From: Caulobacteraceae bacterium
GTDB lineage: Bacteria > Pseudomonadota > Alphaproteobacteria > Caulobacterales > Caulobacteraceae
Direction of reading: 5' to 3'
NCBI GenBank assembly: GCA_025352165.1
Contig: JANXTX010000154.1
Span: 1 to 41,475, forward strand
Length of the DNA: 41,475 bases
The notes under the pieces are model-generated. The model was not told the DNA's origin, made no database searches, and saw nothing but the letters and a program-made list of their open reading frames with translations. Shown piece by piece: positions 1 to 41,475 of the stretch. The position numbers and the translations under genes are program-made. Numbering within the stretch: the first letter of the stretch is position 1; the number at the start of each line of letters is the position of its first letter.

Positions 1-233
1 TTCCAGCAACCGCCGTGGATGAACACCACGACCGGCGCCGGTCCCTGGCGCTTTGGCAGCCACAGTTCGCCGAACTGGTCCGGCGCGGGACCGAATTCGA
101 TATGTAGGGTCGGTTTCGGTCGCGGGCGGGCGAGTATGTCGGCATACGACAATGGCGCGCTGACCGCCGGAGCAGCCGCGGACATGGCGATTGAGGCCGC
201 CACGGCGAGAAGAAGCGTTTTCGCGATTCGCAT
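1..233 (-). CDS. Secreted alpha/beta hydrolase, N-terminal part (runs off window)
   Basis: The reading frame starts at an ATG at 231-233 and runs leftwards out of the window, so only about 77 residues are visible. The first 26 residues form a Sec signal peptide (MRIAKTLLLAVAAS, then an Ala-rich stretch ending near AVSA). The visible end reads VVVFIHGGCW. The HGG(x)W pattern is the oxyanion-hole motif of hormone-sensitive-lipase and BD-FAE-like alpha/beta hydrolases, so a periplasmic or secreted esterase/peptidase-like hydrolase is likely. The catalytic Ser-Asp-His triad lies outside the window and substrate cannot be judged. The gene diverges from the YccF gene with an 89-base gap. Confidence 0.75.
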   Translation of the reverse strand, partial: MRIAKTLLLAVAASIAMSAAAPAVSAPLSYADILARPRPKPTLHIEFGPAPDQFGELWLPKRQGPAPVVVFIHGGCW

Positions 234-322
234 GATCTATTGTCTATCGAAAACGCCCCAATCCCCAAGCTGCGTGGGTCGTCTTGGCCTGATAGGATGA
301 GGGTCTGCTAAGGTGGAACACA

Positions 323-718
323 ATGACACTGCTGCTAAACATTCTCTGGTTCATTTTCGGCGGGTTTGCGGCCGGCCTCGCCTGGGTGCTTGTCGGCCTG
401 ATCCTGGCGATCACTATCGTTGGCTTGCCATGGGCCGGCGCCGCCTTCCGGATCGCCGGATTCACGTTCGCGCCGTTCGGGCGTCAGGTGATCGATCGTC
501 AGGCCATTACCGGCAGGGCCGATCTCGGTACCGGATCGCTTGGCTTTTTGCTGAACGTGATCTGGCTGCTGCTCGGCGGTTGGTACATTGCGCTGGTGCA
601 CATCGTGATCGGAGTCGCGCAATGCGTAACGATCATCGGCATTCCCTTTGGCTTGCAGCACTTTAAACTTGCGATCATCGCCTTGGCGCCGGTGGGCAAG
701 GCTGTCGTGCCGGTCTAA
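323..718 (+). CDS. yccF: YccF-family inner membrane protein
   Basis: A 131-residue membrane protein with the duplicated YccF (DUF307) pattern: two similar halves, each carrying a hydrophobic segment followed by a Gly-Ile/Leu-Pro turn (TIVGLPWAGAAFRIA near residue 31 and TIIGIPFGLQHFKLA near residue 99). Hydrophobic segments lie near residues 3-30, 66-90 and 95-125. The length fits the family (E. coli YccF is about 148 residues). The ATG at 323 is preceded by an AAGGTGG ribosome site six bases upstream. The molecular role of YccF is not established. It sits alone between the divergent hydrolase and the SDR operon. Confidence 0.85.
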   Translation: MTLLLNILWFIFGGFAAGLAWVLVGLILAITIVGLPWAGAAFRIAGFTFAPFGRQVIDRQAITGRADLGTGSLGFLLNVIWLLLGGWYIALVHIVIGVAQCVTIIGIPFGLQHFKLAIIALAPVGKAVVPV

Positions 719-771
719 GCAGACATGTGAAACGGTCCGGCGGAAGATCGGATCGAACAGGGAGAGAACCA

Positions 772-1611
772 ATGGGTAAGCTGGATGGCGCGGTAGTACT
801 CGTGACCGGTGCGGCGCGGAAACGCGGTCTGGGACGCGCTATCGCATTGCGGGCGGCCGCCGAGGGCGCCGATGTCGCGGTCTGTGGACTAAAGCGCGAC
901 CCCGCCAGCCGGCCCGAACACGAACAGGCCGAGGGGTGGGTCGGCGTTGATTCTCTGGCCGAAGAAATCCGCGGCATGGGCCGCCGCGCTCTGGCCGCGG
1001 ACTGTGACGTGACCAGTCGGGAGCAGATTGCCGACATGCTCGGACGGATCGCCGTGGACCTCGGGACCCTCTACGGGCTGGTGAACAATGCCGGCGTCGC
1101 AAGCGAAGCGGGCGCGGCCCCGATACTCGACATGGACGACGAAGTCTGGCGGCACACCATCGATGTGAACCTCACGGGCCTCTACCTGTGCTCGAAGCTG
1201 GGCGGCAAGGTGATGCTTGAGAGCGGCCGCGGCGGCTCGATCGTTAACATCTCGTCGCTGGCCGGCCGCTTCGGCATTCCCAACTACGGCGCATACTGCG
1301 CCAGCAAGTTCGGCGTGATCGGACTGACCCAACAGATGTCGGCGGAGCTGGCGCGAAGCGGCATCCGTGTAAACTGCGTCTGCCCAGGCTCGACCGACAC
1401 CGACATGATGGATGGCACCATGCGGCGCCAGGCCGTCCGCGGCGGCGCCACTTTTGAAGCGGTCAAGGCCAGCTATGCCCCGGGAATTCCGATTGGACGG
1501 CAGGGGCGTCCGGAAGAGCAGGCGGCCGCCACGGTCTTCCTTCTCGGGCCCGACGCTTCGTATATCACCGGTCAGACCCTCAACGTTGATGGCGGCGTGA
1601 GGATGGACTGA
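772..1611 (+). CDS. SDR family NAD(P)-dependent oxidoreductase
   Basis: A 279-residue classical short-chain dehydrogenase. The Rossmann cofactor motif is TGAARKRGLG near residues 10-19, NNAG follows near residue 104, and the catalytic Ser and Tyr-x-x-x-Lys are seen in NISSLAG and YCASK. The C-terminal half has the usual VNCVCPG and a final ITGQTLNVDGG. I chose the ATG at 772, behind a GGGAGAG site, over an in-frame GTG at 727 that would add 15 residues with no SDR character. It is the first gene of an operon with two TIM-barrel genes of the sugar phosphate isomerase/epimerase superfamily, which suggests oxidation or reduction of a polyol, sugar or related hydroxy compound. The substrate cannot be told from sequence. 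Confidence 0.88.
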   Translation: MGKLDGAVVLVTGAARKRGLGRAIALRAAAEGADVAVCGLKRDPASRPEHEQAEGWVGVDSLAEEIRGMGRRALAADCDVTSREQIADMLGRIAVDLGTLYGLVNNAGVASEAGAAPILDMDDEVWRHTIDVNLTGLYLCSKLGGKVMLESGRGGSIVNISSLAGRFGIPNYGAYCASKFGVIGLTQQMSAELARSGIRVNCVCPGSTDTDMMDGTMRRQAVRGGATFEAVKASYAPGIPIGRQGRPEEQAAATVFLLGPDASYITGQTLNVDGGVRMD

Positions 1612-1635
1612 CGAAGCCCAGCTGGAGGCGCGTCG

Positions 1636-2445
1636 ATGAATCCCCTTTCGCTACATCATCTGACGGTTCTGGATGCGACGCCGCTGGAACTGATCGATAT
1701 CGCGGCCGACACTGGCTGCGAACAGGTATGCGTATTTGTTCATTCCTCGGCTCCGGAGCTTAACTTTCCGGTTGTCGGGGAAGATGACATCGAGGTGACG
1801 CGACCACGTCTGCGGGCCAGGGGGATCGAGATTTACAATCTCGAATTCTACCCAATCGCACCCGAGGTGGATTTCGACACCTATGAGAGGACGCTTAGTG
1901 TCGGAGCGCGGCTGGGAGCCCGTCGGGCGACCGCGCATATCCACGATCCCGACGATGACCGGGCGCATGAGACCTTCTCGCGCTTCTGCCGGCTGGCCGG
2001 GCGGTATGACCTGCATGTCGGCCTCGAATTCACCGCCTTCGCGCGGGTCTCCAATCTTGCGTCGGCGGTCACCTTCATTCAGCAGGCGAACGAGCCTAAC
2101 GCGGCCGTCGCTGTCGATGTGCTGCACTTGATGCGCAATGGCGGCGACCCGGCTCAGCTCGCGGCCATCGATCCAGCCCTGATTGGTTACATGCAGATCT
2201 GCGATGGACCGCTTTCCGTTACACCCGAGGCGATGATCGGCGAGGCGGTCGGGGAGCGGGGAATCCCGGGGCAGGGCAGTTTCCCTCTCCAGGCGTATCT
2301 GAGATGCGCTCCTCCGGGCGTCACTATCGATGTCGAAGTCCCGCAATCGGCGGCGATGCACGCCGGGGTATCTCCTCTGGATCGGGCCCGCCGCGCAGTC
2401 GACGCCACCCGCGCGCTCATGCGCCTTGCCACGGAAAACACCTGA
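1636..2445 (+). CDS. Xylose isomerase-like TIM barrel (sugar phosphate isomerase/epimerase superfamily), copy 1
   Basis: A 269-residue protein of the AP-endonuclease-2/xylose-isomerase-like TIM barrel superfamily. Likely metal ligands fall in the usual order: Glu in GLEFTAFAR, Asp and His in VAVDVLHLMRNG, Asp in MQICDGPL and Glu in DVEVPQ. The start PLSLHHLTVLDATPLELIDIAA matches the family's first strand and helix pattern in which the residue group after the strand selects a substrate-binding loop. It lies 24 bases after the SDR gene and its stop overlaps the start of the next gene by one base (TGATG), so the three genes are probably cotranscribed. The superfamily includes epimerases, isomerases and dehydratases of sugars and inositols; the reaction here is not determined. 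Confidence 0.82.
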   Translation: MNPLSLHHLTVLDATPLELIDIAADTGCEQVCVFVHSSAPELNFPVVGEDDIEVTRPRLRARGIEIYNLEFYPIAPEVDFDTYERTLSVGARLGARRATAHIHDPDDDRAHETFSRFCRLAGRYDLHVGLEFTAFARVSNLASAVTFIQQANEPNAAVAVDVLHLMRNGGDPAQLAAIDPALIGYMQICDGPLSVTPEAMIGEAVGERGIPGQGSFPLQAYLRCAPPGVTIDVEVPQSAAMHAGVSPLDRARRAVDATRALMRLATENT

Positions 2446-3245
2446 TGGCTGAACACCTCATCTCACTGGCCGCCGGCGTGCTGCCGGAGTTCACACCTGT
2501 GCAGATGGCCGCCGCTGCAGCCGACTCCGGCTTCCGGTCGGTCGGAATCTGGGTCGATGTCGAGACCTGGAACCCGGGCGTGACGAAAGAGGTTCGCCGC
2601 ATTGTCGCGGATGCCGGTCTGATCGTGCTCGACGCCGAGGTTATCTGGATCCAGCCCGGACCTCTCGACCCGGCCCATCTTAAGATCGTCGACATCGGCG
2701 CGGAAATCGGCGCCCGGAACCTCCTGGTTGTCAGTTCCGATCCTGACCTGGACGCAACGGCGGCCAAGCTCGCCGCTCTGGTCGACCACGCCGATCCATC
2801 GGGCATCCGCGTCTCGCTCGAGTTCGGCGCTTTCACGGAGATCAAGAGCCTGGGAATGGCGCTCGATGTGCTTGAGCGTTGCGGTCGACCGGATGCCGGC
2901 CTGCTGATCGACCCCCTGCACCTGTCGCGCACGGGCGGCGTTCCCGCCGATCTGGCCACCGTGCCGCGGAACCGTTTTCCCTACGCCCAGTTCTGCGATG
3001 CGACCGCGACCGGGCCCAGCGTCTCCGACCTGAAAGCGATCATCGACGAGGCCGTCGACGGACGTCTGCTGCCGGGCGAAGGAGCGCTGCCGTTAGGCGA
3101 TCTCCTGAAGGTGCTGCCGACAGGCATTCCGCTTAGTATCGAACTGCGATCGAAGGCATTGCGTGACGGATGGCCGGACCCCGCTGACCGGGCGCGCAGA
3201 TTGCGCGAGGCGACCGAAGCCTGCCTCGACGCTCTGCTGGCCTGA
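2445..3245 (+). CDS. Xylose isomerase-like TIM barrel (sugar phosphate isomerase/epimerase superfamily), copy 2
   Basis: A 266-residue paralogue of the preceding gene. The same metal-site series appears in the same order: SLEFGAFTEIKS, LLIDPLHLSRTGG, YAQFCDAT and LSIELRSK. The ATG at 2445 shares its A with the stop of copy 1, indicating translational coupling. A longer in-frame reading from 2304 would overlap copy 1 by 140 bases and has no family character. The two barrels share the diagnostic blocks but are diverged elsewhere, so they may be subunits of one heteromeric enzyme or act in sequence on related substrates. The gene ends 7 bases before the convergent alcohol dehydrogenase gene. Confidence 0.82.
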   Translation: MAEHLISLAAGVLPEFTPVQMAAAAADSGFRSVGIWVDVETWNPGVTKEVRRIVADAGLIVLDAEVIWIQPGPLDPAHLKIVDIGAEIGARNLLVVSSDPDLDATAAKLAALVDHADPSGIRVSLEFGAFTEIKSLGMALDVLERCGRPDAGLLIDPLHLSRTGGVPADLATVPRNRFPYAQFCDATATGPSVSDLKAIIDEAVDGRLLPGEGALPLGDLLKVLPTGIPLSIELRSKALRDGWPDPADRARRLREATEACLDALLA

Positions 3246-3252
3246 CCGGGAG

Positions 3253-5358
3253 CTATTTGCCCCCGGCGTGGGCCTCGGCGTAGCCATCGTTGGCCTCGCT
3301 GATCACATAATTCCGGATCAGTTCGGCGTCGGTGTCCTTGAGCACCGAGGCGAAGCTCACCATGCCTCGCGTCTGGTGCGAGCCACCAAGCACCACCTCC
3401 TTGAAGGCGGCGGCGTCGGTGAGCTCAGGGGTCTTGCGCAGATCGGGAAGCACGCCGCCGCTGATGGCGTTGTAGCCATGGCAAACGAGGCAATAGTGGT
3501 TGTACTTCGCGTGGCCGGCCGCAAGCACCTCAGGCGTCGCGGTGCTGGGCGGCGGTTTGGGGAAGCCCACAGGGGTCAGCTTCGGCCTTGGCAGCGTGGC
3601 TGTTCCGCCGAGCTTGTAGACGACGATGCGACCATTGTCGGGCGATCCCAGGACTGGAACGGCGAAGCCGGCGTCAAGATAGAAGACTGAACCGAACCCG
3701 GCGCCAACGGCGACATACTGCTCTCCATCCACCGTGTAGGTCATCGGACCCGCGAGCGTCGATGTATAGGTATCGGAGCTCCACAATGGCTTGCCGGTCG
3801 TCGCGTCATAGGCGTTGAAGTGGCCGTCGGCCGTTCCCTGGAACACCAGATTGCCGCCGGTCGCCATCGTACCGCCATTCCACGGTCCATTGTGGACCGC
3901 TCGCCAGGCCTCTTTCTGGTTGACGGGATCCCAGGCGATCAGCTCGCCGCGGAACGAGTTCTTCATCGCCGCGCGCGCCTTCGGATCGGCGGGCAGCGAA
4001 TTCAGCGTTGTATCGGTCGCCGTATTCCATTGGCCTTCCACGTAGCCGAAATTGTTGTCGGTTCCGTAGGCCCCGGGAACTTCCTGAGCCGGCAGATAGA
4101 CGAGCCCGGTCTTTGGACTGAACGACATCGGATGCCAGTTGTGGCCGCCGAACGCGGACGGGAACAGGACTGCCGCACCTTTTGCATAGTGATCGTCACC
4201 GATCTCGATCGGTCGGCCGGTGGTCGGATCGACGCCCTTCGCCCAGGTCACCGGAACATAGTTCTTCGCCGAGATCAGCTTTCCGGACGCCCTGTCGAGC
4301 ACGTAGAAGAAGCCGTTTTTGGATGCCTGCATGATCACCTTGCGCGGCGCGCCGTCGATCGTGAGGTCCGCCTGGGTAAGCGTCTGGGTCGAGTCATAGT
4401 CCCAGCTGTCTCCGGGGGTTGTCTGATAGTGCCATTTATATTCGCCGGTATCAGCGTCGACCGCGACGATCGATGAGGCGAAGAGGTTGTCGCCACCCTT
4501 CGGCGAGCGGGCCTTCTGGTCCCATGGCACGCCATTGCCCGTGCCGAAAAAGACCAGGTTGGTCTCGGGATCAAACGACATCGAGTCCCAGACGGTGGCG
4601 CCGCCGCCGTATTTCCACCACTCGCCGGACCAGGTTTTCGCGGCCATCTCCATGGCCTTGTTCTCGAACGGCTTCGAGGGATCTCCCGGCACGGTGTAGA
4701 ACCGCCAGACCTGCTTGCCGCTGTCGGCGTCGTATGCCGAGATATATCCGCGGACACCGTACTCGGAGCCAGAGTTGCCGATGATTACCTTACCCTTCAC
4801 GACCCGAGGGGCCATGGTGATCGTGTAGGCCTTGTTCTGATCAACAGTCACCGTGCTCCAGATGACATGGCCGTCCTTTGCGTCCAACGCGATAAGGCGG
4901 CCATCCAGCGCGGCTACATACACACGACCCTTCCAGACCGCGACGCCGCGATTGACCACATCGCAGCAAGCGTGGAAGCCGACCTGCCTGGACACCTGCG
5001 GATCATATTTCCACTTCAGTTCGCCGGTCTTGGCGTCAAGGGCATAGACAAGCGACCATGCGCTGGTGACGTACATGACGCCGTCGACGACGATCGGCGT
5101 GGTTTCTACACCGCGATTGGTGGAAAGCTCGAAACTCCAGGCAAGGCCCAGGTTGCCGACATTTGAGGTATCGATCTTATCGAGAGGGCTATAGCGTTGT
5201 TCGCTGTAGGTGCGCCCGTGACTCATCCAGTTTCCTGGTTCCTTGTCGGCCGCCGCCATTCGCGACGAATCGACGTCGGCCGGTCCTCTGCCTGGCTGAC
5301 AACCAGATACTGCCACTGAAATGAAAATCGCCGCCAATGCGGCTAGGCCTCGACGCAT
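3253..5358 (-). CDS. PQQ-dependent alcohol dehydrogenase with C-terminal cytochrome c (quinohaemoprotein type), predicted lipoprotein
   Basis: A 701-residue quinohaemoprotein alcohol dehydrogenase. The N-terminus is a lipoprotein signal peptide with a lipobox VSGC at residues 17-20. The eight-bladed propeller shows the PQQ site landmarks of this family: the vicinal disulphide Cys pair in HACCDVV, the calcium-ligand Glu in SGSEYGVRG, the Asn in FGTGNGVPWD and the catalytic Asp in SWDYDSTQT. The C-terminal domain has one haem c motif, CLVCH, with GMVSF as likely Met ligand. It should oxidise primary alcohols in the periplasm and pass electrons to its own haem. The ATG at 5358 has GGAGGAG upstream; a TTG one codon earlier is too close to that site. 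No PQQ synthesis genes lie in the window. Confidence 0.93.
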   Translation of the reverse strand: MRRGLAALAAIFISVAVSGCQPGRGPADVDSSRMAAADKEPGNWMSHGRTYSEQRYSPLDKIDTSNVGNLGLAWSFELSTNRGVETTPIVVDGVMYVTSAWSLVYALDAKTGELKWKYDPQVSRQVGFHACCDVVNRGVAVWKGRVYVAALDGRLIALDAKDGHVIWSTVTVDQNKAYTITMAPRVVKGKVIIGNSGSEYGVRGYISAYDADSGKQVWRFYTVPGDPSKPFENKAMEMAAKTWSGEWWKYGGGATVWDSMSFDPETNLVFFGTGNGVPWDQKARSPKGGDNLFASSIVAVDADTGEYKWHYQTTPGDSWDYDSTQTLTQADLTIDGAPRKVIMQASKNGFFYVLDRASGKLISAKNYVPVTWAKGVDPTTGRPIEIGDDHYAKGAAVLFPSAFGGHNWHPMSFSPKTGLVYLPAQEVPGAYGTDNNFGYVEGQWNTATDTTLNSLPADPKARAAMKNSFRGELIAWDPVNQKEAWRAVHNGPWNGGTMATGGNLVFQGTADGHFNAYDATTGKPLWSSDTYTSTLAGPMTYTVDGEQYVAVGAGFGSVFYLDAGFAVPVLGSPDNGRIVVYKLGGTATLPRPKLTPVGFPKPPPSTATPEVLAAGHAKYNHYCLVCHGYNAISGGVLPDLRKTPELTDAAAFKEVVLGGSHQTRGMVSFASVLKDTDAELIRNYVISEANDGYAEAHAGGK

Positions 5359-5527
5359 CAAAGCTCCTCCCCGGCCCCGTCGCTTGACTGCGATTTTGGG
5401 CGCGGACGCGCACCTTAGCCAAGTGGGGAAGTTTGTCGATCGCCCAAAATCGCCACCATCGACATTGAGCGGACCGTTGGAGCGGGACCACGAAAGTGAT
5501 CTGGTCTGTAGTATTCAGAGACACCAC

Positions 5528-5555
5528 AACCCGCCATGAACAATCATGGCGGGTT
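5528..5555 (-). terminator. Perfect 12-bp hairpin, possible terminator of the small secreted protein gene
   Basis: AACCCGCCATGA at 5528-5539 and TCATGGCGGGTT at 5544-5555 are exact inverted repeats with a four-base loop. The hairpin lies about 70 bases after the stop of the minus-strand gene ending at 5628, and upstream of the next minus-strand gene. No T tract follows it on either strand, so it may be a Rho-dependent stop, an mRNA-end stabiliser or a REP-like element rather than a classical terminator. Confidence 0.4.
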
Positions 5556-5627
5556 ATTGGTATTCCGGTGACACGCCAGCCCGACTTACGCTCTGCGAAG
5601 CCGGGTTGGTGCTAAATCGCGGAAGGT

Positions 5628-5891
5628 CTACTTCGAGGCGGCCGGGGCCGGCGCGGCTTCAGCGGCCTTTTCAGCCTTCTTGTGGCCCTTGTGGTGCTTC
5701 GCGGCATGCTTCGCGTGATGCTTGCCCTTGGCGCTCGCCATCGGCTTCGCGGCTTCCGGCGGGTTGGGGATCGGCTGCATGGTCACGGCCGGGCCTGGGG
5801 GAGACGAGCTGGCGTCCGTCTGGGCGAAAGCTGCGCCTGCGGCGATGACCGACATGGTCAGGGTCGCGACGGCTAGGGTTGAAAGCTTCAT
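5628..5891 (-). CDS. Small secreted Lys/His/Ala-rich protein
   Basis: An 87-residue protein with a clear Sec signal peptide (residues 1-23, ending AGAAFA before QTDASS). The mature part has a Pro-rich stretch and then a very basic core, KGKHHAKHAAKHHKGHKKAE, followed by an Ala/Pro tail. About eight His and a dozen Lys fall in the mature chain, so it could bind metal, polyanions or cell-wall material, but no family is recognised. The ATG at 5889-5891 follows an AAGGGGG site; a longer upstream reading lacks a signal peptide. Small His/Lys-rich periplasmic proteins are common in alphaproteobacteria. It is divergent from the MgtC-like gene. Confidence 0.7.
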   Translation of the reverse strand: MKLSTLAVATLTMSVIAAGAAFAQTDASSSPPGPAVTMQPIPNPPEAAKPMASAKGKHHAKHAAKHHKGHKKAEKAAEAAPAPAASK

Positions 5892-6043
5892 CGTTAGGGC
5901 CCCCTTTGGGTTCGAATGGATAATTGTGTCATAAGGCCAATGGCCCGAATCTGAAACACTGAAATCGTCACGTGGTTGCATCAGTACCTGTGCGGATGAT
6001 CGATCTTTGCTTAACGCGGCGGATAGGTCACACTCCGTGCCAA

Positions 6044-6727
6044 ATGTATGACGTTTATATCCGAGTCGCTATCAATCTGGCTGCGGCGTGGGCCGCTGGC
6101 AGCCTGATTGGCGCCGAACGGACCTACAACGGACGCGCGGCGGGATTTCGCACACACGCTCTCGTCGGATTGGCCGCGGCGGCCGCCATGACAACCGCAA
6201 TGAATGCGCCGCTACTCAACATGAGCGGCTTCCCGCTCGGTGATGCGACGCGTGTGACCCAGGGCGTGATGACGGGCGTCGGCTTTCTTGGCGCTGGAGT
6301 CATCTTCAAGGAGGGGGTCAGTGTTCAGGGACTGACGACCGCGGCCTGCATATGGACCACTGCGGCGGTCGGCCTGCTCTTCGGGGCCGGCCTGTTCATT
6401 CCGGGCCTGCTGGTTACGCTGGCTGTTCTGACGACCCTGATCGGGTTCAGGGCATTGGAAGCCGCTCTGCCAGGTCCCATCTACGTCCTGGCGACCTTCA
6501 GGTTCGATGCAAGGTCAGCGCCAAGCGAAGAGCATCTTGTTCAGTTGCTGGATCCATCACGGGTCCGGATGTTCGATATCAGCACATCGCTCACCGAGCG
6601 CGGAGAGATATTCGAATATCGTGGCAACCTGAGGATCAGACGACTGCACAAGCTTTCGGAACTGACCGATAGTGTGCGGAACCTAACCGGCCTGATCGAG
6701 TTCAATTTCTCACGTATCGGGAAATAG
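6044..6727 (+). CDS. MgtC/SapB family membrane protein
   Basis: A 227-residue MgtC/SapB protein. The family signature is clear: GAERTYNGRAAGFRTHALVG near residues 21-40, then TGVGFLGAGVIFKEG and VQGLTTAACIWTTAAVGL. Four to five membrane segments fill the first 140 residues, and a soluble domain follows (residues about 145-227) like the ACT-like tail of MgtC. MgtC proteins are linked to growth at low magnesium and, in pathogens, to control of the F1Fo ATPase; this does not prove the role here. Start chosen at ATG 6044 (MYDVYIRVAINL), because the longer reading from 5972 adds residues without membrane or family character. A CorA gene lies 2.5 kb away. Confidence 0.88.
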   Translation: MYDVYIRVAINLAAAWAAGSLIGAERTYNGRAAGFRTHALVGLAAAAAMTTAMNAPLLNMSGFPLGDATRVTQGVMTGVGFLGAGVIFKEGVSVQGLTTAACIWTTAAVGLLFGAGLFIPGLLVTLAVLTTLIGFRALEAALPGPIYVLATFRFDARSAPSEEHLVQLLDPSRVRMFDISTSLTERGEIFEYRGNLRIRRLHKLSELTDSVRNLTGLIEFNFSRIGK

Positions 6728-6735
6728 TTGCCTGA

Positions 6736-8079
6736 TTAGTCCGCGTCGGCACGGAACCTGGCGGTCTGATCCAGCTTGGCCCAGCTACGAACATATGCAT
6801 TCCACACGCGAGGTCCCCCAACACCGCGCTGAAGCCCGTCGCGCCAGCGCAATTCCGCCGCGTCCGCTTCGCTCCAGCATTTATCAACCGCGATTTGCAT
6901 GCGTTCCGGCGCGTCGCCCCGGCGCCGGACCCCGTCCATCCGTTCCATGAAGGCGCGTTCCAGGGCGTCGCGTTCAGGTGCAATCGACTGGATGACGGCC
7001 GGGAAGTCCGTCAATGCTTTTCGATGCAGTCGTTCGTGCCGCCACCATCGCGAGTTCGAATCGTACTGGTCCGAAGGCGTGGGCCCCTGTCCGGGGAGTT
7101 CCGTTTCGAAAAGGAAGGGTTTGAAGACACTCAGACAGGGCGCGGCGCTGGCAGTCACCCAATGTATCGCGGAGTGCTCGCCAAGCTGGCTGACCATGGA
7201 ACCGACTGTCTGACTTCGGCGGGAACCGACCGCCGCGTGCATGCATATAGTTCGGCCCAGCGCGTTCGAAGGCGACCACGTTCCTTGTTCGTCGTCGTCA
7301 GCGTGGTCGCGAAGGAACCCCATCATATCGGTGGCGCCCAGTCGACCGGATCGCTCCCCGAGCAGGCGCCCGCCTCGCGCGCACCGGCTTCGCCCTTGTG
7401 AGATGAGGTCCCGCTGGCGGTCGATCAGTCGAGCGGTAAAGTCGAAACGTCCGTTCTCGTCCAGCCAACGTTGTCCCGTAGCGTAGAGGGATAGCGAGTC
7501 GGAGATGTTTTGGTAGTTGTCGCCAATGCTCAGCGCATTGGACAATGCGCGGGTCTTTTTTACCGACTCAACCGCCCACCATTTGCCAACGGTTTCGAGC
7601 ACATAGGCGTCGACCGCGTCGGCAATGATAAAGCTGTTGTGGTAGTAAAACCGGCTGAGGTGTCCGCAATCGCCGCCCTGACCGTGGCGTTCCAGCAGGC
7701 CTGTTATGACATCGACCGCGGACTGCGCCGTCGTCGCGCGCTCCAGCCCCAGACGCACCAGATCCATACCGGTCAGGGCTCGGCGACGCGGAGCCGGGCG
7801 ATTCGAATGCACCGCCTCATTGCCAATGACGACGCCATGTTCATTCGCACCCATCTCCGCGCCCCACATCCAGAAGGGACGGCTCAACAGGCAGGCGTGG
7901 CTGCGGTCGACCTGTGGAATAGCGATGTAGGTAAGCTGAACCGGTTCACCGGCGGTGTGATCGGCGGCGGGCGTGAATTGAACAAACTGGGCCTCGTTGC
8001 GTTCCCGGTCGCTGTTCTTCGCGAACAGCATTTCGCCGGCTTGGGTGGTCGATGGCCGCGCCACCAGTGTATCGCACAT
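6736..8079 (-). CDS. C69 family dipeptidase-like N-terminal nucleophile hydrolase
   Basis: A 447-residue protein starting MCDTLVARPS, with Cys2 directly after the initiator Met. This is the hallmark of C69/U34 peptidases, in which Cys2 becomes the N-terminal nucleophile. FAKNSDRERNEAQ follows at residues 19-31, where the family usually has a conserved K-N-(S)D-R. The block GANEHGVVIGNEAV is also typical of the family. It has no signal peptide, so it should act in the cytosol, cleaving dipeptides or amides. It lies convergent with the MgtC-like gene (9-base gap) and divergent from the cysteine-synthase gene. Confidence 0.85.
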   Translation of the reverse strand: MCDTLVARPSTTQAGEMLFAKNSDRERNEAQFVQFTPAADHTAGEPVQLTYIAIPQVDRSHACLLSRPFWMWGAEMGANEHGVVIGNEAVHSNRPAPRRRALTGMDLVRLGLERATTAQSAVDVITGLLERHGQGGDCGHLSRFYYHNSFIIADAVDAYVLETVGKWWAVESVKKTRALSNALSIGDNYQNISDSLSLYATGQRWLDENGRFDFTARLIDRQRDLISQGRSRCARGGRLLGERSGRLGATDMMGFLRDHADDDEQGTWSPSNALGRTICMHAAVGSRRSQTVGSMVSQLGEHSAIHWVTASAAPCLSVFKPFLFETELPGQGPTPSDQYDSNSRWWRHERLHRKALTDFPAVIQSIAPERDALERAFMERMDGVRRRGDAPERMQIAVDKCWSEADAAELRWRDGLQRGVGGPRVWNAYVRSWAKLDQTARFRADAD

Positions 8080-8165
8080 CAGATTTCCTCAAACCGCCAG
8101 CAGTGGATTTTCGATTGCGTGCTGTCGTGATCGACGGTCTTGTTACGACATCAGATTTCAAACCC
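8076..8165. repeat. Short direct repeat flanking the divergent start region
   Basis: ACATCAGATTTC occurs at 8076-8087 and again at 8148-8159, 72 bases apart. Both copies continue into AAACC, with a three-base insertion in the first. The first copy overlaps the start codon of the minus-strand peptidase gene and the second lies just before the cysteine synthase ribosome site. It may be a small duplication or a repeated regulator site in the 96-base divergent promoter region. Confidence 0.3.
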
Positions 8166-8175
8166 GAGGAAGACC

Positions 8176-9225
8176 ATGTCTCGCAAACACCAAAACATCC
8201 TGGGGACGATTGGCAACACTCCGGTCGTAAGGATCAACCGCCTGGGACCGCCGAGTATAAATCTTTGGGTCAAGATCGAAGCCTTCAATCCGCTCGGATC
8301 GATAAAGGATCGCCTTGCTCTGGGCGTGATCGAGGCGGCGGAGCGTTCCGGCGAACTGAAGCCGGGGCAGACGGTTGTCGAGGCGACCAGCGGAAATACC
8401 GGTATCGGCCTGGCGATGGTCTGCGCCCAGAAGGGCTACCCGCTGGTGATCACCATGGCCGAAAGCTTCAGCGTCGAGCGCCGCAAGCTGATGCGGTTTC
8501 TCGGCGCAAAAGTGGTGCTGACCCCGGCGCCGAAGCGGGCGTTCGGTATGGTGGAGAAGGCCAACGAACTGGCCGAGGCGCATGGCTGGTTCCGTACACG
8601 TCAGTTCGAGAACGAAGCCAACGCTGAAATCCACGAGCGCACCACGGCTCGCGAAATCATCGACGCCTTCGACGGCGAGCCTCTCGACTACTGGGTCACC
8701 GGCTATGGCACCGGCGGAACCCTGAATGGCGTTTCGCGCGTTCTGGCCAGAGAGCGCCCGGAAACGAAAATCGTTGTCTGCGAACCGGAGGGCGCGCCGC
8801 TTCTGGCCAGCGGCATTGAACAGCCGCGCAATGCCGATGGTTCGCCATCCATCGGTCACACCGCCTGGAACCCGCACCCGATGCAGGGCTGGACGCCGGA
8901 CTTCATTCCCCGGCTCACCGCCGAACCAGTGGCCGCGGGCAACGTGGATCAGATTGTTCCTATCGCCGGTCCTGAAGCGATGCGCTGCAGCCTTGAACTC
9001 GCGCGCAAGGAAGGGATCTTCGTCGGCATTTCCGGCGGCGCCACTTTTGCCGGCGCGCTGAAGGTGGCGGCCGAGGCGCCGGTCGGCTCGACGATCCTAG
9101 CCATGCTGCCCGATACCGGCGAGCGCTATCTCAGCACGCCGCTATTCGCCGATGTCGGCGTGGAAATGGATGAGGCCGAACTGGAGATTTCGAGGTCGAC
9201 TCCAGGGTTTCAGGTGGGCGCCTGA
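8176..9225 (+). CDS. cysK: PLP-dependent cysteine synthase family protein (O-acetylserine sulfhydrylase fold)
   Basis: A 349-residue type II PLP enzyme of the CysK/CBS family. The N-terminal IGNTPVVRINRL is followed by NPLGSIKDR with the PLP-binding Lys, SGNTGIGLA for substrate carboxylate binding, and GYGTGGTLNG, the phosphate-binding loop. GISGGA lies near residue 288, and LPDTGERYLST in the last third is also typical. It should condense O-acetylserine (or a related activated serine) with sulfide to give cysteine. The chain is about 30 residues longer than E. coli CysK, extended at the C-terminus (EMDEAELEISRSTPG), so a CysK-like paralogue with another substrate is possible. The ATG at 8176 follows a GAGGAAG site. 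Confidence 0.88.
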   Translation: MSRKHQNILGTIGNTPVVRINRLGPPSINLWVKIEAFNPLGSIKDRLALGVIEAAERSGELKPGQTVVEATSGNTGIGLAMVCAQKGYPLVITMAESFSVERRKLMRFLGAKVVLTPAPKRAFGMVEKANELAEAHGWFRTRQFENEANAEIHERTTAREIIDAFDGEPLDYWVTGYGTGGTLNGVSRVLARERPETKIVVCEPEGAPLLASGIEQPRNADGSPSIGHTAWNPHPMQGWTPDFIPRLTAEPVAAGNVDQIVPIAGPEAMRCSLELARKEGIFVGISGGATFAGALKVAAEAPVGSTILAMLPDTGERYLSTPLFADVGVEMDEAELEISRSTPGFQVGA

Positions 9226-9231
9226 TCAGCT

Positions 9232-10188
9232 TCAGAACCAGCCTTTCACCTTGAACCAGATCAAGGGCAACACGGTGCTCAGGACAATGATCGCAAGCCC
9301 ATACTGATATCCGAACGACCAATTGTACTCCGGGATGTTCTTGAAGTTCATTCCATAAATACCGGCGACCAGCGTCGGCGGAATGCCGGCAATCGAGACA
9401 ATGGTCAGCACTTTGAAGATATCATTCTGGACAATGCCGATCAGGCCGACCAGGGCGTCGAGCACGAACTGAACCTTGCTGGTAAGGTGTTCATCGTAGT
9501 CCGATAGCGATGCGAGGTCCTGGCGCAGGCTGGTGAGGCGCGACTTGATTGCCTCGTCAGCGTTCTCAATGCCGAATTGCTCGGTGAATGAAAGTACCCG
9601 GGTGAGGCCGAGCATCCCGTCACGGACTTCCGAGAGGCGTTCGCCGAGGCGTCCCACCTGCCGAAGTTGAATGCGCATGACCCTGTTGGAGCGTGATGCG
9701 TGCCGGCCCCGGCTGTCATCGGTGTGGAACGCCGCGATCGAAAGGCCGCTGAGTTCTTCAGCCAGGTGCTCGAGGCCGTCAGCGATATGATCGACGATCT
9801 CCTCGCAAAGCTCGGTAAGCACTTCGAGACCGCTGCCTGGTTCGCGCTCGCCGCCGACTATCCGCCCGGCGACCGCGTCGAACGCCGGCAGGTCCGCATA
9901 GCGGATTGTGACCAGCCGTTCGCGCGACAAGACAAAGCCGACGGGCGCCACGGTAGGATCGCCCGGCGATCGATGCATCGCGGTGGGCGTGCTCATGGTC
10001 AGCACACCGTCCTTTCGCCGCAAGCGGCTGGACATTTCGATCTCGCTGAGAGCGTTGCGGCTGGGCAGCGGCGCACCCGCCAGCGCCTCCGCCTGATCTA
10101 TTTCCGACGGGGTTGGGTTGCAGAGATCAATCCAGACCGGATGCGGGTCTTGCGCGCCCTCGAGCGGCTGCGGGTAGAGGCTCAACAT
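9232..10188 (-). CDS. corA: CorA family magnesium/cobalt channel
   Basis: A 318-residue CorA-type ion channel. The large N-terminal cytosolic domain has the expected long helices (near residues 180-250), and the C-terminus has two membrane segments joined by the family signature GMN, here YGMNFKNIPEYNW. It ends with a basic KVKGWF. Pentameric CorA moves Mg2+, and sometimes Co2+ or Ni2+, across the inner membrane. The start ATG has AGGAG upstream. The gene is convergent with the cysteine synthase gene (6-base gap). Confidence 0.92.
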   Translation of the reverse strand: MLSLYPQPLEGAQDPHPVWIDLCNPTPSEIDQAEALAGAPLPSRNALSEIEMSSRLRRKDGVLTMSTPTAMHRSPGDPTVAPVGFVLSRERLVTIRYADLPAFDAVAGRIVGGEREPGSGLEVLTELCEEIVDHIADGLEHLAEELSGLSIAAFHTDDSRGRHASRSNRVMRIQLRQVGRLGERLSEVRDGMLGLTRVLSFTEQFGIENADEAIKSRLTSLRQDLASLSDYDEHLTSKVQFVLDALVGLIGIVQNDIFKVLTIVSIAGIPPTLVAGIYGMNFKNIPEYNWSFGYQYGLAIIVLSTVLPLIWFKVKGWF

Positions 10189-10482
10189 TGGGCTGGCTGC
10201 TCCTGGTTGCGCAACGTTCTAGAGGCCCCTTGAGCACGTGCAAAGACGCCTTGGACCGACCCCGCGGTGAAGCACGAACGGGGTTGACAGGCCCCGCCAA
10301 CCGGACCATTCCCGCCTCGCGTTCCCCCTCGTCTTTCGCGCGGGCGGGCCGTTCCCTGGAAACCTGAAACCGAATGCCTAGCGACAGTTCTGGCCCAAAT
10401 AGCAGGCCGCCGAGGTTGTCCCACCGGATCTGACGTTTCAGGTCCCTCGTGACGGCCGACGCGGCGATCACGAGGTGAGCCC
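10189..10482. other. Divergent intergenic region between corA and the ABC operon
   Basis: This 294-base gap separates two divergent genes and should hold both promoters. I see several GC-rich short inverted repeats but no clear sigma-70 boxes, no recognisable riboswitch and no coding sequence I can support. Open frames here overlap the corA start and lack ribosome sites. Confidence 0.35.
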
Positions 10483-12231
10483 ATGGTCTTCCTCTCCTCT
10501 GACCGGTTGAATACCGGTCTGTTGACGCGGTTTGTGCGGCGCGAGTTCGCGCCCAATCGCTTTGACGTGATTGCGCTGGTTCTTATCGGTGCGGTCGCGG
10601 TGCTTGTCGTGCACGGCGCGCAGCAGATGAATCTGCCGGTTGGCCACCTGCGGTCCCAGCCGGTCGTGCTCGACCCCGCTCGTCTTCCCGAATACGCCCT
10701 GCGTTCGACTCTGCGCATGTTCGCAGCGATCTTTGCCTCATTGCTGTTCACGTTCGTTGTAGCGACCCTGGCTGCAAAGAGCCGCAAGGCAGAGCTGGTC
10801 ATCGTGCCGATGCTCGATATCCTTCAGTCGATTCCGGTATTCGGGTTTTTGACCTTCACGGTCACGTTTTTTATCGGCCTTTTCCCAACCAGCGAACTGG
10901 GCGTCGAACTGGCCGCGATCTTTACGGTGTTTACGGCGCAGGCCTGGAACATGGCCTTCAGTTTCTATCAATCCCTGCGCACTCTGCCGAGCGACCTCGT
11001 CGAGGTTAGCCAGCAGTTCAATCTTTCTCCCTGGCAGCGCTTCATTAAGCTGGAATTGCCTTTTGCCACGCCGGCGCTGGTCTGGAACACCATGATGTCG
11101 ATGTCCGGTGGCTGGTTTTTCGTCGTGTTGTCCGAAGCCATCACGGTTGGGAAGACAACCGTTACTTTACCTGGGATCGGTTCCTGGCTGGCGCTTGCGA
11201 TCGAGAACCAGGACTTCAAGTCGGTGGCATGGGCGGTGGGCGCCATGGCCGTGGTTATTCTTCTCTACGATCAGCTATTGTTTCGTCCGATTGTAGCCTG
11301 GGCTGACCGGTTCCGCTTCGAACAGACAGCGTCTCAAGAGCAACCGGAGTCGTGGTTCTACGACCTTTTGCGCCGCACGCGGCTCTTCCGACGAATTGGC
11401 CGCCCATTTGTCGCCGTTTGGCGTTTATTGCCGCGCGTTTCCCTACCACGCGTGCCAGCTCCACAGATTGGCGGAAAGCAAACGGCTATTTGGACCGACC
11501 GTGCCTGGTTTGCGTTGGTCGTGGCCGTTGCGCTTTGGGCCGTGTGGATGATCGCCAGCTACGTGATCGCCTCACTAAGCCTTCACGAGATCCTGATCGC
11601 CTTTGGTCTTGGCCTGATCACCCTTGTGCGCGTTCTGGTGCTGATCGCGATCGCCAGCCTCATCTGGGTCCCGATCGGCGTGTGGATCGGGCTTAGGCCG
11701 GCCTGGTCACAGCGCATGCAGCCGGTGGCGCAGTTCCTGGCGGCCTTTCCGGCCCAGGTGCTGTTCCCCGGTGCTATCATCGCGATTATCGCCTTCCACC
11801 TGGACCCGAACATCTGGCTGTCACCGCTGATCATCCTGGGGACTCAATGGTACATCCTCTTTAACGTCGTCGCGGGCGCCAGCGCGCTTCCGAGCGATCT
11901 GAAAGAGGTCGTCGGCATCTTCCACGTGGGATCCTGGCAGCGTTGGCGAGACTTCATCCTGCCGGGGATTTTTCCATACTACGTCACCGGAGCGCTCACC
12001 GCGTCAGGTGGTTCATGGAACGCCAGTGTTGTTGCCGAGATTGTCAGCTGGGGCCACACCCACCTCGAAGCCATGGGGCTCGGCGCCTACATCAGCAAAG
12101 CAACGACGGCGGGCGATTTCCCACGGGTGGCGCTCGGCATCACAGTGATGTCGATCTTTGTCATCGTGCTCAACCGCAGCGTCTGGCGCCCCTTGTACAG
12201 CTACGCCGAAAACCACCTTCGTCTGGACTAG
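10483..12231 (+). CDS. ABC transporter permease with two fused BPD-type membrane domains (anion transport type)
   Basis: A 582-residue membrane protein made of two binding-protein-dependent permease domains in one chain. Each half carries an EAA-loop-like motif: VSQQFNLSPWQRFIKLELP near residue 176 and VVGIFHVGSWQRWRDFILPG near residue 474. Each motif sits between membrane helices, and a charged linker lies between the halves (about residues 280-345). This arrangement is known in the 'duplicated permease component' group of anion-type ABC systems (related to nitrate/taurine/bicarbonate importers). The ATG follows CGAGGTG. The ATPase gene starts 13 bases after the stop. No substrate-binding protein gene is near, so the substrate is unknown. 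Confidence 0.88.
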   Translation: MVFLSSDRLNTGLLTRFVRREFAPNRFDVIALVLIGAVAVLVVHGAQQMNLPVGHLRSQPVVLDPARLPEYALRSTLRMFAAIFASLLFTFVVATLAAKSRKAELVIVPMLDILQSIPVFGFLTFTVTFFIGLFPTSELGVELAAIFTVFTAQAWNMAFSFYQSLRTLPSDLVEVSQQFNLSPWQRFIKLELPFATPALVWNTMMSMSGGWFFVVLSEAITVGKTTVTLPGIGSWLALAIENQDFKSVAWAVGAMAVVILLYDQLLFRPIVAWADRFRFEQTASQEQPESWFYDLLRRTRLFRRIGRPFVAVWRLLPRVSLPRVPAPQIGGKQTAIWTDRAWFALVVAVALWAVWMIASYVIASLSLHEILIAFGLGLITLVRVLVLIAIASLIWVPIGVWIGLRPAWSQRMQPVAQFLAAFPAQVLFPGAIIAIIAFHLDPNIWLSPLIILGTQWYILFNVVAGASALPSDLKEVVGIFHVGSWQRWRDFILPGIFPYYVTGALTASGGSWNASVVAEIVSWGHTHLEAMGLGAYISKATTAGDFPRVALGITVMSIFVIVLNRSVWRPLYSYAENHLRLD

Positions 12232-12244
12232 AGGATTAGAGCCG

Positions 12245-13570
12245 ATGACCATGACCCTCGATCGGCCAATTGCCTCGTCGGCTCCCCTTGTGGAGGTGAA
12301 GGCGCTCAAGCACGTTTATGGCAAGGGTGGCGGCCCAGGCCTCGTCGTGCTTGATGACGTCAATCTGACCATGCGGCCCAACGAGATCGTCGGCCTGCTC
12401 GGCAGGTCAGGGTCTGGCAAGTCGACCCTTCTGCGATCCATCGCCGGACTGATCACGCCGACCGGCGGCACCGTTACCGTGAACGACATGCCTGGCGAGG
12501 ACACCGCGCATGGCGTCGCCATGGTGTTCCAGAGCTTCGCCCTGTTCCCCTGGTTGACTGTCCAGAAAAACGTGGAACTGGGGCTCGAGGCAAAGGGCGT
12601 TCCCGCTGAAGAACGTCGCAAGCGCACCCTTGCCGCCATCGACCTGATCGGCCTCGACGGCTTCGAGAACGCCTACCCCAAGGAGCTCTCGGGTGGCATG
12701 CGTCAGCGGGTAGGCCTGGCCAGGGCGCTTGTCGTGCAACCTTCCGTCTTGCTCATGGACGAGCCGTTCTCGGCGCTTGACGTCCTCACGGCCGAGACAC
12801 TGCGCACCGACCTGCTGGATCTTTGGTCGGAAGGGCGCATGCCGATCCGCGCCATCTTGCTCGTGACGCACAACATCGAGGAAGCGGTGCTGATGTGCGA
12901 CCGTATCCTGGTGTTCTCGTCCAACCCGGGACGGGTGATCGCGGAGATCAAGGTCGAACTGCCACAGCCGCGCAAACGCCTCGACCCGGCGTTTCGGTCG
13001 CTGGTCGACGAGATTTACGCGCGCATGACCGCGCGCGCGGTGGTTCCAGCCGCTCGGGAGGGCGCATTCCCAGGCACCGGTCTCGGCCTCGCGCTGACCC
13101 ATGTCTCAACCAACACTCTGGCGGGTATGATGGAGGCGATCGCCGCGCCGCCGAACAACGGCTCCGCGGAGCTGGCCACTCTGGCGCGCGAGTTGCAGAT
13201 GGAGGCGGACGAGCTCTTGCCGATCGCCGAGACGCTGCAGCTGATGCGCTTCGCTGAAATCGAGGGACGCACGATCAGGTTGACCCCCGCGGCGCGACGC
13301 TACGACGCCGCGGACGTCGATGAACGTAAGCAGCTCTTCGCGCAACACCTGCTCGCCTACGTTCCGCTCGCCGGGCATATCCGGCGCGTGCTTGATGACC
13401 GCGCCTCGCACCAGGCCCCGGCGACGAGGTTCCGCGACGAACTGGAGGACTACATGTCAGAGCCGTATGCGGAAGAGACCATGGACGCCATCATCTCCTG
13501 GGGCCGCTACGCCGAGATCTTTGCCTACCATGAGGATGACGACCGCTTCAGTCTGGACGACCCGGCGTAG
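12245..13570 (+). CDS. ABC transporter ATP-binding protein with C-terminal AAA-associated domain
   Basis: A 441-residue nitrate/sulfonate-type ABC ATPase. The Walker A motif is GLLGRSGSGKST, the Q-loop is VFQSFALFPWLTV, the signature is ELSGGMRQRVGLARAL and Walker B is VLLMDEPFSALD, followed by VTHNIEEAV. After about residue 260 comes an extra 150-residue acidic helical domain, matching the 'AAA-associated C-terminal domain' seen on ATPases paired with duplicated permeases; it is thought to be regulatory. The ATG at 12245 sits 13 bases after the permease stop; the upstream in-frame reading overlaps the permease and is out of family. The sulfotransferase gene follows 68 bases later, after an imperfect CT/GA-rich hairpin near 13583-13604. 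Confidence 0.9.
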   Translation: MTMTLDRPIASSAPLVEVKALKHVYGKGGGPGLVVLDDVNLTMRPNEIVGLLGRSGSGKSTLLRSIAGLITPTGGTVTVNDMPGEDTAHGVAMVFQSFALFPWLTVQKNVELGLEAKGVPAEERRKRTLAAIDLIGLDGFENAYPKELSGGMRQRVGLARALVVQPSVLLMDEPFSALDVLTAETLRTDLLDLWSEGRMPIRAILLVTHNIEEAVLMCDRILVFSSNPGRVIAEIKVELPQPRKRLDPAFRSLVDEIYARMTARAVVPAAREGAFPGTGLGLALTHVSTNTLAGMMEAIAAPPNNGSAELATLARELQMEADELLPIAETLQLMRFAEIEGRTIRLTPAARRYDAADVDERKQLFAQHLLAYVPLAGHIRRVLDDRASHQAPATRFRDELEDYMSEPYAEETMDAIISWGRYAEIFAYHEDDDRFSLDDPA

Positions 13571-13638
13571 GCCGGTTTTCCTTCCTCCCCTCTATGAGGA
13601 GGGAGTATGCAAGTCTGACATCAGGGAGATCAGCTGAC

Positions 13639-14466
13639 ATGCGGCACGGCATCCATTTCATCTCGGGGCTGCCCCGGTCGGGTTCGACGCTGCTATCGGC
13701 GATCCTGCGGCAAAACCCGCGTTTCCACGCAATGATGACCAGCCCTGTGGGTGCGATTTATCAGGCGATGCTGGGGGCGGTCAGCCGGCGCAATGAGGCG
13801 GCTGTATTCATCAGTGAGGATCAGAAGCGCGAGCTGATCACCGGTGTCTTTCGCAACTACTACCACCAGATCGGTGAAGAAAAAGTGGTCTTCGACACCA
13901 ACCGCATGTGGTGTTCTAAGATGCCCTCGATCGCCGCGCATTTCCCCGACGCCAAGGTGATCTGCTGCGTGCGGCACGTCTCATGGATCATGGACAGCAT
14001 CGAGCGCCTTACCCGCCGCAACGATCTCGACCTGTCGGGCATATTCGGCTTCGACGCTGGTGGAACGGTCTATACGCGGGTCAACCGCCTGGCCTCGAGC
14101 GATGGAATGGTTGGCTACGCTCTTGACGCATTGCGTGAGGCTTACTTTGGGGAGTTTGCCGACCGGCTCCTACTCGTTGGCTACGAGGCTTTGGTTCGGG
14201 ACCCGGCCACGACGCTCTCGACGATCTATGATTTCGTCGGCGAGGAGCTCTATCCGCACGACTTCGACAACGTTGAATACGACGCTGAAGACTTCGATAC
14301 TCTACTCGGAACGCCTGGGCTGCATCGGGTGCAGGGCAAAGTAGAGCCACAGCGCCGCACGACTGTGTTGCCGCCCGATCTGTTCGACCGCTTCCAGAAC
14401 GACGCCTTTTGGATCTATCCAGAGGCGAACATTCGCAACGTCCGGGTGTTGTTGCCAAACGCCTGA
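13639..14466 (+). CDS. PAPS-dependent sulfotransferase family protein
   Basis: A 275-residue sulfotransferase. Residues 5-17 carry the 5'-phosphosulfate loop, FISGLPRSGSTLLS, and CVRHVSWIMDS near residues 109-119 gives the Arg and Ser of the 3'-phosphate site. The enzyme should move sulfate from PAPS to a hydroxyl or amine on a sugar, lipid or peptide. There is no signal peptide, so it acts in the cytosol. The ATG at 13639 has AGGGAG upstream. It lies between an anion-type ABC transporter and the giant repeat gene, so a sulfated surface product is conceivable, but this is inference. No PAPS synthesis genes are in the window. Confidence 0.85.
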   Translation: MRHGIHFISGLPRSGSTLLSAILRQNPRFHAMMTSPVGAIYQAMLGAVSRRNEAAVFISEDQKRELITGVFRNYYHQIGEEKVVFDTNRMWCSKMPSIAAHFPDAKVICCVRHVSWIMDSIERLTRRNDLDLSGIFGFDAGGTVYTRVNRLASSDGMVGYALDALREAYFGEFADRLLLVGYEALVRDPATTLSTIYDFVGEELYPHDFDNVEYDAEDFDTLLGTPGLHRVQGKVEPQRRTTVLPPDLFDRFQNDAFWIYPEANIRNVRVLLPNA

Positions 14467-14608
14467 ATCAGCCTTTCGGCAGCCATGTTATCAACAATTC
14501 GTGATCGAAGTGCGGCAAATCCGCCCGTAACCGGGCTCGCGCTCTGTAGGAGGTTCCTGAATTTTCGGCTAGGTTGCGTTCGTTAACAGTTTTTTAGGGA
14601 GACGCCCG

Positions 14609-17600
14609 ATGACCGACGTCAACAAGACCGGCACCCATGGCGCGAACGGCAAGAATGGCGTCAACCCCGGCGATCCGGGCACAGCCGGCGGGGCGGGCGG
14701 CTACATTTATTCCGGCAACACCGGCAATGGCGTCGACACCACCAACACGGCCGAAGCCTTTGGCGGGGCCGGCGGCTATGGCGGTAACGGCGCCAACAAC
14801 GGCTCCGGGACAGGGGGCGCGGCGGGAAAAGGCGGCGTCGGCGGCGGGGCCAAGGCGGCCACCAGCTTCACGCTTGGCTCAGCGAGCCAACTCATCGGCC
14901 GCGCCTCGGCGACCGGCGGGACAGGCGGCAATGCGGGAGTTCCTGGCACCGGCTTGACGATGGGCGCGGGCGGATCGGGTGGCGCGGGCGGCGCGGCTAC
15001 GGCGAATGTTTCGGTCACCAACAGCGTCGGCGCGGCCTATGCCCGCACAGCCGCTCACGGCGGCAATGGCGGTGGCGGCCATGGCGCTGGCGGCGCTGGC
15101 GGCGCTGGTGGCGTGGCCAGCGGAAGCACGGCCATAGCCGCGAGCGCGGGAAGCGGCAGCGCCTTCGCGCGGGTCTATCAGTATGGCGGCGCGGGCGGCG
15201 GTGGTTACGGCGGTGCAATCGGCGGGACCGGCGCGGCGAGCACGCTGACCAACGCCTCCAGCGGCTCGACCGGCGGCGGGTATCTCGATCTGCGCCAGGG
15301 CGCATACGGCGGGACGGGTGGTGCGAGCACAGCCGCGGCCGGTGGCGCGGGCGGGGCGGGGACGTCCAACCTGACCTTCGACGACACCGCCAACAAGAAT
15401 CCAGCCAGCTTGATGCAGCAGCGCTCAGTCGCCAGGGGTGGCGCGGGCGGGGGCTCGGACAATGGCGGCGGGACTGGCACGGACAGCGGTGGAACCGGTG
15501 GAACGGCGAGCGCGACCGATCATGCAACCGGCGCCCACCAAATTGTGGGCTTCAGCAGCGCAACCGGAGGCAATGGCGGCCGGTCCTATGCGCTCGGCGC
15601 CGGCGGCGCGGCGGGAAATGCCACCAGCACGACGGTAGCGACCAGCAATACCACGGGGGCGAACAACGCGGACGGACGATCCTATGCCACGGGTGGACGC
15701 GGTGGCGGCAACTACACGAATGGTGGTGTCGGTGCGGCCGGCGGCACGGCGACGTCGTCGGTGACCACCATCGAAACCGGAGCGACGGGCTCGCGCGCCT
15801 ACTCGCGCGGCACGGCCACCGGTGGGGCCGGCGGCGCGGCGTCCGGAGCGGGGCATGCGGCAGGGGCTGGAGGCCTCGCGACGGCCAGCGGAAGCGCCAG
15901 CGGCTATTCGGTCAGGGTGTACATCGGCCAGACAGGCGGGGCCGGCGGCAATGGCTACAAGGGCGCGACTGGCGGGGCGGGCGCTGATAGTTCGCTCGTC
16001 AACGTCACGGGCGGCACGGCCAAGGCAGGCGGCTACCTAAACTTGCGCCAGGGTGCGAACGGTGGGGCCGGGGGCTACGGCGCCGGTGGCGGCGGCAAGG
16101 CCGGGACGGCGACGTCAAGCCTGACGATCAGCGATTCGGTCGGCGCCAGAGATATCGTCCGAACCGACGCTACCGGCGGCCGTGGCGGCTATTCCGCCGG
16201 TTCTCTAAACGGCGCGGTTGGTGGCGCGGCGTCGTCGACGGTCCAGGTGACTGGCGCGGCCTATATCTCCGCGGCGGCCTACGCGACAGGCGGCCAGGGC
16301 GGTCGGGCCCTGGGAACCGGCGCGGGCGGCGCCGGAGGCGTGGCGAGCGCTACGTCGAATGGGACATCGGCTACAGCCGGCGCTGTCAACGTCAGTGTCT
16401 TTGCAAGCGCAATAGGTGGAACCGGGGGCGGCAACTATACTGTCATTGGCCAAGGCGGCGCCGGCGGCGCGGCGACCGGGGCGAGCTCCACGGCGACCGA
16501 GACCGCCGCCACGGGCGGCCGTGCCAACGCGACTGCAACGGAGACCGGCGGCCATGGTGGCCGGGGTAGCGGCGCCGGCAATTCCGGCGGCGCGGGCGGG
16601 GTCGCCAGTGGCGCAATCGCCAGCGGCAACGGCTTCTCGGTGGCGGCGAGGGTCACTCAGAACGGCGGCGCGGGGGGGAGCGGTTCCAGTGGCGCGTCCG
16701 GCGGGAGCGGCGCGGCGAGCACACTCACCAATGCCGTGTCTGGCACGGTCAAGGCCGGAGGTTACCTCGACCTTAGGCAGACGACGACCGGCGGCGCGGG
16801 CGGCTATGGCGCGGGTGGCGCCGGCGCGGCGGGCGCCGGTACATCCAGCCTGACGACGAGCGATGCGATCGCCAGCCAAATCAGGCTCTACGCCACCGCC
16901 AACGGCGGTCAGGGCGGCGGCTCCGGCGGCGCTTTCACGGGCGCCACGGGCGGTGTCGCGTCCGCCACCATCAAAGCAACCGGCGCCAATGCCGTGCGAT
17001 CCACGGCCTCGGCCGTCGGAGGGGTGGGCGGTCGGGCCTATGGCAGCGGGGCGGGCGGCTTGGGCGGCGCGGCGAGCGCCAAATCGACGGCGACCACGAC
17101 AACCGCATCGAGCCAGACAGCCGTTGCGATCGCCGGCGCCACGGGCGGGGCCGGGGGCAGCAACTATACGAGCAGCGGCCAGGGCGGGGCCGGCGGAGCG
17201 GCCACCGGCGCGACCGCTACGTCGACCGCGGCCACGGCGACTAGCGGCGGCGCCTATGCGTCCGCGGGCCAGACCGGCGGCACGGGCGGCCGGGGCGACG
17301 GCGCCGGGCTTTCAGGAGGGGCCGGCGGTCTTGCCGGCGGGACGACCGCGAGCGCGACCGGTTTCAACGTCGATGTGCGCGCAACCCAGGTCGGTGGCGC
17401 CGGCGGACGGGGCGCCAGTGGAGCGACCGGTGGCGCCGGAGCGTCGAGCACGCTGTCCAACGCCGTCACCGGGACCGCCCAGGCTGCCGGCTATCTGGAG
17501 CTGTTCCAGACCGCCATCGGCGGTTCGGGCGGCTATGGCGCGGCCGGCGGCGGCGTGGCGGGTACGGGCACATCAAGCCTTAACGTGAGCAGTTCGGTCC

Positions 17601-20600
17601 CGGGGAGAGCGTACCTGTATATCGCCGCCAACGGCGGCAATGGCGGCGGAAGCGGCGGCGCTTTCGCCGGTCTTGCCGGCGGCGCGGCGAGCGCGACGCT
17701 GACGGCGACATCGGCGAACGCGATCAACAGTAGCCGGACCACTGCAATCGGTGGCATCGGTGGCCGCGCCTATGGCACGGGCGCCGGCGGCGTCGGCGGA
17801 ACGGCGTCGGCGAGCACTAAGTCCACAAGCACTACAGCAGGCGTGCTCAGCGTGCTGGCGAGGGCTTACGCCACCGGCGGACGAGGCGGCGCCAACTACG
17901 CCACCGGCTCTGGCGGCGCTGGAGGCGTGGCGACCGGCGCGGCCGCTACCGCGACGGAGACCACGGCCACCGGCAGCAGGGCGTTCGCCGAAGCGGCGCA
18001 GACCGGCGGCGCAGGCGGTCGGGCGACCGGCGTCGGCGCGACCGGCGGAGCTGGCGGCGTGGCCAGCGGCACGAAATCCAACGCCAGTGGCCATTCCGCG
18101 GTTTCCGAAGCCTATCAGACGGGCGGAGCGGGCGGGCGGGGATATGCGGGGGCCAGCGGCGGCGCCGGCGCATCGAGCAGCCTCAACAACGCGGTCGCCG
18201 GCACGACGACAGGCGGCTACCTCACGCTTCGACAGGCGGCGACGGGCGGCTATGGCGGCTATGCTGGCAAGGGCGGCGCCGGCGGCGCCGCGGGGGCCGG
18301 CAAGTCGTATTTGACAGTCACCGACAGCACCGGATCGAGCAATTTCGTCACCTACAATACCGCTACAGGTGGCGCCGGCGGGCGCACCTATTCGGCTGAT
18401 GCCATCGTCGGCGGGACGGCGAAGAGCGGCCTCACGCTTACGGGAACCAACACCGTCACTGCCTTTGATACCTCGACAGGTGGCGCGGGCGGCGGCGTGA
18501 ACCACACCGCCAACGCACTGGGCAGCGGCGGCGCCGGCGGGGCGGCCACGGCGAGCGCGTCGACCACGACCAGTTCGGCGAGCGCGAGCGGCTATGCGCG
18601 GGCGTCCGCGACCGGCGGAAATGGCGGCGTGGGCAATGGGGCAGGCAAGTCAGGCGGCGCCGGCGGGGCGGCAACGGTCACCTCGGTCACGGCCTCGGGC
18701 TTCAACGCCTACGCGCGCGCCGCCGAGGTTGGTGGGAATGGGGGCAGAGGTTACAACGGAGCGACCGGCGGGGTCGGCTCGTCCATCTCGATGTCCAATC
18801 TCGTCAGCGGGACGGCGAACGGGGGCTATCTGCGTCTGGGCCAGAGGGCATATGGCGGCAACGGCGCCTACGGCAGTACGGGCTTGGGTGGCGCGGCGGG
18901 TTCGGCCACATCGAGCCTGACTGTTACCAACAGCAGCGCCAGCGTGCTTGACGGCGTGGTCTATGCACGCGGCGGGGCCGGCGGAGGCGCGAACGGATCT
19001 TTCAACGGAGCCACGGGCGGCGCGGCGACGGCGAGCGTCATTTCGAACGGCGCGCGGGCCATCGGAGTCAGCGGCCTCAATCGGGCCAACGCCGGCGGTG
19101 GCGCGGGAGGGCGGGCATACGGGACCGGCGCCGGCGGCATCGGCGGGTCGGCCACGGCAACGGCCAGCGGGACAAGCACAACCAAGGCGGCTGATCAGGC
19201 CAACGCGCTGGCCTATGCCACGGGCGGAAATGGCGGCGCGAACTATAACCTGGGCAACGGCGGCGCCGGCGGCTCGGCCGGCGCCACCTCGACTGTCTCG
19301 GCGGCGACGGCGACCGGCAGTCGATCCTATGCCTACGCCCGCGCGACCGGTGGCAATGGCGGTCGTGGAACCGGCGCGGGCAATTCCGGCGCGGCGGGTG
19401 GTATGGCAAGCGGGACGAGCGGGAGCGCCAGTGGCTTCAACGCCCGCGTATTGGTACGCCAGCTCGGCGGGACGGGCGGCTATGGTGGCAGCGGGGCCTC
19501 CGCGGGAGCCGGGGCGGCCAGTACACTCACCAACGCGGCAACCGGCTCGACCGGCGGCGGCTATCTGTATCTGCGTGAGGACGCGAACGGTGGCGCTGGC
19601 GGGGGAAGCAGTGTCGGCAACGCCGGGGCCGGCGGGGCCGGGACGTCGACTTTTGCCTTCAACGACGTCACAGCCAATGCGGTCCATGCCAGCAGTCTTA
19701 GCGGTACGTCCAACGCAAGCGGCGGCGCGGGCGGCGGCGGAGCGGGCGGCGCCGGCTCGTCCGGCGGGGCGGCGGTATCATCGATCAGCCTCACAGGCGC
19801 GATCCAGGTCGTCGACACGGCCAACGCCACCGGGGGCGCGGGCCAGGGGACTGCAAGCGTCGGCGGGGCGGCCACGGCCACGGCCACGGCGACCAACACC
19901 GGCACTTCGGTGAATCAGAACGCCACCGCCACCGCCGCCGCCACCAGCGGAACTGGCGTGACCCGAGGCGCGGCCAACGCCACGGCAACAGCGGCGACAG
20001 CTGCCGGCCAGCAGGCCGACGCCAATGCCAATGCCCAGGGTCTCACAGGCCAGGCGATCAGCATCGCGACCACGTCGCACGGTACCTTTGTCAGCCGCCT
20101 GTCGGCGAACGCCGCCGCGCCGGCAACGACATTGCGGGAGAATGCGCGGAGCCTGGCCAACGCGGTCAATCCATTCGGGTTCAACAGCAGCGGCAACAAC
20201 GCCTACGCTTTTGGCAGCATTGATCCAAACGCGGGGTTCATTTCGACCACCTTTGCAGCCAATCCCAACGTTGGCGCGATCAGCAGTCCGGGCACGATCA
20301 CCGGTCTGGGGGCGGGCTATTCTGTTGTCTTCGGCGCGGCAGTGCAGGGGATGTTCAACCCCGCCGGAGCTACGGGCTCACACGAATACATCACCTCCCA
20401 GAACTTCACGCTGAATGCCCAGAACATATCAGGCAACCTAATCATCGGCCTGACCGGCGACCAAGTGATCGGCAACGTAAGTGACACAGGCGATTTTTCG
20501 TCATTGAAGTTCACGGTGACGGTCGGGGGCGTAACCACGGTCAGTGACACCTTTACATCTTTGAGTGCGGCCCAGGCTTTCTTCACCAACGACGCAGTCA

Positions 20601-22909
20601 ATGCCGGCATCTTCAGCAGCACGGCGGGATTGCTTGTCACCGTGACCATGGACCTGACCACGAGCACGGCCGGTTTCGGCTTTGGCCAGCAGTTCGTGAT
20701 CGGCTCAACCGACGCCTCGCCACCGCCGGTCGTTGCCGCGCCGAACAAACTGCTCGTCCAGGTCGGTCAGGCCACATCGATTAATGGGGTCAGCGTTTCG
20801 GAAGCAACGGCGCTGGCCGGCGGCCAGACGGTGACCGTCGTCCTTACCGACACCAATGGCCTTCTCAGTCAGACGGCCAACATGGGCACGGTCAAGGGTT
20901 CTGGAACGAACAGCCTGAGCCTCACGGGAACTGTTGCCCAGGTGAACGCCGACCTGGCGACCCTCGGCATCACCGACGGCACGATCCCGAACGATACGAT
21001 CACCATCACTTCCAGCGACAGCCGGACGGGCGATGGTGCACCGGTCACTATCAATGTCAGCGTCAATGCCCCACCGGTGATCACCGTCGGCGCGGCCGAG
21101 ATTCTGTCGCAGGGCGTAGCCAAGGCGGTTCCAGGCGTGAGCATCGCCGATCCCGACGCGGCCGGGTCGGGCGAATCCCTGACCATCACGGTATCAGATA
21201 CGGTGGGTCTGCTCACCGCGACGGGAACCGGTGTCAGCGGCTCGGGAACCACCAGCCTGACTATCACCGGCTCGCTCGCACAGGTAAACGCCGATCTCGC
21301 GACCCTGATGGATAGCGAGGGCACGTCGGGAACCGACACCATTACAGTCACCGCCAATGACGGTCGTGGCGGTGTCGCCGCCCCGGGTACCATCGGACTG
21401 ACTATCAGCGGCACCCCAACCCTGAGCGGGCCCGCGAGCCTGATCGTGGGTCAAGGACAGGCGGTTACCGTGCCCGGCCTCGCTTTCGCGGAGAAGAACA
21501 CCACCAAGGGAGAAAGCTTCACCGTAACCGTTTCCGACCTGACAGGCATCCTCACCGACACCGGGACAGGGGTCACCGGCTCAGGAACCACGAGCCTTTC
21601 GATGACGGGAACACTGGCTCAGATCAACTCCGACCTTGCCATCCTGAAGGTCGCGGAGGCGGCCGGTGGTTCGGACACCATTACCCTAAATGCATCCGAC
21701 ACCAACGGGGGGGCGGCCACGACAGTCACTGTTACGGTGACCAGCAACGGCCCGCCCACGATTACCGCTCCCGCCAGTCTTGTCATCGGTCAGAACCAGG
21801 CGGTCCCGATAGCCAAGGTGAAATTGGCGGAGTCCGGCACGACAACCGGCGAGACATTCACCGTGACGATCAGCGACAAGAACGGCCAACTGACGGCAAC
21901 GGGCGCGGGCGTTTCCGGATCGGGCACCTCGACCCTGACGATCACGGGCTCGCTTGCACTGGTAAACAGTGACCTGGCGACTCTCGCGGTGGATGAGGCC
22001 GCGGCAGGGTCGGATACGATCACGCTCAAGGTGTCCGACAGCCTCGGAAATAATGGCGCTCCCGTTACGATCGCCGTCACTACCAATGGGCTGCCGGTGA
22101 TTACCGCGCCAGGCACGCTCGCGATCGGCGACGGCAAGACCGTACCGATCACAAAGGTTACGCTGACGGAGAGCGGTACGACGACAGGCGAAACCTTTAC
22201 GGTCACGCTTACCGACGCGACGGGCCTGCTCTCGGCGACCGGAACCGGCGTATCAGGTTCCGGGACGACCAGCCTGACGATCACGGGGTCGCTTGCCGTG
22301 GTTGCCAAGGACCTCAAGACCCTGACCGACTCCAGCACCACCCCGGGGACGGACACAATTACCATCAACGCCACCGACAGCCTTGGTGACAAGGCGGTGA
22401 CGACTACCATTGGCGTTACCACCAGCGGTCTGCCATCCATTTCCGCGCCGGCCGCAGCTACCGTTCCGAACGGTGTTGCAACGGCGATTACAGGGGTGAG
22501 TGTGGCGGAGATTCCGACCACGACCGGGGAGACGTTCACCGTTGTCCTCTCCGACACCAATGGCCTGCTTTCGGCCAAGGGCAAGGGGATCACCGGCAGC
22601 GGCACCACCACTATGACGATCACCGGATCGCTCAGCGCGGTCAACGCGGACCTTGCCACCCTGAAGGACACGGACTCTGTCACCGGCGCGGACACGATCA
22701 AGATTACGGCGACGGACAGTTTCGGTAACGCCGCGACACCTGCCAATATTGCGATCACGGTAGGCGCCCCTGGCGCTCCCGCTTTCGTTTCCGCAATGGC
22801 GGGCCTGGGTGGGGGAGGTGGATCTGCCCTGGCGACGATGTCGGCGGCAATTGTTTCACCCTGGCGGTCGATGCTTGTGGCGGCCGGGGGGCATGCGACC
22901 TCGGGCTAG
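14609..22909 (+). CDS. Giant PGRS-like Gly/Ala/Thr/Ser repeat protein with C-terminal beta-domain repeats
   Basis: A single 2766-residue frame of 8.3 kb. Residues 1 to about 1815 are a low-complexity array rich in GGAGG, GGxGG and short Ser/Thr/Ala stretches, resembling mycobacterial PGRS proteins in composition. It has a real super-repeat: seven copies of GGYLxLRQ about 243 residues apart. Residues about 1815-2044 form a separate, less biased domain. Residues 2045-2719 are six tandem repeats of about 113 residues. The last 47 residues are short and Gly-rich. No Sec or Tat signal, autotransporter barrel, RTX nonapeptides or cell-wall anchor is visible, and no type I secretion genes are nearby. 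A surface adhesin or matrix protein is the best guess. The ATG at 14609 has an AGGGAG site nine bases upstream. Confidence 0.85.
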   Translation: MTDVNKTGTHGANGKNGVNPGDPGTAGGAGGYIYSGNTGNGVDTTNTAEAFGGAGGYGGNGANNGSGTGGAAGKGGVGGGAKAATSFTLGSASQLIGRASATGGTGGNAGVPGTGLTMGAGGSGGAGGAATANVSVTNSVGAAYARTAAHGGNGGGGHGAGGAGGAGGVASGSTAIAASAGSGSAFARVYQYGGAGGGGYGGAIGGTGAASTLTNASSGSTGGGYLDLRQGAYGGTGGASTAAAGGAGGAGTSNLTFDDTANKNPASLMQQRSVARGGAGGGSDNGGGTGTDSGGTGGTASATDHATGAHQIVGFSSATGGNGGRSYALGAGGAAGNATSTTVATSNTTGANNADGRSYATGGRGGGNYTNGGVGAAGGTATSSVTTIETGATGSRAYSRGTATGGAGGAASGAGHAAGAGGLATASGSASGYSVRVYIGQTGGAGGNGYKGATGGAGADSSLVNVTGGTAKAGGYLNLRQGANGGAGGYGAGGGGKAGTATSSLTISDSVGARDIVRTDATGGRGGYSAGSLNGAVGGAASSTVQVTGAAYISAAAYATGGQGGRALGTGAGGAGGVASATSNGTSATAGAVNVSVFASAIGGTGGGNYTVIGQGGAGGAATGASSTATETAATGGRANATATETGGHGGRGSGAGNSGGAGGVASGAIASGNGFSVAARVTQNGGAGGSGSSGASGGSGAASTLTNAVSGTVKAGGYLDLRQTTTGGAGGYGAGGAGAAGAGTSSLTTSDAIASQIRLYATANGGQGGGSGGAFTGATGGVASATIKATGANAVRSTASAVGGVGGRAYGSGAGGLGGAASAKSTATTTTASSQTAVAIAGATGGAGGSNYTSSGQGGAGGAATGATATSTAATATSGGAYASAGQTGGTGGRGDGAGLSGGAGGLAGGTTASATGFNVDVRATQVGGAGGRGASGATGGAGASSTLSNAVTGTAQAAGYLELFQTAIGGSGGYGAAGGGVAGTGTSSLNVSSSVPGRAYLYIAANGGNGGGSGGAFAGLAGGAASATLTATSANAINSSRTTAIGGIGGRAYGTGAGGVGGTASASTKSTSTTAGVLSVLARAYATGGRGGANYATGSGGAGGVATGAAATATETTATGSRAFAEAAQTGGAGGRATGVGATGGAGGVASGTKSNASGHSAVSEAYQTGGAGGRGYAGASGGAGASSSLNNAVAGTTTGGYLTLRQAATGGYGGYAGKGGAGGAAGAGKSYLTVTDSTGSSNFVTYNTATGGAGGRTYSADAIVGGTAKSGLTLTGTNTVTAFDTSTGGAGGGVNHTANALGSGGAGGAATASASTTTSSASASGYARASATGGNGGVGNGAGKSGGAGGAATVTSVTASGFNAYARAAEVGGNGGRGYNGATGGVGSSISMSNLVSGTANGGYLRLGQRAYGGNGAYGSTGLGGAAGSATSSLTVTNSSASVLDGVVYARGGAGGGANGSFNGATGGAATASVISNGARAIGVSGLNRANAGGGAGGRAYGTGAGGIGGSATATASGTSTTKAADQANALAYATGGNGGANYNLGNGGAGGSAGATSTVSAATATGSRSYAYARATGGNGGRGTGAGNSGAAGGMASGTSGSASGFNARVLVRQLGGTGGYGGSGASAGAGAASTLTNAATGSTGGGYLYLREDANGGAGGGSSVGNAGAGGAGTSTFAFNDVTANAVHASSLSGTSNASGGAGGGGAGGAGSSGGAAVSSISLTGAIQVVDTANATGGAGQGTASVGGAATATATATNTGTSVNQNATATAAATSGTGVTRGAANATATAATAAGQQADANANAQGLTGQAISIATTSHGTFVSRLSANAAAPATTLRENARSLANAVNPFGFNSSGNNAYAFGSIDPNAGFISTTFAANPNVGAISSPGTITGLGAGYSVVFGAAVQGMFNPAGATGSHEYITSQNFTLNAQNISGNLIIGLTGDQVIGNVSDTGDFSSLKFTVTVGGVTTVSDTFTSLSAAQAFFTNDAVNAGIFSSTAGLLVTVTMDLTTSTAGFGFGQQFVIGSTDASPPPVVAAPNKLLVQVGQATSINGVSVSEATALAGGQTVTVVLTDTNGLLSQTANMGTVKGSGTNSLSLTGTVAQVNADLATLGITDGTIPNDTITITSSDSRTGDGAPVTINVSVNAPPVITVGAAEILSQGVAKAVPGVSIADPDAAGSGESLTITVSDTVGLLTATGTGVSGSGTTSLTITGSLAQVNADLATLMDSEGTSGTDTITVTANDGRGGVAAPGTIGLTISGTPTLSGPASLIVGQGQAVTVPGLAFAEKNTTKGESFTVTVSDLTGILTDTGTGVTGSGTTSLSMTGTLAQINSDLAILKVAEAAGGSDTITLNASDTNGGAATTVTVTVTSNGPPTITAPASLVIGQNQAVPIAKVKLAESGTTTGETFTVTISDKNGQLTATGAGVSGSGTSTLTITGSLALVNSDLATLAVDEAAAGSDTITLKVSDSLGNNGAPVTIAVTTNGLPVITAPGTLAIGDGKTVPITKVTLTESGTTTGETFTVTLTDATGLLSATGTGVSGSGTTSLTITGSLAVVAKDLKTLTDSSTTPGTDTITINATDSLGDKAVTTTIGVTTSGLPSISAPAAATVPNGVATAITGVSVAEIPTTTGETFTVVLSDTNGLLSAKGKGITGSGTTTMTITGSLSAVNADLATLKDTDSVTGADTIKITATDSFGNAATPANIAITVGAPGAPAFVSAMAGLGGGGGSALATMSAAIVSPWRSMLVAAGGHATSG
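15275..19579 (+). repeat. Seven-copy GGYLxLRQ super-repeat in the giant protein
   Basis: GGYL-type octapeptides start at 15275, 16028, 16757, 17486, 18212, 18821 and 19556 (residues 223, 474, 717, 960, 1202, 1405 and 1650). Spacings are 251, 243, 243, 242, 203 and 245 residues. Each is preceded by a short block such as ASTLTNAVSGT and followed by a Gly-rich block ending in TSSLTxSD. Between copies recur blocks with GGRAYGTGAGG, GGANYxxGxGGAGG, GGRGxGAGxSGGAGG and a GFxVxAxVxQxGGAGG-like block. The periodicity is coding, in frame and diverged at the DNA level. Confidence 0.85.
20741..22765 (+). repeat. Six tandem ~113-residue beta-sandwich-like repeats
   Basis: Repeats start at 20741, 21071, 21413, 21752, 22091 and 22430 and are 110, 114, 113, 113, 113 and 112 residues long. 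Each has PxITAP-like opening, ESFTVTVSDxxGLL, TGTGVSGSGTTSLTITGSL, AxVNADLATL, DTITxTASD and a closing ValThr strand. The pattern resembles bacterial Ig-like/cadherin-like repeats of surface proteins. The first copy is the most diverged. Confidence 0.88.
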
Positions 22910-23070
22910 AAGAAATCTGGGGCGCGGTCTGGCGGAGATGGGCGGCGCACTCAGGAAACGGAGGCTATCGCGTGTGAGCTGAGCGTTTTAGGTTGAGTTG
23001 CGGATGCTTGTCTGATTCGGACCGGGCCGGGTTGTGCGTTACGATCGATTCCAGCCCTTCGAGGTTCGCC

Positions 23071-23172
23071 ATGGACGACAGCTCTGCGCGTGCGGGTCGC
23101 CTGAAACAAAATCGCATTGTCGATGAGGCCTTCAATTCCCTTCGCGTCCCAACTCATGGAAGAGCCTGTTGA
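23071..23172 (+). CDS. Possible 33-residue leader peptide overlapping the next gene
   Basis: A short frame beginning MDDSSARAGRLKQ and ending RVPTHGRAC. Its ATG has a GAGG site six bases upstream. Its TGA stop at 23170-23172 overlaps the TTG start of the barrel gene (TTGA), which is the arrangement expected for translational coupling. No family is recognised and the peptide could be non-functional. The rest of the 260-base gap after the giant gene shows nothing else I can support. Confidence 0.35.
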   Translation: MDDSSARAGRLKQNRIVDEAFNSLRVPTHGRAC

Positions 23173-24050
23173 TCCGCGCGCTTTTTGCCCTTTGTATCAC
23201 CGTCGCGTGGCCGGTTGTGGCGTTCGCTCAGCAGGACGCGGGGCCACAGTCCCCCCCTTCTCCCGACAAGAGCGGCTTCAGCCTGTTCAGCCCGACTCCG
23301 ACCGCCAATTTAAGGTCGTTTTGTACGGATCGGCCGACGAAATCCACGGCGCCCTGCACGGTTGATGCTGGCCATCTGCAGATCGAATCCGATTTGTTCA
23401 ACGTCACCCGGGTTTCCTCGGGCGGCTCCATCGCGACGACCTGGCTTGTCACGAATCCGACCATCAAGCTTGGCCTCACCAATACGCTCGACGCCGAACT
23501 CAATCTCGTCCCCTGGGAAATCGTCTCGGTTCGCGATCATGCGACCGGGCAGGTATCCCGTGCATCGGGAGTAGGCGACCTATACGCGCGCCTGAAATGG
23601 AACCTGCTGGGGGATGACGGTGGGAACATAGCCTTTGCGCTCAGTCCCTATTTGAAGGCGCCGACGGCAAACTCGTCGATCGGCAATGGGGCGGTGGAGG
23701 CGGGGCTTATCGCGCCGGTCAATTTTAATCTGCCGATGAACTTCTCGCTGGTTGTCGATCCCGAAATCGACCTGCTCAAGAACGCCAATGACGGTTCTCG
23801 GCACGTGAACACGTCCGGCCTTCTCAGCCTGAGCCGGCCGGTCTCGAAAACAGTCACACTCTCGGCGGAGATCTGGACGGACGTAGATTTTGATCCGGCC
23901 GGACGCACGACGCAGGTTTCGGCGGATCTGGGCGCCGCGTGGATACCGCCGAGCCAGCCGAATTTACAGCTGGATGGCGGGGTCAATCTGGGGCTCAATA
24001 GCCGCACGCCGGGCGTTCAGGCCTATGTCGGTATTTCGCGAAGGTTCTAG
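23169..24050 (+). CDS. Outer-membrane beta-barrel 'transporter' protein (Phenol_MetA_deg-like)
   Basis: A 293-residue protein with a signal peptide (MIRALFALCITVAWPVVAFA, then QQDAG) and a mature chain of alternating beta strands ending in Phe (VGISRRF), as expected of an outer-membrane barrel. The pattern CTDRPTKST followed by IESDLFNV and later KLGLTNTLDAELNL matches the 'transporter' proteins related to the MetA phenol-degradation family. The mature N-terminus has a Ser/Pro-rich linker. The start is a TTG with a GGAAGAG site; the nearest ATG is out of frame. It follows the giant repeat gene but I see no evidence that it exports it. UppP starts 29 bases downstream. Confidence 0.75.
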   Translation: MIRALFALCITVAWPVVAFAQQDAGPQSPPSPDKSGFSLFSPTPTANLRSFCTDRPTKSTAPCTVDAGHLQIESDLFNVTRVSSGGSIATTWLVTNPTIKLGLTNTLDAELNLVPWEIVSVRDHATGQVSRASGVGDLYARLKWNLLGDDGGNIAFALSPYLKAPTANSSIGNGAVEAGLIAPVNFNLPMNFSLVVDPEIDLLKNANDGSRHVNTSGLLSLSRPVSKTVTLSAEIWTDVDFDPAGRTTQVSADLGAAWIPPSQPNLQLDGGVNLGLNSRTPGVQAYVGISRRF

Positions 24051-24079
24051 ATGAACCTGAACACCTGGGGATTGTGTTT

Positions 24080-24907
24080 ATGACCACATTGCAAGCGATT
24101 CTTATGGCCATCCTGCAGGGGGTCACGGAGCTGTTTCCGATCTCCAGCCTTGGCCACGCGGTGATCCTGCCGGCGCTTCTGCACTGGAATATTGACCAGG
24201 CTGCCGAGGGGTTCCTGCCGTTTCTCGCGGTGATGCACCTGGGCACGGCCATCGCGCTGCTGGGATATTTCTGGCGCGATTGGCTTGGCTTCGGGCTCTC
24301 GGTGGTCCGCTTCGGTGATCCAGCCGGCGCCGGCGATCGACGGCTCTTATTGCGGGTGGTGGTGGCCACTATCCCTGCTGTCGTGATCGGCTTCCTGCTG
24401 GAGAAGATACTAAGGGAGGGCTTCGCGGCGCCAAAGTTGGCCGCGATGTTTCTTATCCTGAACGGCGCCATGCTGTTCGTGGCCGACCGGCTGAGCAAGC
24501 AGGCGCGCCGGAGCCTCGCCGAGCTTGGCTGGCTCGATGCGATCATCATTGGCGCGTTTCAATGCCTTGCGCTGATTCCGGGCATGTCACGGTCGGGGGC
24601 CACCATGGCCGGTGGTTACCTGCGGGGCCTGAACCATGAAGACGCGGCAAGGTTTTCGTTCCTCACGGCCACGCCGATCATCATGGGCGCTGTCGCCCTA
24701 GAAGCCCCAAAGCTCATTCACCATGGCGGCCATTTCGGGTCAGCTTCCATTCTCGCCGGTGTGGTCGCTGGTGTTACGGCGCTGATCAGCGTCTTTGCCC
24801 TGATGCGCTGGTTCAAGGGCCATGAGGTTCAGGGCTTCATGCCATTTGCTGTCTATTGCTGGCTAGCGGGACTGGCGTCGCTCTTCGTGCTCGCCTGGGC
24901 TCGCTAA
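24080..24907 (+). CDS. uppP: Undecaprenyl-diphosphatase
   Basis: A 275-residue membrane protein of the UppP/BacA family. Both active-site segments are present: QGVTELFPISSLGH near residues 13-26 and PGMSRSGATMAGG near residues 168-180. About eight membrane segments are visible. It removes a phosphate from undecaprenyl pyrophosphate, recycling the lipid carrier for peptidoglycan and surface glycans. One detail is that the first motif carries Phe in ELFPISS where many homologues have Leu, which should be tolerated. The ATG at 24080 is preferred over a GTG two codons upstream, because the GGGG site is then nine bases away. Confidence 0.93.
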   Translation: MTTLQAILMAILQGVTELFPISSLGHAVILPALLHWNIDQAAEGFLPFLAVMHLGTAIALLGYFWRDWLGFGLSVVRFGDPAGAGDRRLLLRVVVATIPAVVIGFLLEKILREGFAAPKLAAMFLILNGAMLFVADRLSKQARRSLAELGWLDAIIIGAFQCLALIPGMSRSGATMAGGYLRGLNHEDAARFSFLTATPIIMGAVALEAPKLIHHGGHFGSASILAGVVAGVTALISVFALMRWFKGHEVQGFMPFAVYCWLAGLASLFVLAWAR

Positions 24908-24916
24908 ACGCGAGGG

Positions 24917-26281
24917 TCAGAACTGTGAATGAATGCGGGCGGCGAAAATCGACACGGGGCCGCGATCGCGATCGTATCCGGGGTTGTTGACGAATTGATA
25001 GTCGACCGCGACGTGCAACGCCTTGGCGACGCCGACGTCGTAGTGGGTTTCCAGAATACTCTCCGGTCCGTAGTGTGGCAGCTGGCCATCGCCGATCAGG
25101 ATGCCTAGTCCGCCATTGGCAAAATACTGCTGATGGGTGCCAGAGATGCCATTTATCACGCCGGCCAGTGCCAGCGTGTCACTGGCGCGGCCCCAGACCT
25201 TGCCGTTGAGGGATAGGCCGGCGGACAGTGTGCGATCTATGTCCGAGAATTCGTAGGGCTCGGTATTGCCGCCAGCCAGACCCCCCCGCGCGAAAAAGCC
25301 CAGATCTCTGGTCAGCTCTTGCTGCAGGTCGAAGCTCACGCCGGCACGGCCGCGGTACTCGCGGACAAGAGCAACGTTTGCGGGAGCGCCCGTCGCCAGG
25401 CCAAGGGCGATCGCGTCCGCATAGGTCGCCATCCGGCCACGCGTGACAAATCCGGTTGCCTTCAGGGCTCCGCTTTTGCCGAGGAGCGTATAGTCACGCT
25501 CAATCTCGCCAACCATCTGGAACTGACCAAAGCCCGGGTCCAACCGCTCGCTGTTGGGGACGGTGGAAAGATCGAACACGCCAAGCCGCGTCACCCAGCC
25601 GCTCTGGTACCATTCAAAGGCCCCACCGACCGTGTAGCCCCATGCATCGGCGGCATAGTCGAAGGTTCCGGCATCGATCACCGCCCAGTCGAGGAAGTCG
25701 TGGCGTGGGTCATGGGCGTAGGTATTTGTATCAAAGACATCCGTGACATTGAATTTGCCGATTGTGACCACAACGCGATTGTCGGCTTGCGTTCCGGCCA
25801 ACTGGTTCTGATCAGCGTCCACTCCATTCGATGCGCCACCCAGGTTGATGGTCTGGCGCAGAAACAACCGCTGGAGCCGGAGAGAGGGTGTCGACTTGCC
25901 GACCTTATAGGCTTCGCCGCTCGGAAAACCGGCTATGCCCAGGGTATTGTGCAAGCCGAACCCCTGGTCGATTTCAGGGTTGGCCCAAATCTCCGCTCCC
26001 CGCCAGGGGCGGATGCCCGCAAAAAGCGTGATGTCGAGAGTCTCCCGGCCCTCCGCCTTGGTCGGAAGGCTGTTGGTTCCCGAATAGGGCGCCTGGAATG
26101 CAAGATTTCCCTGATCGATCACGGTGATCTGGCCGTGCGTGGCCCAGGTCTCCGTGTTGGGAGGCTCAGCCATCGGGTCGTCAGCGGCGGCGATGGATGG
26201 GGCGGTCGCGGCCGCCAAGGCCAGCAAGCCAATGGCCAGCATAGCGCAACCAATTCTGCTGCTGGTGGAGGTCGAACCCAT
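24917..26281 (-). CDS. OprB-like carbohydrate porin
   Basis: An outer-membrane porin of about 454 residues. The signal peptide (MGSTSTSSRIGCAMLAIGLL, ending SIAAA near residue 25) is followed by TWATHGQITVIDQG, a typical first strand of OprB-like carbohydrate porins. GAEIWANPEIDQGFGL, VTIGKFNVTDVFDTNTYAHDP and TWYQSG-like strands also fit that family, and the chain ends in Phe (RIHSQF). It should form a channel for sugars or other small solutes. In-frame starts at 26308 and 26335 would lengthen the N-terminus; I chose 26281 for its normal signal peptide and a GGTGGG upstream, but this is not certain. It is convergent with uppP. Confidence 0.85.
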   Translation of the reverse strand: MGSTSTSSRIGCAMLAIGLLALAAATAPSIAAADDPMAEPPNTETWATHGQITVIDQGNLAFQAPYSGTNSLPTKAEGRETLDITLFAGIRPWRGAEIWANPEIDQGFGLHNTLGIAGFPSGEAYKVGKSTPSLRLQRLFLRQTINLGGASNGVDADQNQLAGTQADNRVVVTIGKFNVTDVFDTNTYAHDPRHDFLDWAVIDAGTFDYAADAWGYTVGGAFEWYQSGWVTRLGVFDLSTVPNSERLDPGFGQFQMVGEIERDYTLLGKSGALKATGFVTRGRMATYADAIALGLATGAPANVALVREYRGRAGVSFDLQQELTRDLGFFARGGLAGGNTEPYEFSDIDRTLSAGLSLNGKVWGRASDTLALAGVINGISGTHQQYFANGGLGILIGDGQLPHYGPESILETHYDVGVAKALHVAVDYQFVNNPGYDRDRGPVSIFAARIHSQF

Positions 26282-26422
26282 CAGCGCCCACCCGTGGCGG
26301 CTAGTCATGACAATTTGGTGAAACCACCGGACCATGTCGACGCTCGCGTTGGAAATTCGGGCTAGTGTGGCACATTAAACCCGGCCGCCGGCCGTCGGCC
26401 GCCGCCGCGCCTGATAGCGGTC

Positions 26423-26719
26423 CTAGTGAGGGATTGGAACCAGGTCGCCAATGTTGGGTAGGAAGCCATGCCTTTTCGGCGGGGCCGGCGGCGGTGGCTG
26501 GTCCTGATCCTGCGGCTCCGCGTTGCCACGGCCCATCATCGACCTTGCATCGGGTCGTCCGCCTGGTGAACTGCCGCCCATCATTGAGCCCATAATACCG
26601 CTCGTGGTCGCCGCGCTCATCCAATAGACTGCAACCGGGCCATGGACGGCTTGTTCCGCTCCTACACCGCTTGATATGCCTGCCGTCAATAGCGTCATTC
26701 CGGCTGCCATGAACTTCAT
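26423..26719 (-). CDS. Small secreted protein of unknown function, Met/Gly/Pro-rich
   Basis: A 98-residue protein with a Sec signal peptide (MKFMAAGMTLLTAGISSG). The mature part contains a Met/Gly-rich segment (SGIMGSMMGGSS), a Pro-rich acidic stretch (QDQDQPPPPAPP) and ends NIGDLVPIPH. The ATG at 26719 has a perfect GGAGG six bases upstream. I recognise no family. The Met-rich segment could hint at copper binding, but that is speculative. The 141 bases between it and the porin hold a GC-rich inverted repeat (near 26381-26405) and no supported gene. Confidence 0.65.
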   Translation of the reverse strand: MKFMAAGMTLLTAGISSGVGAEQAVHGPVAVYWMSAATTSGIMGSMMGGSSPGGRPDARSMMGRGNAEPQDQDQPPPPAPPKRHGFLPNIGDLVPIPH

Positions 26720-26814
26720 AGTCAACCTCCGAATGGAGCGAACCTGAGCCTGTTGTTAGGTGAGGCTGCATTGATCTGGATCAGCCCGCAAGAGGGGCTT
26801 TGATCCATTGGCTC

Positions 26815-27516
26815 CTAGGGGTCGCTCTCGCCCGCCGCCTGGAAATGGCTGCCATCGCAAAACGGTTTGTTCGCGGAGGCGCCGCATCGACAGAGTGTGA
26901 CGCGATTGCGAACCTCGTAGGTTGATCCGTCTGAGGCGATGATTGAGACACCGCCGCGCACCCAAACCGGTCCCCTAACGCCTTCGCTTGGGTCTTCCAC
27001 CAGAACGATGGAAGGCTCAAGGTCCGGCTCCAGCGCTTCTCCTGTCACCGAATCGCGCGCGACAAGGCGCCCGGATGGGCACTGGCCTACCTGACTGACA
27101 AATGCCGCGCGGTCTGCGGCATCTGATATTTCGCCGACCGTCGTCCAGACTGTGCCGGCCCGATCACAGAAGCGGGCGCCGGCGCAAAGGCCGCGAGCGT
27201 CATTAAGCGTGAGCACCGGGCCGGAGAGCTGGTCGGCCTGCTCGTCATATGAGGCGCGGCTGGCTGTTTCCGTGCCATCGAATCCAGCGGTCGCGTGCGA
27301 ACCATCACAGAATGGCTTGTTGGCCGAGTGACCGCACCGACAAAGAAAATAGGGCCCCGATGTCGCTTCGTCAGAGACAGGGATCCATTCGACTGATTCC
27401 CGCGCCTCGTTGACGCCGATCGCTCCGGTCGAGAGCGGTACGCCTCCCGCGACGCGATAGGGACCGTCCTTGATGATGTTGATCTTCATACCCGCTGTCG
27501 CTCGCCCCGGTTCCAT
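26815..27516 (-). CDS. CDGSH iron-sulfur domain protein with two CDGSH motifs and a divergent ferredoxin-like segment
   Basis: A 233-residue protein. Two CDGSH-type sites, CRCGHSANKPFCDGSH at residues 59-74 and CRCGASANKPFCDGSH at residues 209-224, each supply three Cys and one His for a 2Fe-2S cluster. Between them lies a region with Cys111, Cys117 and Cys146 in GLCAGARFC and GQCPSGRL, resembling the divergent 4Fe-4S (Mjelix/Fer4_19) domain found with CDGSH proteins. The family is linked to redox or iron handling, with no fixed reaction. The ATG at 27514-27516 has a GGAG site ten bases upstream; an alternative Met at residue 10 is possible. It is divergent from the aldolase/SDR gene. Confidence 0.87.
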   Translation of the reverse strand: MEPGRATAGMKINIIKDGPYRVAGGVPLSTGAIGVNEARESVEWIPVSDEATSGPYFLCRCGHSANKPFCDGSHATAGFDGTETASRASYDEQADQLSGPVLTLNDARGLCAGARFCDRAGTVWTTVGEISDAADRAAFVSQVGQCPSGRLVARDSVTGEALEPDLEPSIVLVEDPSEGVRGPVWVRGGVSIIASDGSTYEVRNRVTLCRCGASANKPFCDGSHFQAAGESDP

Positions 27517-27581
27517 CCGCGTTCAGCTCCTGCCATAACTCGCCCGCCTAACAGTCTAGCACGAAATGGCGTCATGAGATC

Positions 27582-29630
27582 ATGAGAAGCAGCTGGAACG
27601 ACGACGACGCGGCCGCGGCGATCGACCGGTATGGGGCGCAGGGTGTGGGTGAAGACCTCGCACTTCGTACCTATAGCGCCCGTCTGCTCGGCAGCGATCC
27701 GACCCTGGTTCTGCACGGTGGGGGAAATACGTCGGTCAAAACCCGCGCCCGTGGTCTCTTCGGCGAGCACATCGACGTCTTGTGCGTCAAGGGTAGCGGC
27801 TGGGATCTGGCGACGATAGAGCCGCCGGGGCATCCGGCTGTGAGTTTGGCGCCGCTGCTGAGGCTGCGCGGTCTCGATGCCCTCGCGGACGAGGGTATGG
27901 TCAATGCCCAGCGCCAGAACCTGCTGGACACCACGGCTCCAAATCCTTCTGTGGAGACGCTGCTGCACGCGTTCATTCCATCGAAATTCATCGATCACAC
28001 CCACGCGATGTCGGTCCTGGCGCTGGCCAACCAGCCGGATGGTCCGGCGCTGATCGAGCAACTCTATGGCGATCGGGTCGCCTGCGTTCCCTACGTAATG
28101 CCGGGGTTTGCGCTGGCCAAGGCGGCCGCGGACGCATTCGACTCACGTTCGGGGCTCGAGGGGCTGATCCTGATCAATCACGGAATTTTTTCCTTCGGCG
28201 ATACGGCGCGGCAAAGCTACGAGCGTATGATCTCGCTGGTCAGCGTCGCGGAAGATTACATTGCCGCATACTGGACACGTCCGGACGGATTTTCGGGCGA
28301 ACCCCACGGCTTGAGCGTGGCCGCGTGCTTCCCGGTACTGCGAGGGTTGCTGGCGCGTCACGCCGGAGATCGCTGGCCGTCGCGCTGGATATTTGACTGT
28401 CGGGCGACCGCGGAAACGCGCGCTGTCGTCGATAGTCCCCGGCTTGCGGATCTGGCTTCTCGCGGTGTAGCCACCCCCGATCACGTGATCCGCACCAAGC
28501 GACTTCCCTTGGTCCTGCCGCCGTTGCAGGGGCCGCTCGAAGCCTGGCTAAGGTCGGCGGATAAGGCGATGCAGGACTACGTCGTCGACTACGAGGCCTG
28601 CTTTCAACGCAACGCGGCGCAAGCAGCGACTCCGAAGACCCAGCTTGATCCCTTGCCGCGTGTGCTGGCGATCCCTGGCGTTGGGCTCATCGGTCTTGGC
28701 GCTGGCGCCAGCGAAGCAAGGATCGCCGGAGATCTGGCCGAGTCATGGGCCGCGACCCTGCTTCGCGCCGAGGCGATCGGCCGTTTCGAACCGCTGGGCG
28801 AAGCCGATACGTTCGAAATGGAATACTGGTCCCTTGAGCAGGCCAAGCTAGGCAAATCCAAGGAAAAGCGCCTTGCTAGGCGTGTCGTGGTGGTGACCGG
28901 CGGTGGCGGTGCGATCGGAGCTGCAACGGCGCGAGCGTTCGCCGCGGAAGGCGCCGAGATTGCGGTGCTGGACGTCAACGGAGATGCAGCCCAAACCACG
29001 GCCGTTTCGATTTCGCGCTACGCTCTTGCTTTGACTTGTGATGTCGCCGACCCAGGTCAGGTGCGGGCGGCCTTTGACGCCGTCTGCGCACGGTTTGGCG
29101 GCATCGATATTTTGGTTTCGAACGCCGGCGCGGCTTTAACGGGAATGATCGCCGACGTCGATCCTGCTGTGCTGCGCGCCAGCTTCGAGCTCAACTTCTT
29201 CGCCCACCAGGCCGTGGCGCAGGCGGCCGTCGCTGTCTTTCGCGCTCAGGGCATCGGGGGTGTCCTGCTGTTCAACGCTTCTAAGCAGGCCATCAATCCT
29301 GGGGCTGACTTTGGAGCCTATGGCGCGCCAAAGGCGGCGTTGCTGGCGTTGGTCCGTCAATATGCGCTCGAACATGGGACCCATGGCATCAGGGTCAATG
29401 CACTCAACCCTGACCGCATTCGTTCGGGTTTGCTGACCGACAAGATGATTGCCTCGCGCTCGACCTCACGCGGTGTCAGCGAGGCAGCCTATATGTCCGG
29501 CAATCTTTTGGGGCAGGAGGTGACTGCCGATGATGTGGGGCAGGCCTTCGTGTTCTCGGCCTTGCTCGAAAAAACCACCGGTGCGATCATTCCCGTCGAT
29601 GGTGGCAATGTGGCTGCGATGTTGCGCTGA
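27582..29630 (+). CDS. Bifunctional class II aldolase / short-chain dehydrogenase
   Basis: A 682-residue fusion. The N-terminal half (to about residue 420) is a class II aldolase/adducin domain with HGGGNTSVK near residue 45, DHTHAMSVLAL and INHGIFSFGD, which supply metal-ligand His residues. The C-terminal half is an SDR with TGGGGAIGAATARAFA near residue 437, NAG near 517, and YGAPK for the catalytic Tyr and Lys. The architecture matches RhaD-type rhamnulose-1-phosphate aldolase/lactaldehyde dehydrogenase fusions of alphaproteobacteria and others. It may cleave a sugar phosphate and oxidise the aldehyde, but the substrate is unproven. The gene starts 65 bases from the divergent CDGSH gene. 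Confidence 0.88.
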   Translation: MRSSWNDDDAAAAIDRYGAQGVGEDLALRTYSARLLGSDPTLVLHGGGNTSVKTRARGLFGEHIDVLCVKGSGWDLATIEPPGHPAVSLAPLLRLRGLDALADEGMVNAQRQNLLDTTAPNPSVETLLHAFIPSKFIDHTHAMSVLALANQPDGPALIEQLYGDRVACVPYVMPGFALAKAAADAFDSRSGLEGLILINHGIFSFGDTARQSYERMISLVSVAEDYIAAYWTRPDGFSGEPHGLSVAACFPVLRGLLARHAGDRWPSRWIFDCRATAETRAVVDSPRLADLASRGVATPDHVIRTKRLPLVLPPLQGPLEAWLRSADKAMQDYVVDYEACFQRNAAQAATPKTQLDPLPRVLAIPGVGLIGLGAGASEARIAGDLAESWAATLLRAEAIGRFEPLGEADTFEMEYWSLEQAKLGKSKEKRLARRVVVVTGGGGAIGAATARAFAAEGAEIAVLDVNGDAAQTTAVSISRYALALTCDVADPGQVRAAFDAVCARFGGIDILVSNAGAALTGMIADVDPAVLRASFELNFFAHQAVAQAAVAVFRAQGIGGVLLFNASKQAINPGADFGAYGAPKAALLALVRQYALEHGTHGIRVNALNPDRIRSGLLTDKMIASRSTSRGVSEAAYMSGNLLGQEVTADDVGQAFVFSALLEKTTGAIIPVDGGNVAAMLR

Positions 29631-29686
29631 GCTGAGCGGCATGTGACGTTCCTCTTAACGGCAGGTGTCGAAAAGGGGACCGCGAA

Positions 29687-30400
29687 ATGCGTCGATGGAT
29701 GCTTGCACTTTTGCTGCTGCTCGATCCGGCTTCGGCGTTGGCCCAGGCTAATACGGCATTGGCCGAGATCGTTGTCACCGCTGCCCGTCGGCAGGCTGAC
29801 GGCTATGACGAACATATCCCGGCCGTTGGTCTCCGGCGGGTTGCCGACTTTGCCGTGCAGGAAGTGACCGTCAATTCCGATACGCGCGACCCCGACAAAC
29901 GCCATGAGGAAATCTTCGCGATGATCCGCGGCGCGATCGAGCTCGCGGCAAAACAGAAGGGCGTACAGCTGGCGACGGGCGAGATGGTCGTCGAGCCGCT
30001 GACCCTGGCCAACTACCAGAGTCTTACACTCAAGAGAGATGACCGGCCAGACACCGACAAGACCAGCTTTCTGGTGAAGACCCCTCTGACCACGGCCATC
30101 GACGCAAAGGCCGCGCTCGAGCAGATCGACAGGTTCATCAAATCAGTGCCTACGGTCGGACGAGCGGAGTTGCGCCCGACCGACGATCTGACGCTTTCGG
30201 TTGTTGGTCCCGACCAGTATCGCGGCAGAATCGTGGAGCTTGTCGCGACCGATGCATTGGCGACAGCCGCGAAGATGGGCCCCGACTATGGTGTGGAAGC
30301 CCGCGGACTTGACCGCCCGGTCGAATGGGCCCGCGCAAGCCTCACGGAGGTCTTCCTCTATGTTCCCTACCAGTACACGGTGGTTATGAAGTCCAGATAG
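29687..30400 (+). CDS. Periplasmic protein with TonB-box-like N-terminus and possible SIMPL-like domain
   Basis: A 237-residue protein with a signal peptide (MRRWMLALLLLLDPASALAQ). Right after it comes AEIVVTAARRQ (EIVVTA at residues 27-32), which looks like the TonB box of alphaproteobacterial receptors, but no plug or barrel follows. The rest, with VTVNSDTRDPDKRHEEI and a run of amphipathic helices and strands, has the length and pattern of SIMPL/DUF541-type periplasmic domains; this is a weak match by eye. The ATG at 29687 follows AAGGGG. Convergent with the 3D-domain gene (24-base gap). Function unknown. Confidence 0.75.
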   Translation: MRRWMLALLLLLDPASALAQANTALAEIVVTAARRQADGYDEHIPAVGLRRVADFAVQEVTVNSDTRDPDKRHEEIFAMIRGAIELAAKQKGVQLATGEMVVEPLTLANYQSLTLKRDDRPDTDKTSFLVKTPLTTAIDAKAALEQIDRFIKSVPTVGRAELRPTDDLTLSVVGPDQYRGRIVELVATDALATAAKMGPDYGVEARGLDRPVEWARASLTEVFLYVPYQYTVVMKSR

Positions 30401-30424
30401 GCGGAGTCCGACAGTCGGCCGTGT

Positions 30425-30904
30425 CTAGGCCTTCGGGCATCCCTGGAATTCGCCGACTTTAGCCACTGTCAGGGTGGCCAGGTTAAGGGGCATCAGCGGA
30501 GCCATGGAACTTGCACCTAAGCCTGTGAACAGGTCGATGCGGCCCTTGTGAATGGCGCCGCCACTGTCGGACGCATACCAGTAGCCATCATGGAGGCGCC
30601 CGCCCGGCATTGGCAAACCCACGGTTTCCTTGATGAAGATCAGTTCGTGCTTGTGGATGGTGACCCCGTCGACGGCCGCTGTACGCATCGGTACTACTTT
30701 GCAGCCCAGAGCATCTCGGTCCCGGATTCCGCCACCGCCGCCATGATAAAGTGTCACCTTCAAGCCAAAGGAGGCGAGGATGGGGGCGACCTGGGCCGCG
30801 AACTGACCGACCAAATCTCCGATCGGATCGGTCGATTCCGCCTTGGCATCCGACACGAAGAGCATCGCCGCAATGGCGGCCAGGCAAGTCAGGTTACGCT
30901 TCAA
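30425..30904 (-). CDS. Secreted 3D-domain protein (lytic transglycosylase-like C-terminal fold)
   Basis: A protein of about 159 residues with a signal peptide (MKRNLTCLAAIAAMLFVSDA) and a C-terminal 3D domain. The motif WYASDSGGAIHKGRIDLF near residues 112-129 has the Asp pattern of the 3D fold found in MltA-type lytic transglycosylases and resuscitation-type proteins. The N-terminal part is Gly-rich (YHGGGGGIRD). It probably acts on peptidoglycan or a related glycan in the periplasm. No ATG fits; I chose the TTG at 30904, which has an AAGGG site and gives a normal signal peptide. An earlier in-frame TTG at 30973 would add 23 residues without signal character. Confidence 0.72.
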   Translation of the reverse strand: MKRNLTCLAAIAAMLFVSDAKAESTDPIGDLVGQFAAQVAPILASFGLKVTLYHGGGGGIRDRDALGCKVVPMRTAAVDGVTIHKHELIFIKETVGLPMPGGRLHDGYWYASDSGGAIHKGRIDLFTGLGASSMAPLMPLNLATLTVAKVGEFQGCPKA

Positions 30905-31252
30905 TAGCGTGGCCCTTTTGTCGTTGATCCGCTTATCGACATCGTTGGTAGCCAGAACAATTCGCGCTGGCAACCCACAATGAGTCTCATTGGGCGCTGC
31001 GTCCCGGTGCTCAGCTTATTGGCATAGTTCAAATGAGCTCATCAGCGCTTCGCTGAATCAGTGATTCTCCCTAATCTGGCAGTGTGTTGCAGCCTGGATG
31101 CGGATGCTCTCGAATGGACTGCCGCGAGGGTGAAACATTCACTCACTTTTCTGTGAGCAATACGACCCACCGGCCCTGGCATGGTTCCACCTTGTGGCCT
31201 CCGAGCCCATGCCGCATGACAATCGCCGCGATTGAAGACGGGAGTCGATGTG
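30905..31252. other. Divergent intergenic region (348 bases) with clustered palindromes
   Basis: The gap between the 3D-domain gene and the nuclease gene holds no supported gene. It contains several perfect palindromes (listed separately) and must carry the promoters of both genes. Frames reading through this region lack good starts and are shadows. Confidence 0.45.
30978..31067. promoter_or_regulatory. Cluster of four palindromes, possible operator sites
   Basis: Four perfect inverted repeats lie within 90 bases. CAATGAG-T-CTCATTG is at 30978-30992, ATGAGCTCAT at 31033-31042, TCAGCG-CTT-CGCTGA at 31042-31056 and GAATCA-G-TGATTC at 31055-31067. The first two share the ATGAG half-site, as expected for binding of one dimeric regulator at two places. 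The last two could instead form an RNA hairpin. No regulator gene is nearby. Confidence 0.4.
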
Positions 31253-32275
31253 ATGAAGCAAAGTCCTGGAGGATGCCTCACTGCGACTACGGTCATGTTT
31301 CTGACCATTGTTGCGGCAAGCGACGCCGGCGCCTGGGGCGCGACCGGTCACCGGGTCATAGGGCGCCTGGCTGTTGCGGAATTGCCGGCCGATCTGCCGG
31401 CCTTTCTGAGAACCGCGGAGTCCATTGAAGCAGCCGGCGAGTTGGCCCGGGAGCCGGATCGCTGGAAAGGTTCCGGCCTTGTTCATGATAGCGACCGGGA
31501 CGCCGCCCATTTCCTGGATCTTGGCGATGACGGGCTGGTCTTCGGTGGACCCGCGCTGGCCGCCCTGCCGCCAACCCGCGCCAGATACGACGAGGCCCTG
31601 CGTGAAAAGGGCGCGGACAGCTGGAAGGGCGGGTATCTCCCGTATGCCATCATCGACGGATGGCAGCAGCTGACCAAGGATCTTGCCTACTGGCGGGTTG
31701 ATGTCGCCGCCGCTAAGAGCACATCGAGCGCTGCCCACAAAAGCTGGTTTGTGTCCGACGGAAAGCGGCGGGAAGAACTGATCCTGCGGGATCTGGGAGC
31801 GTTGGCCCACTATGTCGGAGACGGTAGCCAGCCGATGCACGTCAGCGTGCACTTCAACGGCTGGGGAAACTTTCCCAATCCAGATGGCTTCACGATGGAT
31901 AGAATCCATGCGCCCTTCGAGGGTGAATTCGTAAGGGCCAACATCAACGAGGTGATGGTGCGCGCGGCCATGGCTCCGTACCACGACTGCCAATGCGCGA
32001 TAGACGCCCGAACCCGGGATTACCTGGTCGCGACCAATAAAACCGTTCGTCCGCTCTACCAGCTCTACAAAGATGGCGGTTTCTCCAAGGGTGATCCGAG
32101 GGGTAGGGAATTCGCGGTCGCGCGACTGGCGGCTGGCGCGAGTGAGTTGCGGGATGACATTGTTGACGCATGGCGCACCAGTGCCGCGGCGGACGTTGGC
32201 TGGCCGGCGGTCAAGGTCGCCGATGTGCTAGCTGGAAAGATCGACCCGTTCGATTCCTTGCTTGGGGAGGACTGA
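31253..32275 (+). CDS. S1/P1 nuclease-like secreted zinc hydrolase
   Basis: A 340-residue protein. The signal peptide ends at DAGA and the mature chain begins with Trp28 ([13 protein letters not shown]), as in S1/P1 nucleases and phospholipase C, where the N-terminal Trp binds zinc. Other zinc-site candidates are AAHFLDL and [20 protein letters not shown], which carry the expected His and Asp residues. It should cut single-stranded nucleic acid or nucleotides in the periplasm or outside. The ATG at 31253 has a GGGAG site. The stop lies two bases before the folD start. It is longer than usual (about 260-290 residues) because of a central insert of Lys/Ala-rich character near residues 140-165. 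Confidence 0.8.
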
Positions 32276-32277
32276 TA

Positions 32278-33171
32278 GTGCAAGCAGGCCTGATTGACGG
32301 CAGGGCGCAGGCTGGCGCTCTGCGCGCGCGCGTGACTGAGGAAGTCGCGGCGCTGGTCCGTGACCGTGGCATACAGCCTGGGCTCGCGGTCGTGCTGGTT
32401 GGCGACGATGCGGCGAGCCAGATTTATGTGCGTTCGAAGGGCGAGCAAACCATTGCGGCGGGGATGCATTCGGCAACTCACATCCTGCCGGGGGACGCCA
32501 CTCTCAAGGTTCTTCTCGACCTCGTCCAGACCCTCAACGCGGACCCGGCAATCCACGGAATTCTGGTGCAATTGCCATTGCCCGCGCATCTGAATCCAAA
32601 CGTCGTGATAGCCGCCGTTGATCCCGACAAGGATGTCGACGGACTCACCGTAATCAATGCCGGTCGCCTTGCCAGTGGATTGCCGACGCTGACGCCCTGC
32701 ACCCCGCTTGGCTGCCTGATTCTCCTGCGCGAGACGCTCGGCGATCTGGCCGGATACAACGCCGTGGTGATCGGTCGTTCAGTGCTGGTCGGCCGGCCCG
32801 TCGCGCAACTCTTGCTGGCGGCCAACTGCACGGTGACGATCGCTCATTCCAGGACACGGGAACTTCCCGCTGTCTGCCGCCAGGCCGACATTCTTGTGGC
32901 CGCGATCGGTCGTCCGGAAATGGTTCGTGGCGACTGGATCAAGCCGGGCGCGACTGTGATCGATGTCGGCATCAACCGGGCGCCATTTCGCGATCCGGTA
33001 AAGGCCGCACAGGGTCGCACCCGTGTGGTCGGCGACGTGGCCTTCAAGGAGGCGTCACGGGTGGCTTCGTGGATCACGCCGGTTCCCGGCGGGGTAGGTC
33101 CGATGACAGTCGCCTGCCTGCTGCAGAATACGTTGACCGCGGCTCGCCGGATTCACGGCATCGTCGAATAG
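32278..33171 (+). CDS. folD: Bifunctional methylenetetrahydrofolate dehydrogenase / methenyl cyclohydrolase
   Basis: A 297-residue Fol[10 protein letters not shown] near residues 44-52 carries the catalytic Tyr and Lys, [10 protein letters not shown] lies near residue 98, [11 protein letters not shown] marks the substrate loop, PCTPLGCL the signature and [14 protein letters not shown] the NADP site. The length is typical. It interconverts methylene-, methenyl- and formyl-tetrahydrofolate in the cytosol. The start is a GTG at 32278, with GGGGAGG seven bases upstream and two bases after the nuclease stop. The longer reading from 32170 overlaps the nuclease and lacks family character. Coupling to a secreted nuclease is unusual. 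Confidence 0.95.
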
Positions 33172-33192
33172 CAACTCAGCCAGGTTCCATCC

Positions 33193-33825
33193 TTAATCGG
33201 AGCCCTTGTTGTTTGTCCAGACGACGAGCTCACCAAGAACCTGGACAATGGCTTTGTCGAAGGCCCTCGCTATGGCGCCGGCGCGATTTTCGCCTGCGGG
33301 GATACTGGCCTTGAAGATGTGCTCTCCAGCCAGGGTGCGATCGGCCGTGCGGGTCAGATCGGCGTAGACCTCCACCATCACGACCGGAGGTGAGCCCAGG
33401 CCGTCCACGTACCGCGCCTCGAATGTGCGGACGTCCAGTTTCATCACGTAGTCGGCCCGGGCGGCCTCGCCGCGCGGGATGAGCCGGGCAGGCCCTTTGC
33501 TGGTGTCGAACGCCCGCGTCACCGCCGCGTCGAACAGTGTGGCTGCCGGGGAGACCCATCGTGAACCTTTGATATAGGCGGCCTGGTCTCCCGTGATGGT
33601 CAGAATGGCGTCGCCCGCCGCGGCCCGGTCGAAACTGGTCGGGTTAGACTGCACAGCGAACGCAGTGGTCGACCTCGCCGAGGTAGGGTCGACCTGCGGG
33701 CTATCGCCACCAAACCTGTACAGTTGCTCAGGAGCTACCTTCGGGAACACGGAAATGCACCCGGCAAGGGCGGCGACGGTCAGGGCCATGATGAAGCCGC
33801 GTGTCATCAGAGCAGTTTCCTTCAT
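33193..33825 (-). CDS. ABC-type transport auxiliary lipoprotein (PqiC/LptE-like family)
   Basis: A 210-residue lipoprotein. The signal peptide ends with the lipobox LAGC (ALTVAALAGC, Cys23). PEQLYRFGG in the mature N-terminus and the VVMVEVYADL strand region fit the ABC-type transport auxiliary lipoprotein family, PqiC-like proteins that accompany MCE/MlaD systems. It is likely anchored in the outer membrane periplasmic leaflet and joins lipid transfer. Its ATG overlaps the MlaD stop by four bases (ATGA) and it has a GAGG site inside the mlaD gene. It is the last gene of the four-gene operon and converges on folD (21-base gap). Confidence 0.82.
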   Translation of the reverse strand: MKETALMTRGFIMALTVAALAGCISVFPKVAPEQLYRFGGDSPQVDPTSARSTTAFAVQSNPTSFDRAAAGDAILTITGDQAAYIKGSRWVSPAATLFDAAVTRAFDTSKGPARLIPRGEAARADYVMKLDVRTFEARYVDGLGSPPVVMVEVYADLTRTADRTLAGEHIFKASIPAGENRAGAIARAFDKAIVQVLGELVVWTNNKGSD

Positions 33826-34760
33826 GGCTTGACCTCGATTTCCTTCGCTGCCGGCTTCCCGACGAGACCGCGCGGATTTGCCTGCAGGTCACCCAGCACC
33901 TGATCCAGCCGATCGAGCGTCCGCTGCAGGCTCAGCATGGTGGCGTTGACTTGTGGCAGGTCATTGTTGGCGAAATTGGTTGTCGTACCGTCCAGATTCT
34001 TCAGCAGGACCCGCAGATCTTTCGCCGCGCCTTCAATTTCGTCGGCCGCCGTGCCGAGCTTGACGACAGTTCGTTTGGTATCGCCGTCGATCAGCCCCTG
34101 GCCTGATTTCGCAAGATCGCGAATTTGCCGCACGGCCTCATCGGTGCTTTGCAGCGTCTTCTGCGCATCATCGATGATTGAGCGGCGGTCGCGGAGCTCC
34201 GCGGTGACCGACTGGACGTTGGCGAGAGTCGACGAGATGCTGTTGATGTTCTGATCCGAGAACAGCCGGTTGACCCGGTCGAGCGCTTCAACGCTACGCT
34301 GGACTATGAAACCGCCCCCCGCCAGAAGATCCGATAGCGTATCGCGGCGACTGGCCATCTTTGGCGGCTGGTCGCCATGCGGAATATCCTTCAGTAACGG
34401 TCTCGTACCGGTGCCCGCGCTGATCTGAACATAGTTCACACCGGTTATTCCCAACGGCTCCAGCGTGGCGAAGGAATCCTGGCGAATCGGCACGTCCTCG
34501 GTGACCCGCGCGCGCGCGATAACCAGCCGGGAGTCGCGAGGGTCGAGAAATATCTTGCTGACCTCTCCGACCTTGATGCCGTTGAAGTGAACTTCCCCGC
34601 CTTGGGAAAGTCCGCGCACCGGGCCCTGGAACACGATGTCGTAGATTGCATAGTCGCGGTTGAGGCTCGAACCTGCCAGCCAGACAACGAAGATCACCAA
34701 CGCCATCAAGAGAACGGTCGAGACCAGGCCGACAAGAGCATAGTTGGCGTTGCGTTCCAT
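33822..34760 (-). CDS. mlaD: MlaD family MCE-domain protein
   Basis: A 312-residue MCE protein. One membrane anchor lies at residues 7-30 (YALVGLVSTVLLMALVIFVV), and the MCE domain covers about 40-120 with GPVRGLSQGGEVHFNGIKVG and LEPLGITGVNYVQI. A long C-terminal helical region with coiled-coil character follows (residues 150-300). Length and shape match the MlaD-like subunit of phospholipid transporters that forms a hexameric ring in the periplasm. It overlaps mlaF by one base and the lipoprotein gene by four bases. Confidence 0.9.
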   Translation of the reverse strand: MERNANYALVGLVSTVLLMALVIFVVWLAGSSLNRDYAIYDIVFQGPVRGLSQGGEVHFNGIKVGEVSKIFLDPRDSRLVIARARVTEDVPIRQDSFATLEPLGITGVNYVQISAGTGTRPLLKDIPHGDQPPKMASRRDTLSDLLAGGGFIVQRSVEALDRVNRLFSDQNINSISSTLANVQSVTAELRDRRSIIDDAQKTLQSTDEAVRQIRDLAKSGQGLIDGDTKRTVVKLGTAADEIEGAAKDLRVLLKNLDGTTTNFANNDLPQVNATMLSLQRTLDRLDQVLGDLQANPRGLVGKPAAKEIEVKP

Positions 34761-35596
34761 CAGGCAGCCCCCGTCACCAGATCCATATTAGCCGCGTCCG
34801 CGGCTGCCCGACCGCGCGCGCCCTGAAAATAGCTCTTGATCCAGGGATGATCGGAACGTTCCAGTTCTCGCACCGGCGCCATGGCGACTACTTTCTTGTC
34901 GGCGATCACGGCCACCTGATCGGTGATTGTGTAGAGGCTGTCCAGGTCATGAGTGATCATGAATACCGTCAGCTTGAGGCTGTCGGATAGGTCGCGGATC
35001 AGCACGTCGAATGCCGCCGCGCTGATCGGATCGAGACCGGAGGTCGGCTCGTCCAGAAAGAGCAATTCCGGGTCGAGCGCCAGCGCGCGGGCGAGACCCG
35101 CGCGCTTGATCATCCCGCCCGACAGCTCCGATGGCTTGAGGCCGCCCGCGCCAACCGGGAGGCCGGCGAGGGCGATCTTCAGGTCGGCGAGCTCGCTGAT
35201 CTCATCCTTTTTCAGGTTGGTATGTTCGAACATCGGAACCGCGACGTTTTCCTTGACCGTAAGGTTTGTCCATAGCGCGCCTGCCTGGAACAACACGCCC
35301 CATCTTCGCTCGATCGCCGACCACTGTCGCCGCCGGGCATAGCGGATGTCCTGGCCGAATATGCATACAGAACCACTCTGCGGCATGCGCAGACCGATTA
35401 TGGTGTTTAGGAGGACAGATTTGCCGGCGCCCGAACCGCCGACGATGCCGACAACCTGGCCTTTGGGAACAGTAAGGTCGAGGTTCTGGTGGACGATATG
35501 CGTGCCAAACCGACTCTCCAGCCCGCGCACGACGATCGGCGGCGCCTCGAGGTCAAGGCCATCGTCATTGGCTTCGCCCGACCCGCCGACGCTCAT
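34760..35596 (-). CDS. mlaF: ABC transporter ATP-binding protein, MlaF-like
   Basis: A 278-residue ATPase. Walker A is GGSGAGKSVLLN, the signature is LSGGMIKRAGLARALAL and Walker B is LLFLDEPTSGLDP, followed by MITHDLDSLYTI. The GMIKR signature and the GLRMPQSG stretch are typical of the MlaF type. It energises phospholipid movement with MlaE and MlaD. It overlaps mlaE by four bases (ATGA) and mlaD by one, so the operon is tightly coupled. Confidence 0.92.
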   Translation of the reverse strand: MSVGGSGEANDDGLDLEAPPIVVRGLESRFGTHIVHQNLDLTVPKGQVVGIVGGSGAGKSVLLNTIIGLRMPQSGSVCIFGQDIRYARRRQWSAIERRWGVLFQAGALWTNLTVKENVAVPMFEHTNLKKDEISELADLKIALAGLPVGAGGLKPSELSGGMIKRAGLARALALDPELLFLDEPTSGLDPISAAAFDVLIRDLSDSLKLTVFMITHDLDSLYTITDQVAVIADKKVVAMAPVRELERSDHPWIKSYFQGARGRAAADAANMDLVTGAA

Positions 35597-36708
35597 ATGT
35601 CCAGCTTCATGTAGATAAGGGCAAAAATCGCGTCGATAAGGATGGTCGCGAATATCGCGTGCACCACAGCGGCGGTCACGCGGCGGCCGAGCGACTCAAC
35701 GTCACCGCCGACGTCCATACCCTGACGGCAGCCAATGCCCGCGATCACTACCGCGAGGATCGGCGCCTTTGACATGCCGACCCAGAAATGGGTTGCACCG
35801 ACGTTGTCGACCATCCGCTGGACGAACACGGTCGGACCTATGTCGAGAACAGACCAGGTGACCGTAAGGCCGCCGATCAGGCCGGCGATGGTCGCGACGA
35901 ACGTCAGGAGCGGGATAGTCATCAACAAAGCGAGGAAACGGGGAAACACCAGGGCGTCAAACGGATCGACGCCGAGAACGTGCATGGCGTCGATCTCCTG
36001 ATTCATCTTCATCGCGCCGATCTCGGCCGCGAACGACGATGCCGAGCGACCGGCAAGCAGCAGGGCCGTGATGAGGATGTTGAATTCGCGCAGGACGGCA
36101 ACGCCGATAAGCTCGACCGAGAATACCTGTGCTCCGAACTTGCTGAGCAGATTGGCCCCGAGCAGGCCGACCACCGCGCCGATGAAGAATGTGGTGACGG
36201 CCACGATCGGCATGGCGTCCAGGCCCGCACGTTCGGCCAGTGCGAACACCGACGCCCAGCGAATCCGCCGGGGGTTGGCGATTGCCCGGCCCGTCGCTGT
36301 CAGAAGGTGGCCATTAAAGACCATGGTGTCGAACAGCGAAACGCCGATATCGACCACGCCACGCCCGACCCGGTCGAAGAAATCGCCCAGGGTCTGGCGC
36401 CGAACGACCGGCGTTCGTTCAGCCTTGATTGCCTGTCGGACAAGGCCGAACAGCCTCTCGAGCGCTGCCGGCGCGACGATATGGCCGGTTTCCGCACTGG
36501 CTTCCGCCGCCCTCAGCACCCCCCAGGCGCCTGTCGTGTCACAACGTCCGACGCCAGTGAGGTCGATGGTGACCGTTTGCTCGGCCTTCAGCGCCTTGAC
36601 GAGCCGCTCGCTCGCCAGACCCATGCCCACGGCGGTCCAGTCGCCTGTAAGCAGGGCGACCTTACCGTTAGGCGCGTCGCGGAGCTGGAAGTCGGCGGGC
36701 TTTTCCAT
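35593..36708 (-). CDS. mlaE: STAS-MlaE fusion, ABC transporter permease
   Basis: A 371-residue fusion. Residues 1-90 form an STAS domain, with LTGVGRCDTTGAWGVLRAAE as the characteristic loop and helix, in place of a separate MlaB. Residues 120-371 are an MlaE permease with the family motifs REFNILITALLLAGRSASSFAAEIG and MKMNQEIDAMHVLG, and five to six membrane segments. It is the first gene of a four-gene operon with mlaF, mlaD and the lipoprotein. The set probably moves phospholipid between membranes; no MlaC is encoded here. The start ATG is at 36706-36708. The 243 bases upstream hold no supported gene and should contain the operon promoter. Confidence 0.92.
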   Translation of the reverse strand: MEKPADFQLRDAPNGKVALLTGDWTAVGMGLASERLVKALKAEQTVTIDLTGVGRCDTTGAWGVLRAAEASAETGHIVAPAALERLFGLVRQAIKAERTPVVRRQTLGDFFDRVGRGVVDIGVSLFDTMVFNGHLLTATGRAIANPRRIRWASVFALAERAGLDAMPIVAVTTFFIGAVVGLLGANLLSKFGAQVFSVELIGVAVLREFNILITALLLAGRSASSFAAEIGAMKMNQEIDAMHVLGVDPFDALVFPRFLALLMTIPLLTFVATIAGLIGGLTVTWSVLDIGPTVFVQRMVDNVGATHFWVGMSKAPILAVVIAGIGCRQGMDVGGDVESLGRRVTAAVVHAIFATILIDAIFALIYMKLDI

Positions 36709-36951
36709 ATCTGATTTCGTTGCCGATCGCCCCTTGGCTTGTACCGCCTTCAGCCAAGACCCTTAGCAGAGCTTATGGAAACGACCAGAGCAACTCTGTG
36801 GGAATAGCGGGAGAGGGCTGTTCACACGGGAGTCGAACACTGAAAGTACAAATCGCTAAGACGACGTGCCCGCGGCTAAAATCAGCCAGGTTCATAGGCC
36901 TGCTTGCGGGCCACCGCTAGAAGCTCGATGTTGGGCGCGTACCGCCGGCCC

Positions 36952-38457
36952 TCAGGACCCTTCGCAACGGTAGTCGATGTTCGTCGATGCCAGCGAAGGG
37001 GTCGATGACGCGGTGACGGTGATTGCCGTAAGTGAATAATGGTAGCCGAAGCCGGCAATGGCAGTTTCCGCCGCGACGATGCAATGTGCATAGGATCTGT
37101 AGGCTATGTTGAACGAAATCGTACAGCTTGTCACGGTTCCGGTGCCCGCGGTTACCTGTCCCGCGGAATCGGTGGCGCTGCCGTCGATCGTGGCGCCAGT
37201 TCCGCAGGTCGAGACCACAGGCAAATTGCCGCCAGAGAATTCGTGCGCATTCGCGTCGAACGTATGGGCGGCGGTCGGCGAATTCTGACTGGAACTACTG
37301 CTCGATGAGGCGGGTGCGGTTCTGATGACGACGGCGCCGCCGAGGCCTTTGCCTGTCCCGACCCCACCGGTGAGCCGCAACGCGCCTCCCGCTTTGTCGG
37401 TGTTTCCCATCGCCGCGTTGTTTCCCTGCAGGTTCATGGCCACCCCCGGGCCCGCAGCATCTGGACCGAAGCCAATATTGCCAGAAAATGTGACGCCGCT
37501 CGAAAATGTCACGCCGTTGGAGAACACCTGCGCGCCGGTGAAAGTCTGTCCCGCGTCGGTCCGGGCGATGCTCGCGGACGTACCCGGAAAAGTCATCGTT
37601 TTCCCATCCGTGCCGGCGAAGGTCAGGCTGTTCAGGAATGCCGCGGTCTTGGGGGTCGTCCCACCGCCGATCTGAAAGCCTGTTGATAGCGCCGTCAGCG
37701 TCAGCCCGTTGACCGTCGAGGCCAGCGTCACCGGGCCGCCGATCGCGGTCGAATTGGCGGAATTGCCGATGCTGACCGTCTGAGTGCAGCCGACGGCTGT
37801 GCAGATGTTGACCGCGTCATTGTCGGCGACGTCGAGATTGATCGCCCCGCCGGTGACGTTCAACCCGCCGCCGATCTTGGCCGCGCCTGCGGTCATCAGC
37901 GAGTAAAGGGTGGGGGGCGGACTGGTGCCGACGCCGCTGCCCGGAATCGGCGCCGGAAGGTAGAGCTCATAGAGGTTGGTGACCGTACGTGTGTTCGTGG
38001 CCGCCAAGGTCGCAGGCGGAAAGGAGAAACAGCCTTCCGACCCGACTGATCCGGTTGCGGATGTGTCGGTGCAGGTGACGCCAGGCCCGCCCAGCTGCAG
38101 ACCGTTGTTGCCCCATGAGGCCGCCGACAGGCTGCCGGCGGGCAGGATCGCGGTGGCGAACGGATCGTTGGCATTAAGGGTGGAAACCGGCCCAACGGTG
38201 CTGATCGAGAGGTTCGCGCCAAGGAAGATATCCTGCTCCACGGGGTACGGTCCGGACGGGTTCCCTTTAAGCGTGAGCGGTGGGCCGTTCACCAGCTTGG
38301 CGTTGGAGATCGCCCCCGCCGCCACGACGGGATTGGGATAGTACCCCGTCAGATCGCCGCTGGCGGTTAACGGCAGGGTCGGCGCGACCGACTGAGCGAG
38401 TGCGGATTCCACCGGGATCGAGGCTGCGGCAAGGGCGATGAGGGTGCGCCTGATCAT
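36952..38457 (-). CDS. Secreted phage tail-fibre-like protein of unknown function
   Basis: A 501-residue protein with a signal peptide (MIRRTLIALAAASIPVESALA). The start of the mature chain has TASGDLTGYYPNPVV, a variant of the GDLxGxYPNPxV linker common in tail-fibre and surface proteins. A long Gly/Thr/Ser-rich central region follows, with a GVTFSSGVTFSGNIGFG stretch near residue 320 and a Ser run near residue 382. The C-terminal part (ATDSAGQVTAGTGTVTSC and further) resembles the C-terminal domain seen on tail fibres and secreted proteins. No phage genes are around, so it is more likely a chromosomal secreted protein. The stop of the GH5-like gene is 10 bases upstream, so they are probably one operon. 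Confidence 0.75.
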   Translation of the reverse strand: MIRRTLIALAAASIPVESALAQSVAPTLPLTASGDLTGYYPNPVVAAGAISNAKLVNGPPLTLKGNPSGPYPVEQDIFLGANLSISTVGPVSTLNANDPFATAILPAGSLSAASWGNNGLQLGGPGVTCTDTSATGSVGSEGCFSFPPATLAATNTRTVTNLYELYLPAPIPGSGVGTSPPPTLYSLMTAGAAKIGGGLNVTGGAINLDVADNDAVNICTAVGCTQTVSIGNSANSTAIGGPVTLASTVNGLTLTALSTGFQIGGGTTPKTAAFLNSLTFAGTDGKTMTFPGTSASIARTDAGQTFTGAQVFSNGVTFSSGVTFSGNIGFGPDAAGPGVAMNLQGNNAAMGNTDKAGGALRLTGGVGTGKGLGGAVVIRTAPASSSSSSSQNSPTAAHTFDANAHEFSGGNLPVVSTCGTGATIDGSATDSAGQVTAGTGTVTSCTISFNIAYRSYAHCIVAAETAIAGFGYHYSLTAITVTASSTPSLASTNIDYRCEGS

Positions 38458-38466
38458 TTCGGTTCC

Positions 38467-39000
38467 TTAGAAATGGTTGCTCACCGTGGTGATGAAGTCT
38501 CCGCACGTGGATGACGCGGTGTTGTGGTAGTTGATCGTCATGCAGGAGTAGGTGCCGCCTTTCGGGATCCACGAGGAGGTTAGCGTTGCCTGATAGTAGG
38601 CCCCGTCGTCTCCGCTGGAACCGGAATTCGTGCCGTCCCACAGTGACATTGATCCGCCCTTGACATGATACACCCACACGAAAAATCCGATACCGAGGCC
38701 CTTGATCGTTCCTAACGTTTGATCCAGATACGTCAGGGCGTCGGGGGTGAGGGTGGGCAGGCCGACCTGATTGGCATAGACCGGCACCGCATATTGGTTG
38801 CTGAAGGCGATGGGGCAGTTCGTCAGCAGAGTACTCAGAAATGTCGATGTAAGCGCCACAGACCCGCCGATTCCAGGATAGGTGCAGGCCACACCCTGTT
38901 GGCTGCCATTCGGGTCGGGGTAATTGGGATAGGGCGTGACTCCCGTACTCGGGTAGCCGGTGTAGTTGAGGTTTATCGATATCGGCGCCTGGGGGGGGGC
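38467..39000 (-). pseudogene. C-terminal part of the GH5-like glycosidase, separated by a frameshift
   Basis: This frame continues the GH5-like protein once one base is added to the poly-G run at 38991-38999: it then reads PSPPPQAPISINLNYTG and joins without a stop. It carries late GH5 landmarks such as LGIGFFVWVYHVKGG and LWDG. The position expected for the nucleophile Glu reads VPVYANQVG, with Gln at 38767-38769. A stand-alone start (GTG at 38892) has no ribosome site, so this part is unlikely to be made on its own. It could be a sequencing error, a switch state or a decayed gene. Confidence 0.65.
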
Positions 39001-40196
39001 GACGGCAGGTTGAGGTTGACCTGCTGTACATAGCTGCCGAGTTCGAAGAAGTTAAAATTGGCGGCCCAGTTGCTTTGGTCCGGCATGGCGATGTTGGCGA
39101 TGGCGCGCGAATCCCCCGTCTTCGCGGGACTGCAGGAAAGGATCGTCTGCTGGTCGACCAACCGTATGTAGGGGCTGGCAAAGACGGTGCGGCAAAGGCC
39201 GGTCACCGCGGTATTGTCGAATTTGCCGGCCGGATTAAACCCATCGGTGGTCTGGATTGATATCGGCGTCGCGCCGGTGCTGAAGGCCGCGCTGGAGGTC
39301 AGAAGATAGGTCCCCAGCGGGGTGTAGTTGCCATTGACGTCGAGAATGGAACCTCCGGTATAGTGTCCGTACGTCGAGGGGCAGGTCATGGTCGGGGAAT
39401 TGTAGTCGCATTCGATCGTGACCCCGGAGGGGATGCCCGAGCCGCCGACCGCACTGAGGTTGTTGCCGGGCTCGCCGTTGGGGTAGCCGGTATTGCCGGC
39501 ATAGAGGAAGACGTTCCCACCCGCGATTTGCACGCACAGCACCTTTCCCGCGACGCCGCTCGGATTGCTCGTCGCACTGCACCCGGTAGACCCATCGTCC
39601 ACATAGCCGGTGAAATTATTCGGACCCGATGGATGCGGCTCGCTCAGCATCTCATAGTCGAAGATGTGCGGCGTTTTGCGAAACGTCTGGGCGACGAACT
39701 TCCACATCGCGTAATACTGATTGAGTAGGGTCTGGCTGTTGAAGAAGGCGCAGTTGCCGCCCGAGACAGCCAGATCCACCCAGATGCCGTTGGCGGCGGC
39801 GGCGTTGACCGCGCTTACTAGGTTCAGCCATTTGGTGGGATCGAGATAACCTCCATTTGGATTGTTCGGATCGTAGAAATCCTTAGTTGTATCGCCAGGA
39901 TAGATGGCGTCTTGGCAATACATGTTGTTCAGGAAGCCGAATGTTATCCGTACGGCCTTCGCAGGGTGAGTCGCGGGGTAAGGCGGCGACGCCATCTGTT
40001 GAAAGTCGGTCGGTATTACAGTCGTGACGATGTCATCGTTATAGCCGGTGGGAAGCCAGGCGTTGCGCGAGGTGTCGAGGAACTGGATGCCATTGATGGC
40101 GATCCTGTCGGGTACGACATAGGTCCAGGATCTGGCTGACTGCGCGAAACAGGGCGCCGCGGAAAGGATGGCGAGAATGAAAGCGACCATCCTCAT
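38973..40196 (-). CDS. GH5-like secreted glycosidase, N-terminal part, ends at poly-G frameshift
   Basis: A secreted protein of about 407 residues in this frame. It has a signal peptide (MRMVAFILAILSAAPCFAQ) and GH5-like features: FDYEMLSEPHPSG with a candidate acid/base Glu186, AVRITFGF, and NGIWVDLAVSGGN for early strands. The frame ends in a Pro/Arg tail just after the poly-G run, so the barrel would lack its last strands and second catalytic residue. The ATG at 40194-40196 overlaps the stop of the upstream gene by one codon edge (ATGA), indicating coupling. Possible substrates are beta-glucans, cellulose or mannans. Frame repair needs one extra G in the run. Confidence 0.72.
   Translation of the reverse strand: MRMVAFILAILSAAPCFAQSARSWTYVVPDRIAINGIQFLDTSRNAWLPTGYNDDIVTTVIPTDFQQMASPPYPATHPAKAVRITFGFLNNMYCQDAIYPGDTTKDFYDPNNPNGGYLDPTKWLNLVSAVNAAAANGIWVDLAVSGGNCAFFNSQTLLNQYYAMWKFVAQTFRKTPHIFDYEMLSEPHPSGPNNFTGYVDDGSTGCSATSNPSGVAGKVLCVQIAGGNVFLYAGNTGYPNGEPGNNLSAVGGSGIPSGVTIECDYNSPTMTCPSTYGHYTGGSILDVNGNYTPLGTYLLTSSAAFSTGATPISIQTTDGFNPAGKFDNTAVTGLCRTVFASPYIRLVDQQTILSCSPAKTGDSRAIANIAMPDQSNWAANFNFFELGSYVQQVNLNLPSPPPRRRYR
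38991..38999. repeat. Nine-base poly-G tract inside the GH5-like gene
   Basis: A run of nine G on the plus strand (nine C in the gene) marks the exact frame break. With ten bases the two reading frames join. Such tracts are prone to slippage in replication and to base-count error in sequencing. Confidence 0.9.
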
Positions 40197-40573
40197 TGTG
40201 AGATGAAGATCCCTGTAGCCCCGTTGACCGTGGTGGACGTGATCGAGATTGCATCGGAGGGAACCGTCGTGCCGGAGTTGCAGGGCAGGTTTCCGCCGGG
40301 CGGCAGCGGAATGCTGTTCCCCGTCACGCCAAGAGCAGGCGGCTGAGAGGTTCCAAAATACACCCACATCGTGTCTGTCGAAAGATTGTAGATCGTGCAA
40401 CCAAGTCGGGTGGAACTTGAGCCCATGCCGGTCGGTACTGAAAACGTGCCGGCGTTCGCGATCGTAAAGCTGATCTGGGTTGAGGCGGTAGCCGCATGTA
40501 CGTCTGCGGGGCAGGCCATCGCGATCATGGTTGCAACGCCGCCGGCGGCGGAAATCAAGTCAAAACGTGTCAT
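40193..40573 (-). CDS. Small secreted protein of unknown function
   Basis: A 126-residue protein with a signal peptide (MTRFDLISAAGGVATMIAMA, ending VHA near residue 27). The mature chain is Thr/Ser/Gly-rich with beta-strand pattern (TASTQISFTIANAGTFSVPTG), two Cys that could form a disulphide (LGCTI and LPCNS) and a Pro-rich turn (IPLPPGGNLPC). No family recognised. Its stop overlaps the ATG of the GH5-like gene, so it is the first gene of the secreted operon. The ATG at 40571-40573 has AGGA about ten bases upstream. Confidence 0.7.
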   Translation of the reverse strand: MTRFDLISAAGGVATMIAMACPADVHAATASTQISFTIANAGTFSVPTGMGSSSTRLGCTIYNLSTDTMWVYFGTSQPPALGVTGNSIPLPPGGNLPCNSGTTVPSDAISITSTTVNGATGIFISQ

Positions 40574-40632
40574 GGTGGCGTTTTCCTGACCATTCCCTCG
40601 ACGTTTTACTAGTTTCTCTTGGAGTGCGTGGA

Positions 40633-40638
40633 AGTCAA
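40633..40638 (-). promoter_or_regulatory. Possible -35 box for the secreted-protein operon
   Basis: On the minus strand TTGACT lies about 60 bases before the start codon of the operon's first gene. A clear -10 box at the right distance is not seen, so the call is weak. The upstream edge of this box sits two bases from the 12-G tract. Confidence 0.3.
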
Positions 40639-40640
40639 GA

Positions 40641-40652
40641 GGGGGGGGGGGG
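40641..40652. repeat. Twelve-base poly-G tract in the divergent promoter region
   Basis: A run of twelve G, the longest homopolymer in the window, lies between the minus-strand secreted operon and the plus-strand gene at 40765. It borders the candidate -35 box of the minus-strand operon. Its location fits a promoter-spacing switch or a local mutation hot spot. Confidence 0.9.
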
Positions 40653-40701
40653 CGGTTTTTAGAAAAATACCGAATTAATCTGTACTAATTGAATGTAATG
40701 A

Positions 40702-40730
40702 TTGACATTTAGGAAATGGGGAATTATGCG
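40702..40730 (+). promoter_or_regulatory. Possible sigma-70 promoter for the small secreted protein gene
   Basis: A perfect TTGACA at 40702-40707 is followed 17 bases later by TATGCG at 40725-40730, a weak -10. The start codon lies 35 bases further. The region is AT-rich compared with its surroundings, as expected for a promoter. Confidence 0.5.
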
Positions 40731-40764
40731 AGATCTGGTACGCTGAAAATATGAGGCATTTGAA

Positions 40765-41229
40765 ATGAAAATGTTTCGAGTCGCCGCGTTCGGAACGCTG
40801 CTCGTGATTGGCTCCGTAAGCGAAGCCACGGCCTACAGCCTGTCTCCAACGCAGACGAGTTTCACCTTGACTGGCGCCGCGGGAATTCTTTATGGTTCTT
40901 CATTCACGCAATGCCAGATAACCTTGACCGGAGTGATTGCCCGTAAAAGTAAGAATTCCTCAATACAGTCTATGGTCGGGAGTACGCCTTGCGCCGTATT
41001 TGCCGGAACAAATCTACCGTGGTCGCTGCGCGCGAAGACCGCCACGACGGCTCAAGTCAGCAATTTCACCTATACGGTACCTGGGAACGTATGTGGCCCG
41101 GTCATTATTCATCCGACCGTTGATGCCAGCGGCAATTGGACATTGCACTCAAGGAGTATAGGTACAACCTCCGTCTGCGTCTTTTCTGCCTATCTACAGT
41201 CCAGTCCCCCAGTCACAATTGTTCCCTGA
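40765..41229 (+). CDS. Small secreted beta-rich protein, PraB-like pattern
   Basis: A 154-residue protein with a signal peptide (MKMFRVAAFGTLLVIGSVSE, ending TAYS). The mature chain has FTLTGAAG, a Cys in FTQCQITLTG, then STPCAVFAGTNLPWSLRA and VCGPVIIHPTVDASGNW. This order of CxITLTG, C, LPW and C resembles the small secreted proteins called 'activator of alkane oxidation' (PraB), which are common in pseudomonads and alphaproteobacteria. That match is by eye and not sure. The ATG at 40765 has GAGG eight bases upstream. It is divergent from the secreted operon, with the poly-G tract between. Confidence 0.7.
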   Translation: MKMFRVAAFGTLLVIGSVSEATAYSLSPTQTSFTLTGAAGILYGSSFTQCQITLTGVIARKSKNSSIQSMVGSTPCAVFAGTNLPWSLRAKTATTAQVSNFTYTVPGNVCGPVIIHPTVDASGNWTLHSRSIGTTSVCVFSAYLQSSPPVTIVP

Positions 41230-41242
41230 AGCATTCGGGTAT

Positions 41243-41320
41243 CTGGCGACAGTGCATTCAATAGGCGGCGGAGCCTACCGCCTCGCCAATCTCGTCTGAC
41301 CCATCGGGTCCTGTCGCCAG
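41243..41320. terminator. Branched inverted-repeat structure between convergent genes
   Basis: CTGGCGACAG at 41243-41252 and CTGTCGCCAG at 41311-41320 are perfect inverted repeats. Inside them lie two smaller hairpins: AGGCGG/CCGCCT (41263-41268 with 41278-41283) and GACCC/GGGTC (41298-41302 with 41306-41310). Together they can fold as a three-way junction of 78 bases. It lies between two convergent genes, so a two-way terminator is the simplest role. No T tract follows the closing stem. Confidence 0.5.
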
Positions 41321-41324
41321 GCTT

Positions 41325-41475
41325 CTACGCCCGCAGCGCCTGGGTCTGGCCGCCGGCAGCCTGTTCCAGGAACAGTTCGGTGTAGGATTCCACCATCCGG
41401 GCGATGTCGAAGCCGGCGGCGCGGGGCGGGCCTTCGTTGCTGAAGCGGCGGGTCAGGTCGGGCTGCAGCAGCAGC
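41325..41475 (-). CDS. C-terminus of a probable glycosyltransferase (runs off window)
   Basis: The last 49 residues of a minus-strand protein are visible, ending at a TAG at 41325-41327. They include FSNEGPPRAAGFDIARMVES followed by YTELF, a short C-terminal helix of the form seen at the end of GT4-type glycosyltransferases (F-x-x-x-x-M-x-x-x-Y). The 5' part is outside the window, so the call is weak. The frame is unbroken, GC-rich and has normal codon use. Confidence 0.45.
   Translation of the reverse strand, partial: LLLQPDLTRRFSNEGPPRAAGFDIARMVESYTELFLEQAAGGQTQALRA

Follow-up and report, generated by a model that had tools for sequence, protein, structure and literature searches.

Slippery runs such as a tract of 12 guanines (G12) can act as genetic switches, and the locus described here raises the question whether such a run, situated in the gap between two divergent transcription units, serves this role or may be simply neutral. 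The locus is located in a DNA stretch of 41,475 nucleotides from a Caulobacteraceae bacterium (hereafter the window), which represents the whole of contig C358 of a 4.75-Mb genome in 437 contigs. A sequence-only reading had proposed that G12 next to the promoter of a secreted operon, together with a second tract within a gene of the same operon (C9 on the coding strand), would allow control at both transcription and translation. The features concerned are summarized in Table 1.

Table 1. Positions of the tracts, genes and candidate promoter elements within the window.
Feature	Position	Strand	Remark	Basis
G12 tract	40641..40652	+	C12 on operon sense strand	sequence and run count
G9 tract	38991..38999	+	C9 on coding strand; frame-break point	run count and frame comparison
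First operon gene, 126-aa ORF	40193..40573	-		ORF; signal-peptide-like start by eye
GH5-like N-terminal frame, 407 aa	38973..40196	-	ends just past C9	
GH5-like C-terminal frame	38467..38991	-	174 codons plus stop	open frame; matches C-terminal parts of three paralogues
501-aa protein with DUF5907 repeat	36952..38457	-	last operon gene	family match; signal-peptide-like start by eye
TTGACT	40633..40638	-	possible -35 of leftward operon	putative, 2 bases from tract
A/T-rich stretch	40653..40674	-	abuts the G12 tract	UP-like match and dyad scoring, both chance-level
TTGACA-17-TATGCG	40702..40730	+	best promoter candidate of PraB-like gene, 9/12	putative, 49 bp beyond tract
PraB-like protein, 154 aa	40765..41229	+	divergent	NF041562 match

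The divergent gap between the leftward operon and the rightward PraB-like gene spans 191 bp (40574-40764), is bounded by the ATG of the 126-aa ORF on one side and that of the 154-aa ORF on the other, and harbors G12 as had been reported. The distance of two bases from a possible -35 box was likewise exact, as the minus strand reads, in this order, A/T-rich DNA, C12, the dinucleotide TC, TTGACT and 59 further bases up to the operon ATG. G12 is the sole run of at least 10 in the window, and the next-longest G or C runs are those previously named, one of 9 and four of 7. With regard to the secreted operon, the reading held in that the genes are arranged in a row as in an operon and open with stretches resembling signal peptides. 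By eye, such starts were present in all three leftward genes and also in the PraB-like gene, suggesting that the operon encodes exported proteins with a role outside the cell; exported products are the clients of many known phase-variation systems. A single transcript for the three leftward genes is predicted from their spacing, the start of the GH5-like gene overlapping the stop of the 126-aa ORF. A phage origin of the operon was considered and set aside with little support from PHROGs, where nine out of ten proteins gave no match at E 0.01 and the remaining one, a small protein of genome G013 (see below), matched one phrog without assigned function.

The rarity of 12-base runs in such GC-rich DNA was supported to a degree that depends on the null model. 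Dinucleotide shuffling of the window produced a G12 in 4 of 100 trials. Against the single run of at least 12 observed, 0.055 and 0.015 were expected at orders 0 and 1, and 0.0005, 0.0011 and 0.0007 at orders 2, 3 and 4, the conditional models being derived from the window sequence after removal of both tracts. By homopolymer length, the tract is thus exceptional enough for a simple-sequence contingency locus at orders 2 to 4 (0.0005-0.0011 expected) and less clearly so under the lower-order nulls. In the genome as a whole, four runs of at least 12 were observed, one of them at a contig end, compared to 0.054 expected at order 2 and 6.3 at order 0, and 7.3 runs of at least 9 were expected at order 2. 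The genome runs among the matches listed amounted to 59, with 37 of 8, 16 of 9, two of 10 and three of 12, besides one at a contig end that measures at least 17; these counts were merged by hand from 100 listed matches out of 105 overlapping ones, and a second count implies one further run of 10 and none of 12. As the observed numbers of runs of at least 9 and at least 12 exceed the order-2 expectation, the run-length tail is heavy, a pattern that growth by slippage would give. This heavy tail is a property of the genome as a whole, beyond the G12 locus alone.

The place of G12 was compared to that of other long runs. Within its own genome, 14 of 22 listed runs of at least 9 were intergenic and eight were located in genes as called heuristically; with G12 left out, 13 of the 21 other runs examined were also outside called genes. 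The calls were made by a codon-score script whose training set consisted of 13 long frames from the window and which missed the PraB-like gene and probably truncated a gene on contig C391, and frame scores suggest that a run on contig C218 may be coding, so that 14 of 22 is an upper figure. The other 12-base runs of the genome occupy places without evident link to secreted genes; of the two internal ones, the first has a toxin-antitoxin-like pair on one side and another ORF on the other, and the second is flanked by TIR-domain and phosphatase-like genes (names by eye). Runs of at least 10 occurred in 13 of the 16 genomes of the genus, its own included, and in the other genus genomes 12 of 18 such runs examined were outside called genes, mostly beside genes without evident secretion link (names by eye). 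Since most long runs examined in its own genome and in the genus are intergenic, the place of G12 is ordinary. The unusual feature is the pair of long runs within one operon. The two are 1.64 kb apart, and the chance of a neighbor that near is about 1.5%, given at least 23 runs of at least 9 in 4.75 Mb (hand arithmetic, post hoc). Among the runs in genes, five besides C9 and a pair on contig C138 are located inside called frames that continue past them. The C138 pair consists of two G9 runs (L094 5043-5051 and 5811-5819) in a TonB-receptor-like gene (named by eye) that adjoins two PraB-like genes, and the frame is kept through both.

The second tract was indeed found in a gene of the same operon, and at C9 a real frame break occurs with both halves matching paralogues. 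The frame opening at 40196 stops at 38973, and the other frame from C9 ends 9 bases before the next gene. The upstream part scored 74, 71 and 45 bits against the N-terminal parts of the paralogues on contigs C404, C108 and C312, and the downstream part 45, 69 and 75 bits against their C-terminal parts, given as bits instead of E-values as the database comprised five proteins and composition statistics were off. The halves match the corresponding halves of paralogues from the same genome, indicating that one gene is split exactly at C9, which is the only frame lesion in an otherwise open GH5-like gene. The GH5-like protein thus reads as cut short in this assembly. Judged from this one assembly, the split may represent a switched-off state, a mutation that has become fixed or a miscounted run, and polymerase or ribosome slippage at a C9 tract of fixed length would yield the full GH5-like protein too.

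The catalytic nucleophile of GH5 enzymes is a glutamate. The corresponding place is occupied by Gln in the window half at 38470-38991 on the minus strand and in all three paralogues, as positioned by alignment of the C404 protein to endoglucanase chains along a weak stretch (i-Evalues 0.4-3.3); of the three chains shown, Glu is found in two and Gln, perhaps engineered, in 7vt4. Against the GH5 model PF00150, the N-terminal half from the window scored 13.5, below the gathering cut-off of 23.5, which the paralogues C404 (61.4) and C312 (38.2) pass. The Gln at the nucleophile place suggests that the family of four aligned copies is a non-hydrolytic, perhaps sugar-binding relative of GH5. Relatives of the GH5-like protein were detected in one of 299 family genomes, namely its own.

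The promoter assigned to the operon was then scored. For TTGACT, the -10 candidates are GAAACT (spacer 16) and ACTAGT (spacer 19), each matching in 3/6 positions to give 8/12 for the whole promoter, and a spacer of 17 gives less than 7/12. A match of 9/12 in operon direction has an odd spacer of 15 and is located far upstream at 40749. A strict sigma-70 scan of 40560-40780 on both strands identified no promoter (0 found, 0.3 expected from shuffles). G12 is therefore accompanied by a presumed -35 hexamer with poor -10 only; C9, by contrast, is located within a reading frame at its break. The A/T-rich stretch, a possible UP element, matches the UP-element consensus in 10/14 positions, which is at chance level for its composition (P 0.67, resampling). 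As a separate candidate, an operator dyad at 40653-40672 was rejected, with 7/10 pairs and P ~0.4 by first-order resampling; in the genome it had seven matches per strand with up to two mismatches compared to 12 for the control, and a search of the gap for inverted repeats yielded none.

Across 60 genomes of the genus, family and order as well as 299 family genomes, no close orthologues were found. Also single-protein scans of genome_contigs and viral_contigs with the PraB-like and GH5-like proteins, which reach close relatives only, and of plasmids with the PraB-like protein yielded no relative. The 126-aa protein was found in two of the 60 genomes and, with a two-row profile, in four of the 299, and the DUF5907 protein in three of the 299. 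A distant likeness of the 126-aa protein was seen to ORFs of two family genomes (G027, G066). Elsewhere in the window, an MlaE-like permease has its best plasmid-borne relatives in sphingomonads, at 48-49% identity, no more than a hint at an alphaproteobacterial host.

Two related loci bear on the role proposed for G12. Within the same genome, contig C312 carries a paralogous cassette composed of genes for a 130-aa protein, a GH5 protein and a DUF5907 protein, followed by a convergent PraB-like gene, and it contains no G run above 6. In genome G013 of the same genus, a related operon encodes a small protein 30% and a DUF5907 protein 35% identical to those of the window, and a C11 run on the operon sense strand is located upstream, at the contig end (C315:1-11). 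The order on this contig is C11, a 105-aa ORF detected in G013 alone among the 16 genus genomes, the small-protein homologue, a 132-aa ORF, a long protein and the DUF5907 protein. C11 is separated from the homologous gene by about 450 bp with an ORF in between, no shared upstream sequence was noticed, and the long protein did not match the GH5-like protein of the window (E 0.63). With 10 runs of at least 10 in 2.7 Mb, a given operon would have such a run in its upstream 500 bp with a chance of about 0.2%, rising to about 1% when six cassette loci are considered (hand arithmetic, post hoc). Recurrence of the upstream tract in G013 is suggestive but weak.

In the mechanism considered, G12/C12 would be a slippage-prone tract just upstream of the presumed -35 box of the leftward operon, and C9, located within the second gene, would superimpose on/off control at translation; the promoter, the variation in length and the effect on expression are inferred. 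A dual switch of transcription and translation through the two tracts is plausible as a hypothesis. That G12 is a promoter tract of the sabA or nadA kind is held tentatively, as a reading with somewhat less than an even chance of being right. Counted in its favor were the rarity at orders 2 to 4, the 2-base distance to TTGACT, the C9 neighbor at a frame break, the exported-looking products and the C11 of G013, and counted against it were the C312 cassette without tract, the poor -10, the empty strict scan, the chance-level dyad and UP match, the ordinary place and the weakness of the G013 parallel. The fullest version is a two-layer contingency operon in a GC-rich bacterium, in which a poly-C rheostat beside the -35 would set transcription of a secreted module (the small, the GH5-like and the DUF5907 repeat protein) and a poly-C switch would be located in the nucleophile-less GH5-like gene, with poly-C likewise ahead of the related G013 operon; this version appears unlikely.

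The promoter-tract reading and that of a neutral run are about equally likely. In the latter, which is as tentative, the run would have grown by slippage in one of the weakly constrained gaps of the genus, TTGACT would be its neighbor by chance, and the break at C9 would be an independent frameshift that arose recently in one copy out of several related ones. This would agree with the wide occurrence of runs of at least 10 among the genus genomes, with the predominance of long runs outside called genes there and in its own genome, with the C312 cassette lacking a tract, and with the GH5-like relatives elsewhere in the genome. However, that one operon holds two of at least 23 runs of at least 9, and that the sole frame break coincides exactly with one of the two, is more coincidence than neutrality predicts, and the possible recurrence in G013 also speaks against it.

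Considerably less probable is an error of assembly or sequencing, by which the true run would be shorter, longer or mixed and the break at C9 a miscount in a fragmented assembly. Among 30 runs of at least 10 fetched from the genus, nine were located no more than 15 bases from a contig end (L036, L069, L071, L072, L073, L082, L084, L100, L101) and one more borders N bases; the nine indicate that assemblies break at such runs, and the genome at hand is itself in 437 contigs. However, both runs of the window are located inside the contig. Moreover, the end runs read outward as G in five of nine cases and as C in four (by eye), so that a one-sided artefact of dark cycles fails to account for them.

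The PraB-like gene at the other side of the gap shows a family-level likeness to NF041562 (E 1.4e-17), by which this part of the sequence-only reading held, but at 63.9 bits it is below the equivalog cut-off of 120, and it is therefore regarded as a relative and not filed as PraB (alkane oxidation protein activator). Its protein has 10 matches in its own genome, itself included, and matches in four of the 60 genomes, its own counted. The ten genes are located on contigs C358, C312, C20, C124, C138 (two), C98, C326, C395 and C297, and those of C358, C312, C20 and C124 adjoin genes for large proteins whose architecture is GH5-like or otherwise suggestive of secretion. Just past the gene in the window, a repeat of about 74 bp (41237-41310) also occurs at C223:313-386 (96%) and C166:2878-2951 (93%). 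It is quite improbable that G12 is a tract of fixed length that serves the PraB-like gene, or both genes, by spacing or delimiting the divergent promoters: the best promoter match in the gap with a spacing of 16-18 is that of the PraB-like gene, but the upstream gaps of the nine other PraB-like loci all lack a G run of at least 8 (for C297, over about 140 bases upstream of the match), the C98 locus having a C7 about 260 bases upstream.

If real, the G12 locus belongs to an already known kind of slippage tract, and it resembles most closely, in layout only, that of sabA of Helicobacter pylori, for which T-tract variants with multiphasic promoter output have been described (PMC4081817). Common to both are an intergenic homopolymer beside a -35 (here presumed), a location ahead of a gene encoding an exported protein and A/T-rich DNA beyond, whereas the tract described here consists of G/C, its promoter is putative, and variation in its length and in promoter output is a prediction (PMC4081817). 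In nadA of Neisseria meningitidis, a repeat upstream of the promoter alters the spacing of repressor operators (PMC2791445). As in the TAAA tract of nadA, the repeat is located upstream of the core promoter and not between -35 and -10; unlike there, where a tetranucleotide is flanked by NadR operators, no operator is supported here (PMC2791445). At the Bordetella fim promoters, the length of a C-stretch influences transcription, with lengths of 13-18 for fim3 and 10-15 apparently for fim2 (PMC1891110). The window shares with fim2, fim3 and fimX a cytosine run of similar length in a promoter region (here presumed) of a gene for an exported protein, but tract polymorphism across strains has been demonstrated there and is a prediction here (PMC1891110).

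The literature on switching by slippage among the matches listed concerned mostly host-adapted pathogens. Thin searches of the open-access literature, by title and abstract start, found no homopolymeric phase-variation tract in alphaproteobacteria and no paper on slipped-strand phase variation in Sphingomonas. If true, the two-layer reading would extend the mechanism to a GC-rich organism beyond the host-adapted pathogens and so broaden its known range.
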